Positions 1 to 64,000 of a stretch of DNA of 64,000 nt are shown one piece after another. The DNA is from Methanosarcina mazei S-6. Lineage in GTDB: Archaea > Halobacteriota > Methanosarcinia > Methanosarcinales > Methanosarcinaceae. The position numbers and the translations under genes were made by a program. The notes below the pieces were generated by a model. That model was not told where the DNA came from. It saw only the letters and a program-made list of their open reading frames with translations, and made no database searches. The DNA is taken from positions 3,968,001 through 4,032,000 of the forward strand of contig NZ_CP009512.1 of the NCBI RefSeq assembly GCF_000970205.1, in the 5' to 3' direction. Position 1 is the first letter of the stretch. Each line of letters begins with the position of its first letter.

Positions 1-2232
1 TGCTTCAGTAAGCCCGATCACATCTGCCAGCAGCAGACCGAAGAACATTATCATTACTTCCCCGAGGTTTGAGGATAGCAGGTAGCGCAGGAACTTGCGA
101 ATATTGGAAAAGATCGCACGCCCTTCTTCAACAGCCGCGACAATGGTAGCGAAATTATCGTCTGCGAGGACGATATCGGAGGCTTCTTTGGAGACATCTG
201 TCCCGGTAATACCCATTGCCACGCCTATGTCGGCAGTTTTCAAAGCGGGAGCATCATTGACTCCGTCACCGGTCATTGCAACAATTGCCCCGCCACGCTG
301 CAGTGATTTCACAATCCGAAGTTTGTGTTCGGGATTGACGCGCGCATACACCGAAACTTCCTGAACCGTCCGGTCAAGCTTATCCTCAGGCATTTTCTCA
401 AGCTCCGCGCCCGTGACAGCTTCTCCATGGATGGGAATCCCAAGTTCTGCGGCAATTACAGTGGCGGTTTTAGGGTGATCACCTGTAATCATAATAGGGC
501 GAACGCCTGCAGCCATTGCCCGTGCAACTGCTTCTTTTGCCTCCATGCGCGGAGGGTCAATCATGCCGATCAATCCCAGAAAAACGAGATCCTTCTCCAC
601 ATCCTCGTCAAAATCTTCCTGCTTCATCGCCTTCTTCGGAAATACGCGGAAAGAAACCCCAAGAGTCCTCAGGGCTTCGCCTGCGAGTTCTTCATTCCTT
701 CTCAAAATTTCTGCACGACGCTCCTCAGTGAGAGACCTGATCTCGTCCCCTACAAGCTCATGTGTACAGCGGGCAAGTAATACATCAGGTGCGCCTTTGG
801 TAAAGGCAAGAATACGTTCCTTTTGTTCGGTATCATTATGAACCGTACTCATCAGTTTGCGTTCCGAAGAGAAAGGAATCTCTGCTATGCGTTCCAGCCG
901 TGCATTGAGTACCTCAGCTTCCAGCCCGGCTTTTCGCGCCGCAACAATCAACGCCCCTTCAGTCGGGTCTCCGTGTACCACCCAGCGCCCGCCGCGTTCT
1001 TGCAACACAGCGTTGCTTGCCCGGTCAGCTGCTGCAAGTGCGCGTACAAACTCAAACTGGAGATCTCCATCAATTTTTTCTCCGCCTTCCTTATGGACCC
1101 CGCCTTCGGGAGCGTAACCCGTACCTTCCAGATTGACACGCCCACTGGCTGTGATGACCGCAAGTACGGTCATCTCGTTCCTGGTTAGCGTGCCCGTCTT
1201 ATCGGAAGCAACAACATTCGCCGAGCCAAGAGTTTCTACAGCCGCTAAATGGCGCACGATAGCATTTTTCCTTGCCATGCGCTGAACACCTAGAGAGAGG
1301 ACAACTGTCACAACCGCAGGCAAGCTCTCAGGAACAGCCGCGACCGCGAGTGCCACACCTAAAATGAGCACGTCAAAAAGGGCTGAAAAGCCGTGCACGT
1401 CCTCGACTAAAAGTATTGTTGCAATTATCACGACTGCAATGGCGACAACAATGATCCCGAGCATTTTGCCAACGCGCTGAAGTTCCTTCTGGAGCGGCGT
1501 GGTCTCTACAGGTGTTTCTTTAAGCATGCCGGCAATGCGTCCCATCTCGGTCTGCATTCCGGTTGCTGTGACCACTGCACGCCCATGCCCATAAACAGCT
1601 ATAGTGCCGCTAAAGATCATATTATCGCAGTCGCCCAGTCCGACTTCTTCCGTAATCGGGAGATCGTCCTTCAAAACTGGCAGGCTTTCACCTGTCAGTG
1701 CCGCTTCGGCTGTTTGGAGCGCAGTTGATTGAAGCACACGGGCATCTGCAGGGATAGTGTTGCCTTCTTCAATGACAATAATATCACCAGGCACGATCTC
1801 AGTAGCCGGAATGTTCTGCCGCTTACCGTCCCGAACGACACTTGCCTGTGCTGCCGTCATCTGACGCAGAGCTGCCATTGCTTCCTCAGCTCGTGCCTGC
1901 TGAACATAGCCCATAATAGCATTGAGGAGTACGACAGCAAAGATCGCAATCGCCTCGTAAGGAAGTGCAGAATCACGCTCATAAAGCCACATGCCTGCCG
2001 ATATAAGGGTTGCAACAAGCAGCAGGATGACAAGTACGTCATGGAACTGAGCCAGGAATTTCCTCCACGCAGGCACAGGCTTCTCTGCCATCAGTTCGTT
2101 CTTGCCGTATTTTTTAAGGCGTTCCCCAGCCTCTCCTACGCTCAGACCGTTCCGCGCATCTGTATCAAGTGAGGATATTACTTCCTTAGCCGTCTGCCGA
2201 TACGGGATAATATGATCCAGCTGAACCGTCAT
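1..2232 (-). CDS. Cation-transporting P-type ATPase (C-terminus cut by window edge)
   Basis: An ATP-driven ion pump of the P2 (Ca2+/PMR1/Na+-like) kind in the cytoplasmic membrane. The 744 visible codons begin with an N-terminal cation-ATPase domain (MTVQLDHIIPYRQ), then two membrane segments, the actuator motif TGES, further membrane helices with PESLPAVV, the phosphorylation motif DKTGTLT, the nucleotide-binding domain and the hinge motif TGDGVNDAP. The reading frame is open to base 1, so the last membrane helices lie outside. PEGL/PESL in the fourth helix is the ion-binding signature of the Ca2+/Mn2+ group, but the exact ion cannot be fixed from this part. It is transcribed away from its neighbours. 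Confidence 0.93.
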   Translation of the reverse strand, partial: MTVQLDHIIPYRQTAKEVISSLDTDARNGLSVGEAGERLKKYGKNELMAEKPVPAWRKFLAQFHDVLVILLLVATLISAGMWLYERDSALPYEAIAIFAVVLLNAIMGYVQQARAEEAMAALRQMTAAQASVVRDGKRQNIPATEIVPGDIIVIEEGNTIPADARVLQSTALQTAEAALTGESLPVLKDDLPITEEVGLGDCDNMIFSGTIAVYGHGRAVVTATGMQTEMGRIAGMLKETPVETTPLQKELQRVGKMLGIIVVAIAVVIIATILLVEDVHGFSALFDVLILGVALAVAAVPESLPAVVTVVLSLGVQRMARKNAIVRHLAAVETLGSANVVASDKTGTLTRNEMTVLAVITASGRVNLEGTGYAPEGGVHKEGGEKIDGDLQFEFVRALAAADRASNAVLQERGGRWVVHGDPTEGALIVAARKAGLEAEVLNARLERIAEIPFSSERKLMSTVHNDTEQKERILAFTKGAPDVLLARCTHELVGDEIRSLTEERRAEILRRNEELAGEALRTLGVSFRVFPKKAMKQEDFDEDVEKDLVFLGLIGMIDPPRMEAKEAVARAMAAGVRPIMITGDHPKTATVIAAELGIPIHGEAVTGAELEKMPEDKLDRTVQEVSVYARVNPEHKLRIVKSLQRGGAIVAMTGDGVNDAPALKTADIGVAMGITGTDVSKEASDIVLADDNFATIVAAVEEGRAIFSNIRKFLRYLLSSNLGEVMIMFFGLLLADVIGLTEA

Positions 2233-2338
2233 ATTATCACATCTTATCCTTTTTCACTTGCCTTTGAGGTTTCATAAGCGCGGTTTTTAGCGAATGTATG
2301 GTCATACAATTCTCCTGTCTACAGCCCTGGCACATCGT

Positions 2339-2376
2339 GTAACTTTAATGCATAAATGTAACTTTAATGCACAAAT
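2339..2376. repeat. 19-bp tandem repeat, two copies
   Basis: The unit gtaactttaatgcataaat occurs at 2339-2357 and again at 2358-2376 with one mismatch. It lies about 110 bp upstream of the ATPase start codon. Confidence 0.85.
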
Positions 2377-2658
2377 GTTGCTTTCACCTAACTGTCAGCG
2401 ATAAAAATTTGTTTTCCAGTCTGTATTAATCTTTCATGTCAGGAATTTGAGATGGGATTGTTCTTAAAAACTCCTTTTTTGCTTCTAGAATCTGTTTTTA
2501 TAATCCTTATAATTGTCCTTACATAAATTAGTGATTTTTATAAATATCATTTATACTAATGAGATAAGAAAATTTAATGAATTGTCAATTCTCTGAATTT
2601 TAGCTTTTCGGATTCATGCATAGTGAAGGAATTTCATTGAAAATAGTATTAAAGAAAC

Positions 2659-2738
2659 AAAGAAACAAAAACACAAAGAAACAAAAACACAAAGAAACAA
2701 AAACACAAAGAAACAAAAACGCAAAGAAACAAAAACAC
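2659..2738. repeat. 16-bp tandem repeat, five copies
   Basis: The unit aaagaaacaaaaacac is repeated five times head to tail with one substitution in the fourth copy. It is purine-only apart from the cytosines. Because 16 is not a multiple of three it is unlikely to be coding. Confidence 0.9.
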
Positions 2739-2941
2739 AAAGACATGAAACTGATCGAAATATTTTCAATTAGTGAATTATTGAAAAAAATGAAATATTT
2801 GCTGAAAAATTGGTTTTCCATAACCAATTGAATCAGCTGTGAGAAGCTGAAGATGATAAAGGGTTTGCCAGGCAATCCAGTTAAAATTAAAGAAAATTTA
2901 TCATTTAAAGGTCCATTTTTTTGAGAGGATATTTATAAAGA

Positions 2942-3178
2942 TTAGAAATTATATATACACCTGGTTTCTCGGATAACTTTACCAGTATTATCTTTTTCTA
3001 AGAATCTCATGATTTCTTTGTCGTGAGAAATCATTGTCTTACAGTACGGGCATGGTTCTGCATTTTTGTACGTTATAGCACGCCTGAATGTTTCTGCATC
3101 TTCAAATTGAGCAATTTTTGAGCTGAACCACTTTCTACAGTTTGGGCACCTAACTTCACAGATTTTTATCTCGCTCAT
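2942..3178 (-). CDS. Small zinc-ribbon protein of unknown function
   Basis: A 78-residue protein with two cysteine pairs, CPNC near residue 11 and CPYC near residue 43, the usual layout of a small zinc ribbon. The region between them (SSKIAQFEDAETF) resembles zinc-ribbon proteins of the YgiT/MJ0042 type only loosely. It has no signal peptide or membrane segment, so it is probably cytosolic. It stands alone between two AT-rich spacers. Function is unknown; the metal site is inferred from the cysteines. Confidence 0.6.
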   Translation of the reverse strand: MSEIKICEVRCPNCRKWFSSKIAQFEDAETFRRAITYKNAEPCPYCKTMISHDKEIMRFLEKDNTGKVIRETRCIYNF

Positions 3179-3496
3179 TTTCCCATCGTCTTTACACTTA
3201 ATTTTACATTGTATAAAGAATTATCAAACTTATATATAAAGTAAGGTGGCAAAGATTAGTCTAATTATAACACTAAAAGGATAGACAATTCCAATCTATT
3301 TTATATATATTCGTAAAAGAAATAACTGTTAGAGAATATAGTCTGATTATTGAAGAAAAAGAAATATCCATCATAGTAAAAATTATTGGTAGTAGATAGA
3401 AAGTTCAAATAGATGAAAGAAAATAAACAGAGCTTAAAAATCAATAGACACACTTTTCAAAAATATAGAGTCAGATTAAATTCTTTACATATGCAT
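3179..3496. other. AT-rich spacer, nothing recognised
   Basis: The 318 bp between the zinc-ribbon gene and the small membrane protein gene are very AT-rich. No open frame with a ribosome binding site, hairpin or RNA was recognised. Confidence 0.5.
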
Positions 3497-3724
3497 TTAT
3501 TTTTTCTCTGCTGTGCTGATTCCAAGAATAGCATAGGGAGTACAGTGTCTGAGGATTGAACTGTAAAGGCCCATAAAAGCTATCAGCGCAACAATCCATT
3601 TCCAGGGCGACCTTTTCACAAGACCTGTTGCCAGCGCGAGAATCGCAAGTATCCCGTATATCGTCCTGAACAGGAGATCAAAGCCCCCTACATTCTCTTC
3701 CAGAAACAATTTTTTAAGGTTCAT
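3497..3724 (-). CDS. Small DUF2892-like (YgaP-type) membrane protein
   Basis: A 75-residue protein with two predicted membrane helices (about residues 17-37 and 43-60), separated by KRSPWKW. The pattern of an N-terminal RTIYGILAILALATG helix, a Trp-containing turn and a second helix ending HCTPYAILGI is that of the DUF2892 family, the membrane part of YgaP-like proteins. In other genomes such domains sit next to rhodanese or sulfur-transfer proteins; here it is divergent from ycaO, about 205 bp away. Function is unknown. Confidence 0.7.
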   Translation of the reverse strand: MNLKKLFLEENVGGFDLLFRTIYGILAILALATGLVKRSPWKWIVALIAFMGLYSSILRHCTPYAILGISTAEKK

Positions 3725-3929
3725 CAGACAAAACCCCTTATAATCCCTCTTACATACTTATAGACCCCTCAATATATAGCGTTATTCTGTTTGTATTCTA
3801 CACATTTCCGTTTGTTATTCCGTTTATCAGGATAACTCCCCAAGCAACAGATATGAAAAACCTCTTTGAAAAGATCCATAATCCTGAAAAATCACAAAAT
3901 ATATAACAAAAAATGAGAAGGTTTTAACC

Positions 3930-5204
3930 ATGCCCGAGATAAAAATTGACAGGTCTCTTTCATACATCGAAGGCACGCAGCGCGTGTACGATGAAGCCAC
4001 CACTCTCGAAAACACAAAAAACCAGATAAAAAAGATAGGAGTTACCCGAATCGCAGATATCACAAACCTGGACAGGTTAGGGGTCCCAATATTTTCTTCT
4101 ATTCGCCCCAGTGCAGCTCCGGGAGCGATAAGCATCTACTCAGGCAAAGGTTCAACCGAACAGAGAGCCCGAATTTCAGCAATAATGGAAAGTTTTGAGC
4201 GCTGCCTGGCAGAAAGGCCCGGCCTGAACGCAAACATTGCAGGCGATATTTCAGCTCCTGCTCTTGTTGAATCTTACCTGAACGCCAGGGAAAACTATGT
4301 TACTCTTGACCCGGGCTCCCTTCTCCTTTCCCAACCTTATAACCCGAGTTCTCTTCTTGAGTGGGTAGGAGCATACGACCTCCTGAATAAAGAAGAAGTC
4401 TTTGTGAGCGCAAACGCGGTATACCACCCGTATGATTCTCCGGGGCAGTGCCAGAAACTTTTCCTGAGTAATACCAACGGGCTGGCTTCAGGAAATGTAC
4501 TTGAGGAAGCTATCCTCCACGGGCTGCTTGAAGTTATAGAAAGGGATGCAATCAGTACAGCTCAGTTTACCCGTGACCTTGGAAAAGAGATCGTGCTTAC
4601 CGAAGAAGACGGATACCTGTACGAGATTTCCAGAAAATTCAAAGACTCAGGAATAGACCTCAAAATCTGGCTTGTCCCGACAGACACAGGAATTCCTACA
4701 ATTATTGCGGCAACTGATGATGTAAAACTGAAAGATCCGGCCCTGCTTGTCATGGGGGCAGGCTCCCACCTTAAGCCCGAGATCGCGGTTGCAAGAGCGA
4801 TAACCGAAGCTGCGCAGTCAAGGGTTGTCCAGATTCAGGGCGCAAGAGAAGATACTGATAGAGAAGGATTTATCCGCAGTGTAGGCTACGACCGCATGAA
4901 GCGCCTTAACTGGTTCTGGTTCGAGGAAGGAGAAAAGATTTCCCTCTCCGAAGTTCAGGACATCTCTAAAAGGAGCCCTGCCGAAAACATTGACGTGATC
5001 CTTGAAAAGCTGAAGGGCCTTACGGAAAAAGTGCTCGTTGTTGATCTTTCAAGAGAAGAAGTTGCAGTGCCTGTAGTAAGAGTAATCATTCCGGGCTTTG
5101 AGCTCTTCACAATAGACCGTGACCGCAAAGGAAAAAGGCTTGCTGCCGGAAAGAAGAAAGAAATTCCAAGAAACAAAAACGATAAGCCCTGGAAAAGAAG
5201 ATAA
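3930..5204 (+). CDS. ycaO: YcaO-domain thioamidation enzyme for methyl-coenzyme M reductase
   Basis: YcaO enzymes use ATP to activate a peptide backbone amide. In methanogens the partner TfuA is thought to help bring sulfide, giving the thioglycine in McrA, the catalytic subunit of methyl-coenzyme M reductase. The 424-residue protein shows the YcaO ATP-binding pattern: SIMESFER-like helix (residues 86-92), [17 protein letters not shown] (near 190-206) and a late [10 protein letters not shown] segment. The start follows the Shine-Dalgarno-like gagaagg. tfuA follows after 63 bp on the same strand, the pairing reported as necessary for McrA thioamidation in M. acetivorans. Its lysine/arginine-rich tail lies in a decayed tandem repeat that continues into the spacer. 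The role is inferred from family and pairing. Confidence 0.92.
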
Positions 5205-5267
5205 AGCCTCTGAAAAGGAAATAAAACTGTAAGAAAGAACATAAATCCCTGAAAAGAAAATAAAGCT

Positions 5268-5945
5268 GTGGAAAATGAAATGAAAGAAAAAGCAGTCATT
5301 TTTACCGGAAACAGCATAAGCCATGAGGACGCAAAAAAAATTCTCCTGGCTAATTACCAGCCCCCTGTGCGCAGGTTCCAGCTTGAAAAATTTATCCAGC
5401 AGGGGTATAAGGTCATGGGAATTATAGATGGAATTTTCTTTGACCGGGCTGCAGTAGGGCACAGAGAAATAATTTCTGCCCTTAACGCAGGAGTGAGGGT
5501 TGTGGGTGGTGCAAGCATGGGGGCACTCAGGGCTTCTGAACTTGATACACATGGGATGATCGGCGTAGGAAAGGTCTATGAATGGTACAGGGACGGTGTA
5601 ATTGAATCTGATGACGAGGTTGCCATCAGTACCAACCCTGAAACCTTTGAACCCATTTCCGTGCCGCTGGTAAACATAAGGGAGACCCTTAAAGCTGCTC
5701 TGGGTGCCGGAATTTTAAGCGAAAAAGAATATGAGGATATTCTTGAGCTTGCAATCAGTACCTATTACCCTGACCGCAGTTATCTCGGGCTTACGAAAGA
5801 AGGGGCTAAAAAAGGTCTCATCTCTGAAGAAAAAAGGAAACTACTACTTGATTTTTGCATTAACAGTGAAGTCGATGTAAAAAAACGGGATGCAGTTCTT
5901 GTGATTGAGACTGTAAAAAGGCTTGTCGAAGAGACTGAGGTTTAA
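5268..5945 (+). CDS. tfuA: TfuA-like protein, partner of YcaO in McrA thioglycine formation
   Basis: TfuA domain proteins work with YcaO enzymes to place sulfur in peptide backbones. The 225-residue protein starts KAVIFTGNSISHEDAKKIL and contains the family core RVVGGASMGALRASELD and GMIGVGKVYEWYRDG, typical of TfuA. No cysteine-rich or membrane segment is seen, so it is probably cytosolic. The frame opens with GTG at 5268; an in-frame ATG at 5280 is a possible alternative. It lies directly behind ycaO and is probably co-transcribed. The next genes, universal stress proteins, begin about 700 bp later and are probably separate. Confidence 0.92.
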   Translation: MENEMKEKAVIFTGNSISHEDAKKILLANYQPPVRRFQLEKFIQQGYKVMGIIDGIFFDRAAVGHREIISALNAGVRVVGGASMGALRASELDTHGMIGVGKVYEWYRDGVIESDDEVAISTNPETFEPISVPLVNIRETLKAALGAGILSEKEYEDILELAISTYYPDRSYLGLTKEGAKKGLISEEKRKLLLDFCINSEVDVKKRDAVLVIETVKRLVEETEV

Positions 5946-6260
5946 AACCTGCTAAAGTCTCCCCAAATTAGCGTCCTCAAATTAGCAGTTTACCCTTCCA
6001 GATCCCGGTTACCTTGTGGAGGAATAGAGCTGTAAGGTTGTCACAGATATGAGCAGAGTGGCAATAACAAAAATCCCTTCCTGAAGATTTCTCCGATGTC
6101 TGGTACTTTGATGATCTGGCACTTTTGCCCTATCAGACATTACGCAGTTTAAAGAGAAATCAATAGCGATAACTCCCTAAATGTCTAAAACTCGTGTTTA
6201 ACTGCATAGGCAATCTTAAAAGCAAAAGAAATAATAAAAATAGATTTTTTAAGAGTAATA

Positions 6261-6296
6261 TTTAAACCTTTTTCTTCATTTAAACCTTTTTCTTCT
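6261..6296. repeat. 18-bp tandem repeat, two copies
   Basis: The unit tttaaacctttttcttca occurs twice head to tail with one mismatch at its last base. Confidence 0.85.
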
Positions 6297-6315
6297 TCAA
6301 TTATCTCAACGTCTA

Positions 6316-6378
6316 TTCTACACTTTATTTATTAGGTTCTACACTTTATTTATTAGGTTCTACACTTTATTTATTATA
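6316..6378. repeat. 21-bp tandem repeat, three copies
   Basis: Three 21-bp units beginning ttctacactttatttatta run head to tail; the third diverges only at its last two bases. Confidence 0.85.
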
Positions 6379-6642
6379 TTCTTAGACATATACTTTTTAC
6401 CGTTATAGACGCTTCTTCTTTCCTTAAGAAATTAGATGAAAATTATTAATATGAACACATCAATAATCAGATAGGGAATAAAATGCGGTAGTCAGAGCAT
6501 AGAGAGTAAGCTTGAAGAATTCTGATCGTGACCTGTGGCTCTGAAATTACTGGGAAAAAACATAGGCCTGTAAAGAGGATGAAAATCCGGGATACAGGAG
6601 CACAAATTTAGAAACAATAAATCAAGAACATGAGGAGTAAGC

Positions 6643-7137
6643 ATGGAAGGAAACATTGAGATGAAATCCAGACCGCGAAGACAGATACTGATCGCTACCG
6701 ACGGTTCAGAGACCGCAAACGAAGCCGCAGATTTCGGGATAGAAATGGTTGGGTGCAGCGGGGCAAAAGTATTTGCCCTGTATGTTATTGATGTAACACC
6801 CTACCGCTCAGTTTCACTGGATAAAATCTGGTCAAAAGAAACTCTTGATGAATTCGAGAAAGCTGGGTATGAAGCAACCGCTTATATAGAGAAAATTGGA
6901 AAAGCTGCCGGAGTCGAAGTCGAAACCAGGGTGCTCAAAGGACATCCGGCTGAAAAGATTATAAGTTTTGCAGAGGACAACAATATAGATATGATCATAG
7001 TCGGTTCGCTTGGAAAAGGCGGATATGAGCGCGTTGTGCTCGGAAGCGTGTCTGAAAAAATTGTAAGGCACTCAAAAGTCCCGGTTCTGGTTGTCCGGGA
7101 AAAGCACAAAAGAGACAAAAAATTGATACAGGCATAA
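6643..7137 (+). CDS. Universal stress protein (UspA family), single domain
   Basis: A 164-residue nucleotide-binding universal stress protein. It opens with the strand QILIATDGSETANEAADFG and carries the late motif GSLGKGGYERVVLGSVSEKIV, which fits the G-x2-G-x9-G-S pattern of the ATP-binding subgroup. Such proteins form dimers in the cytosol and bind ATP or AMP; their cellular targets in methanogens are unknown. The ATG at 6643 follows gaggag at a good distance. It is the first of four adjacent paralogues on the same strand. Confidence 0.93.
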   Translation: MEGNIEMKSRPRRQILIATDGSETANEAADFGIEMVGCSGAKVFALYVIDVTPYRSVSLDKIWSKETLDEFEKAGYEATAYIEKIGKAAGVEVETRVLKGHPAEKIISFAEDNNIDMIIVGSLGKGGYERVVLGSVSEKIVRHSKVPVLVVREKHKRDKKLIQA

Positions 7138-7254
7138 TAGGAACCTGAACAGATAAAAGAGGCAGCCTGATTCTTTTCAGAAAAATCTGTTCAGGATCAG
7201 GTTGCTTAATTAAATAATCGGTTTAATTTGGGGTAAACCGGGAGGAAGAGGGGT

Positions 7255-7707
7255 ATGGGGAGAGATCTTTACAAAAAGATCCTGATTGCTACTGACGGTT
7301 CGGAGAACGGGGCGCAGGCAATAAACGCAGGAATAGAAATTGCAAGGCTGAGCCAGGGGAAAGTCTACGCTCTTTATGTTATTGATAACACATGTTATCC
7401 AGCCGAAAAATGGAACCCTAAATTGAAAACGGCAATGGAAGAACAGTTTAAGGCTTTTGGGCTTGAAATGACAGCAACGGTCGAAGAGGCTGCAAAAGCA
7501 GCGGGCATTGATGTGGAGTTCGTAATCCGGGAAGGGCATCCGGCTGAAAAAATACTGGATTTTGCGGAAAAGCAGGACATTGATATGATTGTCGTAGGCT
7601 CGCTTGGGAAAACAGATGCTGAACGCTTTCTGCTTGGGAGCGTATCTGAAAAAGTTGTAAGGAACGCAAAAGTTCCGGTACTTGTCGTACGTGAAAAGAG
7701 CCTTTAA
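7255..7707 (+). CDS. Universal stress protein (UspA family), single domain
   Basis: A 150-residue paralogue of the preceding gene, starting KKILIATDGSENGAQAINAG and ending with the ATP-binding motif GSLGKTDAERFLLGSVSEKVV. The start codon follows the strong ribosome binding site ggaggaagaggggt. The gap of 117 bp to the previous gene would allow either co-transcription or its own promoter. No membrane segment. The role is inferred only from the family. Confidence 0.93.
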   Translation: MGRDLYKKILIATDGSENGAQAINAGIEIARLSQGKVYALYVIDNTCYPAEKWNPKLKTAMEEQFKAFGLEMTATVEEAAKAAGIDVEFVIREGHPAEKILDFAEKQDIDMIVVGSLGKTDAERFLLGSVSEKVVRNAKVPVLVVREKSL

Positions 7708-7789
7708 AAAGATGAAAGTCTGAGATATATAGATGCAGATTCCAAAATTCAAATTTTTTTTCCGGATCTTATTGTAAGGGTAATTAAGA

Positions 7790-7911
7790 GCCTATCCGAA
7801 AAGTAAGCAATGCACGCTGAAAAGTTATAGTATATAATATCAAAGTACCCTTACGGTTTTGCATACTGTATATTATAAAAGTTACAGCAGGTAACCACTT
7901 TTCGGATAGGC
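7790..7911. mobile_element. MITE-like palindromic element with 15-bp terminal inverted repeats
   Basis: A 122-bp non-coding segment in the spacer between two stress protein genes. It begins gcctatccgaaaagt (7790-7804) and ends with the exact reverse complement (7897-7911). Inner parts are also partly self-complementary. It encodes no protein. The size and perfect ends fit a miniature inverted-repeat element moved by an unknown transposase; a clear target duplication was not found. It could alternatively act as a transcriptional hairpin. Confidence 0.65.
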
Positions 7912-8012
7912 GCTAAGTCACCAATCACGAGGTTAAAGAACATAAATTGGTAACAATAAGATGAGTTTTGGTATCTGTGCAATAATAAATCCAGAATATG
8001 AGGGGGATAAAT

Positions 8013-8984
8013 ATGGAAGGGAGTAATGAAAAATTCAAACCACAAAAAATTCTGATAGCTACGGACGGTTCAGAAGCCTCTGAAAAAGCAGCAGATTTCG
8101 GGATAGAGACTTTGAGATTTGAGGGAGCAAAGGTCTATGCTGTATATGTCATTGATACAGGTTCTTATGGCTCAGTTCCAGTTGACGAGAAGAAGTTTAA
8201 AAAAATAGAGCGGCTTGAGGAAATAGGGCATAAAGCAACCTCTTACGTTGAGAAAAAGGCAACAGCTGCTGGAATGAAAGTCGAATCCATAGTGCTTAAA
8301 GGAAATCCAGCTGAAGAAATTGTGGATTTTGCAGAAGAGCAGAGAGTCGACATGATCGTCGTAGGCTCGCTTGGAAAAAGTGGAATCAAGCGTTTTATGC
8401 TTGGAAGTGTATCCGAAAAAGTTGTAAGGCGTGCAAAAATCCCTGTACTGGTTGTCAGGGAACAAAAAGAAATAAAACCACAAAAACAAATTTTGATAGC
8501 TGCCGACTGCTCAAAAGCTACTGAAAAAGCAGTGGATTTCGGGATAGAAATTGCAAAGTTAAATGGGGCAAAAGTCTATGCCGTACATGTCATCGATCCA
8601 ATTTTTAATGACTTAATGGAGGAAGCGTGGGCAGAAAATGCGTATGAGCAATTTAAGAAAATTGGTCGTGAAGCAGTATCTTATGTTGAGGAAAAGGCAA
8701 ATGCTGCCGGAGTGAAAGTTGAATCCGCAGTACTCGAAGGGAATCCGGCTGAAGAAATTGTGGACTTTGCAGAAGAGCAAAAAGTTGACATGATCGTCGT
8801 GGGCTCGCTTGGAAAAAGCGGATATGAACAGTTCGCGATTGGAAGCGTATCTTCAAAAGTCTTAAGGAACGCAAAAGTCCCGGTACTGATAGTACACGAT
8901 ATCTATGAATTTGTCGAGCTTTTCCGCCGTTGCCAAAAGAGTGAAGAAGTCCTGACCCCCGTCGCGGGCGAGAAAGAACAGTGA
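8013..8984 (+). CDS. Tandem two-domain universal stress protein
   Basis: A 323-residue protein made of two UspA domains in a row. Domain 1 starts KILIATDGSEASEKAADFG and carries GSLGKSGIKRFMLGS; domain 2 starts QILIAADCSKATEKAVDFG and carries GSLGKSGYEQFAIGS. Both keep the ATP-binding G-x2-G-x9-G-S pattern. In domain 2 the usual ATDGS is changed to AADCS. The ATG at 8013 was chosen because gaggggg lies at a proper distance; an ATG at 7998 has no such site. The tail of about 25 residues after domain 2 is unlike its neighbours. It probably acts as an intramolecular dimer. Confidence 0.93.
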   Translation: MEGSNEKFKPQKILIATDGSEASEKAADFGIETLRFEGAKVYAVYVIDTGSYGSVPVDEKKFKKIERLEEIGHKATSYVEKKATAAGMKVESIVLKGNPAEEIVDFAEEQRVDMIVVGSLGKSGIKRFMLGSVSEKVVRRAKIPVLVVREQKEIKPQKQILIAADCSKATEKAVDFGIEIAKLNGAKVYAVHVIDPIFNDLMEEAWAENAYEQFKKIGREAVSYVEEKANAAGVKVESAVLEGNPAEEIVDFAEEQKVDMIVVGSLGKSGYEQFAIGSVSSKVLRNAKVPVLIVHDIYEFVELFRRCQKSEEVLTPVAGEKEQ

Positions 8985-9030
8985 AAAGCCGGGGCCTGAA
9001 ATCAAGAAGAGTTGTCTCAGGGGATATTTT

Positions 9031-9468
9031 ATGAAACGAAATCCTTACAGGAAAATTCTACTTGCAACAGACGGTTCGGAAAACTCAAAAAGTGCAGCCT
9101 GTTCAGGGCTTGAGATTGCAAGGTGTACCGGCGCTGAGGTATATGCCGTATATATCGCCGGAATTTCCTGCTGTTCTCCGATTATGCCTGAAAGTTATGA
9201 CTGGGAGATAGGAAAAGAGGGAAGTGAAGCCGTTGCCGAGATAGAGGAACTGGGAAAAAAAATAAATGTAAAGGTAAATCCTGTCCTTCTTCAGGGGTAT
9301 CCTGCTCAGGAACTTCTGGAATTTGCAGAAAAAAATGATATTGATATGATTGTCATGGGGACACAGGGAAAAACCGGAATTGACCGGTTCCTCCTTGGAG
9401 GTGTTACGGAAAAAGTTATAAGAAATTCAAAAGCGGAAGTGCTGGTCGTACGCTCTCCCTGCCCCTGA
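9031..9468 (+). CDS. Universal stress protein (UspA family), single domain
   Basis: A 145-residue family member, last in the row, 46 bp behind the two-domain gene and probably co-transcribed with it. It begins KILLATDGSENSKSAACSG and ends with GTQGKTGIDRFLLGGVTEKVI. The final motif has GG where the others have GS, so nucleotide binding may differ. It is the most diverged of the set. The T-rich sequence after 9478 lies between this gene and the oppositely oriented radical SAM gene. Confidence 0.92.
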   Translation: MKRNPYRKILLATDGSENSKSAACSGLEIARCTGAEVYAVYIAGISCCSPIMPESYDWEIGKEGSEAVAEIEELGKKINVKVNPVLLQGYPAQELLEFAEKNDIDMIVMGTQGKTGIDRFLLGGVTEKVIRNSKAEVLVVRSPCP

Positions 9469-9523
9469 AAAATAGATAAATTTTCTTAATGGAAAAATTT
9501 CCTTTTTTGTTTCCATATTTAAT

Positions 9524-10504
9524 TCATTTTGCCCTGTAATACACGCTGTTTTTGGAACCTATTTCCTCTATTTTGCCTTCAGCAAGCAATTTTTCGAGGA
9601 CAGGGCGGAGACTTTCAGGGTCTATGCTCAGTCCCTGCCATGTCTGTTCAAAGGTACAGGGCCTCCTGAGGAGAAGGGCATAGACTTCCTCTTCCAGGTC
9701 CCGGTGTAAAACTTTTGCCTTTTTCTTTTTGCCCTTTAAAACCAGCCTTACTTTTTCAGCTCCAAACTCTGATATAAAGCGGTCAGCAATTTCCCTTAAC
9801 CTTTCCTCTGATACCGGTTTTACCCATTTTTCTGCAGGAGGGCGGCTGATAGTCAGGACTTCGATCTCATCAGGGCATATGTACCTGATTGTTTTTATCA
9901 GGCAATCGACCTCTTCATCAGTGCTGTTCAGAGGCTCCCCTGTTTCACTCTCAAGAAACATAACCTCAAGTGCAAGCTTTTTTCCATCACCGGCTTTTGC
10001 AAGTTCCCTTAAGCCCTCAATTATTTCCTGAAAATTTATGCAGGGAGCAGGTCTGTGTATCTTTCTCCAGGTTTTTTCGATTCCTGAAACAAGGGTAGCA
10101 ACAACCAGGTCTGCCTGAGACAGATTCTTCCGTACATCCTCTCTTCCCATAAGGGAAGAATTCGTTATCACACAGACAGGAACTCCGCTTATTTCCCTTA
10201 TACTCTGGATCATCTCCCCCAGAGAAAGGTTAAGAGAAGGTTCGCAGGTCCCTGAAAAAGTGATATAGTCAAGTCCCTCAACATCTTTATAGAACTTCTC
10301 GAAGCTTTCAGAGACTTCTTTCGGGGTTACTGCTTCTTTAACATCTTCAGGACTCCCGAGTTTTAACTCAACGTGTCCGAGCTGGCAGTAAATGCAGTCA
10401 TAATTACAGTTTTTTTTCGAACCTGTGTTCTTTATTACATCTATTCCCAGGGACCTGCCAAGCCTTCTGGAAAGAATTGGTCCGTAAACGATTCTTGATT
10501 TCAT
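9524..10504 (-). CDS. Radical SAM protein with C-terminal winged-helix-like domain
   Basis: A 326-residue radical S-adenosylmethionine enzyme. The cluster motif CNYDCIYC (C-x3-C-x2-C) lies near residue 33; the preceding GPILSRRLGRSLGIDV is typical of a methanogen/bacterial family of uncharacterised radical SAM proteins (COG0731-like). The motif FSGTCEPSLN fits the SAM-contact GGE region. The last 70 residues (HRDLEEEVYALLLRRPCTFEQ) look like a winged-helix module. The ATG at 10504 is preceded by ggaagag; the TTG at 10522 is not needed. The substrate is unknown. Confidence 0.85.
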   Translation of the reverse strand: MKSRIVYGPILSRRLGRSLGIDVIKNTGSKKNCNYDCIYCQLGHVELKLGSPEDVKEAVTPKEVSESFEKFYKDVEGLDYITFSGTCEPSLNLSLGEMIQSIREISGVPVCVITNSSLMGREDVRKNLSQADLVVATLVSGIEKTWRKIHRPAPCINFQEIIEGLRELAKAGDGKKLALEVMFLESETGEPLNSTDEEVDCLIKTIRYICPDEIEVLTISRPPAEKWVKPVSEERLREIADRFISEFGAEKVRLVLKGKKKKAKVLHRDLEEEVYALLLRRPCTFEQTWQGLSIDPESLRPVLEKLLAEGKIEEIGSKNSVYYRAK

Positions 10505-10691
10505 TTTTACTCTTCCTTTCAAAAAAATCTGGGCCCAAAAATCAGAAAATCTGGAAAGAGAATAGCGGCAAATCAGCAGGAAACCCTTCCATTTTCCAGT
10601 CCGAAATTCATTTTTTCAAACTCATTTATGAATTCAGAACCCACCGGTAACCATCGAGTTAATGAACTCATTCCTGAATTTATACATTGAT

Positions 10692-11084
10692 TTATTTCTT
10701 TTCATCAATTTTCGGGGGCTGCTGGGTTTTCAAACTTTCTATAAACGCCTCAAATTCCTGTTTCAGAGCCCTGATCCTGTTCTCAAAGAATTCGATATTT
10801 GATTCCGTGCTGGACTGAGAAGTTTCTGGATAATAGTATCCCGGGTGTTCATTCCTGGAAAAAAAGCCTCTACCTCTTTCGAGACCAGAATTTTTCCTGC
10901 ACCGGAAACCACGGCCTGTTCCTCGTCCCATACTGCGTCCGCCGGCTCCACGGCTAAACATCCGGCCTGTACCCGCCTGACCTCCTGTAGTATAACCCGG
11001 ACTGTCACTGCCTGAGCAGTGTCCCATAGCCCGTCCTGTCTTTGATCCCTGTCCCATCGGACCTGTTCTGTCTCCTCTTGGCAT
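10692..11084 (-). CDS. Small Gly/Arg-rich protein, DUF5320-like
   Basis: A 130-residue protein that opens MPRGDRTGPMGQGSKTGRAM and continues with glycine- and arginine-rich segments, then a charged helical end (residues 90-125) with coiled-coil character. This layout is typical of DUF5320 proteins, often found next to DUF134 regulators and iron-sulfur nitrogenase-cofactor-like (NifX/NafY) proteins in methanogens. The ATG at 11084 follows aaaggagttg. Its first codons are nearly identical in DNA to an internal segment of the neighbouring DUF134 gene, which shows a shared origin. Function is unknown. Confidence 0.7.
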   Translation of the reverse strand: MPRGDRTGPMGQGSKTGRAMGHCSGSDSPGYTTGGQAGTGRMFSRGAGGRSMGRGTGRGFRCRKNSGLERGRGFFSRNEHPGYYYPETSQSSTESNIEFFENRIRALKQEFEAFIESLKTQQPPKIDEKK

Positions 11085-11249
11085 TATTTCAACTCCTTTC
11101 ATTGTAATGTTAATATACCATAAATATTTAGCAAGTCGTGGTTGTCTGGTAAAAATCTTTAAATGATTCTGAAAACGATTTAAAATAGAGCAACAGAAAA
11201 ACAATGTCTGTGCCTTTCTCCCACTCTATTTTCCAGACCACCTTTTAAT

Positions 11250-11744
11250 TCATTTCCTGACCATAGGGCTTCCGCATTTCTCACACTTCACCTGGCTGCA
11301 GCTGACTCCCGGAGTATGGGGAGTTTCATATCCGCAGGCGGTACATATGCAGTTTCCTTCGGGTCCGCCGAACCGGCCTCCCCGACCTTTTCCCTGCCCG
11401 CGACCTCTTCCGCCGCCAGCCGGACCCTGCCCTGCAGGACCTGTTCTGTCTCCTCTTGGCATTCTATAATCTCCTCCTTCAATTCTGATCGCTTTTCCAT
11501 GTACAAGCGCATCAGTTACTTTTTCAAGTGCTTTTTTCAGAGCCCTCTGAAAAGTGGACTGGTGAATCTCCATACGAGCCGCAGCCTCGGTCTGGGAAAG
11601 GTTTTCCAGAAAGCTGAGCCTCATGGCCTCGAGTTCGTCGATAGTCAACAAAATCTCTTCGGAAATTTCACTTTCGGGACTGAAAGGCCTGAATTGCCTT
11701 TCCGGATGTTCGAAATCCACCATTCGTCTTTTTCTGGGGCGCAT
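11250..11744 (-). CDS. DUF134 helix-turn-helix protein fused to a zinc-ribbon tail
   Basis: A 164-residue protein. Residues 1-90 are a DUF134 domain: RPRKRRMVDFEHPERQFRPF, then ISEEILLTIDELEAMRL and a sigma-70-region-4-like helix-turn-helix, SQTEAAARMEIHQSTFQRAL. Residues 95-130 repeat the MPRGDRTGPAGQG Gly/Arg module of the neighbouring gene, and the end has two cysteine pairs (CICTAC and CEKC) for a zinc ribbon. The promoter reads TATA-like ctatatatat, an inverted repeat, then the ATG only about 20 bp on, so the mRNA is probably leaderless. A strong internal start before residue 95 may give a second product. DNA binding is inferred. Confidence 0.8.
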   Translation of the reverse strand: MRPRKRRMVDFEHPERQFRPFSPESEISEEILLTIDELEAMRLSFLENLSQTEAAARMEIHQSTFQRALKKALEKVTDALVHGKAIRIEGGDYRMPRGDRTGPAGQGPAGGGRGRGQGKGRGGRFGGPEGNCICTACGYETPHTPGVSCSQVKCEKCGSPMVRK

Positions 11745-11749
11745 AGTAA

Positions 11750-11763
11750 TGCATAATAATGCA
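11750..11763 (-). promoter_or_regulatory. Candidate operator in the DUF134 promoter
   Basis: The inverted repeat tgcataataatgca (TGCAT-N4-ATGCA) lies between the TATA-like sequence and the start codon of the DUF134 gene, where a bound protein would block initiation. The same pattern recurs at 12110-12123, in front of the decayed DUF134 copy. Autoregulation is inferred, not shown. Confidence 0.4.
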
Positions 11764-11869
11764 AAATATATATAGTTTTCCATCCATTCAGGCTTCAGCT
11801 TAAAATGAGCTTCGAAAGAAAAAAGCGAGACATGCCAGTTAAGACACATAAAAACACATAAAACCCAGA

Positions 11870-12104
11870 TCATAGAGATGTAAGCAACTTTTTCCAGGTG
11901 CTCTTTTAAGTGTACTTTGAAAGCAGGCTGATAAACACCCATAAAGGCTTCAGCCTCAGTCGGGACAGATTTTCCAGAAAACTGAACTCATAGTTTAAGT
12001 TCGCCGTCTTTGCGGGCTGTCCGGAAGGGGAACTCTCTTCTAGATTTTCAGATCTGAAATGTCTCAGCTGGTGTTCAAAATTTACCGTCTTTCTCCGGAT
12101 GTAC
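11870..12104 (-). pseudogene. Decayed duplicate of the DUF134 gene
   Basis: Translation of the minus strand gives RRKTVNFEHQLRHFRSENLE and, later, FSFLENLSRLRLK, matching the DUF134 gene's RKRRMVDFEHPERQFR and LSFLENLSQTEA. After a frame change the match continues as MGVYQPAFKVHLKEHLEKV against MEIHQSTFQRALKKALEKV. The start codon is lost, the helix-turn-helix is frameshifted, and the Gly/Arg and zinc parts are missing. The upstream TATA and inverted repeat are kept. It sits directly upstream of the intact gene, so it is a tandem duplicate that has decayed. Confidence 0.8.
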
Positions 12105-12109
12105 TATTA

Positions 12110-12123
12110 TGCATTATTATGCA
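12110..12123 (-). promoter_or_regulatory. Second copy of the TGCAT-N4-ATGCA inverted repeat
   Basis: The sequence tgcattattatgca precedes the decayed DUF134 copy in the same position as in the intact gene. It was probably duplicated with it. Confidence 0.35.
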
Positions 12124-12213
12124 AAAATAATACATATAATTTACCCCGGTGTCTTCTTCTAATAAGATAGGCAAGAAACAGAATCAAAAAATCATGAGGT
12201 CAGGTATTAATAG

Positions 12214-12954
12214 ATGAAGCCTGAAAAGCACCGTAAAATGTTAAGCAATCTGGAACTCGATATCGTAAAAAATGGCTTCTCATGGCTTTCTTCCCGGCAA
12301 ATTGAACCAGTAAAGGAACTTGCAAGCACAGTGACGGCTCATGCGTTATGGGGGCTCAAAAACCCGTATGTTACCCGCCTGATCCTTAAAAAAGAATGTG
12401 ATTCCTGGGATTCTTCAATACGGGATACGGCAAGAGCATGTTCAGCCCTTTCGACTGAAGGGATCGTATTCAGGGCATCGGAGAAGTGGCTTCTTTCCAG
12501 AAAAAAAGGAAGCTCGTGGAACGAAGATGTCTACGATACTGCTTATAGCCTTGGAGCCCTTGCTGATATGGAGGTTCCTGACATTGAAGGCTGTAACTGG
12601 CTGTATGAAAATTACGGTCCCGCATGGGAACAGGCAGGCACAACATCCCTTATTATCTCAGCCCTTAAAAAACAGGAGAAACTGACAGGAAACAGGGACT
12701 TTGAAAAATTTATCCGCGAAAGGGCTGAATGGGTTCTTTCAAAAAGAGGGCAGGACGGAGGCTGGGAACATATCTCTACAAGCAATCTGGCAATTCAGGC
12801 ACTTATCCTTGCTGGCTTCAAAAAAGAACTTGAAATCTCTATCCACTGGCTTCTTGGAAAAGTCCGTGAAAGTGGAGCCTGGGGAAACAAAGAAGACGAC
12901 ATAAATGCGACAGCCCTTACCCTGAGCACGCTCGGGATGTATGAAAAGACTTGA
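12214..12954 (+). CDS. Prenyltransferase/squalene-cyclase-like alpha-alpha toroid repeat protein
   Basis: A 246-residue protein with at least four repeats of the alpha/alpha-toroid type seen in terpene cyclases and prenyltransferase beta subunits. Examples are FSWLSSRQIEP, EKWLLSRKKGSSWNEDVYDT, AEWVLSKRGQDGGWEHI and IHWLLGKVRESGAWGNKEDD, each with a W-L helix and a G-x-W turn. The catalytic DxDD motif of squalene cyclases and the zinc ligands of farnesyltransferases are not evident, so an enzymatic role is doubtful. It lies just upstream of pylT on the same strand, with its own start 30 bp after a TATA-poor region. Function is unknown. Confidence 0.7.
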   Translation: MKPEKHRKMLSNLELDIVKNGFSWLSSRQIEPVKELASTVTAHALWGLKNPYVTRLILKKECDSWDSSIRDTARACSALSTEGIVFRASEKWLLSRKKGSSWNEDVYDTAYSLGALADMEVPDIEGCNWLYENYGPAWEQAGTTSLIISALKKQEKLTGNRDFEKFIRERAEWVLSKRGQDGGWEHISTSNLAIQALILAGFKKELEISIHWLLGKVRESGAWGNKEDDINATALTLSTLGMYEKT

Positions 12955-13148
12955 ACAGGAAAACTTGATTTATTTTTCTGTCCATTTTATTTTTTATCCG
13001 GAGATTTTATTCGCCTCCTTCATCCGAATTTTTCAAGAGAACCTGTAAAATGGCTTCACGGTTAAATTTTTATAAATATCTGCCGGCGTGAAACTGTTTT
13101 CCAAAAACTATAAATTGAAAGAGGAAATTTTGGTAAGTTTTTACCAAT

Positions 13149-13160
13149 AAACATATATAC
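13149..13160 (+). promoter_or_regulatory. Possible TATA box of pylT
   Basis: The sequence aaacatatatac lies about 85 bp before the tRNA. It is the best archaeal TATA-like match in this spacer, which would give a 5' leader that is removed during tRNA processing. Several other AT-rich boxes exist nearby, so this is tentative. Confidence 0.35.
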
Positions 13161-13244
13161 TAAATAATATCATTTTATCATATCAATTAAGATTGCTATA
13201 GAGAAAAAAACAACCAAGGGATCATTATTCTATTTTATCAAGGA

Positions 13245-13316
13245 GGAAACCTGATCATGTAGATCGAATGGACTCTAAATCCGTTCAGCCGGGTTAGATT
13301 CCCGGGGTTTCCGCCA
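13245..13316 (+). tRNA. pylT: tRNA-Pyl, anticodon CUA (amber suppressor)
   Basis: The 72 bases fold into the unusual tRNA-Pyl. The acceptor stem ggaaacc pairs with ggtttcc, the anticodon loop carries CTA at 13275-13277, and the T-arm is ccggg-ttagatt-cccgg. The D-loop is very short and only one base separates acceptor and D stems, as known for tRNA-Pyl. The encoded 3' end reads CCA after the discriminator G. It is charged with pyrrolysine by PylS and reads UAG in mtmB. It lies 227 bp upstream of pylS. Confidence 0.98.
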
Positions 13317-13480
13317 CGTTTCTGAATCCCGGAATGGCACTTGCATAACATTCCACTGAGATTTTTTATAGAATCAGGAAGGGTTTTCCAGAGTCTATAA
13401 ACTGTTTTTATCTCCTGGGGTATCCACCTCTTTTCCGGGTAGCTGTCAGCAATTGCTGGCTCCACGCTTATGTTCTGTAA

Positions 13481-14908
<1,428 letters not shown>

Positions 14909-15141
14909 TAATCCTGGACCATGTAAGACACATCTAAAGATTCTCTGAAAAGCTGGAAGTATCAGAAGAAAAGTACCAAAACGGCGAAAATGGCGATAAA
15001 TGATGATATAACTGGAAATAATCAAAGACCTTAATTCCGGGACTTAAAATGGCAAAAAGATCCGGATGGGGCTGACGCGAAAGGAATTTGAAAGTAAGGT
15101 TGTAAGGATAAAAAATTTTAAATCTATGAGAGGGTGAAAGT

Positions 15142-16191
15142 TTGATCCAGAAAATGGCAACCGAAGAACTTGACAGGTTCGGGGAGAAAATTATTGAAGG
15201 TTTTAAATTGTCTGATGATGACCTCAGGGCTCTTCTTTCTCTTGAATTCGAAGAAGAGCTGGAAAAGCTTTACTATGTAGCTAGAAAGGTCAGAAACTAT
15301 TATTTCGGCAACAGGGTGTTTCTTAACTGTTTTATTTATTTCTCAACTTATTGTAAAAACCAGTGCTCTTTTTGCTACTATAACTGTAAAAACGAAATTA
15401 ACCGCTACCGCCTGACCGGTGAAGAGGTTAAAGAGATGTGCAAAGCCCTGAAAGGTGCAGGCTTTCACATGATCGACCTGACAATGGGAGAGGATCCCTA
15501 TTACTATGATGACCCTGACCGCTTCGTTGAACTTGTCAGGACAGTAAAAGAAGAACTCGGGCTTCCAATAATGATTTCTCCGGGAGTTATGGATGACAGC
15601 ACCCTCCTGAAAGCCAGGGAAGAAGGAGCAAATTTCTTTGCCCTTTATCAGGAGACTTATGACCGCGAACTTTATGGAAAGCTAAGGGTAGGTCAGTCCT
15701 TCGAAGGAAGGTTTAATGCCCGCAGGTTTGCAAAAGAACAGGGGTACTGTATAGAAGACGGCATTCTTACCGGCGTAGGAAATGATATCGAATCAACTCT
15801 TATATCCCTGAAGGGGATGAAAGCAAACAATCCTGATATGGTAAGGGTAATGACTTTTCTGCCTCAGGAAGGAACTCCGCTTGAAGGTTTCAGCGATAGT
15901 TCAAAGCTTTCGGAGCTGAAAATCATAGCGATTCTCAGGCTCATGTTTCCTGAATGCCTGATACCGGCTTCTCTTGACCTTGAAGGCATAGACGGCATGG
16001 TGCACCGTTTAAATGCCGGAGCAAATATTGTAACCTCCATCCTCCCAGATTCACGCCTGGAAGGGGTTGCCAATTACGACCGCGGCATGGAAGAGAGGGA
16101 CAGGGACGTTACAAGCGTTGTCAAAAGGCTGAAGGTTATGGGAATGGAACCTGCGCCGCAGGCTGAGTTTGAGAGAGTCCTGGGGTGCTAG
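15142..16191 (+). CDS. pylB: Pyrrolysine biosynthesis radical SAM mutase (3-methylornithine synthase)
   Basis: Converts L-lysine to (3R)-3-methyl-D-ornithine, the first step of pyrrolysine synthesis. The 349 residues contain the radical SAM motif CKNQCSFCYYNC (C-x3-C-x2-C, near residue 71) and the conserved MIDLTMGEDP stretch. Translation starts with TTG at 15142, behind gagggtg. The stop codon is TAG at 16189-16191, an amber codon, which is the codon this operon makes the cell able to read; readthrough would add about 20 residues before a TAA. It is followed almost at once by pylC. Confidence 0.96.
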   Translation: MIQKMATEELDRFGEKIIEGFKLSDDDLRALLSLEFEEELEKLYYVARKVRNYYFGNRVFLNCFIYFSTYCKNQCSFCYYNCKNEINRYRLTGEEVKEMCKALKGAGFHMIDLTMGEDPYYYDDPDRFVELVRTVKEELGLPIMISPGVMDDSTLLKAREEGANFFALYQETYDRELYGKLRVGQSFEGRFNARRFAKEQGYCIEDGILTGVGNDIESTLISLKGMKANNPDMVRVMTFLPQEGTPLEGFSDSSKLSELKIIAILRLMFPECLIPASLDLEGIDGMVHRLNAGANIVTSILPDSRLEGVANYDRGMEERDRDVTSVVKRLKVMGMEPAPQAEFERVLGC

Positions 16192-16192
16192 C

Positions 16193-17284
16193 CTGAAAAC
16201 AATATGCCTTATAGGCGGGAAGCTGCAGGGCTTCGAGGCTGCATACCTATCTAAGAAAGCCGGAATGAAAGTGCTTGTAATAGACAAAAACCCGCAGGCG
16301 CTTATAAGGAATTATGCGGATGAGTTCCAGTGTTTTAACATAACGGAAGAGCCGGAAAAACTCGTCGCGATATCAAAAAATGTTGATGCCATACTGCCGG
16401 TAAATGAAAACCTTGAATGTATAGAATTTCTGAATTCTATAAAAGAAAAATTCTCCTGCCCGGTACTTTTCGATTTTGAAGCTTACAGGATCAGCAGGGA
16501 TAAGAGAAAATCAAAAGAATACTTCGCATCCATAGGAACCCCGACCCCTCAGGACAAACCGTCGGAACCACCTTATTTTGTAAAGCCTCCCTGCGAAAGC
16601 AGCAGTGTGGGAGCGAGAATAATCCATGACAGGAAAGAGCTTAAAGAGCTTGAGCCCGGGATGCTCATAGAAGAATACGTTGAAGGGGAAGTGGTCTCAC
16701 TTGAGGTCATAGGGGATGGAAATAATTTTGCTGTGGTAAAGGAAACCCTTGTACATATCGATGACACCTATGACTGCCATATGGTGACCCCTCTCCCTCT
16801 AGACCCTTCCTTCAGGGAACTATCCTACTCCCTTGCAGCAAACCTGCCCTTAAAAGGAATTATGGACGTGGAAGCGATTTCCGGCCCCCTGGGGTTAAAA
16901 GTTATTGAGATAGATGCCCGTTTCCCGAGCCAGACTCCGACTGCGGTCTATTATTCTTCCGGGATCAACCTCATAGAACTCCTGTTCCGGGCTTTTAATG
17001 GAGGCATAGAAGAGATCAAAACTCTCCCTGAAGACAGGTACTGCATTTACGAACATCTCATGCTTGCAGAAAATGGAGTACTTATCCCTGTGGGAGAACA
17101 GGTCCTGTCCATGGGAAATGATTACGGCAATTATTATGAAGAACCTGGAATAGAGATTTTCCTGTGCAAAGGAGAGAACCCTGTATTCACCCTGGTTTTC
17201 TGGGGCAGAGACAGGGAAGAAGCTGAAGCTAGAAAAAACAAAGGGCTTTCGATTCTAAAAAGCCGTTTCGGAGCTGCTGCATAA
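16193..17284 (+). CDS. pylC: Pyrrolysine biosynthesis ligase (ATP-grasp, PylC)
   Basis: Joins 3-methylornithine to the epsilon-amino group of lysine, using ATP. The protein has an N-terminal Rossmann-like part (KTICLIGGKLQGFEAAYLS) and an ATP-grasp fold with EEYVEGEVVSLEVIG and EIDARFPSQTPTA. The first conserved residue follows a CTG codon at 16193, which has ggggtg eight bases upstream and gives 363 residues, the usual PylC length. A TTG at 16169 inside the end of pylB would add eight residues. Either start is non-ATG, and the gene is probably translationally coupled to pylB. Confidence 0.93.
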   Translation: MKTICLIGGKLQGFEAAYLSKKAGMKVLVIDKNPQALIRNYADEFQCFNITEEPEKLVAISKNVDAILPVNENLECIEFLNSIKEKFSCPVLFDFEAYRISRDKRKSKEYFASIGTPTPQDKPSEPPYFVKPPCESSSVGARIIHDRKELKELEPGMLIEEYVEGEVVSLEVIGDGNNFAVVKETLVHIDDTYDCHMVTPLPLDPSFRELSYSLAANLPLKGIMDVEAISGPLGLKVIEIDARFPSQTPTAVYYSSGINLIELLFRAFNGGIEEIKTLPEDRYCIYEHLMLAENGVLIPVGEQVLSMGNDYGNYYEEPGIEIFLCKGENPVFTLVFWGRDREEAEARKNKGLSILKSRFGAAA

Positions 17285-17321
17285 AGCAGGAAGAATTTTT
17301 AGAATAAAAAGAGGTAAAAAA

Positions 17322-18116
17322 ATGGCACTTTTAACCCCAGAAGACCTGGAAAATATTAACAAACAGCTTCAAGAAGCTGATTCTACTGTCCGCAGAGTTA
17401 CAGGGCTTGATATAAAAGGTATCTGTAAAGATTTCTACGGCACAACTCCATGCTGTGAAAAAGTAGGTATCGTGCCTGTGACCTCAGGGAACGGGATCAT
17501 AGGGAGCTTTTCCGAATCCCTGAATGCAATTGCCGGGTATTTCGGGTTTGACAGTTTTATTACTGATATGCCTGACGTCAGCGGATATTATGAGGCAGTA
17601 AAGAACGGAGCCCGGATCATACTTATGGCAGATGATAATACCTTCCTTGCCCACAACCTGAAAAATGGAAAAATCGCCAATAACCAGCCGTGTACAGGCA
17701 TAATTTATGCTGAAATAGCTTCAAGATACCTGAAAGCCGATTCCAAAGAAGTGCTTGCCGTGGGTCTTGGGAAGGTTGGATTTCCGGGAGCAGCCCATCT
17801 CGTACAGAAAGGCTTCAAGGTTTACGGATATGATGCTGACAGAACCCTTCTAGAAAAAAGCGTTTCCAGCCTCGGAATTATACCTTTCAATCCCGTCAGC
17901 CCCGAAGGCGACAGGCAAAGGAAGTTTTCCATTATTTTCGAAGCAACCCCCTGTGCAGACACGATTCCGGAATCCGTAATTTCGGAAAACTGTGTGATTT
18001 CTACCCCTGGGATACCCTGTGCAATCTCAAAGGAGCTGCAAAAAAAGTGTGGAGTTGAACTTGTAATGGAACCACTGGGGATAGGTACAGCATCAATGCT
18101 GTATTCTGTACTCTAA
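17322..18116 (+). CDS. pylD: Pyrrolysine biosynthesis dehydrogenase (PylD)
   Basis: Oxidises the PylC product, lysine-N-epsilon-3-methylornithine, with NAD+; the aldehyde then closes to the pyrroline ring of pyrrolysine. The 264-residue chain has an N-terminal helical domain and a Rossmann NAD-binding domain with VLAVGLGKVGFPGAAHL near residue 145 and YGYDADRTLLEK just after. The start lies 37 bp after pylC behind agaggtaaaaaa. It closes the pylSBCD set, and a G/C-rich hairpin follows about 60 bp later. Confidence 0.96.
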   Translation: MALLTPEDLENINKQLQEADSTVRRVTGLDIKGICKDFYGTTPCCEKVGIVPVTSGNGIIGSFSESLNAIAGYFGFDSFITDMPDVSGYYEAVKNGARIILMADDNTFLAHNLKNGKIANNQPCTGIIYAEIASRYLKADSKEVLAVGLGKVGFPGAAHLVQKGFKVYGYDADRTLLEKSVSSLGIIPFNPVSPEGDRQRKFSIIFEATPCADTIPESVISENCVISTPGIPCAISKELQKKCGVELVMEPLGIGTASMLYSVL

Positions 18117-18175
18117 ACAGGAGAAAATCAATATCCTGAACAGGGATGAACCAGAGAAAAAAATGTAGAATAACA

Positions 18176-18203
18176 CAGAGCAGGGGGCAGCTCGCCCCTC
18201 TGT
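18176..18203 (+). terminator. Hairpin downstream of pylD
   Basis: Complementary runs cagag-gggg and cccc-tctg surround the short loop gcagctcg. It is the only strong hairpin between pylD and the convergent pyrophosphatase gene and could end the pyl transcript, although it lacks a clear T-run. Confidence 0.4.
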
Positions 18204-18256
18204 TGTGAACTGGTGGTGTGAAATAACGTCGAATCAGGAATAAAAACTGTAGTTCT

Positions 18257-18766
18257 TCACTGATTAGATAATTTTTTTTGTTCAGTATATCGATCCTTAG
18301 CTTCCTGGATTACCTTGCGTGCTGTTTCCAGATCTCTCCACCCGTAAACCACCACGTCTTTTCGTTCCAAATTTTTATAAGTTTCAAAGAAATGTGTAAT
18401 TTCTTTCAGTAAATGTGGAGGAACCTGTTCAATTGTTTTGATATAGTTCCATAGTGGGTCTCTCTGAGGGACACAGAGTATCTTTTCATCTCTTCCCTTA
18501 TCATCTTCCATATCAAGCATTGCAACGGGATGTACATCTATTACACATCCAGGAAATGTAGGCTCCCACATCAATACCATGGCATCCAGAGGGTCACCGT
18601 CAAGTGCCAGGGTATCCGGGAAAAAGCCGTAATCACATGGGTATACGATTGACGAAAAAAGCATTCTGTCGAATCTAATGACTTTCCTTTCCTTATCATA
18701 CTCATACTTATTCCGACTTCCTTGAGGAATTTCTATAAGTACACATTCAACCTGTCTTTCAGTCAT
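18257..18766 (-). CDS. ppa: Inorganic pyrophosphatase, soluble family I
   Basis: Hydrolyses pyrophosphate to phosphate in the cytosol and so drives biosynthetic reactions. The 169 residues show the family I core: IEIPQGSRNKYEYDKE (substrate lysine), YPCDYGFFPDTLALDGDPLDAMVL with the metal-binding aspartates in DGDPLDA, and EDDKGRDEKIL with the third metal site. The start at 18766 was preferred because aggaag lies upstream and the protein matches the family N-terminus; a start 33 bp earlier is open. It is convergent with pylD. Confidence 0.95.
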   Translation of the reverse strand: MTERQVECVLIEIPQGSRNKYEYDKERKVIRFDRMLFSSIVYPCDYGFFPDTLALDGDPLDAMVLMWEPTFPGCVIDVHPVAMLDMEDDKGRDEKILCVPQRDPLWNYIKTIEQVPPHLLKEITHFFETYKNLERKDVVVYGWRDLETARKVIQEAKDRYTEQKKLSNQ

Positions 18767-18995
18767 GTCAATACTTCCTGCCTGTTGAACGCATCCCAAA
18801 ATCGACTTAATTTTATTTTTGCCTCTAAACTTTTCGCTTGAAGATTAATAAATATTTTGAGAGGGTTCTCTGGCAATTTCCGGATAATTTCCAGATAATA
18901 ACGCTTCTACGAATAGAAACAAAATATATAAATCATTGACATGGGACCAGAGAGATAATGAATATTAAATTTTAAAGATATAGTGAAAGACCATC

Positions 18996-19080
18996 GTCCT
19001 TTTCGCCCCGAATTGCGCATCGGGAGTACGCGGTCCTTTTCGCCCCGAATTGCGCATCGGGAGTACGCGGTCCTTTTCGC
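18996..19080. repeat. 37-bp direct repeat, two full copies and a partial third
   Basis: Two identical 37-bp units (18996-19032 and 19033-19069) begin gtccttttcgccccgaattg and contain the short inverted repeat cccga...tcggg. A third copy stops after gtccttttcgc. It lies in the spacer between the pyrophosphatase promoter and the 3' end of ramA. It is more GC-rich than the surrounding DNA. Confidence 0.9.
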
Positions 19081-19139
19081 TTCGCTCAAGAGGACTGGTT
19101 GAGGGCAAAAAAAGTGGGAAATAATAAGTCCCACAGGTC

Positions 19140-20762
19140 TTATTTTGCTTTGATTCTCAGTTTTGTTATGTCAATTGCATTTTCGGGGCAGACACTGACA
19201 CAGCGGCGGCAGCTTGTTCCAAGGCATTTCTGGCTGTCGTATTTTGCGGTTCTTATCCCATCGGTCTCGGTGATTTCCAGAGCGTTTTCAGGGCATTCTT
19301 CCATGCATTTCTGGCAGTAGATACATTTCTCTACGGGGACTTCAAGGATAATGCCTATTTCTTTCAGGAGGGCAAGACCGCCGACTCCTACCTGCTCTAT
19401 ATCCTTACTTACCCGTTTTTCTATACTAACGTGTTCAAGAGTTTCAGGGAGTTTGGGGAGCCCGTAGAGTTCAAGCATCTGGTTGTACATTTCAAGAGGC
19501 ATTCCCATTGTCCAGTAAGAGAGTTCACACAGATAGAAGTTGTTGAAAGTATTGCTTGTTGCCATCATCAGGTGGTCAGCAGTGATCTTTTTTGCGATTT
19601 TGATGACATCATCAAGCCTGGACTTGTCAAGCACAAGTTCCCGCGCAAGGGCGAGAGAGGTGTTTCCGAACTGGACTATTTTTTTTGCATAACCCGGAAC
19701 TGCACCAAGCCTGCGGGCATCTTCGGCGTCTACATAAGCTCCTGATGCCCCTGACATGTATGCGTATTCAAGATCTTCGTATTTAATTCCGGACTCCACT
19801 ATGAGAGTCATGTGAGCGGCACGGATCGCACCTATTGCTTTTCCGGCTTCTTCGACATCCTTTTCAGTAATTTCAATCCCGGGGCCCAGAATCAGTTTCC
19901 CATTGGGGAGTTTTGGAGGCTTTTCAACCAGCCCGCTTCTCAGAGCCAGGGCAAAAGCCGAGATTACTCCCGTCCCTGTGATGCCTGCAGCTTCATATCC
20001 GTTCGTTTCTTTCATTTCGCCGGTTACAGGGTCAATAAGGTAAGCGTCCTGTTTTTCCATCTCATTATCGAGGACCATGACTTTCCAGTATTCGCCTTCA
20101 GGCTTTACGTCACAGATTGCCCCGGGGCTTGCAAGCATTCCCGAACTTATGCCCTGCCCCTCGATCGCAGGACCTGCCGCAGCACTTGCAGTTATTATCC
20201 TGTCGCCAACTTTGAGAGCCATTTCCGCATTTGTTCCATAATCCGTCACCAGTGCAGGTTCGGTCTGGATCAGAAAATCGGTTTCCAGCATCATGGCAAG
20301 GGCATCAGCTCCTATCTCATGTTTGATTGCCGGGGGTACGATGATTTCACAGCCGCGAAAAAAATCATCCCCGAAAATGTCCGAAGCCGGAAATACACGG
20401 GAATCTCGTGTTACATTCTGGACTCCGAGCATTTTCTGTTTGTTTTCTCCGGCATATGCAAGGTCCCTTATTTCGATGTTCTGAAAAAGAGAAAGCTGGA
20501 TAGGGTTTCCGCAGACTGCGAGCCTTTCCACTTTTGAAAGGTCTGCATCAAATTTCAGGAACATCCTCCTGATGGTTTCAATAATCACTCCATGAGCCAC
20601 GTCTTCCCCTGTTGTGATAGCAAAGTCCAGGTGGTCCATAACATTTCCTCCTGGCAGGGGGTGACCCATGGTAATAACTGTTTTTAAGGTCTCATCTGTT
20701 TCAAGGTCGATAAGCTGGGCTCTAAAACCGCTGGTACCCAGGTCAAGTGCAATTCCGTACAT
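19140..20762 (-). CDS. ramA: Corrinoid protein reductive activase RamA
   Basis: Uses ATP to reduce the inactive Co(II) form of methylamine corrinoid proteins to active Co(I), so methyl transfer can start. The 540 residues hold an N-terminal ASKHA-like part (GIALDLGTSGFRAQLIDLET, phosphate-loop type) and DYGTNAEMAL. The C-terminal two [4Fe-4S] ferredoxin sites are CIYCQKCMEECP and CLGTSCRRCVSVCP. The length fits RamA of M. barkeri. The ATG follows ggaggatg. It is divergent from mtbA, placing activation next to the methyl transfer genes. Confidence 0.94.
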   Translation of the reverse strand: MYGIALDLGTSGFRAQLIDLETDETLKTVITMGHPLPGGNVMDHLDFAITTGEDVAHGVIIETIRRMFLKFDADLSKVERLAVCGNPIQLSLFQNIEIRDLAYAGENKQKMLGVQNVTRDSRVFPASDIFGDDFFRGCEIIVPPAIKHEIGADALAMMLETDFLIQTEPALVTDYGTNAEMALKVGDRIITASAAAGPAIEGQGISSGMLASPGAICDVKPEGEYWKVMVLDNEMEKQDAYLIDPVTGEMKETNGYEAAGITGTGVISAFALALRSGLVEKPPKLPNGKLILGPGIEITEKDVEEAGKAIGAIRAAHMTLIVESGIKYEDLEYAYMSGASGAYVDAEDARRLGAVPGYAKKIVQFGNTSLALARELVLDKSRLDDVIKIAKKITADHLMMATSNTFNNFYLCELSYWTMGMPLEMYNQMLELYGLPKLPETLEHVSIEKRVSKDIEQVGVGGLALLKEIGIILEVPVEKCIYCQKCMEECPENALEITETDGIRTAKYDSQKCLGTSCRRCVSVCPENAIDITKLRIKAK

Positions 20763-21209
20763 TTTTTACATCCTCCGGAAATATGGTATCGAGGCATCCC
20801 GGCACCATGGACTGCCCCGCAAAAGAATCGGATATGGTGAGTTACTTATTCTAATTCAACAAAGGGAAAAGGATACAATATTTTTATAACTTATGCAGTA
20901 TATAAGTTAGTCCTCTCGATTTTCCTTAAATCTACTATTGTTTAAACCGGGAGAAGAATTCAGACATAATAAGACTCTGGAGAAATTAACCTTAGTTAAA
21001 CGCCGGGCCTTTATATACATTAAAGTTTCCCCAGAAAAATGTTTGTAAAACAACTTTGCTTGTTTTAAGCGGATTTTCAACCGTTTCCGAATGAATAATT
21101 AGTGACTTTTTATAATAAAATCTTTAATTAAGGAATAATAATACATATTTATTTATAGTATGGGTTTTTGAAATTAGGGCTGTCTATAGAACTTAGAGAG
21201 GGATTATAG

Positions 21210-22229
21210 ATGACAGAATATACACCAAAAGAAAGATTATACCGTGCACTTAGAAAACAGCCAGTGGACAGAATGCCTGCTGTTTGTTTCACACAGACCG
21301 GAACCGTCGAACAGATGGAAGCCTCAGGAGCCTTCTGGCCTGAAGCCCATGCGGACGCAGAGAAAATGGCAAAACTTGCGGAAGCTGGACATACAGTAAT
21401 TGGTTTTGAGGCAGTAAGGGTTCCTTTTGACATTACGGCTGAAGCAGAACTTTTTGGCTGCGGGATAAAGGCTGGCGACCTGAAGCAGCAGCCGTCTGTT
21501 ATAAAGCACAGCGTAAAGAACCTCGAAGATCTGGATAAGATCAAAAATTACAGCCTGGATACAGGCAGAATAGGCACAATCCTGAAAGCTGTAAAGATCC
21601 TTTCAGAAAAGTATGGAAAAGAACTTCCTGTTATCGGGTCCATGATAGGTCCTTTCTCCCTTGCCCAGCACATCAACGGAGATGCCTGGTTTGGAAACCT
21701 TTTCACAGGCGAGGACATTGTCCCTGCACTTCTGGACTTCTGCGCAGACTTCAACATAGCATATGCAAAAGCAATGGTTGAGAACGGAGCAGACACAATA
21801 GCCATTATCGACCCCACAGCAAGCTATGAGCTCATCGGCGGGGAGTTCTATGAGAAATATGCCCTTCCCTACCAGAAAAAGATCGTTGACGCCATGAAGG
21901 AGCTCGATGTCGCTACAGTCCTCCATATCTGCGGAAACACAACCAATGGCCTTGCAATTATGGACAGGACAGGAGTAAATGCTATCAGTGTGGACCAGAG
22001 AGTGGATATCAAGACCGCAACAGGCAATGTGGAAAATGCTATTATCGTCGGAAACCTCGACCCTGTAGCCGTACTCTGGAATGGAACTCCTGAGGATGTT
22101 GAGGCAGCCTCAAAGAAGGTGCTCGATGCAGGTGTCGGAATACTTACAGTTGGTTGCGGGATTGTAAGCATGACACCCAGTGCCAACCTTCAGAAAATGG
22201 TTGAGTGCGCTAAAAATTACAGGTACTGA
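21210..22229 (+). CDS. mtbA: Methylcobamide:coenzyme M methyltransferase MtbA
   Basis: Moves the methyl group from the methylamine corrinoid proteins to coenzyme M, giving methyl-CoM for methanogenesis. The 339-residue chain is a uroporphyrinogen decarboxylase-like TIM barrel. The expected zinc ligands appear in [11 protein letters not shown] (His and Cys) and in TVGCGIV near the C-terminus. The start ATG follows gagaggg. A hairpin terminator follows the stop. Its position beside ramA and mtmCB, rather than methanol genes, supports the MtbA rather than MtaA assignment. Confidence 0.94.
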
Positions 22230-22277
22230 GAGACGTACCGCCAGATATTTCAAATCCTGAAAACTTTAAACCAAAAT

Positions 22278-22305
22278 GCCGGCTTCAAGCCGGCTTATTT
22301 TTAGT
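22278..22305 (+). terminator. Hairpin terminator after mtbA
   Basis: The perfect palindrome gccggcttcaagccggc (22278-22294) is followed at once by the T-rich ttatttttagttt. It ends the mtbA transcript and separates it from the mtmC leader. Confidence 0.7.
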
Positions 22306-22705
22306 TTCAATTTTTCGATAATTTTCCTGATTTAACCTGTTTTCCTGAACTCAATCTGAAAAAATCACATTACCTGAAAAAATGATATTTTACCTGTCAG
22401 TCCATGATTTTTCCACAGGGTCTGCTCTCTTCCTCTACAGTTCAATTGGGGGGATTGGATCCAGTATTTAATATTTTCCTTTAAAATAAAATATAGATAA
22501 ATGGATTTGAAAGCCAAAGATGCTTTGTATTTAAGAAAGTCAGGAAAATTTCAACATCCAATATATATATTTTTCTCTCGTCAGCCATGATGTGGGCATT
22601 TCTGGAAAAGAAGAGAGGAAAAAATACAATTTTTAGGCGACACAATCTGAAAAATCAGCATTTCAAATTATTTGTTATAATATATAATAATGAAATATAG
22701 TGTTC

Positions 22706-22715
22706 GTTTATATAG
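22706..22715 (+). promoter_or_regulatory. Possible TATA box of the mtmC-mtmB operon
   Basis: The sequence gtttatatag, preceded by purine/pyrimidine bases compatible with a BRE, lies about 475 bp before the mtmC start. If used, it gives a leader of about 450 nt. Other TATA-like boxes exist between 22480 and 22700. Confidence 0.4.
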
Positions 22716-23180
22716 TATGATTTCTATTTTCTTTTTAGGAATTGACTCTGAATATTCAGGACAATTCCAGGCAGTTCCAGCAGGCTTACTGTTGGGAAAT
22801 TTGGGATATGAGTGCTAATTCGACTGGGAAATAAATTGCAGTCTCCAGCAAGATTCCCCGGTAGCAATGTTAGGAGAAAAGAAATTATTCACAAGAACCC
22901 GAAATCCGGGTAAGAAATGGCAAATGGCAGTGGATAATTTCCGATATAGACAATCCAGAATACTGTGAAGGCTTTCCCGCGTTAAATGGCTGAATGAAAG
23001 CGCAGGACCTGCACATAAACAAAGAACCCCATGCGAACGCTTTTTTACTTAGCGGAGCTTGGGCTTGTGTCCAGCATAAACCTTTGCAATCTATTGTCTA
23101 TTGAAGCTCTGCGTACATTGTACTGCCCAACGATACTGCAAAGAAAAGCCGTTTTCGACAGAAACGGAGGTTTAGTAAAA
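22716..23180 (+). other. Long untranslated leader region of mtmC
   Basis: No protein gene with a ribosome binding site is visible between the mtbA terminator and mtmC. The frame running upstream from mtmC to 23031 lacks a ribosome binding site, and only mtmC itself has one (ggaggt). The region is richer in G+C toward mtmC than the flanking spacers, as expected for a transcribed leader. Its fold was not resolved by eye. Confidence 0.5.
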
Positions 23181-23837
23181 ATGGCAAACCAAGAGATTTT
23201 TGACAAGTTAACCAATGCGATCGTAACTCAGGACATCGCAGGCTGCGCAAAGCTGACTCAAGAAGCCCTGGATGCAGGAATTTCCCCTCTTGACATTATC
23301 ACAAAGGGCCTTTCCCCAGGAATGAAGATTATCGGTGACAAGTTCGAAGCTGCAGAGATCTTTCTGCCTCAGATCATGATGTCCGGAAAAGCCATGAGCA
23401 GCGCAATGGAAATCCTTACCCCCGAGCTTGAGAAGACCAAAGTAGAAGGAGAGGAAGGAACCGGGCTTGCAATCACCTTTGTTGCAGAAGGAGACATCCA
23501 CGATATCGGTCACCGCCTTGTTACAACCATGCTCGGAGCAAACGGGTTTGATATCCTTGACCTTGGAGTAGACGTCCTTAACGAGACTGTTATTGAAGAG
23601 GCTGCAAAGCGCAAGGGACAGAAAATCATTCTTGTTGGCTCAGCCCTTATGACCACCTCCATGCTCGGCCAGAAAGACCTCATGGACAGGCTCAGGGAAG
23701 AAAACCTCAGGGACAGCGTAAAATGCATGTTCGGAGGAGCACCTGTATCCGACAAATGGATTGATGAAATCGGTGCGGACGCAACCGCAGAAAATGCTGC
23801 AGAAGCTGCAAAAGTTGCACTTAACATTATGAAATAA
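23181..23837 (+). CDS. mtmC: Monomethylamine corrinoid protein MtmC
   Basis: Carries the corrinoid cofactor that accepts the methyl group from MtmB and passes it to MtbA. The 218 residues have an N-terminal helical cap domain and a B12-binding Rossmann domain. The cobalt-ligating motif is EGDIHDIGHRLV (D-x-H-x-x-G, near residue 105), followed by GSALMTTSM and GGAPVS. The ATG at 23181 is set by the ribosome binding site ggaggt; an upstream open frame lacks one. mtmB follows after 19 bp. Confidence 0.96.
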   Translation: MANQEIFDKLTNAIVTQDIAGCAKLTQEALDAGISPLDIITKGLSPGMKIIGDKFEAAEIFLPQIMMSGKAMSSAMEILTPELEKTKVEGEEGTGLAITFVAEGDIHDIGHRLVTTMLGANGFDILDLGVDVLNETVIEEAAKRKGQKIILVGSALMTTSMLGQKDLMDRLREENLRDSVKCMFGGAPVSDKWIDEIGADATAENAAEAAKVALNIMK

Positions 23838-23856
23838 ACCTGGGAGGCAAAAGCAC

Positions 23857-25233
23857 ATGACATTCAGAAAATCATTTGATTGCTACGACTTCTACGACAG
23901 GGCAAAAGTAGGAGAGAAGTGCACCCAGGACGACTGGGACCTTATGAAGATCCCTATGAAAGCAATGGAGCTCAAGCAGAAGTACGGGCTTGACTTCAAA
24001 GGAGAGTTTGTCCCAACAGACAAGGACATGATGGAGAAGCTCTTCCAGGCAGGATTTGAGATGCTCCTTGAGTGTGGTATCTACTGTACGGACACTCACA
24101 GGATCGTAAAGTATACCGAAGACGAAATCTGGGACGCAATCAACAACGTCCAGAAAGAATTCACACTCGGTACTGGCAGGGATGCAGTAAACGTAAGGAA
24201 GAGAAGTGTTGGCGACAAGAGGAAGCCAATCGTTCAGGGCGGTCCTACCGGGTCTCCAATCTCTGAAGAAGTTTTCATGCCAGTACACATGAGCTACGCT
24301 CTTGAGAGAGAAGTGGACACAATTGTAGACGGTGTAATGACATCAGTACGTGGAAAAGCTCCGATTCCAGGAAGCCCCTACGAAGTCCTCGCAGCAAAGA
24401 CAGAAACACGCCTTATAAAGCAGGCATGCGCTATGGCAGGACGCCCGGGAATGGGCATATAGGGACCAGAGACTTCCCTGTCAGCTCAGGGAAATATATC
24501 CTCTGACTGCATGGGAGGCCAGATCTCATCAGACAGCCACGAAGTGTCACAGCTCAACGAACTCAAGATCGACCTTGATGCCATTGCAGTAATCGCACAC
24601 TACAAAGGAAACAGCGACATTATCATGGACGAACAGATGCCGATCTTCGGAGGATACGCAGGCGGCATTGAAGAAACAACAATTGTTGACATTGCAACAC
24701 ACATCAACGCTTTTGTTATGAGCAGTGCAAGCTGGCACCTTGACGGGCCTGTCCACATCCGCTGGGGATCGACCAACACAAGGGAAACCCTGACCATTGC
24801 AGGATGGGCATGTGCAACTATTTCAGAGTTTACGGATATGCTCTCAGGAAACCAGTACTACCCGTGCGCAGGTCCGTGTACTGAGATGTGTCTCCTCGAA
24901 GCTTCAGCACAGTCTATTACAGACACGGCATCTGGAAGGGAAATACTTTCAGGTGTTGCATCCGCAAAGGGTGTAGTGACTGACAAGACAACAGGTATGG
25001 AAGCAAGGATGATGGGAGAAGTAGCAAGGGCAACTGCAGGTATGGAAATCTCAGAAGTTAACAAGGTCCTCAATGCTCTTGTGCCGCTTTATGAGAAGAA
25101 TTACGCAACTGCACCAGCAGGAAAGACTTTCCAGGAATGCTACGACGTAAAGACAATTACCCCAACTGAAGAATACATGCAGGTATATGACGGAGCAAGG
25201 AAGAAGCTCGAAGACCTGGGACTTGTATTCTAA
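23857..25233 (+). CDS. mtmB: Monomethylamine methyltransferase MtmB, with pyrrolysine at codon 202
   Basis: Transfers the methyl group of monomethylamine to the corrinoid of MtmC. The frame from 23857 is interrupted by TAG at 24460-24462 (codon 202) and continues in the same frame to TAA at 25231, for 458 residues, the known MtmB length. Family matches exist on both sides: MTFRKSFDCYDFYDRAKVGE before, and GQISSDSHEVSQLNELKID after. The amber codon therefore encodes pyrrolysine, the residue that binds and orients the amine in the TIM barrel. pylT and pylSBCD lie 5-11 kb upstream. A ggaggc site precedes the ATG. Confidence 0.98.
24474..24493 (+). promoter_or_regulatory. Stem-loop just 3' of the pyrrolysine codon
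   Basis: A 7-bp perfect stem (ttccctg / cagggaa) with the loop tcagct starts 12 nt after the TAG. It is in the place of the proposed PYLIS element of mtmB. Such a fold is known to be at most stimulatory, because amber decoding occurs without it. Confidence 0.5.
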
Positions 25234-25272
25234 GCCGAATTTAGGCCTGAAATAATATTAAACTGATAAAAA

Positions 25273-25302
25273 GCCAGCAGATAGTCGCTGGCTGATTTTT
25301 TT
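25273..25302 (+). terminator. Hairpin terminator after mtmB
   Basis: gccagc-agatagtc-gctggc (25273-25292) is followed by a run of eight T. It likely ends the mtmCB transcript before the permease genes. Confidence 0.75.
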
Positions 25303-25413
25303 TTGAAAAAATTCAGGCGAAACAATTATAAATATATATTTCGAGTTGTGTGGAAAATTTTTCACGAATAGTTGGACGAATACAAAAATTCGGAATAAAA
25401 AAGAGGGGAAAAA

Positions 25414-25518
25414 ATGGATATCTGGACTGTTATAAACGGACTGATATATCTTCTGGCTTTCGGGCTGATGGCCTGGGTTCTACTTGATGCCAGCAGGGTT
25501 TCAAAAAGAAGGGGTTGA
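25414..25518 (+). CDS. 34-residue single-helix membrane peptide upstream of mtmP
   Basis: A very short gene: ATG at 25414, behind agaggggaaaa, and TGA at 25516. It encodes MDIWTVINGLIYLLAFGLMA and ends with DASRVSKRRG. One hydrophobic helix (residues 5-25) followed by a basic tail predicts a positive-inside, single-pass membrane peptide. It ends six bases before the mtmP start and is surely co-transcribed with it. It may be a small transporter subunit; no function is known to me. Confidence 0.65.
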   Translation: MDIWTVINGLIYLLAFGLMAWVLLDASRVSKRRG

Positions 25519-25524
25519 TACGGC

Positions 25525-26931
25525 ATGTCTGAACACAACGAAGCCGCCAACCTGGTAAAAACTCTGCGGCCTTTCCATATATGGGCTCTTGGAGTAGGAA
25601 TTGTTCTGGTCGGAGAGTATATGGGCTGGAACTTTACTGTTGCAAAAGGAGGAATTCTTGGTTCTCTGCTTGCCATGCTGGTTGCAGGAACAATGTATGT
25701 AATAATTGCCCTCTGTGCCAGTGAACTCGGATCAGCAACCAAACTTGCAGGAGGACCTTATGATTGGGCGAGATTGTTCGTCGGACCCGGAGCAGCTGCC
25801 AGTGTAGGGCTTGCAGTATATATGGAATATATAGCCCTTGAAGCGGCGGATGCTATTGTTGTCGCATTTATTGCACAGAGCATCTTTCCGGAACTGCAGG
25901 TTTTTCCTGTAACATTGCTTGTAATCGCACTTCTTACCTTCATTAACTACCGTGGCGTTGTTGCGGCACTGACCCTTAACTTTGTCCTGACGATGATCGC
26001 TTTCATTGCAATAGTGGTCTTCTTCTTCGCAACTGCCTTTGGAGGAGTGAACATCCACCCTGAATATCTTTTCCAGGGAGCACTTCCAAACGGTATGATA
26101 GGACTCTTTGCAGCCCTGCAGTTTGGGCCCTGGTTCTATCTGGGAATAGAAGGAGCAGCAATGTGCGCTGAGGAATGTAAACACCCATCAAGGGCAGTAC
26201 CTCTCGGACAGCAGGCCGGGATGATCACACTGCTTGTAGGAGCGGCAATGACACTCTATTTATGTTCCGTGCTGATCCCGACTGACCTTCTGGGAGTTTC
26301 CGTATATCCACTCTTTGAGGCTGCACAGAACAGCGGCATATTTATATTCATCGCCCTGCTCGGGCTCGGGACATTCCTGACATGTGTTGCCAGTGCAAAC
26401 GGATGTGTCTGTGACTCTTCACGCTCCTGGTTTGCCCTTTCCAGAGATAAATATGTGTCTTCCTGGTTTTCGGCAGTGCACCCGAGGTATAACACCCCAT
26501 ACAGGGCAGTGATTTTCACAATGCCCGTTGCGATAGGCTTTGCATTCAGCGGTTTCCTTGACCAGGTAATTACTTTCTCCATTGTCTCGGGTCTTCTCTG
26601 CTATGTACTGATTCCTTTCTCCCTGATACGTTTCAGGAATCTCTTCCCGCAGACTACAAGCAAGGTCAGGCCTTTTGCAGGTCCTCTTCAGCCGTATATT
26701 GCTTACTTTGCAATAGCAATCGCAATTACCATTCTTTCAACGCTGTTCTGGGGCTATAAATACAACCTGATCTTTGCCTTTGTGTTCTACGGCATTGCGT
26801 ACTTCTACTTCAGCCACAGGCACAAGAATTCGAACATCGAAAACAACTGGGCTGAAATGGGCTGGCCATTACCCAATGGTTCGGAAAATGGAAGGATAGG
26901 AAAGGAGGCGGTAGGTTTTGGAGACGAATAA
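25525..26931 (+). CDS. mtmP: Methylamine permease MtmP (APC superfamily)
   Basis: A 468-residue membrane protein with about 12 hydrophobic helices, of the amino acid-polyamine-cation family. Typical features are the first helix with GVGIVLVGEYMGWN, the broken helix region with PYDWARLFVG and the conserved acid in MEYIALEAADA. It lies directly behind mtmCB, so import of monomethylamine is the likely role, as proposed for MtmP in Methanosarcina. The end overlaps the following small gene by 14 bp, implying coupled translation. Confidence 0.9.
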   Translation: MSEHNEAANLVKTLRPFHIWALGVGIVLVGEYMGWNFTVAKGGILGSLLAMLVAGTMYVIIALCASELGSATKLAGGPYDWARLFVGPGAAASVGLAVYMEYIALEAADAIVVAFIAQSIFPELQVFPVTLLVIALLTFINYRGVVAALTLNFVLTMIAFIAIVVFFFATAFGGVNIHPEYLFQGALPNGMIGLFAALQFGPWFYLGIEGAAMCAEECKHPSRAVPLGQQAGMITLLVGAAMTLYLCSVLIPTDLLGVSVYPLFEAAQNSGIFIFIALLGLGTFLTCVASANGCVCDSSRSWFALSRDKYVSSWFSAVHPRYNTPYRAVIFTMPVAIGFAFSGFLDQVITFSIVSGLLCYVLIPFSLIRFRNLFPQTTSKVRPFAGPLQPYIAYFAIAIAITILSTLFWGYKYNLIFAFVFYGIAYFYFSHRHKNSNIENNWAEMGWPLPNGSENGRIGKEAVGFGDE

Positions 26932-27187
26932 CCGGGAACTTGAAAGCAAATATCACAGCAAACTCAATGGAGATACGCTCCTTGTCATTGGCATGCTTGC
27001 TTTGCTAGTGGGCGTGGAAGGGTTCATAATATACAGGATTCTTTCCGAGACCTGGGAAATTGCTTCCGGTTTCTTTTACCTCTACGTAATCTTCATAGGT
27101 CTGATCGTTTCGATCGAGGCTATCGGATGCCTGAGGGTAAGAGAGTCTATCAAAGCCCACATGTTCGAGTTCAAATACTACGATTGA
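26918..27187 (+). CDS. Small two-helix membrane protein of the mtmP operon
   Basis: An 89-residue protein with two hydrophobic segments (about residues 21-41 and 48-70). The start is TTG at 26918, inside the end of mtmP, with ggaggc ten bases upstream; this overlap points to translational coupling. The N-terminus is charged (METNNRELESKY) and probably cytosolic. No known domain was recognised. Its place between the permease and another small membrane protein suggests a transporter accessory role. Confidence 0.75.
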   Translation: METNNRELESKYHSKLNGDTLLVIGMLALLVGVEGFIIYRILSETWEIASGFFYLYVIFIGLIVSIEAIGCLRVRESIKAHMFEFKYYD

Positions 27188-27199
27188 GGATGAGAAGAT

Positions 27200-27436
27200 A
27201 TGACACAAAAGAATGTTATTACAGAGGTCTTTGATATCGTGTTTATCTTTGTCCTCGCCTTCGCCTGTGTGGTTATTCCCACAGTACTCCAGGGAGCTGT
27301 GCTCGTTTCCTGGGAAGAAGGAGGAGCAGGGATAGGATTTGTCTGGGACCCGGTAGGCTTCTTCAGTTTCTTGCTTGTGATAGTCGCTTTCTTTGCAGTG
27401 ATCCTGTATCACTCAGTAAAACATTACAGGTATTGA
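27200..27436 (+). CDS. Small two-helix membrane protein, last gene of the mtmP operon
   Basis: A 78-residue protein with two long hydrophobic segments (about residues 8-31 and 47-68) joined by a short acidic and glycine-rich loop (SWEEGGAGIGFVWDP). It begins 12 bp after the previous gene behind gaggatgaga. A long perfect hairpin follows 87 bp later. It resembles the previous gene in size and topology but not in sequence. Function is unknown; the operon context suggests methylamine transport. Confidence 0.75.
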   Translation: MTQKNVITEVFDIVFIFVLAFACVVIPTVLQGAVLVSWEEGGAGIGFVWDPVGFFSFLLVIVAFFAVILYHSVKHYRY

Positions 27437-27522
27437 GAGACTGAAAAAATTAAAAGAAAATAAAAAATAAAATATTGCAAAAAACCGAAATATTGAAAGA
27501 ATACTGGAAACTTTAGCTGAAA

Positions 27523-27566
27523 GTCTGCCTGATGGGGAGATCAGGCAGACGACACCTTTTTTGCAT
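27523..27566 (+). terminator. Hairpin terminator after the mtmP operon
   Basis: An 11-bp perfect stem (gtctgcctgat / atcaggcagac, 27523-27550) is followed after a few bases by cctttttt. Confidence 0.7.
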
Positions 27567-27623
27567 TGGAGAACGGCAGAAATCCCGTTTTTGAGCGTAT
27601 TTAATCCTGCCGCATAAGCATGT

Positions 27624-27670
27624 CTCCCTGAAAAGAGGGAATTATTCAGGGAGCGATGGAGGGATTTTTT
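27624..27670 (+). terminator. Second hairpin with T-run
   Basis: ctccctgaa and ttcagggag form a 9-bp stem (27624-27652), followed by gagggattttttt. It may be a back-up terminator. The next 400 bp up to the mobile island hold no gene that could be supported. Confidence 0.5.
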
Positions 27671-28187
27671 TGTGGATTTTCTTTGGAAGACCCGAACTGG
27701 CTTCTACTTAAAGGAGTACAGGCTTTTAACCTTCTTCAGAAAGCACAGCCACCATTCAGGTGTCTCCTGAGGTCCAGGTCTGCACCTCCTTTGAGAAGTA
27801 TAGTTAAGCTCCTTAACTCCTGAGAAACACAAGTTTCCGGTCGTTTACAATAGAAGATTTAAACTAATAGTATATAAAATTTGTGTCAATGAAATTGATT
27901 AAATGAAAATAGTATATATATTTTTCTATTTGAGCGAAATAGTCAACGGAAGTACTTATATAAGATGCCTGATCAACTCTCAAAAAGAGGGAAAGGTATA
28001 AAAAGAAGAAGCACACATCCAAAATAAATTTAAAAAAGGAAAAGAACGTCGAGAAAATATAGAAGCTATTCAGTTTTGGGCTCTGTAGAAATCCTCTAGA
28101 TACTATTTTACCCAAAGATTTATAAAAATAAAATCGTAAAAATGCTCCTTATTTTTTGTCCCCACAAAAAACGAGGAGCGATCCCTA

Positions 28188-28645
28188 TTGTCATCAAATA
28201 AGTATATTAAATTTATTGATCTAAGTCTTAAGACGGTTCAGTCTTCTAGACTGAACCTCTATTCTTGCAAATACTCAAAATGTGTTTATACTCAACATCA
28301 GCTTCTTGTTCTTGTTTTGCTGAAAGAGTATATAACTACAGACTATCGTGATTTTGTAGAACTTATTGACCTTATGAGTAATATAAAAGAAAACTTGATC
28401 TTGATAAGGGTCCTCATTACACTACTCTTCAAAAGTTTGTATCCAGAATTCCTTCCTCATTACTTAACCTAATTTTATCAAAAACTCTAAAACTATTTTA
28501 TTCACATGGAGAAAATGCTTCTATTACAGCAATTGATGCAACTGGGTTTACGAGTTCTTATGCAAGTCATTACTACTCTCGAAGAACAGGGAGACTCCGA
28601 AGGAGCTTCCTGAAAACTTCAATAGCAGTAGATACAGATAAAAAA
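28188..28645 (+). pseudogene. Transposase of the outer IS, N-terminal part
   Basis: Starts KYIKFIDLSLKTVQSSRLNL. After a frame change near 28405 it continues [16 protein letters not shown] and [20 protein letters not shown], the latter holding the first catalytic aspartate of a DDE transposase. The frame is cut after VDTDKK by the IS110 insert. It is inactive as it stands. Confidence 0.8.
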
Positions 28646-28718
28646 CGCACATGATATTTTTGGAATAACATGCCCAAAAAATGAAAGTCCTTTTCACTTA
28701 GCTTTTTTGATAATAGAA

Positions 28719-28877
28719 CTCCATCATTACCTTTGGACAGGAAGGTTGTTTTTACTTTGGTTCTCCGAAGCCGTCAAAAAACTAACCATTGAATTGCCAT
28801 CGAAGGCCCAGATGTGACCTTGATCACGGATGCCAAATTGCCTTTGAAGCAATTCTACTGTCCTGGAAATGATGGAG
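28719..28877 (+). ncRNA. Structured RNA in the IS110 left end, candidate bridge RNA
   Basis: Complementary segments define a basal stem, ctccatcatt (28719-28728) with aatgatggag (28868-28877), extended by ggacag (28735-28740) with ctgtcc (28858-28863). Two arms stand on it. Arm 1 pairs ggtt (28744) with aacc (28784) and ctttgg (28755) with ccgaag (28765). Arm 2 pairs gaattgc (28791) with gcaattc (28849), then, past an internal loop, aaggc (28803) with gcctt (28840), with a small gtga/tcac hairpin inside. A two-armed RNA with internal loops, upstream of the transposase, is the layout of IS110 bridge RNAs. Arm 2 carries atgtg and atgccaa, matching the two element ends. Expression is inferred. 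Confidence 0.65.
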
Positions 28878-28886
28878 TAATGTAAA

Positions 28887-30133
28887 TTGGACGGAGAAAT
28901 AAACAAATCTTGTGGTTTAGACATTCACAAACGTTTTGTTATTGCTACTATCCTCAGTAGATCCGGTGAAAAACAACAACATCGTTTTGCCAGAGATGAT
29001 GATGGGATTTTAGATCTTAAAAATTTGGTAACCTCTGAAAAATGTGATGTTGTTGCCTGTGAATCAACAAGTGATTTCTGGGTTCCGATTTATGAGGCAT
29101 TGATAGATCATTTGCCTGTTATAGTTGGAAATGCTCGAGATATGAAAGCATTTACACATAAAAAAACAGATAAAATAGATTCCGAAGTAATTGCAAAACT
29201 TGCATTGAATAAGATGGTTCAACCATCAAGAGTTTTTCCGAAGAAACATAGAGAATTCAGGTCATACGTCAGGCTTCGCCTAACTCTTGTAAGAAAAAGA
29301 ACGGACATTAAAAATGAAGCTCATGCAATTCTTTCCTCCGAAATGTTACATCTGGGTGATGTTCTGACTGACATTTTTGGAAAAAATGGTAGAGCAATTC
29401 TAGCAGGAATCTCTTCAGGTAAAAATATTGATCAAATTATAGAGTCGCTTTCTCCAAATGTTCGGAAAAAGAGTGTTCAGATAAGGGAAATTCTGGATAG
29501 AGAAGTATCACAGAGTGCTGCAATAAGGCTTCAGATATGTCTGAAATCCTTATAAAACATTTAGATGAAGAAATTGAAGTTCTTGAAAGAGAAATTTTCA
29601 ATTATGCTTATCAAAAGCATAAAAGGGAAATGGAAATTTTGATGTCAGTTCCAGGTATTGGAGAGCTTGGTGCGGCAACTCTAATTGCTGAAATAGGAGA
29701 TTTCAGGGATTTTCCAACGGGAGATAAACTTGCTTCATGGCTTGGAATAGTTCCTAATGTGTATCAATCTGCAGATAAATACCATAACGGAAGAATCACT
29801 AAGAGAGGATCAAAAGTAGCAAGGTGGATTCTAACTCAGATTGCTCAAGCAGCAGCAAGAAAGAAAAATAGCAGATTAAAGGAGTTTTTTAACAGGAAAA
29901 AGAAGACAATTGGATATGCTAAGGCAATTATTGCCTTAGCAAGGAAAATTGCAACAATAATATGGCATTTGATCACAAACGATGAGATGTACGAAGATGA
30001 AACAGGATACCAAAAGGGAGAAGTTAAAAAGAGAAAGATTGTTGAGGCAGACATATTCTCGGTTGATGAAAGGATAACAATAATTAGTGGAATTATCGCA
30101 ATTATGGGAAAAAAGGAAGGAGAGAGTACGTGA
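28887..30133 (+). pseudogene. IS110-family transposase with one frameshift
   Basis: The first part (to about 29550) is the DEDD RuvC-like domain: CGLDIHKRF with the first aspartate, VVACESTSDFW, and KTDKIDSEVIAKLA with the last acids. The second part is the C-terminal Tnp domain with MSVPGIGELGAATLIAEIGD, whose glycine-rich stretch precedes the catalytic serine region. The two lie in different frames, joined at 29537-29555 where RLQICLKSL meets IKHLDEEIEVLE. A single-base indel is the simplest explanation, as IS110 enzymes are normally one frame. Confidence 0.85.
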
Positions 30134-30164
30134 TGAGTTTTCTCATCATGGACTTTCATGCCAA

Positions 30165-30596
30165 GTAATATTAGGATGGAAAATCAGTCAAAAACGGATC
30201 ATGATGTCAAACATGCAAAAGCTCTATGCAAAAGCTCTGCTAAGACAATCAAACAAGTTAAGGAAATCAGAATGTTACGTGATGGATAAAGGATATGATT
30301 CTGAAAAAATTCATGAATTAATTAGAGGAGAAATAAAAGCAGACTCAATTATACATTTAAGAGTAAGAAAAAGGGAGAGAATAAAAGGAAAATATAGAAG
30401 ACAGCTACATTTAACCTTTGATAAAATCAGATACAACAAACGGAATATAGCAGAAGCGACATTTTCTGTTGTCAAAAGAAAGTTTGGAGAAGTACTCAGG
30501 GCAAGAAAATACTTTAATCAGGTCAAGGAAATAAAAATTAAACTAATAGTGTATAACATAAATAAAAAAGTTGTAGAAATAATTTACATCAAATAA
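30165..30596 (+). pseudogene. Transposase of the outer IS, C-terminal part
   Basis: Resumes VILGWKISQK after the IS110 insert, changes frame near 30260, then reads ECYVMDKGYDSEKIHELI (second catalytic aspartate) and NIAEATFSVVKRKFGEVL (catalytic glutamate of the DDE triad). It ends close to the right inverted repeat. Confidence 0.8.
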
Positions 30597-30789
30597 GATT
30601 TCTACAGAGCCTCTCATTGTAATCTATTTAGATGACGATGGATTTTTGAGATATTTGTCTACACTTATGACGACATCTGTGTAGATAAAGTTCTCTAGGA
30701 TAAATGAATCAATACCATTAGGTCTTTTACCGTCGACAGAGTTCCATTTGCCTGTATGTATTTTTCGCTAGACCCGAATCATCACATTT

Positions 30790-30975
30790 TTATCCTTCAA
30801 TATAACCAATGCCTACTGTCAAAACCTTTTCATTCGCTTCAAGATCATTTTTTACTCTAGTTGCATCACTCTTTGAAATCCAACTCCTTTGTTTACTCGG
30901 ATCAGATGACCCATTTACAAAATAGACAAAACACAAGACAGAATTTTTCACCTGAAGATCATTTTTTTCTATTAT
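30790..30975 (-). pseudogene. C-terminal fragment of a UPF0228 protein
   Basis: The minus strand encodes EKNDLQVKNSVLCFVYFVNG and, up to a TAA, KSDATRVKNDLEANEKVLTV. This lines up with the last 60 residues of the adjacent UPF0228 gene. No start or N-terminal part is present. The 180 bp between this fragment and the outer IS end show nothing recognisable. Confidence 0.7.
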
Positions 30976-30978
30976 CTT

Positions 30979-31554
30979 TTAATAACAAATATACTCAGGC
31001 ATTACAATTAAAACATTCTCATTCATTTCAAGCTCATTTGTTATTCTATTTGCATCTTTCTCCGTAATACAGTTCTTTCCTAGAACATCATACCTGGTTG
31101 AATTATCTCTGTAACTAACTAAGCACCAGACGAAAGTTTTCACCTGAATGTTATGTCTTTTCAGTATCTCAAGAAAATTTTTATCATGGATGGCTTGTTC
31201 TGTTACCGGATATATAACATAATCTCCCTTTGTAAAAGAAGGGGAACCAGAATCAGTCCAGTTTTTATCTTTTTTCAATCCGTCTTTTACTACATCAGGC
31301 ATATCATCTTTGTCCACCTTTATATAGTATTTATAACCCCCATTATCACTATTGCAATCTATGCTATAGTTTAATGTCATATTGTAGTTTTCAAGAATGG
31401 CTTTAACTTCCGGCTCAGTTGTTCCATTTTCAAATTGAATAAGAAAACTGTCTATTTTCACCTCTCGATTCGTGGGTGCTTGCATATACCCATAAACTAC
31501 TACAAGAACCAGAAAAACGGTAAAAACAGCTATTTTCCCATTGATCTTACTCAT
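30979..31554 (-). CDS. UPF0228 family protein, membrane-anchored or secreted
   Basis: A 191-residue protein with an N-terminal hydrophobic segment (IAVFTVFLVLVVVYGYM, residues 8-24) that would act as a signal or anchor. The rest is a soluble domain with repeats of the type FENGTTEPEVKAILENYNMT and ILKRHNIQVKTFVWCLVSYR. It belongs to UPF0228, a family expanded in Methanosarcina with no known function. The gene is intact and lies beside a truncated paralogue and a broken peptidase gene, all on the minus strand, as cargo of the mobile island. Confidence 0.78.
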   Translation of the reverse strand: MSKINGKIAVFTVFLVLVVVYGYMQAPTNREVKIDSFLIQFENGTTEPEVKAILENYNMTLNYSIDCNSDNGGYKYYIKVDKDDMPDVVKDGLKKDKNWTDSGSPSFTKGDYVIYPVTEQAIHDKNFLEILKRHNIQVKTFVWCLVSYRDNSTRYDVLGKNCITEKDANRITNELEMNENVLIVMPEYICY

Positions 31555-31584
31555 ATTCTTTACCTCTAAAAAAGATGAGGAGTC

Positions 31585-32299
31585 TTAACTCCTCACATAT
31601 ATACGGTGAGTGTCCTCCCCAAATGCTTCCCAATAAGCATGACCAACTGGCCAGGGATCATTGATGCGCAAATAAGATGTCAGAAAACCATTATCTTGGT
31701 ACCCACAACAAACTCGAGCATGAGTAGGTGTCCCGCTCATGAATGGTCCATGATCTTCAATTTCATTAACAACCGTATCCCAATATATAACAGTAGTCGT
31801 CTTAACGGAGTTAGGTTTATTCATTCCGCTACTTGACTTGTAATAAAGTAATGCATTAGTATCAGTAACTCCATTAGGGGCTACCCCATTCATCATAGCA
31901 TATATAACATTTTGGGTAGGTCTTACATCGTTATAGTATTTGGTAAGCATTTGAGCACTTGCTGGCTGACAGTAGTTTGCCCAAGTGTTTTATTGGCACC
32001 AATGTCGATTCTACCTATTAGGTTGGTATTTTTATATACCGAAAATTATTAAAATAATTTCTGACCGTTTATATCATAAAGCTCAACCGGTTTGGGATCA
32101 ATAGATGCCCCTGTCCAGTTTTCAAAGCCTTGTGTGTTAGTTGCGATAAAGTGTATCATGTTTGCATTAGCAGCTTTAAGGCTTCTTCAGCAGTTACAGA
32201 ATAATCTTTTTCTTCCTGTGCACTTACGGCTGGTATTAACGCCACACCAACCAGCATTACCAAAAGAAGTATTCCTATTGTAATTTTGTTCTTAACCAT
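31585..32299 (-). pseudogene. Broken C39-like (papain-type) secreted peptidase
   Basis: The start at 32299 follows aggagaaaaaat and encodes a signal peptide (KNKITIGILLLVMLVGVALI, cleavage near AVSAQEE). The product then passes through frame changes: ANANMIHFIATNTQGFENWT lies in one frame, NTNLIGRIDIGANKTLGQT in another, and the C-terminal 121 residues from MLTKYYNDVRPTQN in a third. That last part has HARVCCGYQDNG and LRINDPWPVG, fitting the His and Asn/Asp part of C39-like peptidases. At least two indels make it non-functional. Confidence 0.7.
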
Positions 32300-32572
32300 A
32301 TTTTTTCTCCTGTTTAGCACCCAGGAGGCAGAATCAGGCAAGCTTAAATATTCGCACCTAACGTAATCACTGCCTTTTAGGGCATATTTTATGGAGTTCG
32401 GATGATAGCTGGAAAATACTTTTGAACTCCATAAACTCCTTTTTACTAAATCCTTTATAAGTTTTCTGTGTAAATTCTCAAATAATTCGATTTTCGAACT
32501 GATTTTGAATCTGAAACTAGTCCTTGACCATTATCTGTTGGATGATTTGGCTAGAAACTTTATATCCTACAT

Positions 32573-34278
32573 TCGGCAGGTTAACGTAATTAGAGATATA
32601 TATTTTCATATTTCTCTCCCATTAGACTCAATATCTTCCAGTGAATCTCCTCCATATTCAATATTTCTGACTTCATTTTTCCTTTTTTCTGAGAAATAAG
32701 TTCTGTAATTCCTTGGAACTTGAAAAATATCCATCTCATTGTAGGTCTTTTTGTTGGTTTCCCTTTTTGATCTGGCACCGTTTCATTTTCTGTTTCTAAT
32801 TTAATTCTCAGTTTCCATTCTGCAATAGAATAAATCATTAAGCATAGAACCATTATCATGGTTAATGCTTCAATTCTTCCTTTCTTCTTGAGGTAGACTT
32901 TCGATATGCTAAATGTATCACTTTTCAAGAATCTGAATCCTTTTTCTACATTGTCCTGTCCTTTGTAATACTTCAGCATCTCTTCAGGAGAAAGACTGAT
33001 ATCATTACTTGCAAGAATGAAAAGTCCCATTTTCTCCATTTCTTTCAAAACAAAAGCATCATTAACCTTTATGATGCCATCAATCCTGAAATAAGTCTTT
33101 AATTCTTCATCTTTTGAAGGTCTGCCTTTTTTACCCGATTCACGTTTTTTAATGGATTTCACATCTACCTTTTCAAATGAAACAGAAGGAAAATCTTGAA
33201 TCCATTTCTCTGCGGCTTTTAATGCATCCTCTTCGCAGAAGAAGTCCTCTACTTTCAGCTTTTTAAAAGACTTCTCTGCTTTTTCTACCTCTTTGTCAAG
33301 CTTCGTCCTGAAAGTTCCCTCTTTCTTCTCTTTCATCTTGTGAGAAAGCAACAAAACCCACTTTTGTTTGATTCCGCCATATTCCACAAAGGTTTGATAG
33401 AATGAGTACCTCTCATCACTTTTTAGCTTTTGCAGGTTCAGATTTGCAGCTAGCAGTTCCTTTGCCTCGGTAATTGTTGCAGGAACACGACTTATCCAGA
33501 AAGACGTCCCTATGTTCTGGATATTATTGTCTGTATAAAAGGAACTATCAGCGACATAGTAAACTTTGCTTTCAGGTCTTAAAACTGATTTGAGAGACGT
33601 TATTGCTTCCAGAATTGTGTTTTTGTCTGAAGCATTTCCTGAATGTGTATTCATGAAAAGAGGTATCCCATGTTGATTAACAATCAAGCTCAACACAAAT
33701 TGTTTGAGATCCCATCGTCCGTTTTTAGGAATTCCAAAAGTAATATCAATAGACTCAGTTTCTTCGTCGTCATAATCACCAAAAACGCTGACACTTGTAG
33801 TGTCAGCGTGTAAACAGTGGACAGGAATAGGTAGACGAGCCATAATGTGAAGAGCAATTTCCGTAAACAGTTTTGTAGGGCCATATTTTACGATTCTGTC
33901 AAGAGTCTCTCCGATAGCATATTGATTCAGGTCTTCTTTTATTATACCGTCTCCAAAGAGCCTTTCAGTAGAAACGTTTTTGAAAAAATCAGGAAACAGG
34001 TACAGACGTTGCCCTATAAAACCAAGGCCATTGAGTACCATGGCAAGGATGCAGACTGAGTGAGGAACATTATGATTCCGTTCTTTAGGAAGTTTCTCAT
34101 CGATCAGTTTGTCAACTTCAAGTTCTCGGAAAACTCCAGCCATAAGACCGAGGTGACCTAAGAACCTTGTACGTTTTAAGGAGGATTCGACTCTTCTACT
34201 GCTGTTTTTCTCTGCCATGGGATTACCAAGAGAGAGATATAAAATTAATGATATTAATTTATAGGTTTACCTGCCGAA
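32573..34278 (-). mobile_element. IS1634-like insertion sequence
   Basis: Both ends carry ttcggcaggt-aac-like inverted repeats, at about 32572-32588 and 34262-34278. They enclose a single intact transposase gene. No matching target duplication was found at the two flanks, which suggests that one side was rearranged after insertion. Confidence 0.75.
32590..34218 (-). CDS. IS1634-family transposase
   Basis: A full-length 542-residue DDE transposase. The N-terminal 100 residues (LGLMAGVFRELEVDKLIDEK) form a DUF4277 domain. The catalytic acids appear in CLHADTTSVSVFG, VYYVADSSFYTD and KGQDNVEKGFRFLKSDTFSI (Y-x-Q-x2-V-E-K-G type). No frameshift is seen, so the enzyme could be active. The gene fills almost the whole element and runs on the minus strand. 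Confidence 0.9.
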   Translation of the reverse strand: MAEKNSSRRVESSLKRTRFLGHLGLMAGVFRELEVDKLIDEKLPKERNHNVPHSVCILAMVLNGLGFIGQRLYLFPDFFKNVSTERLFGDGIIKEDLNQYAIGETLDRIVKYGPTKLFTEIALHIMARLPIPVHCLHADTTSVSVFGDYDDEETESIDITFGIPKNGRWDLKQFVLSLIVNQHGIPLFMNTHSGNASDKNTILEAITSLKSVLRPESKVYYVADSSFYTDNNIQNIGTSFWISRVPATITEAKELLAANLNLQKLKSDERYSFYQTFVEYGGIKQKWVLLLSHKMKEKKEGTFRTKLDKEVEKAEKSFKKLKVEDFFCEEDALKAAEKWIQDFPSVSFEKVDVKSIKKRESGKKGRPSKDEELKTYFRIDGIIKVNDAFVLKEMEKMGLFILASNDISLSPEEMLKYYKGQDNVEKGFRFLKSDTFSISKVYLKKKGRIEALTMIMVLCLMIYSIAEWKLRIKLETENETVPDQKGKPTKRPTMRWIFFKFQGITELISQKKGKMKSEILNMEEIHWKILSLMGEKYENIYL

Positions 34279-34351
34279 AGCAGGTTATATATGGGTACTT
34301 GATTGAGGTCATATTCGATGTTATTATATAATCAAAAGTAGCACAAAATAA

Positions 34352-34396
34352 AAAGTTGTAGAAATAATTTACATCAAATAGGATTTCTACAGAGCC
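34352..34396 (+). mobile_element. Lone right end of the outer IS
   Basis: About 45 bp, from aaaaagttgtagaaataatt to ctacagagcc, match the last 45 bp of the outer IS (to 30611) with one or two changes. They include the inverted repeat and are followed by the second cagttttg octamer. No transposase part remains. Confidence 0.75.
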
Positions 34397-34431
34397 CAGT
34401 TTTGAAAAGGTGATTTAATTTTTGAAAAAAT

Positions 34432-35457
34432 TCAGGAGAATGTGGAAATCAGCTTTTCGAGCTGGATTCTCTCACTGGTGGCATCTGTAAGCCTTGAATC
34501 GGCATCTGATATTTCTATAATAAGACGTGCGACATCCTTATCGCGTTCTCCAGAATCGATAAGGGCTTCGGAAAGACCTTCGAGGATATCAGTCCCTGAA
34601 AGCCCTTTTTCAATTATCATTTCATCTATGAGCTGGCGCCCTCTGGGGAAGTCGCCTGCAAGTGCAGCCTCAAGCAACGAATCTACAGTTTCGTCCCTGC
34701 CTTTCATGGTAGCTTCAAAGACGATCTCTTCCGTAATTTCAGCGCTTTCAGCTTTAAGGGCAGCGAGCTGCAGAGTCTGAACAGCTCTTGCAATATTTCC
34801 CTTAGAAAGATAAAGGATCGCATCAAGCGCCCCATCTGAAAGCTCCAGGTCCTCGGAAAGGGCGATCCTCTCGAGATGGGGCTTCACGAGGGAATCCGAA
34901 ACATAGGCAAAAAAGACCTGAAGGCCTCTTGAGCGGAGAGGAGAAATGAGTTTTGAAGGTCTTGTAGTGGAAAGGATAAACCTGCAGGTTGCACTGTACT
35001 TTTCCATGATTCGCCTCAGGGCGTGCTGTGCATCCGAACTAAGAGATTCCGCATTATCGATATAAATAAGCTTATAATCAGCGTCTAGAGGCGCCATTCC
35101 GGCATACTCGTTAATGATTTCCTTAAAAATATCGATCACGCTTTTGTAGATTTTTTTCGGGTCATCAGTCCCTATAAAACGGACAAAACGCCTGTCCCGC
35201 ACAAGATAACGTTTTCCCTGGTTGAAAAAATCCGAAGCGTTAAAATATGCAAAGTTGTTTTTCCATGTATCTCCATAGAGCTGCCTAGCAAGAGCAAGAG
35301 CAGCCGTTGTTTTTCCCGAATTTTCAGGGCCGTAAAAAATGAGATGGGGCAGGGTCCTGGACTGGACCAGTTCGGAAAGCGTTTTCACGGCATGTTCGTT
35401 ACCGAGCAGCCTTTCAAGAGTGTCTGCCCTGTATTTTAGAGTCCAGAGATCCTGCAT
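34432..35457 (-). CDS. Replication factor C small subunit paralogue
   Basis: Part of the clamp loader that places PCNA on DNA. The 341 residues form an AAA+ domain: Walker A FYGPENSGKTTAALAL near residue 45, a Walker B region with YIDNAESLSSDAQHAL, and sensor 1 ILSTTRPSKLISPLRSRG. A helical collar domain follows. Compared with the usual small subunit, Walker A lacks GPPGTGKT, Walker B has DNAE, and the SRC arginine-finger motif reads SRG. It is therefore probably the second, non-canonical small subunit known in Methanosarcina. The ATG at 35457 follows aggtgg. It is the last gene of secF-secD-rfc. Confidence 0.85.
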   Translation of the reverse strand: MQDLWTLKYRADTLERLLGNEHAVKTLSELVQSRTLPHLIFYGPENSGKTTAALALARQLYGDTWKNNFAYFNASDFFNQGKRYLVRDRRFVRFIGTDDPKKIYKSVIDIFKEIINEYAGMAPLDADYKLIYIDNAESLSSDAQHALRRIMEKYSATCRFILSTTRPSKLISPLRSRGLQVFFAYVSDSLVKPHLERIALSEDLELSDGALDAILYLSKGNIARAVQTLQLAALKAESAEITEEIVFEATMKGRDETVDSLLEAALAGDFPRGRQLIDEMIIEKGLSGTDILEGLSEALIDSGERDKDVARLIIEISDADSRLTDATSERIQLEKLISTFS

Positions 35458-35520
35458 TGATTCCACCTATTTTTCCCGCATTTAAATGTCACTTCAGTGC
35501 CTTTACTTTTTTCTCAATAT

Positions 35521-37221
35521 TTACTCTGTTATGCTTCCGTTTCCATTTTCATCTGCATGAAGGAATTCCTTGATTACTACACCATATACAGGTCTTGCAA
35601 AGACCACACCAATAAAGACACCGATGATAGTGGTAATTGCAAAGCCTTTCAGGGATCCAAAGCCCATTACAACCAGGGGAGACAGTGCGATAATATTTGT
35701 GGCAGCTGCTCCTAAAATGATTGCAAAAGCTTTTCCTATCCTCGAAAGGAAGACCTTTGTTGGCGGAAGCTTGCCCTCGTAAAGCACCTCGTCCGTGATG
35801 ATTACAAGGTGGTCAATACCTGTCCCGATCGCGGCAATAACACCTGCAATTGCTGCAAGGTCAAGCTGCCAGCCGATGGCTGCTGCTACTCCGAGGATCA
35901 TAATAACTTCACTGGTAGAAGTCCCGACCATGGGTATAAGGATTTCAGGTCTCCTGTACCTGTAGTAAACAACTGCAGCAACTGCCAGCAGGGAAACAAA
36001 TCCTGCGATCACTGCTTCAATTTTAAACTGTGACCCGAGACCTGCATCCACATGCCCTGAACCCACAAGCTCTACATTGACAGGCAGGGCTCCCGCCCGC
36101 AGGTGGACCTGAAGTGCAGTAGCCTGAACCTTGGCATTTTCATCAGTCCCGGTGGAAGCTTCCCAGGAGTATATAGGTCCTTCACGAAGCTTTGCTGCTG
36201 CAGAGTAGCTTAAAGGAGCTCCATAGATTTCCTCTCCATCAAGGTACATTATCAGATAATGGGCATCCGGATTATCAACTGCCCCGGTTTCCAGTGCAAC
36301 TTTCTGAAGAGCCCTGGCTCCATCTTCTTTCAGGGTAAAAGGAGTGTGCCACTGTTCATCGTGGTATGTCGGAATTCCCACACTTTGAATGGAATCGCCG
36401 TAAAGGACATGCTGTGTTTCATTTCCGGTCGTCTGAATTCTGATCTCAAACTTTCCGGGCTTTTCAGCTATTTCCTTGGCAGTTGCCAGGTCGATGCCTG
36501 CAAAATCAATAAGAATATATTCGTCCCCTACAGTTCTTACAGGAATATCTTTGAGGCCCATAGAGTTGAGTTTATCGTTAAGGATGTCCCTTGTGAGGTC
36601 TCTGGTTTCAGTGCTGACTCCTTCCTTATAAGTTGAGGTTCCATCTTCATTCTTGCGGATTGATCCCCCAACATCTTCCAGTAAAGCCTCAAGCTGTTCT
36701 TCAGGGACTGCAGTCCTTATTTCGTAGACGGTCCCGTCCTGAGAACCCATGGCAACTACTTCTGCATCAACGGCTTTTGCAAGATAAGCCTGGAGAAGTG
36801 CTTCCTTGCTGGTTTCAGAGATAGTTACCTGAGTCGTGTTTCCGTTAAGTTTGTCCACGCTTACCGTACCCAGAGAATCAAGCTGGGAGGCACTGACCTG
36901 AGCAGATGTCGTAAAGGTGACGGAACCGCCGGCAGAACCTCCGACGTCAAGGCTATTTTTTGTAATCTCAATCGGAGCTCCAATTATAGGCTCGACAATT
37001 CCGCTGACCAGTTCTCCGGAATCTGCATCAACCTGGACAAGTACACCCTGGAGTTTTATCTGGAGCCAGGACCCGCCTTCCAGGTCAAGCCCAAAGTTGA
37101 GGTTGGTTGTTATCCCTTCGCCGGGTGTATAGCTTGGGTGGATGGCTATTAAAGAGCCAAGAAGGATCAGAATGAAGATAATGACTCTCGGATTTTTAAG
37201 AAGTCCTTTTTTATCGCTCAT
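35521..37221 (-). CDS. secD: Protein-export membrane protein SecD
   Basis: An accessory subunit of the Sec translocase that helps release proteins on the outer side. The 566 residues have an N-terminal helix (VIIFILILLGSLIAI), the conserved LNFGLDLEGGSWLQI motif, a large external P1-type domain and five more helices near the C-terminus (with AAIGTGIDHLVIITDEVL). The family is of the resistance-nodulation-division type. The start overlaps the secF stop by four bases (ATGA), so the two are coupled. rfc follows 63 bp downstream. Confidence 0.94.
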   Translation of the reverse strand: MSDKKGLLKNPRVIIFILILLGSLIAIHPSYTPGEGITTNLNFGLDLEGGSWLQIKLQGVLVQVDADSGELVSGIVEPIIGAPIEITKNSLDVGGSAGGSVTFTTSAQVSASQLDSLGTVSVDKLNGNTTQVTISETSKEALLQAYLAKAVDAEVVAMGSQDGTVYEIRTAVPEEQLEALLEDVGGSIRKNEDGTSTYKEGVSTETRDLTRDILNDKLNSMGLKDIPVRTVGDEYILIDFAGIDLATAKEIAEKPGKFEIRIQTTGNETQHVLYGDSIQSVGIPTYHDEQWHTPFTLKEDGARALQKVALETGAVDNPDAHYLIMYLDGEEIYGAPLSYSAAAKLREGPIYSWEASTGTDENAKVQATALQVHLRAGALPVNVELVGSGHVDAGLGSQFKIEAVIAGFVSLLAVAAVVYYRYRRPEILIPMVGTSTSEVIMILGVAAAIGWQLDLAAIAGVIAAIGTGIDHLVIITDEVLYEGKLPPTKVFLSRIGKAFAIILGAAATNIIALSPLVVMGFGSLKGFAITTIIGVFIGVVFARPVYGVVIKEFLHADENGNGSITE

Positions 37222-38123
37222 CTATTATACCTCCCTCTGAATTCGGGTTTCAGAGAATACCACCTTAGAATCCCCGTATTCAGCAGCCAGGTATTCATCA
37301 TGTCTGCAAAAAGTCCCGCAATCAACACTATTGAAATCTGCGAAAGCAGAGTGATCTGTGTGAATGAGGGAACGACCAGGTAGGCGAAAGTTGAGACTAT
37401 GAACATTGCAGTGAGCGCTGCAAGGGTTGTGGTAGTCATTGTGATACCTGTGTGCATAGCCCTGGAAATTTTCTCTTCTACTGGCCCCCTGCGTTTAAGT
37501 ACTCTATTTGTGAGCAGAATGTCACTATCTACAGAATAACCGATAAGCATAAGCAGAGCCGCAAGTGTTCCCAGGGACAATTCGATCCCTGCAACCCTCA
37601 TGAAAGCAGCCGCAATCGCAATATCAGAAAAGGCAGAGAGTATAACCGCAGCAGAAGGGATAAGGGTCCTGAAGATCAAAAACACAATTATTGCCATCCC
37701 TATAAAAGAAATAGCAAGGGCCTGTAAAGCCTGCACCTGAAGTTCCTGACCATAAACAGGTCCAACCTGCTGGATCTGCACATTGGAATAACGGCCCATT
37801 ACATCTTCTTCAAGCTGGCGCTGCTGTTCGTTATCCATAATCCCGAACTGCATGATAACTCTGCTTCCGGCCTGCCTGACATCCGTGATAGGATAAGAAG
37901 AATACATATTTTCAAGTACAGCAGGAGATTCGGTAGTTTCTAACGAAATCTGGGTACCGCCCTGAAATTCCATTCCCAGGATTAATGGCGACCCGCTGCT
38001 TACAAAAGAAACTAGCAGTACTACTAAAGAAAGTGCAAGTACTGCAAGGGGGAATGCCAGCAACTGGCGATTATCGTGACTTTTCACGAAATTATCTAAA
38101 AATTCGGTCAAACCTGTTGCCAT
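37218..38123 (-). CDS. secF: Protein-export membrane protein SecF
   Basis: Partner of SecD in the translocase. The 301 residues contain the first helix, the typical LILGMEFQGGTQISLET motif (residues 47-63) and the late five-helix bundle with MLIGYSVDSDILLTNRVLKR, a SecF signature. The ATG at 38123 was chosen because ccggagta lies upstream and the protein then begins directly before the first helix. A small GC-rich hairpin lies upstream near 38240. Confidence 0.94.
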   Translation of the reverse strand: MATGLTEFLDNFVKSHDNRQLLAFPLAVLALSLVVLLVSFVSSGSPLILGMEFQGGTQISLETTESPAVLENMYSSYPITDVRQAGSRVIMQFGIMDNEQQRQLEEDVMGRYSNVQIQQVGPVYGQELQVQALQALAISFIGMAIIVFLIFRTLIPSAAVILSAFSDIAIAAAFMRVAGIELSLGTLAALLMLIGYSVDSDILLTNRVLKRRGPVEEKISRAMHTGITMTTTTLAALTAMFIVSTFAYLVVPSFTQITLLSQISIVLIAGLFADMMNTWLLNTGILRWYSLKPEFRGRYNR

Positions 38124-38524
38124 AATTAAATACTCCGGATGAATGCGTCTATTTTTTCTTGAATCTATCCGAGTTTTTTTGCCGGACATGGAGTCCAGAA
38201 AACGTTCAAATTTAGAACACGGAAGTACCATATATCAGCCGGGAACATCCGGGCTATGAGCCCGGAACGCACCTGATAACCTCGATTATAAGTCCTCTTT
38301 GAGCTTTCTTCAAAGTCAGGTTCCGAAAAGAAATAACCGCATTCTTTATAGTGTAAATAAGTTTATTTTCTTCAGTTCTATATTCTATAGATTATATTAA
38401 TTATTCCTCGAAAAACAATTCTTTCCCTATATAGCGTTAATTCATTCATTTAAAATTTATTGCCAGAAGTGATACAAGTTCTAACGTTATAACTATATAT
38501 ACCATTTACTCTTCATTAAAAATA

Positions 38525-38986
38525 ATGACAGAAAGACCTTCTCTTGATGAGTATTTTCTTGAAATAGCCTACGTGGTGGGAAAGAGAGCGACCTGCCTCC
38601 GGAACAATGTGGGGGCAGTAATTGTACGGGATAAACGTATTCTTTCAACCGGTTATAATGGGGCCCCAAGCGGCATGGAACACTGCCTTGATGTAGGATG
38701 TATCCGGGAACTTGAAAAAATCCCCTCAGGCACGCGGCACGAGAAATGCAGGGCAGTACATGCAGAGCAGAACGCCATTATCCAGGCTGCACTCCACGGA
38801 GTAAGTATTGCCGGAGCAACTATTTACTGTACGCATCAACCGTGTATCCTGTGTGCTAAAATGATTATAAACTCAAACATCAAAAGGGTAGTATACTCAA
38901 TACCTTATCCTGACACCGATTCCCTGATTTTCTTCAGGAGCGCAGGCGTGGAAGTGGAACATATTCCTTTTGAGATAAAATATTGA
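38525..38986 (+). CDS. dCMP deaminase family protein
   Basis: A 153-residue zinc-dependent deaminase, likely turning dCMP into dUMP for thymidylate synthesis. It has [22 protein letters not shown] and the metal motif HAEQNAI with PCILC, the zinc ligands being His, Cys and Cys and the proton shuttle Glu. A TATA-like aactatatatacc lies about 30 bp before the ATG and no ribosome binding site is present, so the mRNA is probably leaderless. Confidence 0.92.
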
Positions 38987-39037
38987 ATACCTGGCAAGTT
39001 ATATTGTAAGTACGGAAAAGGGATAAGAGGTGGAGTA

Positions 39038-39361
39038 ATGCCCGAAGAACTAAAAGCCAGAACACTGAAAGTAGAAGATCTGATCGAGTACCAGGAAGGG
39101 TCGGTTGTAAGCAGGGAAATTATCCGTAAAGACACAGGAACTGTGACTGTATTTGCCTTTGACAAAGGGGAAGGATTGAGCGAACATACTGCACCTTTCG
39201 ATGCCATGGTTCAGGTAATAGACGGGAAGGCAGAGATCATTATTTCCGGGAATAAAAACGTTCTTGAGGGAGGGGACATGATAATAATGCCTGCCAGTGA
39301 ACCCCATGCTCTCAATGCCCTTGAAAGGTTCAAAATGATTCTGACAATGATTCGCTCGTAA
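39038..39361 (+). CDS. Cupin-domain protein
   Basis: A 107-residue single-domain cupin. The first cupin motif appears as GEGLSEHTAPFDAMVQVIDG and the second as GDMIIMPASEPHALNA, giving the His/Glu/His metal-binding pattern in part. It begins 51 bp after the deaminase behind gaggtgga. Substrate and role are unknown; small cupins of this kind bind metals in the cytosol. Confidence 0.85.
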   Translation: MPEELKARTLKVEDLIEYQEGSVVSREIIRKDTGTVTVFAFDKGEGLSEHTAPFDAMVQVIDGKAEIIISGNKNVLEGGDMIIMPASEPHALNALERFKMILTMIRS

Positions 39362-39444
39362 CTGATCTATGTGCAATATATTCTCTTTTAATTTTTACTT
39401 TTAAACCTTAAATCCCGAGTTTTACCTCTAACCCGGTCATATTT

Positions 39445-39555
39445 TTAATCCAATACTGTTTTCAACATTAATCCAATATGTTTTTAACATTAATCCAATA
39501 TGTTTTTAACATTAATCCAATATGTTTTTAACATTAATCCAATAATGTTTTTAAC
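39445..39555. repeat. 22-bp tandem repeat, three perfect and two diverged copies
   Basis: The unit begins attaatccaatatgttttta and repeats at 39467, 39489 and 39511 without change; flanking copies at 39445 and 39533 differ slightly. It lies between the convergent ends of the cupin gene and cofE. Confidence 0.9.
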
Positions 39556-39567
39556 ATTTTTTCCAGC

Positions 39568-40332
39568 TCATTTCTTATTTCTCAAGCACCGAAGACCCTG
39601 TTTAATGACATCCATGTTTTCAGGGCGGTATGACTCTTTTATAGATGTATCCCCTTCACAGTAGTAATCAAGCCCGCGGATGATTACAACCGGGATTCCA
39701 CCTGCTCCTTCTCCCATTAAAAGATTGGCAGCACCTGCAAGTTCGTCAGCAATTGCCTGCTCTGTGATTTCCAGGACTTTGCCGAAAAGGTCCTTTTCCC
39801 CTATCCAGCGTTTTACAGGTTTTATATTATAAATTCCGATGGCAACTCCAGTCTGCCCGATCTTGAAAGCTCTTCCGTTTGTGTCCGTAATAATAATGCT
39901 TAACTTTTTCCCGCTAAGCTTTTCAAGTTCCTTTCCGATTTTTAAGGCACTTGCATCCGGGTTTTCAGGGGGGTACAGTAAAAACCCGTTCTCAATATTA
40001 GACTCGTCAATTCCTGCATTAACACAGGTGTGCCCTGCGAGAGTCGTCACAAGCATAAAAGGTGTCTCGACAAAGACTTCCCTGCTCTTTGAAAGGACCG
40101 CCTGTATAAAACGAGGATCTTTTCCTGTCCGGGCTGCAATTTCAAGAGCTTCTTCTCCAGGGGTGATATCTTCGAGCCTGAAAATTTCCCCTTCGGCTTT
40201 TGCAACAATGGTTGATGCAATAATCATAATGTCTCTGTCCTGAAGTCCAATTTTCTCACAGATGATGGAGGGCAGGTTGTCTCCTTCATGTATGAGAGGG
40301 ATTTTTTCTACGGCAATTGCTTCGAATTTCAA
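39568..40332 (-). CDS. cofE: Coenzyme F420-0:L-glutamate ligase
   Basis: Adds glutamate residues to F420-0 using GTP, giving the working hydride carrier F420 of methanogenesis. The 254-residue chain starts AIAVEKIPLIHEGDNLPSII and holds TDTNGRAFKIGQTGVAIG and GAANLLMGEGAGGIPVVIIRG, both typical of CofE. It acts in the cytosol as a dimer. It stands alone, transcribed toward the cupin gene with the tandem repeat between. Confidence 0.94.
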   Translation of the reverse strand: MKFEAIAVEKIPLIHEGDNLPSIICEKIGLQDRDIMIIASTIVAKAEGEIFRLEDITPGEEALEIAARTGKDPRFIQAVLSKSREVFVETPFMLVTTLAGHTCVNAGIDESNIENGFLLYPPENPDASALKIGKELEKLSGKKLSIIITDTNGRAFKIGQTGVAIGIYNIKPVKRWIGEKDLFGKVLEITEQAIADELAGAANLLMGEGAGGIPVVIIRGLDYYCEGDTSIKESYRPENMDVIKQGLRCLRNKK

Positions 40333-40725
40333 AGGATTCCCTCAAATAATTTAAAATGATAGAATATTGAGCGGGCTGGTTTACAGAGTTACAAAAACCC
40401 ATAAATGAATAATTTAGACCAGTAAAGGCAGTAACCATAAATAAGACCACCGATATACTGGATTTTGCGGCGATGATGAAAGTTACCCCGGCTGAGCAAA
40501 AGATGATGAGAACAATTTCCTGATGCCGCACTTTTTACTTTAATTTATTCATTATTTTTTTTCGATTACCATACTTTTCGATTACTGGGACAATTCAAAT
40601 AATTCTTCAATTGTTTTCAATTTAATAACTGTTTAAATTCAATAACTGTTTAAGTTTAAGAACTGTTTATCTTCAGGAGTATAATTAAAAATTTATATCT
40701 AGCTTGCAGACCATTTTCTGAAGGG
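40333..40725. other. Divergent spacer with a short repeat
   Basis: The 393 bp between cofE and the hypothetical gene at 40726 hold both promoters. A degenerate repeat of the type aataactgtttaa occurs three times at 40621-40668. An open frame at 40286-40531 (minus) overlaps cofE and is not supported. Confidence 0.5.
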
Positions 40726-41145
40726 GTGTTAATTATCAGTCAGTACGAATTGAGTGAACTCATAAAGAAAATCAAAGAAAAAAGCCCTTTTGAATGTAAA
40801 GAAAACCCGCGAAGCAGGCCTCGTGCCTTAAAAATTATCATAAGCAAACTGTACTATTCCCTGGACTATAAAAATGAGCCTCAGGCAACCCGGGAAAAGG
40901 TAACTCAAATGCTTCTTTACCACGGGCAGTTCAGCAGGGAAGAGATCGACGAAGCTTTCAGAATGGCTTCAAGAGAAACCACAGATTATTCCATAGAATT
41001 CCTGAAGCAGCATCCTGAGCTTGCAAGAGTTGAGGCATTGAAGAATAAAGAGTTCCCTGATGAGGAAGACGAAGGATTAAAAACGTCCATTGAAGGAATG
41101 GATAAACTTACAGAAACAAAGTATATTTTTCCTCACTATACCTGA
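40726..41145 (+). CDS. Conserved-looking hypothetical protein
   Basis: A 139-residue soluble protein with a basic N-terminal half (SELIKKIKEKSPFECKENPR, then RALKIIISKLYYSLDYKN) and an acidic end. Helices dominate and no cysteine or membrane motif is seen. The start is probably GTG at 40726 inside aaggggtg; the start is weakly defined. I do not recognise the family. A spacer of about 250 bp follows before the Hsp20 gene end. Confidence 0.6.
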   Translation: MLIISQYELSELIKKIKEKSPFECKENPRSRPRALKIIISKLYYSLDYKNEPQATREKVTQMLLYHGQFSREEIDEAFRMASRETTDYSIEFLKQHPELARVEALKNKEFPDEEDEGLKTSIEGMDKLTETKYIFPHYT

Positions 41146-41397
41146 AATTCCCTCAAGTCCGATAAAAATTTCGGAAAGAGGTGAAATGAGGAGAAAAGCA
41201 AATGAATACGGCAGGAAAAAAATTAAACAATTGTAAGCAAATTGACAAAAAACTGGAACTGTAAATATAAACCGGATAGATAAAAAAGATAAAATTAATG
41301 GACTGAGGAAAAATAGGAAGCCTCTTATTTAGAGGCTCTATTAATTCGTTAAATCAAAGTGTGTTTTCCTCTTCTGAGAGGATTACTTGATCTCTAG

Positions 41398-41859
41398 TTA
41401 CTCAATCTCTATCTTCTTTTTCGGCTCTTCAATTTTCGCTTTTGGCAGCATTATGGTCAGGACTCCATTGTCCATTTTTGCACAGGCTCCTTCTTCCCTG
41501 ACACTGGAAGGCAGGCGAACAGCACGGTAAAATTGTGTATATGCTCTCTCCCTCCGCAGGTACCCTTCTTCTTCGGATTCCTTTTCCTTGCCGGATTTTG
41601 CGCTGATCTCAAGCATATCCTCTTTGAGGTTAATTTCTACGTCCTCTTTATTAATTCCAGGCAGGTCTGTAGTAACCAGAAGCTTGTCGTCTTCTTCCTT
41701 TATGTCAATGGCAGGAGTGTATACTTTTCCGCCACCCCATTCTTCCATGGGCATGAAGTCTTCAAACAGCTGGTTCAGGCGTTCCTGTGTTCTTTTAATC
41801 TCTTCAAAAGGATCCCAGCGTGCGGGTCCTGAAAATGATCTTTTAGCAGGCCATCTCAT
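41398..41859 (-). CDS. Small heat shock protein, Hsp20/alpha-crystallin family
   Basis: An ATP-independent chaperone that holds unfolding proteins. The 153 residues have an N-terminal arm (MRWPAKRSFSGPARWDPFEE), the alpha-crystallin domain (about 45-140) with TPAIDIKEEDDKLLVTTDLP and the signature MDNGVLTIMLPKA. The end carries KKKIEIE, with an I-x-I anchor motif. The ATG follows aaggggga. It probably forms large cytosolic oligomers. It is alone in its transcript. Confidence 0.94.
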   Translation of the reverse strand: MRWPAKRSFSGPARWDPFEEIKRTQERLNQLFEDFMPMEEWGGGKVYTPAIDIKEEDDKLLVTTDLPGINKEDVEINLKEDMLEISAKSGKEKESEEEGYLRRERAYTQFYRAVRLPSSVREEGACAKMDNGVLTIMLPKAKIEEPKKKIEIE

Positions 41860-41959
41860 CTTTTATTCCCCCTTAAGTAAAAAAATTATGCAGATATAGT
41901 TTGCTATTTTGAATATATTGAGAAAGGATATATAAGTTTTCTCAGGTAATTTCACAAAA

Positions 41960-42142
41960 ATGTACTTAAAAAAGGAATCACAAATGAATAAAATGTGCAA
42001 AATGAAAAAAATCCCGAGAAACCCGGTTAAAAGGGATTTCAGGAGAAAACTAAAAGGTTCCGGGTCTGGAACTTATATAAAGCAATATAAGGACCTGGTA
42101 AGAGAGAACCTTGCAAAGAACATAAAGATTCTGATAACATAG
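41960..42142 (+). CDS. Possible small basic protein
   Basis: A 60-residue open frame rich in lysine and arginine (MKKIPRNPVKRDFRRKLKGS). Its end, YIKQYKDLVRENLAKNIKIL, is followed downstream by DNA that would encode [19 protein letters not shown] in frame after a stop, a decayed duplication. No good ribosome binding site is seen at the first ATG. It may be a real small protein or a relic; evidence is weak. Confidence 0.35.
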   Translation: MYLKKESQMNKMCKMKKIPRNPVKRDFRRKLKGSGSGTYIKQYKDLVRENLAKNIKILIT

Positions 42143-42193
42143 AATATTATAAAAATCTGGTAACAGAAAAACTTATAAAGAGCCTGAAAAAAT

Positions 42194-43387
42194 TTAGCTC
42201 TTTATAAGAATTCCTATGAGGTCTGAAGCTTTTACGAGTCCCATAGAGCCATTTTTAACTGATTCCTCATCAAAGGCTTCCACATTGTCCGTTTCTGGTT
42301 TATCAGTTCTGTAGATAGCAAACGGAATAGGGTCTCGTGTATGGGTCTTTACTGATATAGGGGTAGGATGGTCAGGAAGTACAAGGATTGTAAAAGGCTC
42401 ATCTGAGTTTTCTGCGTATTCAAGGATAGGGGCAACTATGCGGCTGTCAAAATCCTCAACTGCCTTCAACTTTTTCTCAATGCTGCCTTCGTGCCCTGCC
42501 TCATCAGGAGCCTCGACATGCACGAAAACAAGATCTCTGGTTTTCAATGCTTCAATAGCTGCTCTGACCTTCCCCTCATAATTGGTATCCAGGTAACCGG
42601 TTGCTCCGTGGACTTCAATTACATCCAGCCCGGCATAAATCCCGATTCCCTTAAGCAAATCCACTGCGGAAATGACAGCTCCTTTTTTCCCATAAAGTTT
42701 CATAAAAGCCGTGAACTTCGGGGCGTAGCCCTGCCCCCAGACCCAGATAGAGTTTGCAGGGTTTTTTCCTTCCTCCACTCGTTTAAGGTTAACGGGATGC
42801 AGTTCCAGAACAACCTTGGAAGCTTCAATAAGCTCTGAGAAAAACTCCCCGTCTTTTCCTCTGGGCAGATATTTATCTATTTTCTCTCCTGTGATATCGT
42901 GCGGAGGTGTGCATTCCGTTTCTGCCCCCAGGTTATTTCCGGCAACGATAAGGTGCCTGTAACTTATTCCCGGATAAAACCTGATATTCTCTGTACTGAG
43001 TTCGTAATCAAGAGTATCAATCAAAATCTCTGCTTCATCACTGCTGATATGCCCTGCACTGTAGTCTTTTATCATCCCGTGCTCTGTGGTAATAAGATTG
43101 CACCTGAAAGCCACATCGTCCGCTGCAAGAGCTACTCCCATACTCGCAGCTTCCAGAGGAGCCCTTCCTGAGTAATAGGTTGCCGGGTCGTATCCCAGAA
43201 TTGACATATTTGCAACGTCGCTTCCTGGAGGAAAACTATCAGGTACGGTCTTTGCAAGCCCGGCTCTCCCGCGCGCTGCAATGGAATCCATAGCAGGTGT
43301 TCGGGCTGCCTGTAGAATAGTCCTGTTACCCAGTTTCTCTATAGGGTAATCCGCCATTCCGTCTCCTATAAGTATGGCATATTTCAT
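42194..43387 (-). CDS. apgM: Cofactor-independent phosphoglycerate mutase, archaeal type
   Basis: Interconverts 2- and 3-phosphoglycerate in gluconeogenesis and glycolysis. The 397-residue chain is of the alkaline phosphatase superfamily: it begins [19 protein letters not shown] with the first metal-binding acid. [14 protein letters not shown] carries the catalytic serine. [21 protein letters not shown] and [15 protein letters not shown] supply further metal ligands. The ATG at 43387 follows aaaggtgaag. Typical length for the archaeal family is about 400, which fits. Confidence 0.93.
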
Positions 43388-43830
43388 TGCTTCACCTTTT
43401 TCCAACTGCTTTAGCCATTTCTTCTTGCGGATAAAATATATCACTTTCTACCAGATACCTGAATAATATTTTTTTGGCACCTGCCAGCAAGCTTTTTCTG
43501 CTGATCCTAATGTTTCAATTCCTATACCCATTTTACACAAACATTATAATATAGTATCCATATCCTATACACGACACGCTCTCAAAGTAAAATATATTAA
43601 GTGGCAGGAGAGCCAGAACATAATCTTCTTTACATGCAGGATAATTTATAAAAAAGCAACCTGCAGACGTAACAGTGTATATTTCAGGGCTAAAATAATG
43701 CTAGCCAGGATTTAGCCGTAAATTCTGATCGCAATGGTCAGATTAATTAAGATTCAGAACACTAAGGATAACATAGTACAAAAAATTAAAATGTGAGATA
43801 CCCGACTTAATGCTAAAACGTGATCCGATC
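43388..43830. other. Divergent promoter spacer
   Basis: About 440 bp between apgM and the aspartokinase gene. It should hold both promoters. No RNA, riboswitch or repeat was recognised. Confidence 0.45.
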
Positions 43831-45249
43831 ATGAAAATAGTAATGAAATTTGGAGGAACTTCCGTTGGGGACGGAAAAAAGATCCGTCATGTTGCCCATC
43901 TTCTCAAAAAATACAATGAGGAGGGCAACCAGATTGTGGTGGTAACCTCGGCACTCGGTGGAGTAACCGATAGGCTTCTGGAAAATGCTCGCCTTGCCTC
44001 AACAAAGGGCAAGGTTTCGCTTGTCAAAGAATTTAAAACAGAACTTACAAACAAACACCACGAAGCCGTGAGGGACGCCATTGAAGACCCCAATGTCGCA
44101 AAAGATGTCCTCCACATCCTTGACCTCAGGATTGACGAGCTTGAAAAAGCCCTGATCGGTATCTGCTATCTGGGTGAACTTACAAACAGGTCAATCGATT
44201 ATATTTCTTCGTACGGAGAACGTCTGGCGGCTCCAATAATTTCAGGCGCTGTCCGATCCCTGGGGATCCCATCAATCGAATACACCGGGGGAGAGGCAGG
44301 GATTTTAACCACATCGGATTACGGAAACGCCCGTCCTCTTGAAAAGACATACGAGCTCGTATCAAAAAGGCTTGGGTGCAGGCTTGATTCTCATATCCTT
44401 GTGGTCACAGGCTTCATAGGGGAAAATGAAGACGGGATAATTACCACCCTTGGAAGAAGCGGGTCCGATTTCTCAGCTTCCATACTTGGAGCAGCCCTGA
44501 AAGCTGACGAGATCTGGCTCTGGAAAGAAGTTAACGGGATCATGACAACGGACCCGAGAATCGTTCCCGAAGCAAAGACCATCCCGCAGATCTCATATGC
44601 AGAAGCCATGGAACTCTCTTATTTCGGAGCAAACGTTCTGCACCCGCGTACTATTGAACCGGCAATGCGCGAACACATTCCCGTAAGGGTCAAAAACACC
44701 TTTGATCCGGAGTTCCCCGGTACACTGGTAGTATCTGAGAAGTTCCAGTGCAAGCATGTTGTAAAGGCAGTGAGCCTGATCAAAAATGTAGCCCTTATTA
44801 ACATCTCAGGCGCGGAAATGGCAGGGACAATCGGGACTGTAGCAAGGCTCTTTACCGCTCTTGCAAGGGCAGGGGTAAATATTGTTATGATCAGCCAGGG
44901 GTCCTCAGAGTCCAACCTATCTTTCGTTGTCAGTGAGGCTCATGTGGAACCTGCGTTAAAAGCTCTTCATGCAGAATTCAACCGTGAAATCATAAAGGAA
45001 ATTACTTCGGACAAAAATGTATGTGTGGTTGCGGTTGTTGGTGCTGGGATGGCAGGAACTCCCGGAGTGGCAAAAAGGGTATTCGGAGCACTTGGGAATT
45101 CAATGATTAATATTATTATGATAAGCCAGGGCTCTTCCCAGTACAATATCTCTTTCGTTGTCAGGGAAGATGACGCATTTGCCGCAGTCAAGACACTGCA
45201 CGACGAATTCGAACTTTATAATGGAAATGGAATTGAAAAAAAGCTGTAA
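43831..45249 (+). CDS. Aspartokinase with two C-terminal ACT domains
   Basis: Phosphorylates aspartate, the first step toward lysine, threonine and methionine. The 472 residues begin KIVMKFGGTSVGDGKKIRHV, the kinase signature, with TTLGRSGSDFSASILGAALK in the middle. Two ACT regulatory domains follow: one with RLFTALARAGVNIVMISQGS and one with RVFGALGNSMINIIMISQGS. These usually give feedback control by lysine or threonine. The ATG at 43831 follows cgtgatc; an in-frame ATG 21 bp earlier is possible. purM begins 22 bp after it. Confidence 0.93.
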   Translation: MKIVMKFGGTSVGDGKKIRHVAHLLKKYNEEGNQIVVVTSALGGVTDRLLENARLASTKGKVSLVKEFKTELTNKHHEAVRDAIEDPNVAKDVLHILDLRIDELEKALIGICYLGELTNRSIDYISSYGERLAAPIISGAVRSLGIPSIEYTGGEAGILTTSDYGNARPLEKTYELVSKRLGCRLDSHILVVTGFIGENEDGIITTLGRSGSDFSASILGAALKADEIWLWKEVNGIMTTDPRIVPEAKTIPQISYAEAMELSYFGANVLHPRTIEPAMREHIPVRVKNTFDPEFPGTLVVSEKFQCKHVVKAVSLIKNVALINISGAEMAGTIGTVARLFTALARAGVNIVMISQGSSESNLSFVVSEAHVEPALKALHAEFNREIIKEITSDKNVCVVAVVGAGMAGTPGVAKRVFGALGNSMINIIMISQGSSQYNISFVVREDDAFAAVKTLHDEFELYNGNGIEKKL

Positions 45250-45271
45250 AGCTTGCAGGAATGGTCACAGA

Positions 45272-46273
45272 ATGAGTGAAAAGCACTTAACATACGCGGA
45301 TTCGGGCGTGGATATTAAAGAGGAAGAAAAAACTGTCAAAACCCTTATCGACAAATTAAGTTATGTTCGAAAAGGTATAGGAGCCCCACTTACAGGAATA
45401 GGGCACTATGCAGGGCTTCTCGACTTCGGAGAGTATGCCCTGGCAATGACAACTGACGGAGTCGGCTCAAAAGTACTTATTGCTAATGAGATGCAGCGCT
45501 GGAACACCGTCGGAATAGACTGCATCGCAATGAATGTTAACGACCTTCTTGCAATAGGGGCCGAACCTGTAGCCTTTGTGGACTATCTTGCCCTGGAGAA
45601 GCATGAAGAAGGCTTTGCCGAACAGATCGGAGAGGGACTGCTGAAAGGAGCCGAAATCTCCAGGATGTCCATTGTAGGCGGAGAGACCGCTACTCTTCCC
45701 GATATAATTAAAGGTTTTGACCTGGCAGGCACCTGTCTCGGATACCTTAAAAAAGAGGATATTATCGAAGGAGGAAGGGTCCGGGTAGGCGACGTAATTG
45801 TCGGCATCCCGAGTACAGGCGTCCACAGTAACGGTTACACCCTTGTGAGAAAAATCATACAGGAATCCGGGTACTCCTATCACGACCCCTGCCCCTATGA
45901 CAGTTCAAAAACCATAGGAGATGACCTTCTTGAGCCCACGAGGATCTATATTGAAGTCCTTGATGTCCTTAAAGCGTGTGAAGTCCACGGGCTTGCTCAC
46001 ATAACCGGAAGCGGGCTTTTGAAACTGAGAAGGGTTACAAAACTCGGTTTTGATTTCTACGACCCCCTAGAGCCCCAGGAGATTTTCAAATTCCTGCGGA
46101 AAGAAGGCGGAGTCGATGACCTTGAGATGTACAGGACCTTCAATATGGGAATGGGCTTTTTGATCATCCTTCCGGAAAAAGACGCCGAGAAAGCTGCAGA
46201 AATAACAGGTGGAAAAATCGTAGGCAAAATCGTGGAAAGCGGGATCAGGGTTAAAGACCTGGTAATAGAGTAA
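45272..46273 (+). CDS. purM: Phosphoribosylformylglycinamidine cyclo-ligase (AIR synthetase)
   Basis: Closes the imidazole ring of aminoimidazole ribonucleotide with ATP in purine synthesis. The 333 residues are of the PurM fold: TDGVGSKVLIANEMQRWNTV and the metal/ATP motif with SIVGGETATLPDIIKGFDLA. GVHSNGYTLVRKII and ITGSGLLKLRRVT follow. The start at 45272 was preferred because it gives the family N-terminus (MSEKHLTYADSGVDI) and follows aggaatg. It is close behind aspartokinase on the same strand. Confidence 0.94.
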   Translation: MSEKHLTYADSGVDIKEEEKTVKTLIDKLSYVRKGIGAPLTGIGHYAGLLDFGEYALAMTTDGVGSKVLIANEMQRWNTVGIDCIAMNVNDLLAIGAEPVAFVDYLALEKHEEGFAEQIGEGLLKGAEISRMSIVGGETATLPDIIKGFDLAGTCLGYLKKEDIIEGGRVRVGDVIVGIPSTGVHSNGYTLVRKIIQESGYSYHDPCPYDSSKTIGDDLLEPTRIYIEVLDVLKACEVHGLAHITGSGLLKLRRVTKLGFDFYDPLEPQEIFKFLRKEGGVDDLEMYRTFNMGMGFLIILPEKDAEKAAEITGGKIVGKIVESGIRVKDLVIE

Positions 46274-46453
46274 AAATGTAAAACTTAATCCTGTATCAAC
46301 TTAGAGGGAAAGAAAAGAAAAATGCTCTTTTCCCCTACGTTGAAATCTTTTCTGCTTCTCTGCTGTGATAGCCCAATTTTTTAATCCGGAAAGGAGTGAC
46401 TTCTGGACGGCTTCTTACAAGAACGGCTTCTTATTATTGCGGTTATTTTAAAC

Positions 46454-46828
46454 TTATTTTTTCCACATATTAAGATAGCTGGCCGAGGATGCGCCTGAGC
46501 TTTCAGAAGTCTTTGCCTTTTTTATTGGGCCTGTTCCCTTTCCCTTTTCTGCATCTCTGAGCCGATTGATCTCCTTTATGCTGTCATCGTTCTCTATGCT
46601 CAGGACAAATGATCCATGACAGGGTTTGGTATAAGGAAAAATCAGGGCATTTCCCTTCGCTCCCATAGCAATGGGCGGTACTCCTATTATGTAGTAGTCC
46701 TTGAATATCTTGTAGCCCGGGGACACATAGTAGACTTCATCCGAGTTTTTCTCAATATACTCTCTTGCTTCTTTGAAGCTTATCCTGTCCAGGAGGATTG
46801 TATATTTCATCTGTTCAATACAACTCAT
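46454..46828 (-). CDS. DUF1894 protein
   Basis: A 124-residue methanogen-specific protein beginning IEQMKYTILLDRISFKEARE and holding PGYKIFKDYYIIGVPPIAMG and FPYTKPCHGSFVLSIE, the DUF1894 pattern. The tail (residues 96-124) is lysine- and serine-rich. The start overlaps the stop of the DUF1890 gene by four bases, so the two are translated as a pair. Function is unknown. A second DUF1894 gene lies about 900 bp away, on the other strand. Confidence 0.8.
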   Translation of the reverse strand: MSCIEQMKYTILLDRISFKEAREYIEKNSDEVYYVSPGYKIFKDYYIIGVPPIAMGAKGNALIFPYTKPCHGSFVLSIENDDSIKEINRLRDAEKGKGTGPIKKAKTSESSGASSASYLNMWKK

Positions 46829-47283
46829 CTGGCTATTTCCCCCATTATTTTATCCAGTTTGTTTTTAAGTCGAACAGGATTGTGAACATCCTGTGTAACT
46901 ATTTTCTCACAATCGAACTCTATAGTTTGAGCTAATTCCTCAGCGTGCCTTCCAAAGACGATTGAATACATTCTGACCTGAGAAATAGCGCTTACCGTCG
47001 CTGCATAAGTCACTCCTGAATCATTATGCATGAAGGCAAAGCATATGTCAAAATCCGCTCTTTTTTCAATAATGTCTTCCAGAGTTTTATCAAGGTCTAC
47101 CAGCTTTTTTGCATAATACCCGTCAGAATCAGAAATTTTCAAAAGCTTGGTTGCGGCATTTGTTCCGGCAACGGTGACATCGAATCCTGACTGGGTAAGC
47201 TTATGAGAAAGATACAGGGCAATACTGGTTTGAATCGGGACCTCTGGACATCCCATCATGAGGAGAACTTTTACGCCGGTCAT
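46825..47283 (-). CDS. DUF1890 protein
   Basis: A 152-residue cytosolic protein with a flavodoxin-like or Rossmann-like look: VKVLLMMGCPEVPIQTSIAL at the start, FDVTVAGTNAATKLLKISD, and DFDICFAFMHNDSGVTYAAT. This fits DUF1890, a family confined to methanogens and usually paired with DUF1894 as here. Function is unknown; the conserved Cys in GCPEVP may matter. Confidence 0.8.
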   Translation of the reverse strand: MTGVKVLLMMGCPEVPIQTSIALYLSHKLTQSGFDVTVAGTNAATKLLKISDSDGYYAKKLVDLDKTLEDIIEKRADFDICFAFMHNDSGVTYAATVSAISQVRMYSIVFGRHAEELAQTIEFDCEKIVTQDVHNPVRLKNKLDKIMGEIAR

Positions 47284-47578
47284 AACATTTCCTCTCTGAG
47301 ATATTTTGTCTGTAAGAATGGCTTATTGGTTAATCCTGAATTTCAACCTTTGCAATTGAGATTCACAGAAGCTATTGAAAAAACGGAAACATTCAGGCCA
47401 ACCATTTATTTTCAGGTCTACTTTTCAAGCAACAAAATCAAGCTGTTTACTGTTCTCATGTTATCATTAATTAAATATAAAAATTGTCGGACCCGTTTTG
47501 ATAGAGATCTCGAATTCTCTCCAATGTCAATAAATAAGGAATTCACAGAATTCTCTATTTTATTTTCAGAATTCTATA

Positions 47579-47636
47579 TTCTCTATTTTCATTTTCTAAA
47601 TGTTATATTCTCTATTTTCATTTTCTAAATGTTATA
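47579..47636. repeat. 29-bp tandem repeat, two identical copies
   Basis: The unit, beginning ttctctattttcattttcta, occurs at 47579-47607 and 47608-47636 without change. It is in the spacer between the DUF1890 gene and the second DUF1894 gene. Confidence 0.9.
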
Positions 47637-47749
47637 TTCTATATATCATATCTTCGTAATTTTAATTGGTGGATTAACTGGAGGTCACCTGAGGCAGTAA
47701 TATCTACCGGAATTTTCCGGATTACTTGAAAAACATAAAAGGTACAAAA

Positions 47750-48052
47750 ATGGTGTGTTTAAGCGAATATGACTTTGACATTCTTCTAAAGAACGCCACT
47801 CTGAAAGAGTGTGAAACCCTTATTAAGGAACGTTCGGAGGAAGTATATCTCGTACCCGGTGGGTACGCAGTAAAAGGTATTATCCTTATGGGTGCAACTG
47901 TTCCTGTTGGTTTTTCAGGAAATGACATTATATTTCAATTTATAAAGCCCTGTTTCGGCCTGTTTGTTATCAGGCTGAGAAATGAAGCAGAAGTAATTAG
48001 GAGACTTAGAGACCAATATAAAAAAGATAAAAATGTAAAAAAGATAAAATAA
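47750..48052 (+). CDS. DUF1894 protein, second copy
   Basis: A 100-residue paralogue of the DUF1894 gene across the spacer. It starts MVCLSEYDFDILLKNATLKE and has PGGYAVKGIILMGATVPVGF and IFQFIKPCFGLFVIRLR, lining up with its paralogue. The ATG at 47750 follows aaaggta; a TTG at 47726 has no such site. The short lysine-rich tail (DKNVKKIK) ends the protein. No DUF1890 partner lies next to it. Function is unknown. Confidence 0.75.
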   Translation: MVCLSEYDFDILLKNATLKECETLIKERSEEVYLVPGGYAVKGIILMGATVPVGFSGNDIIFQFIKPCFGLFVIRLRNEAEVIRRLRDQYKKDKNVKKIK

Positions 48053-48079
48053 TCTCATAAACCTGCTCTTATCTATTGT

Positions 48080-48646
48080 TTAAATTTTAACTTTTCCGGT
48101 ACATTCAGTCCTGCACTTGAAGAACCCGGCTGCAGGTAGTTCGTGAATTGTGGTCGCAACAATCATGCCTTCTCCGATTTCTTTCACAGCCATTATGGGC
48201 CTGCCTCTTTCGTCTTCAAGAACAACCCGGGCATCGGTTTCTGAAAAATAGCCATCGCATCCTGCAGGAGGAATAATGTTTTCAATAAGTTTCTGAGCTT
48301 CGTGCTCACCTACAGGACGGGGTGTACATGGGTTTTCTTCCATCACATATTTTAGAGAGAAAGGAAGCCATTCATATTCGTAATCGGGCACAAGAGGACT
48401 GAAGATTAGAAGGGTCCCACCTTTTGCCACGAACTTTTCAAGGGAGCGTTTGCCGCGTTCAAGCCCGACTCCTGTTTTTGTGTACTGTTTATTTGCAAAA
48501 CCTGTAGGCAGGACAAGAATTTTACAGGCAGGCAGATAAGGAGTTCCAAGTGACGTTGAGAGTGCACGGCTGCATTCAAGCCCATACTCTATGAAGAGTT
48601 TTTCAAAAAGAAGAGGGCAGTCCCAGAGAATAATTACATCACTCAT
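48080..48646 (-). CDS. Conserved hypothetical protein, glutamine amidotransferase-like fold
   Basis: A 188-residue protein with alternating strand/helix pattern: SDVIILWDCPLLFEKLFIEY, CKILVLPTGFANKQYTKTG, then KFVAKGGTLLIFSPLVPDYE. A late GEGMIVATTIHE follows. This looks like a class I glutamine amidotransferase-like (DJ-1/PfpI or BPL-N) fold, but no nucleophile Cys in a typical elbow was found. The start is uncertain (48646 or 48685). It ends opposite the second DUF1894 gene. Function is not known. Confidence 0.65.
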   Translation of the reverse strand: MSDVIILWDCPLLFEKLFIEYGLECSRALSTSLGTPYLPACKILVLPTGFANKQYTKTGVGLERGKRSLEKFVAKGGTLLIFSPLVPDYEYEWLPFSLKYVMEENPCTPRPVGEHEAQKLIENIIPPAGCDGYFSETDARVVLEDERGRPIMAVKEIGEGMIVATTIHELPAAGFFKCRTECTGKVKI

Positions 48647-48697
48647 AAAAAAGGATAGTGAACTCCCACATATGAATTTATCCATGTGAACAAAGAT

Positions 48698-49834
48698 TCA
48701 GGGAGTAAGAGAAGGTTCGGATGATATCAGCCGGGATTCGGGAATACGAATGTTATTCAGGTTTTTTCCGAACTCAAAAACTATCATGTGAGGGCTGGAA
48801 GTGACTGTGAAAGGATGCCCAATGCATTTGAAAATATTTGAATAGTAGCAAATAACACGTTCACAAACTTTACTGTCGCAATAGTCGTGAATTAATCTTA
48901 CATATTCGCTGCCTTTCTCGGTGCAGACTTCGATTTCGGTTCCTATATTGTCGGTGAGGTAAAGAGCTTTGAAAATCATTATGTGCTCTGAAAGGGTGAA
49001 AGCCTCAGGGGGTTTGCCTGTAAATAACTCAAATTCTCTTGCAATATCGTCAACTGAAGGGAGATCTCCGGAAACAAAAGCTTCAAAAACTTTCTTATTC
49101 ATGCTGAGCCGCTGGTAGTTTTGCTCCCTATAGATTTTGATAAGATTTTTCCAGAATTCGGGTCTTTTCCGGATTTCCTTAAAAGTGCTCTCCATCGGTC
49201 CGAAGTATTCTTCAAGCCCTTTAGGAATTTTCTCATAGTCAAGAAACTCAAATCGCCTGAGATAGACCTTGGTCACGTTTGACCTGCTAAATAAACCCTG
49301 TATATCGAGCTTCATCTGTTTTGCAAGAAAGAGAGAAAGGCTGTGGGCAATTACTCCCCTGAAACAGGGATTGCCATTTGAAAGAGTGAGGATTACAGAT
49401 TCCGGTTCAGGGCTTCCGGTGCACTCTGCATCGACTTTAATTTTCCAACCCAGTCTATTATTCAGTACGTTTACATAATCAATAAAATCAGGGATCTTTT
49501 TAATAGTATACGGGTTTATTAACTCGTATACAGTTGATTCTTCAATAAGCAAACCTGAAGTTTTCCTGATAAACCATTCAAGCATTGTATGATGGATGAG
49601 CAGGAATTCTTCCTCTTCAATCATTCTGTTGCGGGATTCTGCACCCCTTGAAGCCTGGTTTGAGTCTTTAGAGTTTTGATCTCCTTTTTCCCCATTTTTT
49701 TCATCAATAAGCTGACAGGCAGTTTCTATAGAGTCCCTTATTGCTGCACTCAAATTTCCATTATTTTTGTCCAGAAAGGGCTTTAATTTATCTATATAAC
49801 ACTGGTCAATTGAGATATTTTTTCGGACTATCAA
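48698..49834 (-). CDS. Ribbon-helix-helix regulator paralogue 1
   Basis: A 378-residue protein. Residues 1-40 (IVRKNISIDQCYIDKLKPFL, then KNNGNLSAAIRDSIETA) form a ribbon-helix-helix DNA-binding domain, with the strand VRKNISI and two helices. The C-terminal 250 residues are a conserved sensor-like part shared with the next two genes, e.g. FKEIRKRPEFWKNLIKIYRE and EVCTEKGSEYVRLIHDYCDS. The start is set at TTG 49834 because gaggat lies seven bases before it and its paralogues start at the same spot. A much longer frame upstream is not needed. Likely a transcription factor, ligand unknown. Confidence 0.7.
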   Translation of the reverse strand: MIVRKNISIDQCYIDKLKPFLDKNNGNLSAAIRDSIETACQLIDEKNGEKGDQNSKDSNQASRGAESRNRMIEEEEFLLIHHTMLEWFIRKTSGLLIEESTVYELINPYTIKKIPDFIDYVNVLNNRLGWKIKVDAECTGSPEPESVILTLSNGNPCFRGVIAHSLSLFLAKQMKLDIQGLFSRSNVTKVYLRRFEFLDYEKIPKGLEEYFGPMESTFKEIRKRPEFWKNLIKIYREQNYQRLSMNKKVFEAFVSGDLPSVDDIAREFELFTGKPPEAFTLSEHIMIFKALYLTDNIGTEIEVCTEKGSEYVRLIHDYCDSKVCERVICYYSNIFKCIGHPFTVTSSPHMIVFEFGKNLNNIRIPESRLISSEPSLTP

Positions 49835-50233
49835 AAGGACATCCTCTTTTCCCTTTTTGGAGTTGAAGGAGATTCGAATTTTCCTCGCTCGCCTCACTAT
49901 TTGATATTTATGAATCAGTACTAGATAGTAGTTATTACTTATTAATTTTTTTGTTGGAGCATTGAACGGAATATTTATATTTAGTAATTTGAGACAAAAA
50001 TAAATGAAAACTAAAAACAGATTCATGAAAAACGAATATAAAAAAAGAGACAAACTGTAAAGAGCCGCATTTACATCAATAATTTATTTTTATATTTATT
50101 ATGTTTGAAAAAATAGAGAAAATAAAGTACCGGTAATAACAGTTGTGGGAAGATAAATTAGCAGGTATCAATAATAACAGCCGCGGGAAAATGAATTAAC
50201 AGGCAACGACAATAACATTTTATATAAGATAAA
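49835..50233. other. AT-rich spacer between two paralogues
   Basis: About 400 bp with no gene. Degenerate repeats of the type aataacag-gggaa-ataaatta occur near 50130-50230. It should hold the promoter of the upstream-starting paralogue 1. Confidence 0.4.
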
Positions 50234-51283
50234 TTAAGAGGAATCTGCAAACTCAATAATAATCAGATTTGATATTGACCTGATCTCAAATGTGCAGCCT
50301 GCCATTTTGAATAATTTAGAGAAAAACTCTGTAAGTTTTTCAATAGCAGTTTCTTCGGAAAATTGATGCCTGATTTTTATACTTATTTTTCCCCTCTCAA
50401 CTGTCCGCTCAAGATCATTTGCCAGCTGGGTGACGGTAATTAATCTTTTGCAAATTGCAAGTAATTCATAAAGTGGAATTTCCCTGATGGGTTTGCCTGC
50501 AGATGCCTCAATAAAATTTGTCACATCCGGGATGCCTCCAGAGAGGAATGTCTCAAAGACGTCCTTGTTAAGGTTTACACGCTGATACCTCTGCAACCTG
50601 TATCTTTCCACCAAAGAATTCCAGAAATCTGGCTTGCTCCTGATTTCTTTAAAAGTATAGTCAAGAGTCCCGAAATTTTTTCTAATACCCGGGGGGACAT
50701 CCGTGTAAGACCTGTGTTCCTTGAGGAAAATGCGAATTGAATTGGATTTCCTGTGGACAAAAGGAACATCAAGGTTCAAATGGCGGCCGATAAATATGGA
50801 AATTGCCTCAGCAAGGTATGCTCTCAAACTGGGATCCCCGTTCTCAATTACTATGACCTCGGTGTTGTCTTCCCAGATACTGGAGTAAGCTTCAACCTCC
50901 CACCCCATATTCTGACTGCGTATATTAAGATACTCAAGAAGGTCCGGGACATTCTTGATCTGATAAGGATTGAAAATCTCACTTACCAGCTCGTCATCTA
51001 CAAGTATCCCATCGGTATTTTCGATAAGCCACCTGAATGAGAGCTGACTGACGAGTATGCATTCCCCGCTCTCGATCAGATTATTGCGAATTTCAGGATA
51101 CTTTGTGGAGTTCTGTGTAAAATATTCCAGGGCATCTTCTACAGACTCATGGCCCTGAAGAGCAGCATCCGCGAACTCTATTACATCCCTGATTGCAGCA
51201 CTCAGGTTCCCATTATTTTTTTCCAGGAAGGGCTGCAATTTCTGGAGATATTCGTCTTCCATAGAAACGTTTTTGCGAATCAA
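50234..51283 (-). CDS. Ribbon-helix-helix regulator paralogue 2
   Basis: A 349-residue paralogue. The ribbon-helix-helix part is IRKNVSMEDEYLQKLQPFLE followed by KNNGNLSAAIRDVIEFAD. The shared C-terminal part has FKEIRSKPDFWNSLVERYRL, QRVNLNKDVFETFLSGGIPD and KISIKIRHQFSEETAIEKLT. It starts with TTG at 51283 behind aggga. It has no kinase or enzyme motif. Probably a dimeric DNA-binding regulator. A linker between the two parts is shorter than in paralogues 1 and 3. Confidence 0.72.
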   Translation of the reverse strand: MIRKNVSMEDEYLQKLQPFLEKNNGNLSAAIRDVIEFADAALQGHESVEDALEYFTQNSTKYPEIRNNLIESGECILVSQLSFRWLIENTDGILVDDELVSEIFNPYQIKNVPDLLEYLNIRSQNMGWEVEAYSSIWEDNTEVIVIENGDPSLRAYLAEAISIFIGRHLNLDVPFVHRKSNSIRIFLKEHRSYTDVPPGIRKNFGTLDYTFKEIRSKPDFWNSLVERYRLQRYQRVNLNKDVFETFLSGGIPDVTNFIEASAGKPIREIPLYELLAICKRLITVTQLANDLERTVERGKISIKIRHQFSEETAIEKLTEFFSKLFKMAGCTFEIRSISNLIIIEFADSS

Positions 51284-51416
51284 AGGTTATCCCTGCTTAC
51301 AAAAATTTTGCTTCAACAAATCGTCTGGCGTTACAGGTACAATACAGGTACAATATAAGCTTAAACAGTATAATCAGGCTTATAAATTCGATTTATAAAT
51401 ATTTAAGAATTATTAT

Positions 51417-52529
51417 TTATTCGTAAAAATCCAGACCCGGAGAAATTTTTACAACATCCTCTACTGAAATTTCAGGAAGAGAAAAATCAAAAATAATGAG
51501 TCCGGATACGTAAGTTACACTGAATCTGTGCAGACCGGCCTCGAATAAATTGGAAAACAGCTTAATAAGCTTTAGAACCACACTTTCTTCAGAGTAGTCG
51601 TGCCTGATTTTGATGCACTCTTTTCCTTTTTCAGCACATATCTCCACATCATTTACAAGCTGTGAAGCTACTACAAGATATTTAAAAAGAGGCAGAAGTT
51701 CTTGAAGTGGAATTTCACGAAGCGAACGGTCAGCCTTAACCTCAAAGTATTTTGTAATATCAGGGAGCTTCCCTGCCAACAGGGCTTCAAAGAGGCTCTT
51801 GTCCAGGTTTACCCTCTGATAGTTGAATTTAGTATAAAGTTCAGCAAGCGTCATCCAGAAAGCAGGCTTTCTCTCAATTTCCCTGAAAAGAATATCTCTG
51901 GAACCAAATAGGTTCCGAACTCCGGGAGTTGCTTCGAGCATATCGTGACGAACAAAAGGTCTGAGATATACGGTGATTGAATTTGATCTCCTGTGCAGAG
52001 CCTCGGCATCCAGACCTGCCCAGCGCGAGAGAAAAATACAGGCTACCTCAACAAGAAACTCCCTCATGTCTCTATCCCCTCCGGTGAAATCCATACTGGT
52101 ACACCCGTTTTGAAGGTTTTCTCCACAGGAAGTCGAGACTTCAATCTTCCACCCAAGCTGCTTACTGATGGTGTTCAGGTACTCTATCAGTTCGGGGACT
52201 GTATTAATGAGGTAGGGATTTATAAGTTCATGGACAATATCTTCATCTATAAGCTTCCCAGCACTGTTTCTGATAAGCCACTTAATCATCTGCTGGTTTA
52301 CCATAACACATTCTTCATTCCTGAGAAGCTCTTCTCCTGCTCCAGGAAAACTTTCCTTTTTTCCTGGATTTTCAGAACTTACATCTTGAGTTCCATAACT
52401 TTCAGGGCAAAGGCTAACCAGATCAATTGCTTCCCTTATTGCTGCACTTAAATTACCTCCATTCTTTTCCAGCAAGGACTGGAGCTTCTGGAGGTGAACT
52501 TCATCTAAAGAAACGTTTTTACGAATCAA
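51417..52529 (-). CDS. Ribbon-helix-helix regulator paralogue 3
   Basis: A 370-residue paralogue with IRKNVSLDEVHLQKLQSLLE and KNGGNLSAAIREAIDLVSLC as the DNA-binding part. A Ser/Gly-rich linker (about 45-65) is followed by the shared sensor-like part: FREIERKPAFWMTLAELYTK and EICAEKGKECIKIRHDYSEE. The start is TTG at 52529 (another TTG at 52532), behind caggga. The three genes share strand and start codon, so they arose by tandem duplication. It is divergent from the PUA gene. The regulated genes are unknown. Confidence 0.72.
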   Translation of the reverse strand: MIRKNVSLDEVHLQKLQSLLEKNGGNLSAAIREAIDLVSLCPESYGTQDVSSENPGKKESFPGAGEELLRNEECVMVNQQMIKWLIRNSAGKLIDEDIVHELINPYLINTVPELIEYLNTISKQLGWKIEVSTSCGENLQNGCTSMDFTGGDRDMREFLVEVACIFLSRWAGLDAEALHRRSNSITVYLRPFVRHDMLEATPGVRNLFGSRDILFREIERKPAFWMTLAELYTKFNYQRVNLDKSLFEALLAGKLPDITKYFEVKADRSLREIPLQELLPLFKYLVVASQLVNDVEICAEKGKECIKIRHDYSEESVVLKLIKLFSNLFEAGLHRFSVTYVSGLIIFDFSLPEISVEDVVKISPGLDFYE

Positions 52530-52828
52530 CAAAATCCCTGTTACTTTTTCTATATTGTGGCCGGTTCTGGGGAAATTTCCATCTGCAGGATAAATGTCTG
52601 AGGATCTTTGAAAGCTGGACTTATCTCTTTCAGGTCAGACAATAATTATTTTTCATCTACATTATTTCGAAATTTGTACTTCTGGACAGTCATTGATTAA
52701 AAGATACAAAATATAAATAACTTATTATTTCATCCGAAAAATATAAATTTACATATTTTCTGACAGCTTAACTCGAAACACCTGGACAACCGGAATGGCT
52801 TTAAGGTCTGCACATATTATCTAGCCTC

Positions 52829-53302
52829 ATGAACTGCAATGTAGAAAGACTTTCAAGAGTCCGCATGATTGCGGATTATCAATTTGGGAAAGGTACAGGA
52901 AAAGAGCTGTTCCCAGAAGGGTCAACTTTCCAGCTTTCCCGGACAAAAAGGGTACGCCAGGTACTTCACTCAGGCAAAAGAATTGCAACTGCACGAGCAA
53001 AAGATGGTTTTTTCACTCTCAGCATCGAAGGAGCTTCCGTAATTCATAAACTTCTTTCGGGAAAAAAGCTAAGGGTAGTTGTTTCCGATGATGCTGCACC
53101 TTTTGTGGAGGCAGGCAAAACGGCTTTTGCAAAGCATGTTATTGATATTGATCCGGAACTCAGGGCTGGAGAAGAAGTCCTTATTACGGACAAAAATGAC
53201 AGGCTGCTTGCAACAGGGCAGTTGCTGTTGTCTCCTGCAGAGATCCGGGATCTTGATAGTGGAGCGGCTGTGGATGTGCGGGCAGGAATTGCTTCGAAAT
53301 AA
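52829..53302 (+). CDS. PUA-domain RNA-binding protein
   Basis: A 157-residue protein whose C-terminal half (about 72-150) is a PUA domain: KKLRVVVSDDAAPFVEAGKT, AFAKHVIDIDPELRAGEEVL and the glycine-poor end LLATGQLLLSPAEIRD. The N-terminal part, SRVRMIADYQFGKGTGKELF, is common to archaeal PUA proteins near tRNA modification genes. It probably binds RNA in the cytosol; the target is unknown. It is divergent from paralogue 3 with a 300-bp spacer between. Confidence 0.85.
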   Translation: MNCNVERLSRVRMIADYQFGKGTGKELFPEGSTFQLSRTKRVRQVLHSGKRIATARAKDGFFTLSIEGASVIHKLLSGKKLRVVVSDDAAPFVEAGKTAFAKHVIDIDPELRAGEEVLITDKNDRLLATGQLLLSPAEIRDLDSGAAVDVRAGIASK

Positions 53303-53558
53303 GGGAAGTAGGGCAAGAAAACAGGTGAAGAAAATAAATTTTATACGAAAGGCAAAAAGTATTTTTACTTTTTATACAAATTTTCATATAGCCAGATATA
53401 ATATATAAGATGCCATCTTTACTGCCCAAAAAACAAGAATGAGCAGAAAAAATGAATAAGAATATATTGTAGATAGTTATTTTTGAATGAATACTACCTT
53501 ACAAAAAATGCAGTTATATTTTCAAGCGTGGTCTAAAAAACCGCACTCTGAAAACTAC

Positions 53559-53599
53559 ATCTGAACCTTTAAACCTACTAAATCTGAACCTTTAAACCT
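53559..53599. repeat. 18-bp direct repeat, two copies
   Basis: atctgaacctttaaacct occurs at 53559-53576 and 53582-53599, five bases apart. It lies just upstream of the bactofilin-like gene. Confidence 0.8.
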
Positions 53600-53700
53600 G
53601 ATACCAGGAAACAGTTTTCTCGGAGAGTGAAAACATTTCAGAGCCAGAGCAAATCCTGAAATACCTTCTGGTTCCCGATAATACCAGAATAGAAACAAAC

Positions 53701-54774
53701 ATGATTACAGTAGAGGGAGACGTAATCATCGGCAACCACTCCAGCATCCAGTACTGTATATCTGGAGACACTGTCATCATGGGGGAAGGAGTTGCTGTTT
53801 CCGGAGACGTGATAGCCTGCTCTGATGCAAGAATTGACATGTGGTCAAAAATAGGTAGCGGAGTTAAGGTAGGAAGAAACGCCTATCTGGGAGAATTTGT
53901 TACTATCGACGGGAAACTGATCGTTGCAGGAGACCTGGATGTAGGAAAAGAGGTCAAAATCAAAGGCGGATTTGAGGCTAAAGGCTGGATTGTTGTCAGG
54001 AACCCTGTCCCTGTAATTATGTTTCTGCTCCTGTATATCAGGGAAATGATGCGTCTCGGCAAAGGGGAAGAAGTCGAAAAAGCACTTGAAGAGCTGTTTG
54101 ATGATTCCGGGGAAGAAGAAGAGTTCGATGGAAAAGAACCCGGGGAAAAAGTACTGATCATACCTGCAGATGCAAAAATCTCCCCTGAAGCCATTGAAGT
54201 CAGCGGAGAAGCAATTATCGGGAGCAACTGCTATCTGATAGGAAATCTCAGGGTTCAGACCATAGAAGCCGGGGAAGCCCTTACCCTTAAGGGAAGCATA
54301 AATTCGGAAGGAAACATAATAATTGGAGAAAACAGCACCGTCTATGGAAGCCTTGTTTCAAAAGGGCAGGTAAATATCGGCAGGAACAGCAGAGTCTTCG
54401 GAGGTATAAGGGCCGATTCCGTAATCCTGCATGAAAAAGCAATAGTGGACGGTACTATAAAAGCACCTGCCGGTGTATCTTTTTTAAGAGAAGCAGCCGG
54501 AGAAAAGCCTCCTCTTGCAGATGTCAACGCTTTAGGGAAAGTGCTTATGGTCGGGCTAGAAAAGCAGCCAGAGAGTAAGACTGAAGAAGAACCCGTAAAA
54601 GCTGTGGAGCCCGCAGATATAGATTCTCTGATCAAGACCGGCCCGAAAGTCAAAAACGGATTTGTGCCCGGTATGGAGAAAAAATCTGCCCGAACCAGAT
54701 CCCTTGCAAGAACCCGACATTTTTCGGGGTCCAGAACTAGAAAAAGACAGGGAACCGGAGAACACCAGAGCTAA
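53701..54774 (+). CDS. Bactofilin-like polymer-forming protein
   Basis: A 357-residue protein with two blocks of short beta-helix turns: ITVEGDVIIGNHSSIQYCIS at the start and SINSEGNIIIGENSTVYGSL at about 205. This is the pattern of bactofilins, which form filaments or scaffolds without nucleotide. An acidic helical insert (about 120-145) and a basic tail (ARTRSLARTRHFSGSRTRKR) flank the second block. The frame is open for about 33 codons before the ATG with coding-like content but no normal start, so the true N-terminus may lie upstream. Role unknown. Confidence 0.75.
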   Translation: MITVEGDVIIGNHSSIQYCISGDTVIMGEGVAVSGDVIACSDARIDMWSKIGSGVKVGRNAYLGEFVTIDGKLIVAGDLDVGKEVKIKGGFEAKGWIVVRNPVPVIMFLLLYIREMMRLGKGEEVEKALEELFDDSGEEEEFDGKEPGEKVLIIPADAKISPEAIEVSGEAIIGSNCYLIGNLRVQTIEAGEALTLKGSINSEGNIIIGENSTVYGSLVSKGQVNIGRNSRVFGGIRADSVILHEKAIVDGTIKAPAGVSFLREAAGEKPPLADVNALGKVLMVGLEKQPESKTEEEPVKAVEPADIDSLIKTGPKVKNGFVPGMEKKSARTRSLARTRHFSGSRTRKRQGTGEHQS

Positions 54775-55072
54775 CCCGAATTCTTAAAAACGGGCTCTGA
54801 AAATGTGGGGTTCTTCTGCCCGAGTTTTTTTAAAGGATACTCTGGAATACAGAATTTCCTGTGGATCCTGATTTCTTTGAGCACTGATTTTGCTCTACAG
54901 CAGAAAAACTTCTTTTTCCAGAGAGCAGGTAACCTGTGACACTTAAGTGAATTCGAGAGGATTAACGGTTTTCCTGTTTCCCGGGAATAGGAAAAATTTA
55001 AACTGAGAAAAATTAGTTAATCAGGAAGTTATTAATTCAGGACATCTCTGTAGAAACCATCAGTTAGTTTAG

Positions 55073-55168
55073 AGAAGAAGTTCTTAATTTAGGAGAAGAA
55101 ATTCTTAATTTAAGAAAAGAAGTTTTTAGTTTAAGAGAAGAAGTTTTTAGTTTAAGAGAAGAAGTTCT
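55073..55168. repeat. 21-bp tandem repeat, four copies plus part
   Basis: Units start agaagaagttcttaattt, at 55073, 55094, 55115, 55136 and partly 55157. They differ at a few positions. Confidence 0.85.
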
Positions 55169-55320
55169 ATCAAGATACTCATTTGAGATATGAACTTATG
55201 AAGCAACCATGAAAATCATCATGAAAATCCATGAAGTTGACATATAAACTCATGAATTTCCGATGTTTAGGTGAAAACCGAAAAACCGCTTGAGTTTCAG
55301 TATTAACTTTCACTATTAGT

Positions 55321-55365
55321 CACTGATAAATTAGTCACTGATAAATTAGCCACTGATAAATTTAC
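55321..55365. repeat. 15-bp tandem repeat, three copies
   Basis: The unit cactgataaattagt repeats at 55321, 55336 and 55351 with changes only at its end. It lies 30 bp before the argD start. Confidence 0.85.
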
Positions 55366-55394
55366 AATCACAAATTTAAAGGAAGGGAATTCAC

Positions 55395-56582
55395 TTGACA
55401 GATAAAATTATTAATTCCGGTAACCTTGAAGCAGGGTACGATTCCGTTATAGATAAAGATTCAAAGTATGTGATGCAGACTTACGGGCGCCAGCCCCTCG
55501 TTCTCTCAAAAGGCAAAGGAGCAGTTGTCCAGGATATTTACGGTAAGGAGTACATCGACTGTGTCGCAGGCATTGCAGTAAACAATGTTGGGCACTGCCA
55601 CCCCACAGTTGTTAAAGCAATCCAGGCACAGGCTGAGAAGCTGATCCACGTTTCCAACCTGTATTATACTGAAATCCAGGCAGAATTTGCAGAAAGCCTT
55701 GCCTCGATTACAGGCATGGAACGTGTCTTTTTCTGTAACTCGGGAGCCGAAGCCGTAGAGGCTGCGATGAAACTGGCCCGTGTAGCTACAGGAAAAAGTG
55801 CTTTTGTAGCAGCCGAACATTCCTTCCACGGGAGGACCATAGGGGCTCTCAGCGTAACTCACAAGAGCATGTACAGGGATCCCTTTATGCCTCCTGTAAG
55901 TTCAAAAACAAGCTTTGTCCCCTATTCTGACGCCGATGCTATAAGGAAAGCGATTTCCGAAGATACCGCAGCAGTGGTCCTTGAACCGATCCAGGGAGAA
56001 GGCGGGGTTAATGTCCCGGATCCCGGATATTTAAAAGAGGTAAGGGAAATCTGTGACGAAACCGGAACCCTCCTCATCTTTGACGAGGTACAGACAGGCT
56101 TTGGAAGGACAGGTACCTGGTTCTGTAAAGAACAATTTGGAGTTGAGCCTGACGTTATGAGCATGGCAAAAGCCATAGGAGGAGGGTTCCCCATGGGCGC
56201 CATTGCAGCTCGCAGCGGCCTCAGTTTCGGGCGCGGGCAGCATGCTTCTACCTTCGGCGGCGGGCCTCTTGCCTGTGCAGCAGCTCTTGCTTCGATCCAG
56301 GCGATAAAAGAGGAAAAGCTTCTGGAACGCTCAAAGGAAATGGGCGCTTATTTCACGAAAAAACTTTCAGGCATGGCAAGGGATGATATTGTGGAGGTCC
56401 GCGGGAAAGGGCTTATGATAGGAGTTGAGATTAAATATCCCTGCGGAAAGTTTGTAGATTTTGCAAGGGAACATGGTGTGCTTGTAAACTGCACCTCGGA
56501 CTCGGTGCTCCGCCTTGTCCCTCCACTTGTGATTACGAAAGAACAGATAGACTCGGTTGTTGATGTCCTTGAGCAGGCGTGA
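55395..56582 (+). CDS. argD: Acetylornithine aminotransferase
   Basis: A PLP enzyme of arginine synthesis that forms acetylornithine from the semialdehyde and glutamate. The 395 residues show the class III pattern: [54 protein letters not shown] with the PLP aspartate, and [13 protein letters not shown] with the PLP lysine. The start TTG at 55395 follows ggaaggga. hisC starts inside its last 26 bases, so the two are coupled. Confidence 0.93.
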
Positions 56583-57663
56583 ACTGATAAAAAAAGAAAT
56601 CTTTGATATTGAAGAATACGTTCCCGGAAGATCCATAGAAGAGATAGCTTCAACCTACGGGCTTAAGCCAGAATCAATTATTAAACTGGGATCAAATGAA
56701 AACCCTCTGGGACCCTCACCGAAAGCCGTAAAGGCTCTCATAGAGGCAGCTCCCGGAGCAAATATATACCCATCAGCGGATGCACATGAATTAAGAGAAG
56801 CCCTCTCGAAATACACAGGTTTTCCGGTATCAAATATTGTCGCCTCAGGGCCAGGAATGGACGGGCTTCTTGACGGGCTTTGCAGGATAATTATTGAAAA
56901 GGGAGACGAGGTTATAGTGCCCATCCCTACCTTTTCCTATTATGAGCTTCCTGCCAGAGCCTGCGGCGCAGAACCTGTCTTTATCAGGCGGAACCAGGAT
57001 TTCTCCCTGAACCCCGAAAAGATTCTTGAAGCCGTGTCTCCCAGAACCAAAATCATTTTCCTGTGTTCTCCAAATAACCCTTCAGGCAATCTCCTTCCGG
57101 AAGCTGACCTGAGGAAAATTATTGAAAATACCGATGCCCTTGTGTTTGTGGACGAAGCATACGTTGAATTTGCGGACAGGAACCTTGCAGCACTGGTAAA
57201 TGAATATGACAATGTTGCGGTTGGAAGGACTTTTTCCAAAGTATTCGGGCTTGCAGGTCTACGCCTGGGATATGGCATAATGCCTGAGTGGCTTACAAAA
57301 GAATATTTAAGAGCAGCCACCCCGTTCTCGGTAAGTCTTCCGGCATTGCGGGCAGGACTGGCTGCGCTTTCGGATACTGAATACCTGAATAAAAGCATAA
57401 ATCTTGCAAGGGAAGGCAGAGAATACCTGAAAGAAAAAATTCCTTTTAAGGTTTATCCTTCTCAGGCAAATTTTGTGCTTGTGGATGTTTCTCCCCTGAA
57501 AGCAAAAAAGGTCACGGAAAGCCTTCTGAAGAAAGGAATAATAGTTCGCCCCTGTGATTCTTTCAGGGAGGCAGGAGATTCTTTTATCAGGGTAACAGTC
57601 GGCACTCCTGAGCAGAATGAAAAGGTTGTCAGGGCTTTTGAGATTTCAAAGAGCGAGGTATAA
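56560..57663 (+). CDS. hisC: Histidinol-phosphate aminotransferase
   Basis: Makes histidinol phosphate in histidine synthesis, with PLP and glutamate. The 367 residues are class [23 protein letters not shown] at the start, [35 protein letters not shown] and [19 protein letters not shown] with the PLP lysine in TFSKVFG. The start lies within argD: ATG 56560 or TTG 56566, neither with a strong ribosome site, which fits coupled translation. It links arginine and histidine steps in one transcript. Confidence 0.93.
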
Positions 57664-57704
57664 ACCCTGCTCTTAAAACCCTGCCCCTTTACTTGAATTT
57701 AATT

Positions 57705-57766
57705 TTTAATTCTCAAATTCTAAGTTTTAGATGTCTTTAATTCTCAAATTCTAAGTTTTAGATATT
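57705..57766. repeat. 31-bp tandem repeat, two copies
   Basis: Each unit begins tttaattctcaaattctaag; copies at 57705-57735 and 57736-57766 differ by a few bases at their ends. It is in the convergent spacer between hisC and mptD. Confidence 0.85.
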
Positions 57767-57789
57767 TTTAATTTATTCAACCTTTGGGT

Positions 57790-58146
57790 TTATTCTATCT
57801 CCACAATCTTCATCAACGGATAATTCAGTTCAGGGTCGTATTCCATTGCAACCTTCACCCGTGAAGATCCGTACTTTACAGTGATTTTAACCTCAAGCAT
57901 GGGACCCTGAAGCTCTGTGTATCCGAACTCGCTGTTTAATTTACTTTTTAAAAGGTCACGGTCGATTTTCACAGAAATATTTTCCACAAAGGGCTGGACT
58001 GAAATGCTTTCCTGAATAGCTTGCTCAAGGCTGGAAGCTGTTTTCAGGTTTACAGGAGAGCCCGTAAACTGGTGATAAAGTGCTCCCAGCTTTATTCCTG
58101 CTTCGAAAAGTGCGTTATCTCTATCTGTGATTTTGTTTTCAGACAA
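57790..58146 (-). CDS. mptD: Archaeal dihydroneopterin aldolase MptD
   Basis: Cleaves 7,8-dihydroneopterin to the hydroxymethyl pterin in methanopterin synthesis. The 118-residue chain starts RDNALFEAGIKLGALYHQFT, the conserved start of the archaeal aldolase (DUF372), and carries YGSSRVKVAMEYDPELNYPL near the end. It is unrelated to bacterial FolB. The length fits the family. It stands alone, end to end with hisC. Confidence 0.9.
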   Translation of the reverse strand: MSENKITDRDNALFEAGIKLGALYHQFTGSPVNLKTASSLEQAIQESISVQPFVENISVKIDRDLLKSKLNSEFGYTELQGPMLEVKITVKYGSSRVKVAMEYDPELNYPLMKIVEIE

Positions 58147-58207
58147 ATAATCCTCTCCCTGCCTTTCTGGATATCAGTATGCTGAACTGGATAATTTTTT
58201 AAGTGAT

Positions 58208-58951
58208 TTACTGTTTTTCTTTTCTTCCTTCAGCCTTTGCCCCTTTCCTGTTGCCGTAATCTTTACTGGTAGCAATGCTGATCACAGGGATTTTCAAGAA
58301 GGGGGAAAACAGGTAACTCAGCATAAGGATAAAAGGCAGGAAAGAAAAGACCCTCATATACTGCACATCAATAAAATAAAGCAGCATGGTTATCCCGAAT
58401 ACGGCAGCTACGAAAGCCAGGATCTTAATGTTCCTGATCTTCGGGTAATTTACTGTGCTCACCATAAGGATAGAGAGGGCAAGAGTCAGAGCAAGCAGAA
58501 CATCTACAATTACAAAGCTTTCACCGAGCAAAAGGTATGTAACAAGCATTATGCAGCCTGCGGTAATAGGTAACCCTTCAAAACCTGCCTTCGGGACGGA
58601 TATTGAGGAATTGAAACGGGCGAGCCTGAGCACGCCGCAGACAGCATACAAGCCTGCAAATATCCCGACGATAGGCTCCTCTACCCCGAATTCAAGGAAT
58701 ATGAGAAGAGCGGGAGCAACTCCAAAGGAAACTGCATCTGCCAGAGAGTCAAGCTGCTCCCCAAGCTCTCCCCCTTTGAATCTGCGGGCAATATATCCGT
58801 CTGCCCCGTCCGCAACCGCCGCAAGCAAAAGCAGGATCAGAGCAAATCCAAAAGAATCACTCTGAGCGGCTACTGCAATGGAGCCAATCCCGCAGATCAG
58901 GTTCAAAAGAGATACCAGGTCCGGGAGTCTTAACATCTGGAATACGTTCAT
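58208..58951 (-). CDS. pssA: Archaetidylserine synthase (CDP-alcohol phosphatidyltransferase)
   Basis: Joins serine to CDP-archaeol in membrane lipid synthesis. The 247-residue protein has several membrane helices and the family signature in AVADGADGYIARRFKG and LGEQLDSLADAVSFG (D-G-x2-D-G-x2-A-R-x8-G-x3-D-x3-D). The ATG at 58951 follows aggga; a TTG two codons earlier overlaps the stop of the decarboxylase gene. It is the last gene of artA-asd-pssA. Confidence 0.92.
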   Translation of the reverse strand: MNVFQMLRLPDLVSLLNLICGIGSIAVAAQSDSFGFALILLLLAAVADGADGYIARRFKGGELGEQLDSLADAVSFGVAPALLIFLEFGVEEPIVGIFAGLYAVCGVLRLARFNSSISVPKAGFEGLPITAGCIMLVTYLLLGESFVIVDVLLALTLALSILMVSTVNYPKIRNIKILAFVAAVFGITMLLYFIDVQYMRVFSFLPFILMLSYLFSPFLKIPVISIATSKDYGNRKGAKAEGRKEKQ

Positions 58952-58953
58952 AT

Positions 58954-59580
58954 TCAAAAGTCCCTGTCATTTTTTATTGTTGCTATAATTGTTTTGCCTG
59001 CAAGCACACGCTCCCCTTTTTCAACTGTAATGTCAAAATCGTGAGGAATTGTTACATCAACTCTTGATCCAAAACGGATCATACCAATACGCTGTCCCTG
59101 TTCTACAGTATCATTTACATTCGAATATGTGACAATCCTGCGGGCAATAATGCCTGCAATCTGTGTTACTCTTACATCCCCATATTTGCTATGGATGATA
59201 AATTCGTTTCTTTCATTCCTTTCAGAATCCTTGCAAAAAGCAGGAAGATAACCACCTTTTTTGTAGATAATTTCACTGATCTTCCCGGATATTGGAGCCC
59301 TGTTAACATGCACGTTTTGAAGGAACATAAAAATACAAATTTTTCTGTCCCTGATATCGATAACTGTACCGTCGGCAGGGGAGATCATGTAAGTGTCAGA
59401 TGTTTCTACCTTTCTCTCGGGATCCCTGAAAAAGATAACCATTACGAAAGTTAACGCCATTCCCACGTTAGCAATGTAATTAAGGAATGGTAAGCCGTCT
59501 GTTGCCCTGGAAAGAATTGCAAATAGGGCGGTTACAGATGCAGCTGTGAAAAGCCAGGGTTCAGAGCCTTTTGCAATCAT
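58954..59580 (-). CDS. asd: Archaetidylserine decarboxylase (Psd family)
   Basis: Turns archaetidylserine into archaetidylethanolamine. The 208 residues have two N-terminal membrane helices and ISPADGTVIDIRDRKICIFM. NVHVNRAPISGKISEI and the self-cleavage site in IRFGSRVDVTIP follow. The serine in FGSR would form the pyruvoyl group after processing, as in the short archaeal/bacterial Psd-D class. The start at 59580 follows ggattgagat; a TTG at 59589 is possible. It overlaps both neighbours closely. Confidence 0.92.
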   Translation of the reverse strand: MIAKGSEPWLFTAASVTALFAILSRATDGLPFLNYIANVGMALTFVMVIFFRDPERKVETSDTYMISPADGTVIDIRDRKICIFMFLQNVHVNRAPISGKISEIIYKKGGYLPAFCKDSERNERNEFIIHSKYGDVRVTQIAGIIARRIVTYSNVNDTVEQGQRIGMIRFGSRVDVTIPHDFDITVEKGERVLAGKTIIATIKNDRDF

Positions 59581-59585
59581 TGATC

Positions 59586-60455
59586 TCAATCCCTAGCAAA
59601 TCTATGCAGAAGATATTTCAATTCTTCGGAGAGTATGACCCAGAGGCCGTCAATCATTGCAAGTAACTCAGGCAAAATCTTGAGTACAGCATATGAAATT
59701 AAGAAGAGAGCTATTCCTGACCCTGCTTTCGCGATATAGTTATGGGCAATGATGAAACTGTCAGTACCGAACCACTGTTCTCCATAAGCTACAACCACAA
59801 AGATGTCCCTGATAAGGTTAAGCACATAAATAACAGGCACGGATACGACAAAAGCCGGAACCAGGCGGGTAAGGGGTGCTCTGACTGAACCTATCAGCCC
59901 CATAAAAAGAGCAATGCTTTCAATTGCAGTACATGCAAGGATAATCTCTACCGTGTACCCGTTAAGGGTTATCATATTCCAGGCTTTCATATATGCCGGA
60001 AACCCAAAGTACTGGAGAACCCAGGTAACCTGCGAGGTAACGTTTCCTATGATCCAGGTGTTCAGGAAGGAAAAGTTTGCAAATGGGAAGTAAACAAGAG
60101 CTCCAAGAGCACTTGCACTGGTAAGCATTGAAGTTATGTCCAGGGGATCTCCTTCAGTCTGAGACGAGACTGGTAAGTGCATTACTTCTCTATTGTTTTT
60201 TAGAACAAGAGGACCTTTTCTGTACTCCCGAAGCATTATGTAGGCTACAAGTAAGCAGAAAAGGGCGAACAGAAATGTAAGGGCTACATTGGCATAATCC
60301 TGAACCTCGATGTAATGGAGAGGCTGGTAACCCCAATGGATGGAAAATACACCCCATCCTGTTCCCCCTATAAGTTTACGAACTCTTGAAGTTCTGGGAA
60401 TAGCGGATGACGCAATCATTAACCCGACTGCGACCCAGAGTACATTTTCTATCAT
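59586..60455 (-). CDS. artA: Archaeosortase A (PGF-CTERM processing)
   Basis: A membrane transpeptidase that cleaves the C-terminal PGF-CTERM tail of S-layer and other surface proteins and joins them to an archaeal lipid. The 289 residues form about eight helices. The catalytic cysteine lies in EIILACTAIESIALFMGL, the arginine in VLNLIRDIFVVVAYGE, and the histidine-like site in FIIAHNYIAKAGSGIALF. It leads asd and pssA, whose lipid product has been linked to ArtA-dependent anchoring in haloarchaea. The genes overlap by a few bases. Confidence 0.93.
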   Translation of the reverse strand: MIENVLWVAVGLMIASSAIPRTSRVRKLIGGTGWGVFSIHWGYQPLHYIEVQDYANVALTFLFALFCLLVAYIMLREYRKGPLVLKNNREVMHLPVSSQTEGDPLDITSMLTSASALGALVYFPFANFSFLNTWIIGNVTSQVTWVLQYFGFPAYMKAWNMITLNGYTVEIILACTAIESIALFMGLIGSVRAPLTRLVPAFVVSVPVIYVLNLIRDIFVVVAYGEQWFGTDSFIIAHNYIAKAGSGIALFLISYAVLKILPELLAMIDGLWVILSEELKYLLHRFARD

Positions 60456-61288
60456 TTTTCACGCACCTTTTGCCCGGGATAAAGATTTTCAGCAATTTTC
60501 ATTTTTATCATGGTACTGAAAAAATTTCGAGCAAGTTCTGAAATATCGGGAAAGTAGAACATGAAATTTCCTAAAATAATTAATAGGTTTCCGTAGAGGT
60601 TCCACAATGGACTTAAAGTTTTCATATTCATAAATATTAAGGGGCTCAAAGGTTATGGATTTTACTTTATGATATAGCGAGTTTGAAGTGTCATAATACA
60701 TCAGGGCAGTTTCAGGATACTGGCAGATGCATACCTGAAATACAGCGCCACAAAGGGCGTTTCCGGTGATAATATGAATAACATCGAACCAGGCAATTGC
60801 AGGATATCATGGATTACAACATTGACCTTAATCTGAATATATAAATACCTGCTATGGTCCTTAAGTCAGGGTTTGTTAATGTTAAGAGCCCTGTAAATAA
60901 ATAACAAATTTCTATTATAGAAAAATAACGGATTATAAGACATTTATATTTTAGAAGAAAAATTAGAAGTATTCGACGGTTCCAAAATAAATAGATAAAG
61001 AATCTTTTGGTTATCCATAAAAGAGAAACCTTTAATAAACACTACTGCGTAAGGGGCTTTTTTGCTTGAGAAAGACTCGACTCATATCACAGTGAACCTG
61101 AAGCAACTTAAAACAGAATTAAAAAGAATAAAAAAGTTGATAAGAATAATTGAAATATGATGACGAGTTTTTACAATATGCACAATACTAATATATTATT
61201 CTGCCTGGCAAAATGTCAGAAAAAGCTAATCAGGAAGGAGATTTGTAGAGAAAAAAGATCTCACGGAAAGTGAGCTACGAAGGCGTTT
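60456..61288. other. Long spacer, no supported gene
   Basis: The 833 bp between artA and the Nudix gene should hold both promoters. Open frames at 60452-60701 (minus) have no ribosome binding site or recognised domain and are not supported. The rest is AT-rich. Confidence 0.5.
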
Positions 61289-61699
61289 ATGAAACATACT
61301 ACCCCCAGCCTGACCGTTGATACTGTAATTCTCTTTAAAAACAAGCTTGTTCTGGTGAAGAGAAAAAACCCTCCATATCAGGGAAAATTTGCCCTTCCTG
61401 GCGGCTTCGTCGAAATTGGGGAAAGTACAGAAACAGCAGCTGCCAGGGAAGTTTTTGAAGAAACAGGCCTTTCTGTGGAGATTCTCAAACTTATCGGTGT
61501 CTATTCCGACCCTGAACGTGACCCAAGAAGACACACGGTATCAGTGTGTTACCTTGCGAAAGGATACGGAGACTTAAAATCAGGCTCTGATGCTGCTGCT
61601 GTAGAACTTTTTGAGCTTGATTCTATTCCTGAGCTGGCTTTTGACCATAATAAAATGATAAATGAAGCAAAAAGTGATATTAATGCAGTTCTGTACTAA
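61289..61699 (+). CDS. Nudix hydrolase
   Basis: A 136-residue pyrophosphohydrolase. The Nudix box is complete: GGFVEIGESTETAAAREVFE followed by ETG, matching G-x5-E-x7-R-E-U-x-E-E-x-G-U with the metal-binding glutamates. The start of the protein (PSLTVDTVILFKNKLVLVKR) and SVCYLAKGYG suggest an ADP-ribose or nucleotide pyrophosphatase, but the substrate is not fixed. Its last 17 bases overlap the start of the transcription factor S gene. Confidence 0.9.
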   Translation: MKHTTPSLTVDTVILFKNKLVLVKRKNPPYQGKFALPGGFVEIGESTETAAAREVFEETGLSVEILKLIGVYSDPERDPRRHTVSVCYLAKGYGDLKSGSDAAAVELFELDSIPELAFDHNKMINEAKSDINAVLY

Positions 61700-61997
61700 A
61701 TGCAAAAGTATGATGTTTCCGAAAGATGGTAACTACCACTGCAGAAAATGTGGAAGCACAATACCGATTGAAAGCGACGCAAAGAATTTCGTCTCCAAAG
61801 CCAAAATTGATGATCACGAAGTAGTTGTACTCGAAGGAGAACAGACCTCAGGCCTGCCGACAACAAATGCAAAATGTCCGGAGTGCGGGAACAACACTGC
61901 AGCCTGGTGGCTAAGACAGCTCAGGTCTGCTGACGAATCCGAAACCCGTTTCTTCAAATGTACAAAATGCGGGTATACATGGAGAGAATACGACTGA
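61683..61997 (+). CDS. tfs: Transcription factor S (TFS, TFIIS-like)
   Basis: Stimulates transcript cleavage by stalled archaeal RNA polymerase. The 104 residues hold two zinc ribbons: CTKCKSMMFP with CRKC at the N-terminus, and CPECGNNTAAWWLRQLRSAD with CTKC at the C-terminus. The catalytic acids DE lie in RSADESETRFF. It starts with ATG inside the end of the Nudix gene, so the two are coupled. Confidence 0.95.
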   Translation: MQFCTKCKSMMFPKDGNYHCRKCGSTIPIESDAKNFVSKAKIDDHEVVVLEGEQTSGLPTTNAKCPECGNNTAAWWLRQLRSADESETRFFKCTKCGYTWREYD

Positions 61998-62321
61998 ATT
62001 TCATAAACACTTCTTACGGGCCTTTCTTAAAAACGTACTTCTGAAAAAATATAATACCGAAATATAGACTTCTGGATGACCATTTCGAGGTCAGAACTTC
62101 TTTTATGTTTCAGGCTGAGCCTGAAGCTTCCTTATTTTCTGACCAAGATTTATATAGTTGTCCGGCTTTGAACCTAATAATTTGCCCGGTTTCATGTATC
62201 AGTTATTCCAGTAAGGGAAGATTACCTTCAAGGGATAGAAAAATCCCAAATTGTAAGGAAATTTATATATCCAGTGATAGATAAGGAGTTTAAGGCTTAA
62301 TTTATTTGATGGAGAAGAATC
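61998..62321. other. Promoter spacer of pcn
   Basis: The 324 bp carry a TATA-like aaatttatatatcc near 62260 and the ribosome site ggagaagaatc before pcn. No RNA gene or repeat was recognised. Confidence 0.5.
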
Positions 62322-63059
62322 ATGTTCAAGGCAGCAATTAATGCAGAGCTTCTGAAAGACGCAATTGCCTCACTGGCTGTAATTGTAGACGAGGTCAGAT
62401 TCAAAATTAAACCCGAAGGTATTTCGGTAAAGGCGGTTGATCCCGCCAACGTTGCAATGGGGATTTTTGAGCTTGGGTCATCAGCTTTTGAGGAATATAG
62501 TGCTGATGAGTGTGAAATAGGGATCGATCTGAATAAGATTACCGACCTCCTGGGAATTGCGGACAGGAACGATACAGTACGTATGGAGCTTGATGAAGGT
62601 AGCAATAAGCTCCTGATTGATGTTGGAGGATTATCATATACTCTTTCTCTTCTGGACCCTTCAACAATCCGTGCAGAGCCCAGAGTTCCTCAGCTCGAAC
62701 TTCCTGCCAAAGTTGTCCTGAACGGTGCAGACCTCAGGCGTGCCGTAAAAGCCGCAGAAAAAATAAGCGACCACATGCTTATGGGAGTCTCTGGCGATAC
62801 TTTTTATATGGAAGCAAAGGGCGATACAGATCAGGTCCGCCTGGAAATGGGTAGAGACCAGTTAATCGACCTTAAAGCAGGTGAAGCCTGTTCCCTCTTC
62901 TCCCTGGACTACCTTACAGATATAGTAAAACCCACAAACAAGGTAAATGAGGTCACTCTCTCCCTTGGAAGGGATTTCCCCATCCTGATTGATTTCGAGA
63001 TTGCAAACGGTGCGGGCAGAATCTCTTACCTGCTGGCTCCGAGAATCGAATCGGACTAA
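62322..63059 (+). CDS. pcn: DNA polymerase sliding clamp (PCNA)
   Basis: Forms the trimeric ring that holds DNA polymerase and other enzymes on DNA. The 245 residues are in two similar halves: FKAAINAELLKDAIASLAVI with VKAVDPANVAMGIFELGSSA, and PAKVVLNGADLRRAVKAAEK at the second half. The C-terminal ISYLLAPRIE is typical. It precedes priL by seven bases on the same strand. Confidence 0.95.
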   Translation: MFKAAINAELLKDAIASLAVIVDEVRFKIKPEGISVKAVDPANVAMGIFELGSSAFEEYSADECEIGIDLNKITDLLGIADRNDTVRMELDEGSNKLLIDVGGLSYTLSLLDPSTIRAEPRVPQLELPAKVVLNGADLRRAVKAAEKISDHMLMGVSGDTFYMEAKGDTDQVRLEMGRDQLIDLKAGEACSLFSLDYLTDIVKPTNKVNEVTLSLGRDFPILIDFEIANGAGRISYLLAPRIESD

Positions 63060-63066
63060 GGATGAC

Positions 63067-64000
63067 ATGCAGGCAGAAAAACTTGCATATTACCCATTCA
63101 CTTCAGAAGCGTCTGCCTACGTTGGAAACCTGGGAATTTCCTTAGAAAGCCTGCTCAATTCGCGGGCTTACAGGGCTGCAAGAGCCCGTGGAATAGAAAG
63201 GGTAAAAGAAGCTCTTGAAGGAGAAATTAAAAAATCTCCTGTTTCGGGGGAAGCCCAGGTACTTTCAGAACTCCTTTCCTATCCATTTGCCAGGATGCTG
63301 GTCGCCTGCGTGGATGATCAACTCTTTACCCGACGTTATGCTCTGGCAGAAGCAAAGGCTGCTTATACTTTTTTGAGAAACGAAAATCCGGATTTTCTGC
63401 TGGAATTCGGAGATGATTTTGGAATTTCAGCAGATTCTCAGGATTCTTATTTCAGCATGCATTTTACGGACTATATCCGCTTTTCAAATTCCCTTAAAGA
63501 CCCTTCATGGAAACTGACAAACCGCCAGTTGAGAGCAGGCAAAATAAAAATAACAAAAGAAGAGTTTTCAAGGCTTCTTGAAGAAGCGGTCAGGGAAAGG
63601 ATTGAACAATCCTTCCCTGTCCCGGAAATCCCGCCCGAGGTATCCAGTTTCTGTTCACCTTACGCTGCCGAGATAAAGGACAAGTTCGAAGTCCAGAAAA
63701 AGAAATTCGGATCTACGGATTTCGGAGCTGTCAAACCGGAACTATTCCCCCCCTGCATTGCCTATGCGCTTGCTAACGTTCAGGGAGGAGTGAATCTTGC
63801 TCACTCGATGCGTTTTGCAATGACATCCTTCCTTCTCAATGTGGGAATGTCAGTAGATGAAATCCTGAACCTTTTCAATATCTCACCGGATTTTAATGCA
63901 GAAAAAACCCTCTACCAGATAGAGCATATCGCAGGTGCTACAGGAAATACTTACAAACCACCTGCCTGCGACACCATGAGGACGTATGGGAACTGCGTAG
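63067..64000 (+). CDS. priL: DNA primase large subunit (3' end outside the window)
   Basis: Partner of the catalytic PriS; binds a [4Fe-4S] cluster and helps start primers. The 311 visible codons begin MQAEKLAYYPFTSEASAYVG and include LLSYPFARMLVACVDDQLFT, FGAVKPELFPPCIAYALANV and YKPPACDTMRTYGNC, in which the cluster cysteines lie (FPPC and later C residues). The last cysteine pair is beyond the window. It begins seven bases after pcn and is co-transcribed with it. Confidence 0.93.
   Translation, partial: MQAEKLAYYPFTSEASAYVGNLGISLESLLNSRAYRAARARGIERVKEALEGEIKKSPVSGEAQVLSELLSYPFARMLVACVDDQLFTRRYALAEAKAAYTFLRNENPDFLLEFGDDFGISADSQDSYFSMHFTDYIRFSNSLKDPSWKLTNRQLRAGKIKITKEEFSRLLEEAVRERIEQSFPVPEIPPEVSSFCSPYAAEIKDKFEVQKKKFGSTDFGAVKPELFPPCIAYALANVQGGVNLAHSMRFAMTSFLLNVGMSVDEILNLFNISPDFNAEKTLYQIEHIAGATGNTYKPPACDTMRTYGNCV

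Follow-up and report, generated by a model that had tools for sequence, protein, structure and literature searches.

The locus lies in a 64-kb stretch of the Methanosarcina mazei S-6 genome (4.14 Mb), called the window below; all features are given on the + strand. An IS110-family element of ~1.5 kb (28644..30164), with its left end starting at 28646 and its right end finishing at 30162, sits in an IS5-like element (DDE_Tnp_1), which it divides into a left part (28188..28639) and a right part (30165..30596). Both parts were delimited by comparison with uninterrupted relatives, and the right part also matches PF01609. The transposase has the domain pair that marks the IS110 family, comprising an N-terminal DEDD part (DEDD_Tnp_IS110, PF01548; 28887..29555) and a C-terminal part (Transposase_20, PF02371; 29537..30133). 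It matches the NCBIfam model NF033542 (“IS110 family RNA-guided transposase”) with 279 bits against a cut-off of 140, its relatives in the PDB are IS621 and ISCro4, and alignment with IS621 brings the DEDD positions and the catalytic-serine position (YQS/YES) into line. The length of the protein, 414–416 aa, argues for the IS110 over the IS1111 side, judging from sequence, and its named relatives come nearly all from Methanosarcina or other Methanosarcinaceae. In the window copy the transposase is frameshifted, so this copy could act only with the transposase of another one. Five other copies bearing the left end (98–99% identity) are found in the same genome, and the own-genome copies L003, L004 and L005 have an intact transposase frame of 416–424 codons.

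The insertion site could be read directly from uninterrupted copies of the host element. One of these (L220) has the empty site GATAAAAAA^GTGATATT (also written GTAGACACAGATAAAAAA^GTGATATT), and the empty sites of L221, L223 and L224 are close variants of it. The window junctions are GATAAAAAA-CGCACATG ... CATGCCAA-GTAATATT. The comparison assigns six As to the target and a two-base core, AA, to the element, with no further duplication. The left junction has its core copy at 28644-28645 and the right junction at 30163-30164; the left target is a ACAGATAAAAAA-type flank including the core AA (28636..28645), all six As of which are present in the uninterrupted host copies, and the right target is GTAATATTAG (30165..30174). 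Abutting the two ends of the element gives the donor junction ATGCC-AA-CGCACATG. The dinucleotide core is thus common to target and donor and there is otherwise no target duplication, a further feature of IS110-family membership. A search for inverted repeats also revealed a subterminal pair (I6), ATGAAAGTCC at 28681..28690 and GGACTTTCAT at 30150..30159, which are 100% complementary.

The non-coding left end upstream of the transposase gene had been predicted to encode a two-armed bridge RNA. Every stem and arm proposed was present, with the basal stem P1 extended by one pair (28718..28728 with 28868..28878); P1 was also found independently as inverted repeat I1. Within it lie stem P2 (GGACAG, 28735..28740, pairing with CTGTCC, 28858-28863), arm 1 (28744..28787), assigned as the target-binding arm from the fold and from guide–target tracking, and arm 2 (28791..28855), assigned as the donor-binding arm from the fold and from agreement with the right end. 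Folding of the region, which had been suggested as a check, gave a minimum free energy of −61.6 kcal/mol, compared with a mean of −38.6 (sd 4.2) for shuffled sequences (z = −5.48; 0 of 200 shuffles as good). In this minimum-energy structure the two guide strands of arm 1 pair with each other, only because the target of this copy is an A-run. Family-wide, arm 1 starts from a basal GGUU/AACC stem and ends in an apical UGGUU/AGCCG hairpin; both guides lie in the large internal loop between them.

Relatives of the element conserve the fold. An alignment of 35 sequences that included decayed copies yielded no consensus structure with RNAalifold; 21 of the 35 copies folded poorly (z > −2), the decayed ones badly, and a curated set of 16 intact relatives took its place. 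In these, 91.3% of structure cells are paired, against at most 45% in controls with slid partners, and changes on both sides of a pair occur in 15 cells, a number reached by 0 of 500 shuffles. Double changes affect 4 of the 11 pairs of P1, a compensatory A-U to G-C change converts P2 from GGACAG/CTGTCC to GGGCAG/CTGCCC, and the apical hairpin of arm 1 has U-A, U-G and C-G states. In Rfam no family matches the 28718-28878 fold; the only hit in the window is PYLIS_1 (a pyrrolysine insertion element) elsewhere, at 24460-24559, in keeping with a Methanosarcina genome and with the named relatives of the transposase. A covariance search had been proposed in the original prediction; a model built from the 16 intact relatives has a single match in the window (28735-28863, 147.5 bits, E = 1e-32), which shows uniqueness and not independence, since the sequence matched was itself used for training. 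The model detects the RNA in 40 of the 238 genomes of the class and in 12 of its 39 genera, and its matches extend to other families of the order and class, where the transposases are only ~40% identical. A predicted structured RNA in a non-coding element end again agrees with IS110-family membership.

We aligned the left ends of ~80 related elements and compared the strands of the arm-1 loop with the flanks. The original prediction had paired TTAC (28752-28755) with GTAA to the right of the element (30165-30168) and equated AAAAAA (28776-28781) with the bases to its left (28640-28645); the empty site confirms this register. The 5′ strand of the loop contains the right target guide (RTG), GTTTTTACTTT (28748..28758; reverse complement AAAGTAAAAAC), which tracks the right flank, and the 3′ strand contains the left target guide (LTG), CAAAAAA including the core (28775..28781), which tracks the left flank. 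As the targets are A-rich, individual guide matches are short and the weight falls on permutation tests, in which each guide class contributed one score, base composition was the same and one-base slips in A-runs were permitted alike for cognate and permuted pairs. With the register set by inspection before testing, and with guide classes that are related to each other, the LTG matched the left flank across 80 elements in 30 guide classes (z = 5.1, 0 of 20,000 permutations), and the reverse complement of the RTG matched the right flank across 45 elements in 12 guide classes (z = 4.3, 0 of 20,000). The LTG signal is located in the three positions adjoining the A-tract. No signal was obtained with reverse-complemented guides for the LTG, or with reversed and complemented guides for the RTG. 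These arms constitute a target loop with two guides, for left and right target, as in the IS110 family. Both points on which the prediction was said to hang, covariation among homologues and arm-1 loops that follow the flanking target, thus came out in its favour.

Individual elements illustrate this drift of guide and target together. The LTG classes CAAAAAA, CAGAAAA, GATAAAA, TAGAAAAA, TTCCAAAA and TTCGAAAA each adjoin a matching flank. L092 has the LTG CAGAAAA and the flank AGAAAA, in contrast to its siblings with CAAAAAA and AAAAAA, a one-base change in both. One genome (G124) contains two subfamilies that differ in guides, targets and right ends, each self-consistent: the first has guides TAGAAAAA/TAAAAGA, flanks of the same type and the right end CATGCCAA, and the second has guides GATAAAA/ATAAGTA, flanks of the same type and the right end CATGCTAA. 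For own-type copies, the own RTG ranks best of 10. A hold-out element found later by the covariance model (G139) has the LTG CTAAAAAC, an RTG matching at 8 of 10 positions and ATGCTAA as its left donor guide, so that all three strong guides fit; the hold-out was assessed without the right ends of L261, L267 and L271, where contigs end or elements are truncated. The L110 guides would be expected to direct insertion to TTCCAAAATCTAGT. In L207 (G134), an insert of ~75 nt occupies the apical loop of arm 1; both guides are retained and the right flank still fits (A-TGAA).

Arm 2 has the equivalent arrangement with respect to the ends of the element. Its 3′ strand holds the left donor guide (LDG), ATGCCAA (28830..28836), identical to the right end at 30158-30164. 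Across the family this strand reads ATGC[C/T/A]AA and agrees with the right end of the same element in 42 of the 44 compared, covering CC, CT, CA and TT variants. The 5′ strand holds the right donor guide (RDG), AGATGTGACCTT (28810..28821), a discontiguous complement of AA-CG-CACAT in the left end: ATGTG (28812-28816) is the reverse complement of CACAT (28648-28652), and CUU can reach the core AA across the gap. Both matches had been proposed from the window sequence and both are real; the right-end match is borne out across the family, while the RDG covaries only slightly with the left end and is the weakest part of the proposal. The RDG is nearly invariant, partly because the segment forms the apical hairpin, which weakens the covariation support. 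Guides of the donor loop matching the abutted ends, strongly for the LDG and with weak covariation for the RDG, are likewise in keeping with the IS110 family. A donor-guide strand, CCCAGATGTGACCTT (28807-28821), is also 87% complementary to 29342-29356 inside the transposase gene, which may be chance.

The genome also contains 22 copies of a uniform 66-bp unit (68 bp with both core copies), in which 47 bp of the left end of this IS are fused to 19 bp of its right end (loci L021-L048 without L036, L037 and L039-L042). These mini-elements are multicopy and gene-less, have the ends of an autonomous element and occupy their own insertion sites, as MITEs do; in contrast to MITEs they have neither terminal inverted repeats nor a target duplication, and their ends, of IS110 type, carry just the AA core and an internal repeat, ATGAAAGT/ACTTTCAT. 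A search of the open-access literature gave no account of naturally occurring mini-elements of the IS110 family. QMITE2 of Coxiella, considered as a precedent, was rejected, as it is a target of IS1111 and not a derivative (PMC5896051). The mini-elements might never have been mobile, having arisen as independent internal deletions of full copies or as a repeat captured by the IS110 element. They are gene-less and most are diverged. Their right flanks resemble the guide motif far more than random A6 sites do, but agree a little better with guides of the GAAAAGA/TAAAAGA type (4.7/7) than with the present own-genome guide (4.4/7). However, all 22 share the same internal junction at different sites adjoining A-runs and have kept both ends, and two of the sites are empty in sister species (L024 in G003, G008, G014 and G004; L021 in G003), which makes immobility an unlikely explanation. 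The better fit to GAAAAGA/TAAAAGA guides suggests that many of the mini-elements may have been moved by an earlier relative.

Other reduced or rearranged forms were observed. A second gene-less class of ~200–230 bp (L137, L141, L144, L145, L151, L153 and L154, in G013, G016 and G002) keeps the left end and arm 1 and lacks a proper arm 2 and a transposase. At L006/L009 (G000:C1:2365550-2365705), three right ends follow one another with a repeat unit of 51 bp, and the joints are at AAAAAA^GGAAGG within the element's own right end; this looks like self-insertion at an A6-G site of guide-like sequence and a subsequent homologous deletion. In L205 and L206 (G049), an insert of ~150 bp (TGTCCCAAAACTAA...TTAGTTTTGGGACA) splits the left end between the terminus and the bridge RNA.

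A structured leader could serve gene regulation alone, hiding the Shine-Dalgarno sequence and limiting transposition with no guide role. The 3′ strand of P1 includes a Shine-Dalgarno-like GGAG (28874-28877), 9 nt ahead of the TTG start codon at 28887, and in the L110 family the AGGTGAT preceding the start is complementary to ATTACC in the 5′ part of the fold. In ISPpu9, an IS110/IS492-type element of Pseudomonas putida, a fold buries the ribosome-binding site and represses translation of tnp, and the leader described here is similar in that the structured 5′ UTR appears to include the transposase ribosome-binding site (PMC8450116). Regulation by itself, however, does not predict arm-1 loops that follow the flanks or an arm-2 loop that follows the right end, and we consider it very improbable as the whole explanation. 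It could well be an extra role of a guide RNA, and by analogy the RNA may be both a guide and a brake on transposase translation. Chance and low complexity, that is, A-rich loops of an ordinary structured transposon end in an A-rich genome, would account for A-run guides and targets in the window, where single matches of 4–7 nt prove little, and for the RNAalifold result on the mixed alignment, but can be dismissed almost entirely, given the permutation tests and guide controls above, the matching flanks of the non-A guides TTCCAAAA, GATAAAA and ATCTAGT, and the scores of own-type flanks (5.18/7 compared with 3.11 at random A6 sites).

We conclude that the identification of 28718-28878 as a bridge RNA of an archaeal IS110-family element is strongly supported at the sequence level; the fold, the core, the empty sites and the mini-element family are established, as is the way in which guides covary with targets and with right ends. 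The RNA would be transcribed from 28718-28878 and bind the DEDD transposase of the element. In arm 1, the 3′ strand would pair left of the core, with the bottom strand of the target, and the 5′ strand right of the core, with the top strand. Arm 2 would engage the element ends as they abut in the excised circle (...ATGCC-AA-CGCACATG...), with identical geometry. Strand exchange at the common AA core would then insert the element with no added bases, and the 66-bp mini-elements, which have both ends only, would be moved in trans by the same machinery. Taken together, a bridge RNA (seekRNA) at this position, with this guide order, AA-core insertion and action in trans on the mini-elements, is in our estimation very likely to be correct. 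The more extended proposition is probable, with appreciably less assurance: that in a lineage of Methanosarcina-type IS110 elements guides encoded upstream read target and donor in the opposite sense to IS621 and drift naturally to new targets, from genome to genome as well as inside a single one, and that the RNA–transposase complex mobilises the mini-elements in trans.

Among programmable guides for recombination, bridge RNAs form the most recent class. This kind of RNA is already known; new here are the guide order, the natural drift of targets and the mini-element family, and the first and last of these go beyond the original prediction, namely a strand order reversed from that of IS621 and a family of mini-elements within the genome. 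The experimentally studied bridge RNAs compared here are bacterial, and the present family is archaeal, well supported and represented by many insertions. Because natural changes in its guides go hand in hand with changes in the targets, sequence comparison can yield rules for guide length, core and mismatch tolerance. The mini-elements hint at the small amount of DNA with which a bridge recombinase can move cargo in nature, and one class of short repeats seen in methanogens could be explained by them. If the proposition holds, the lineage would represent an RNA-guided MITE system that occurs in nature, and a working intermediate linking the IS110 and IS1111 layouts. The reversed strand order together with an upstream RNA bears on the kinship of the two groups.

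Comparison with characterised systems shows features of both groups. Like IS621 (Durrant et al. 2024, PMC11208160), the element has a DEDD and Tnp_20 transposase, an RNA encoded in the left end ahead of the gene, a target arm followed by a donor arm, internal loops that each hold two guides with an overlap at the dinucleotide core, and discontiguous RDG pairing. It differs in that both arms are enclosed by the basal stem P1/P2, with no separate 5′ stem-loop, in its core (AA, compared with CT in IS621), in its archaeal host and in the guide order within each loop. In IS621/ISEc21 the 5′ side of a loop holds the bottom-strand (left) match and the 3′ side holds the top-strand (right) match (PMC11208160, PMC11187229); here the order is reversed in both loops, and in each arm the top (right) strand is paired by the 5′ strand and the bottom (left) strand by the 3′ strand. 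Placing the RNA on the opposite strand was rejected as an alternative, since the geometry would still not be IS621-like. The guide order of IS1111 seekRNAs is opposite to that of IS621/ISEc21 (PMC11187229), and the present element agrees with the IS1111-type seekRNAs of ISEc11, ISPa11 and ISKpn4 (Siddiquee et al. 2024, PMC11187229) in having the top-strand complement 5′ of the bottom-strand complement, and in having a subterminal inverted repeat, which at 10 bp is within the 7–17 bp of IS1111; its placement here is asymmetric. In contrast to IS1111, the left repeat copy is ~35 bp inside the end, the transposase has 414–416 aa (330–350 aa reported for IS1111), and the long non-coding region that IS1111 elements have downstream of tnp is missing, the RNA region being upstream (PMC11187229). 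Engineered mini-IS of ISEc21 and ISEc11, for which ends of 29 + 16 bp suffice with transposase and RNA in trans (PMC11187229), are comparable to the 47 + 19 bp of the mini-elements, which in contrast are natural and multicopy. With the strand order of IS1111, the upstream RNA of IS110 and a 10-bp subterminal repeat, we read the arrangement as a mixed layout.
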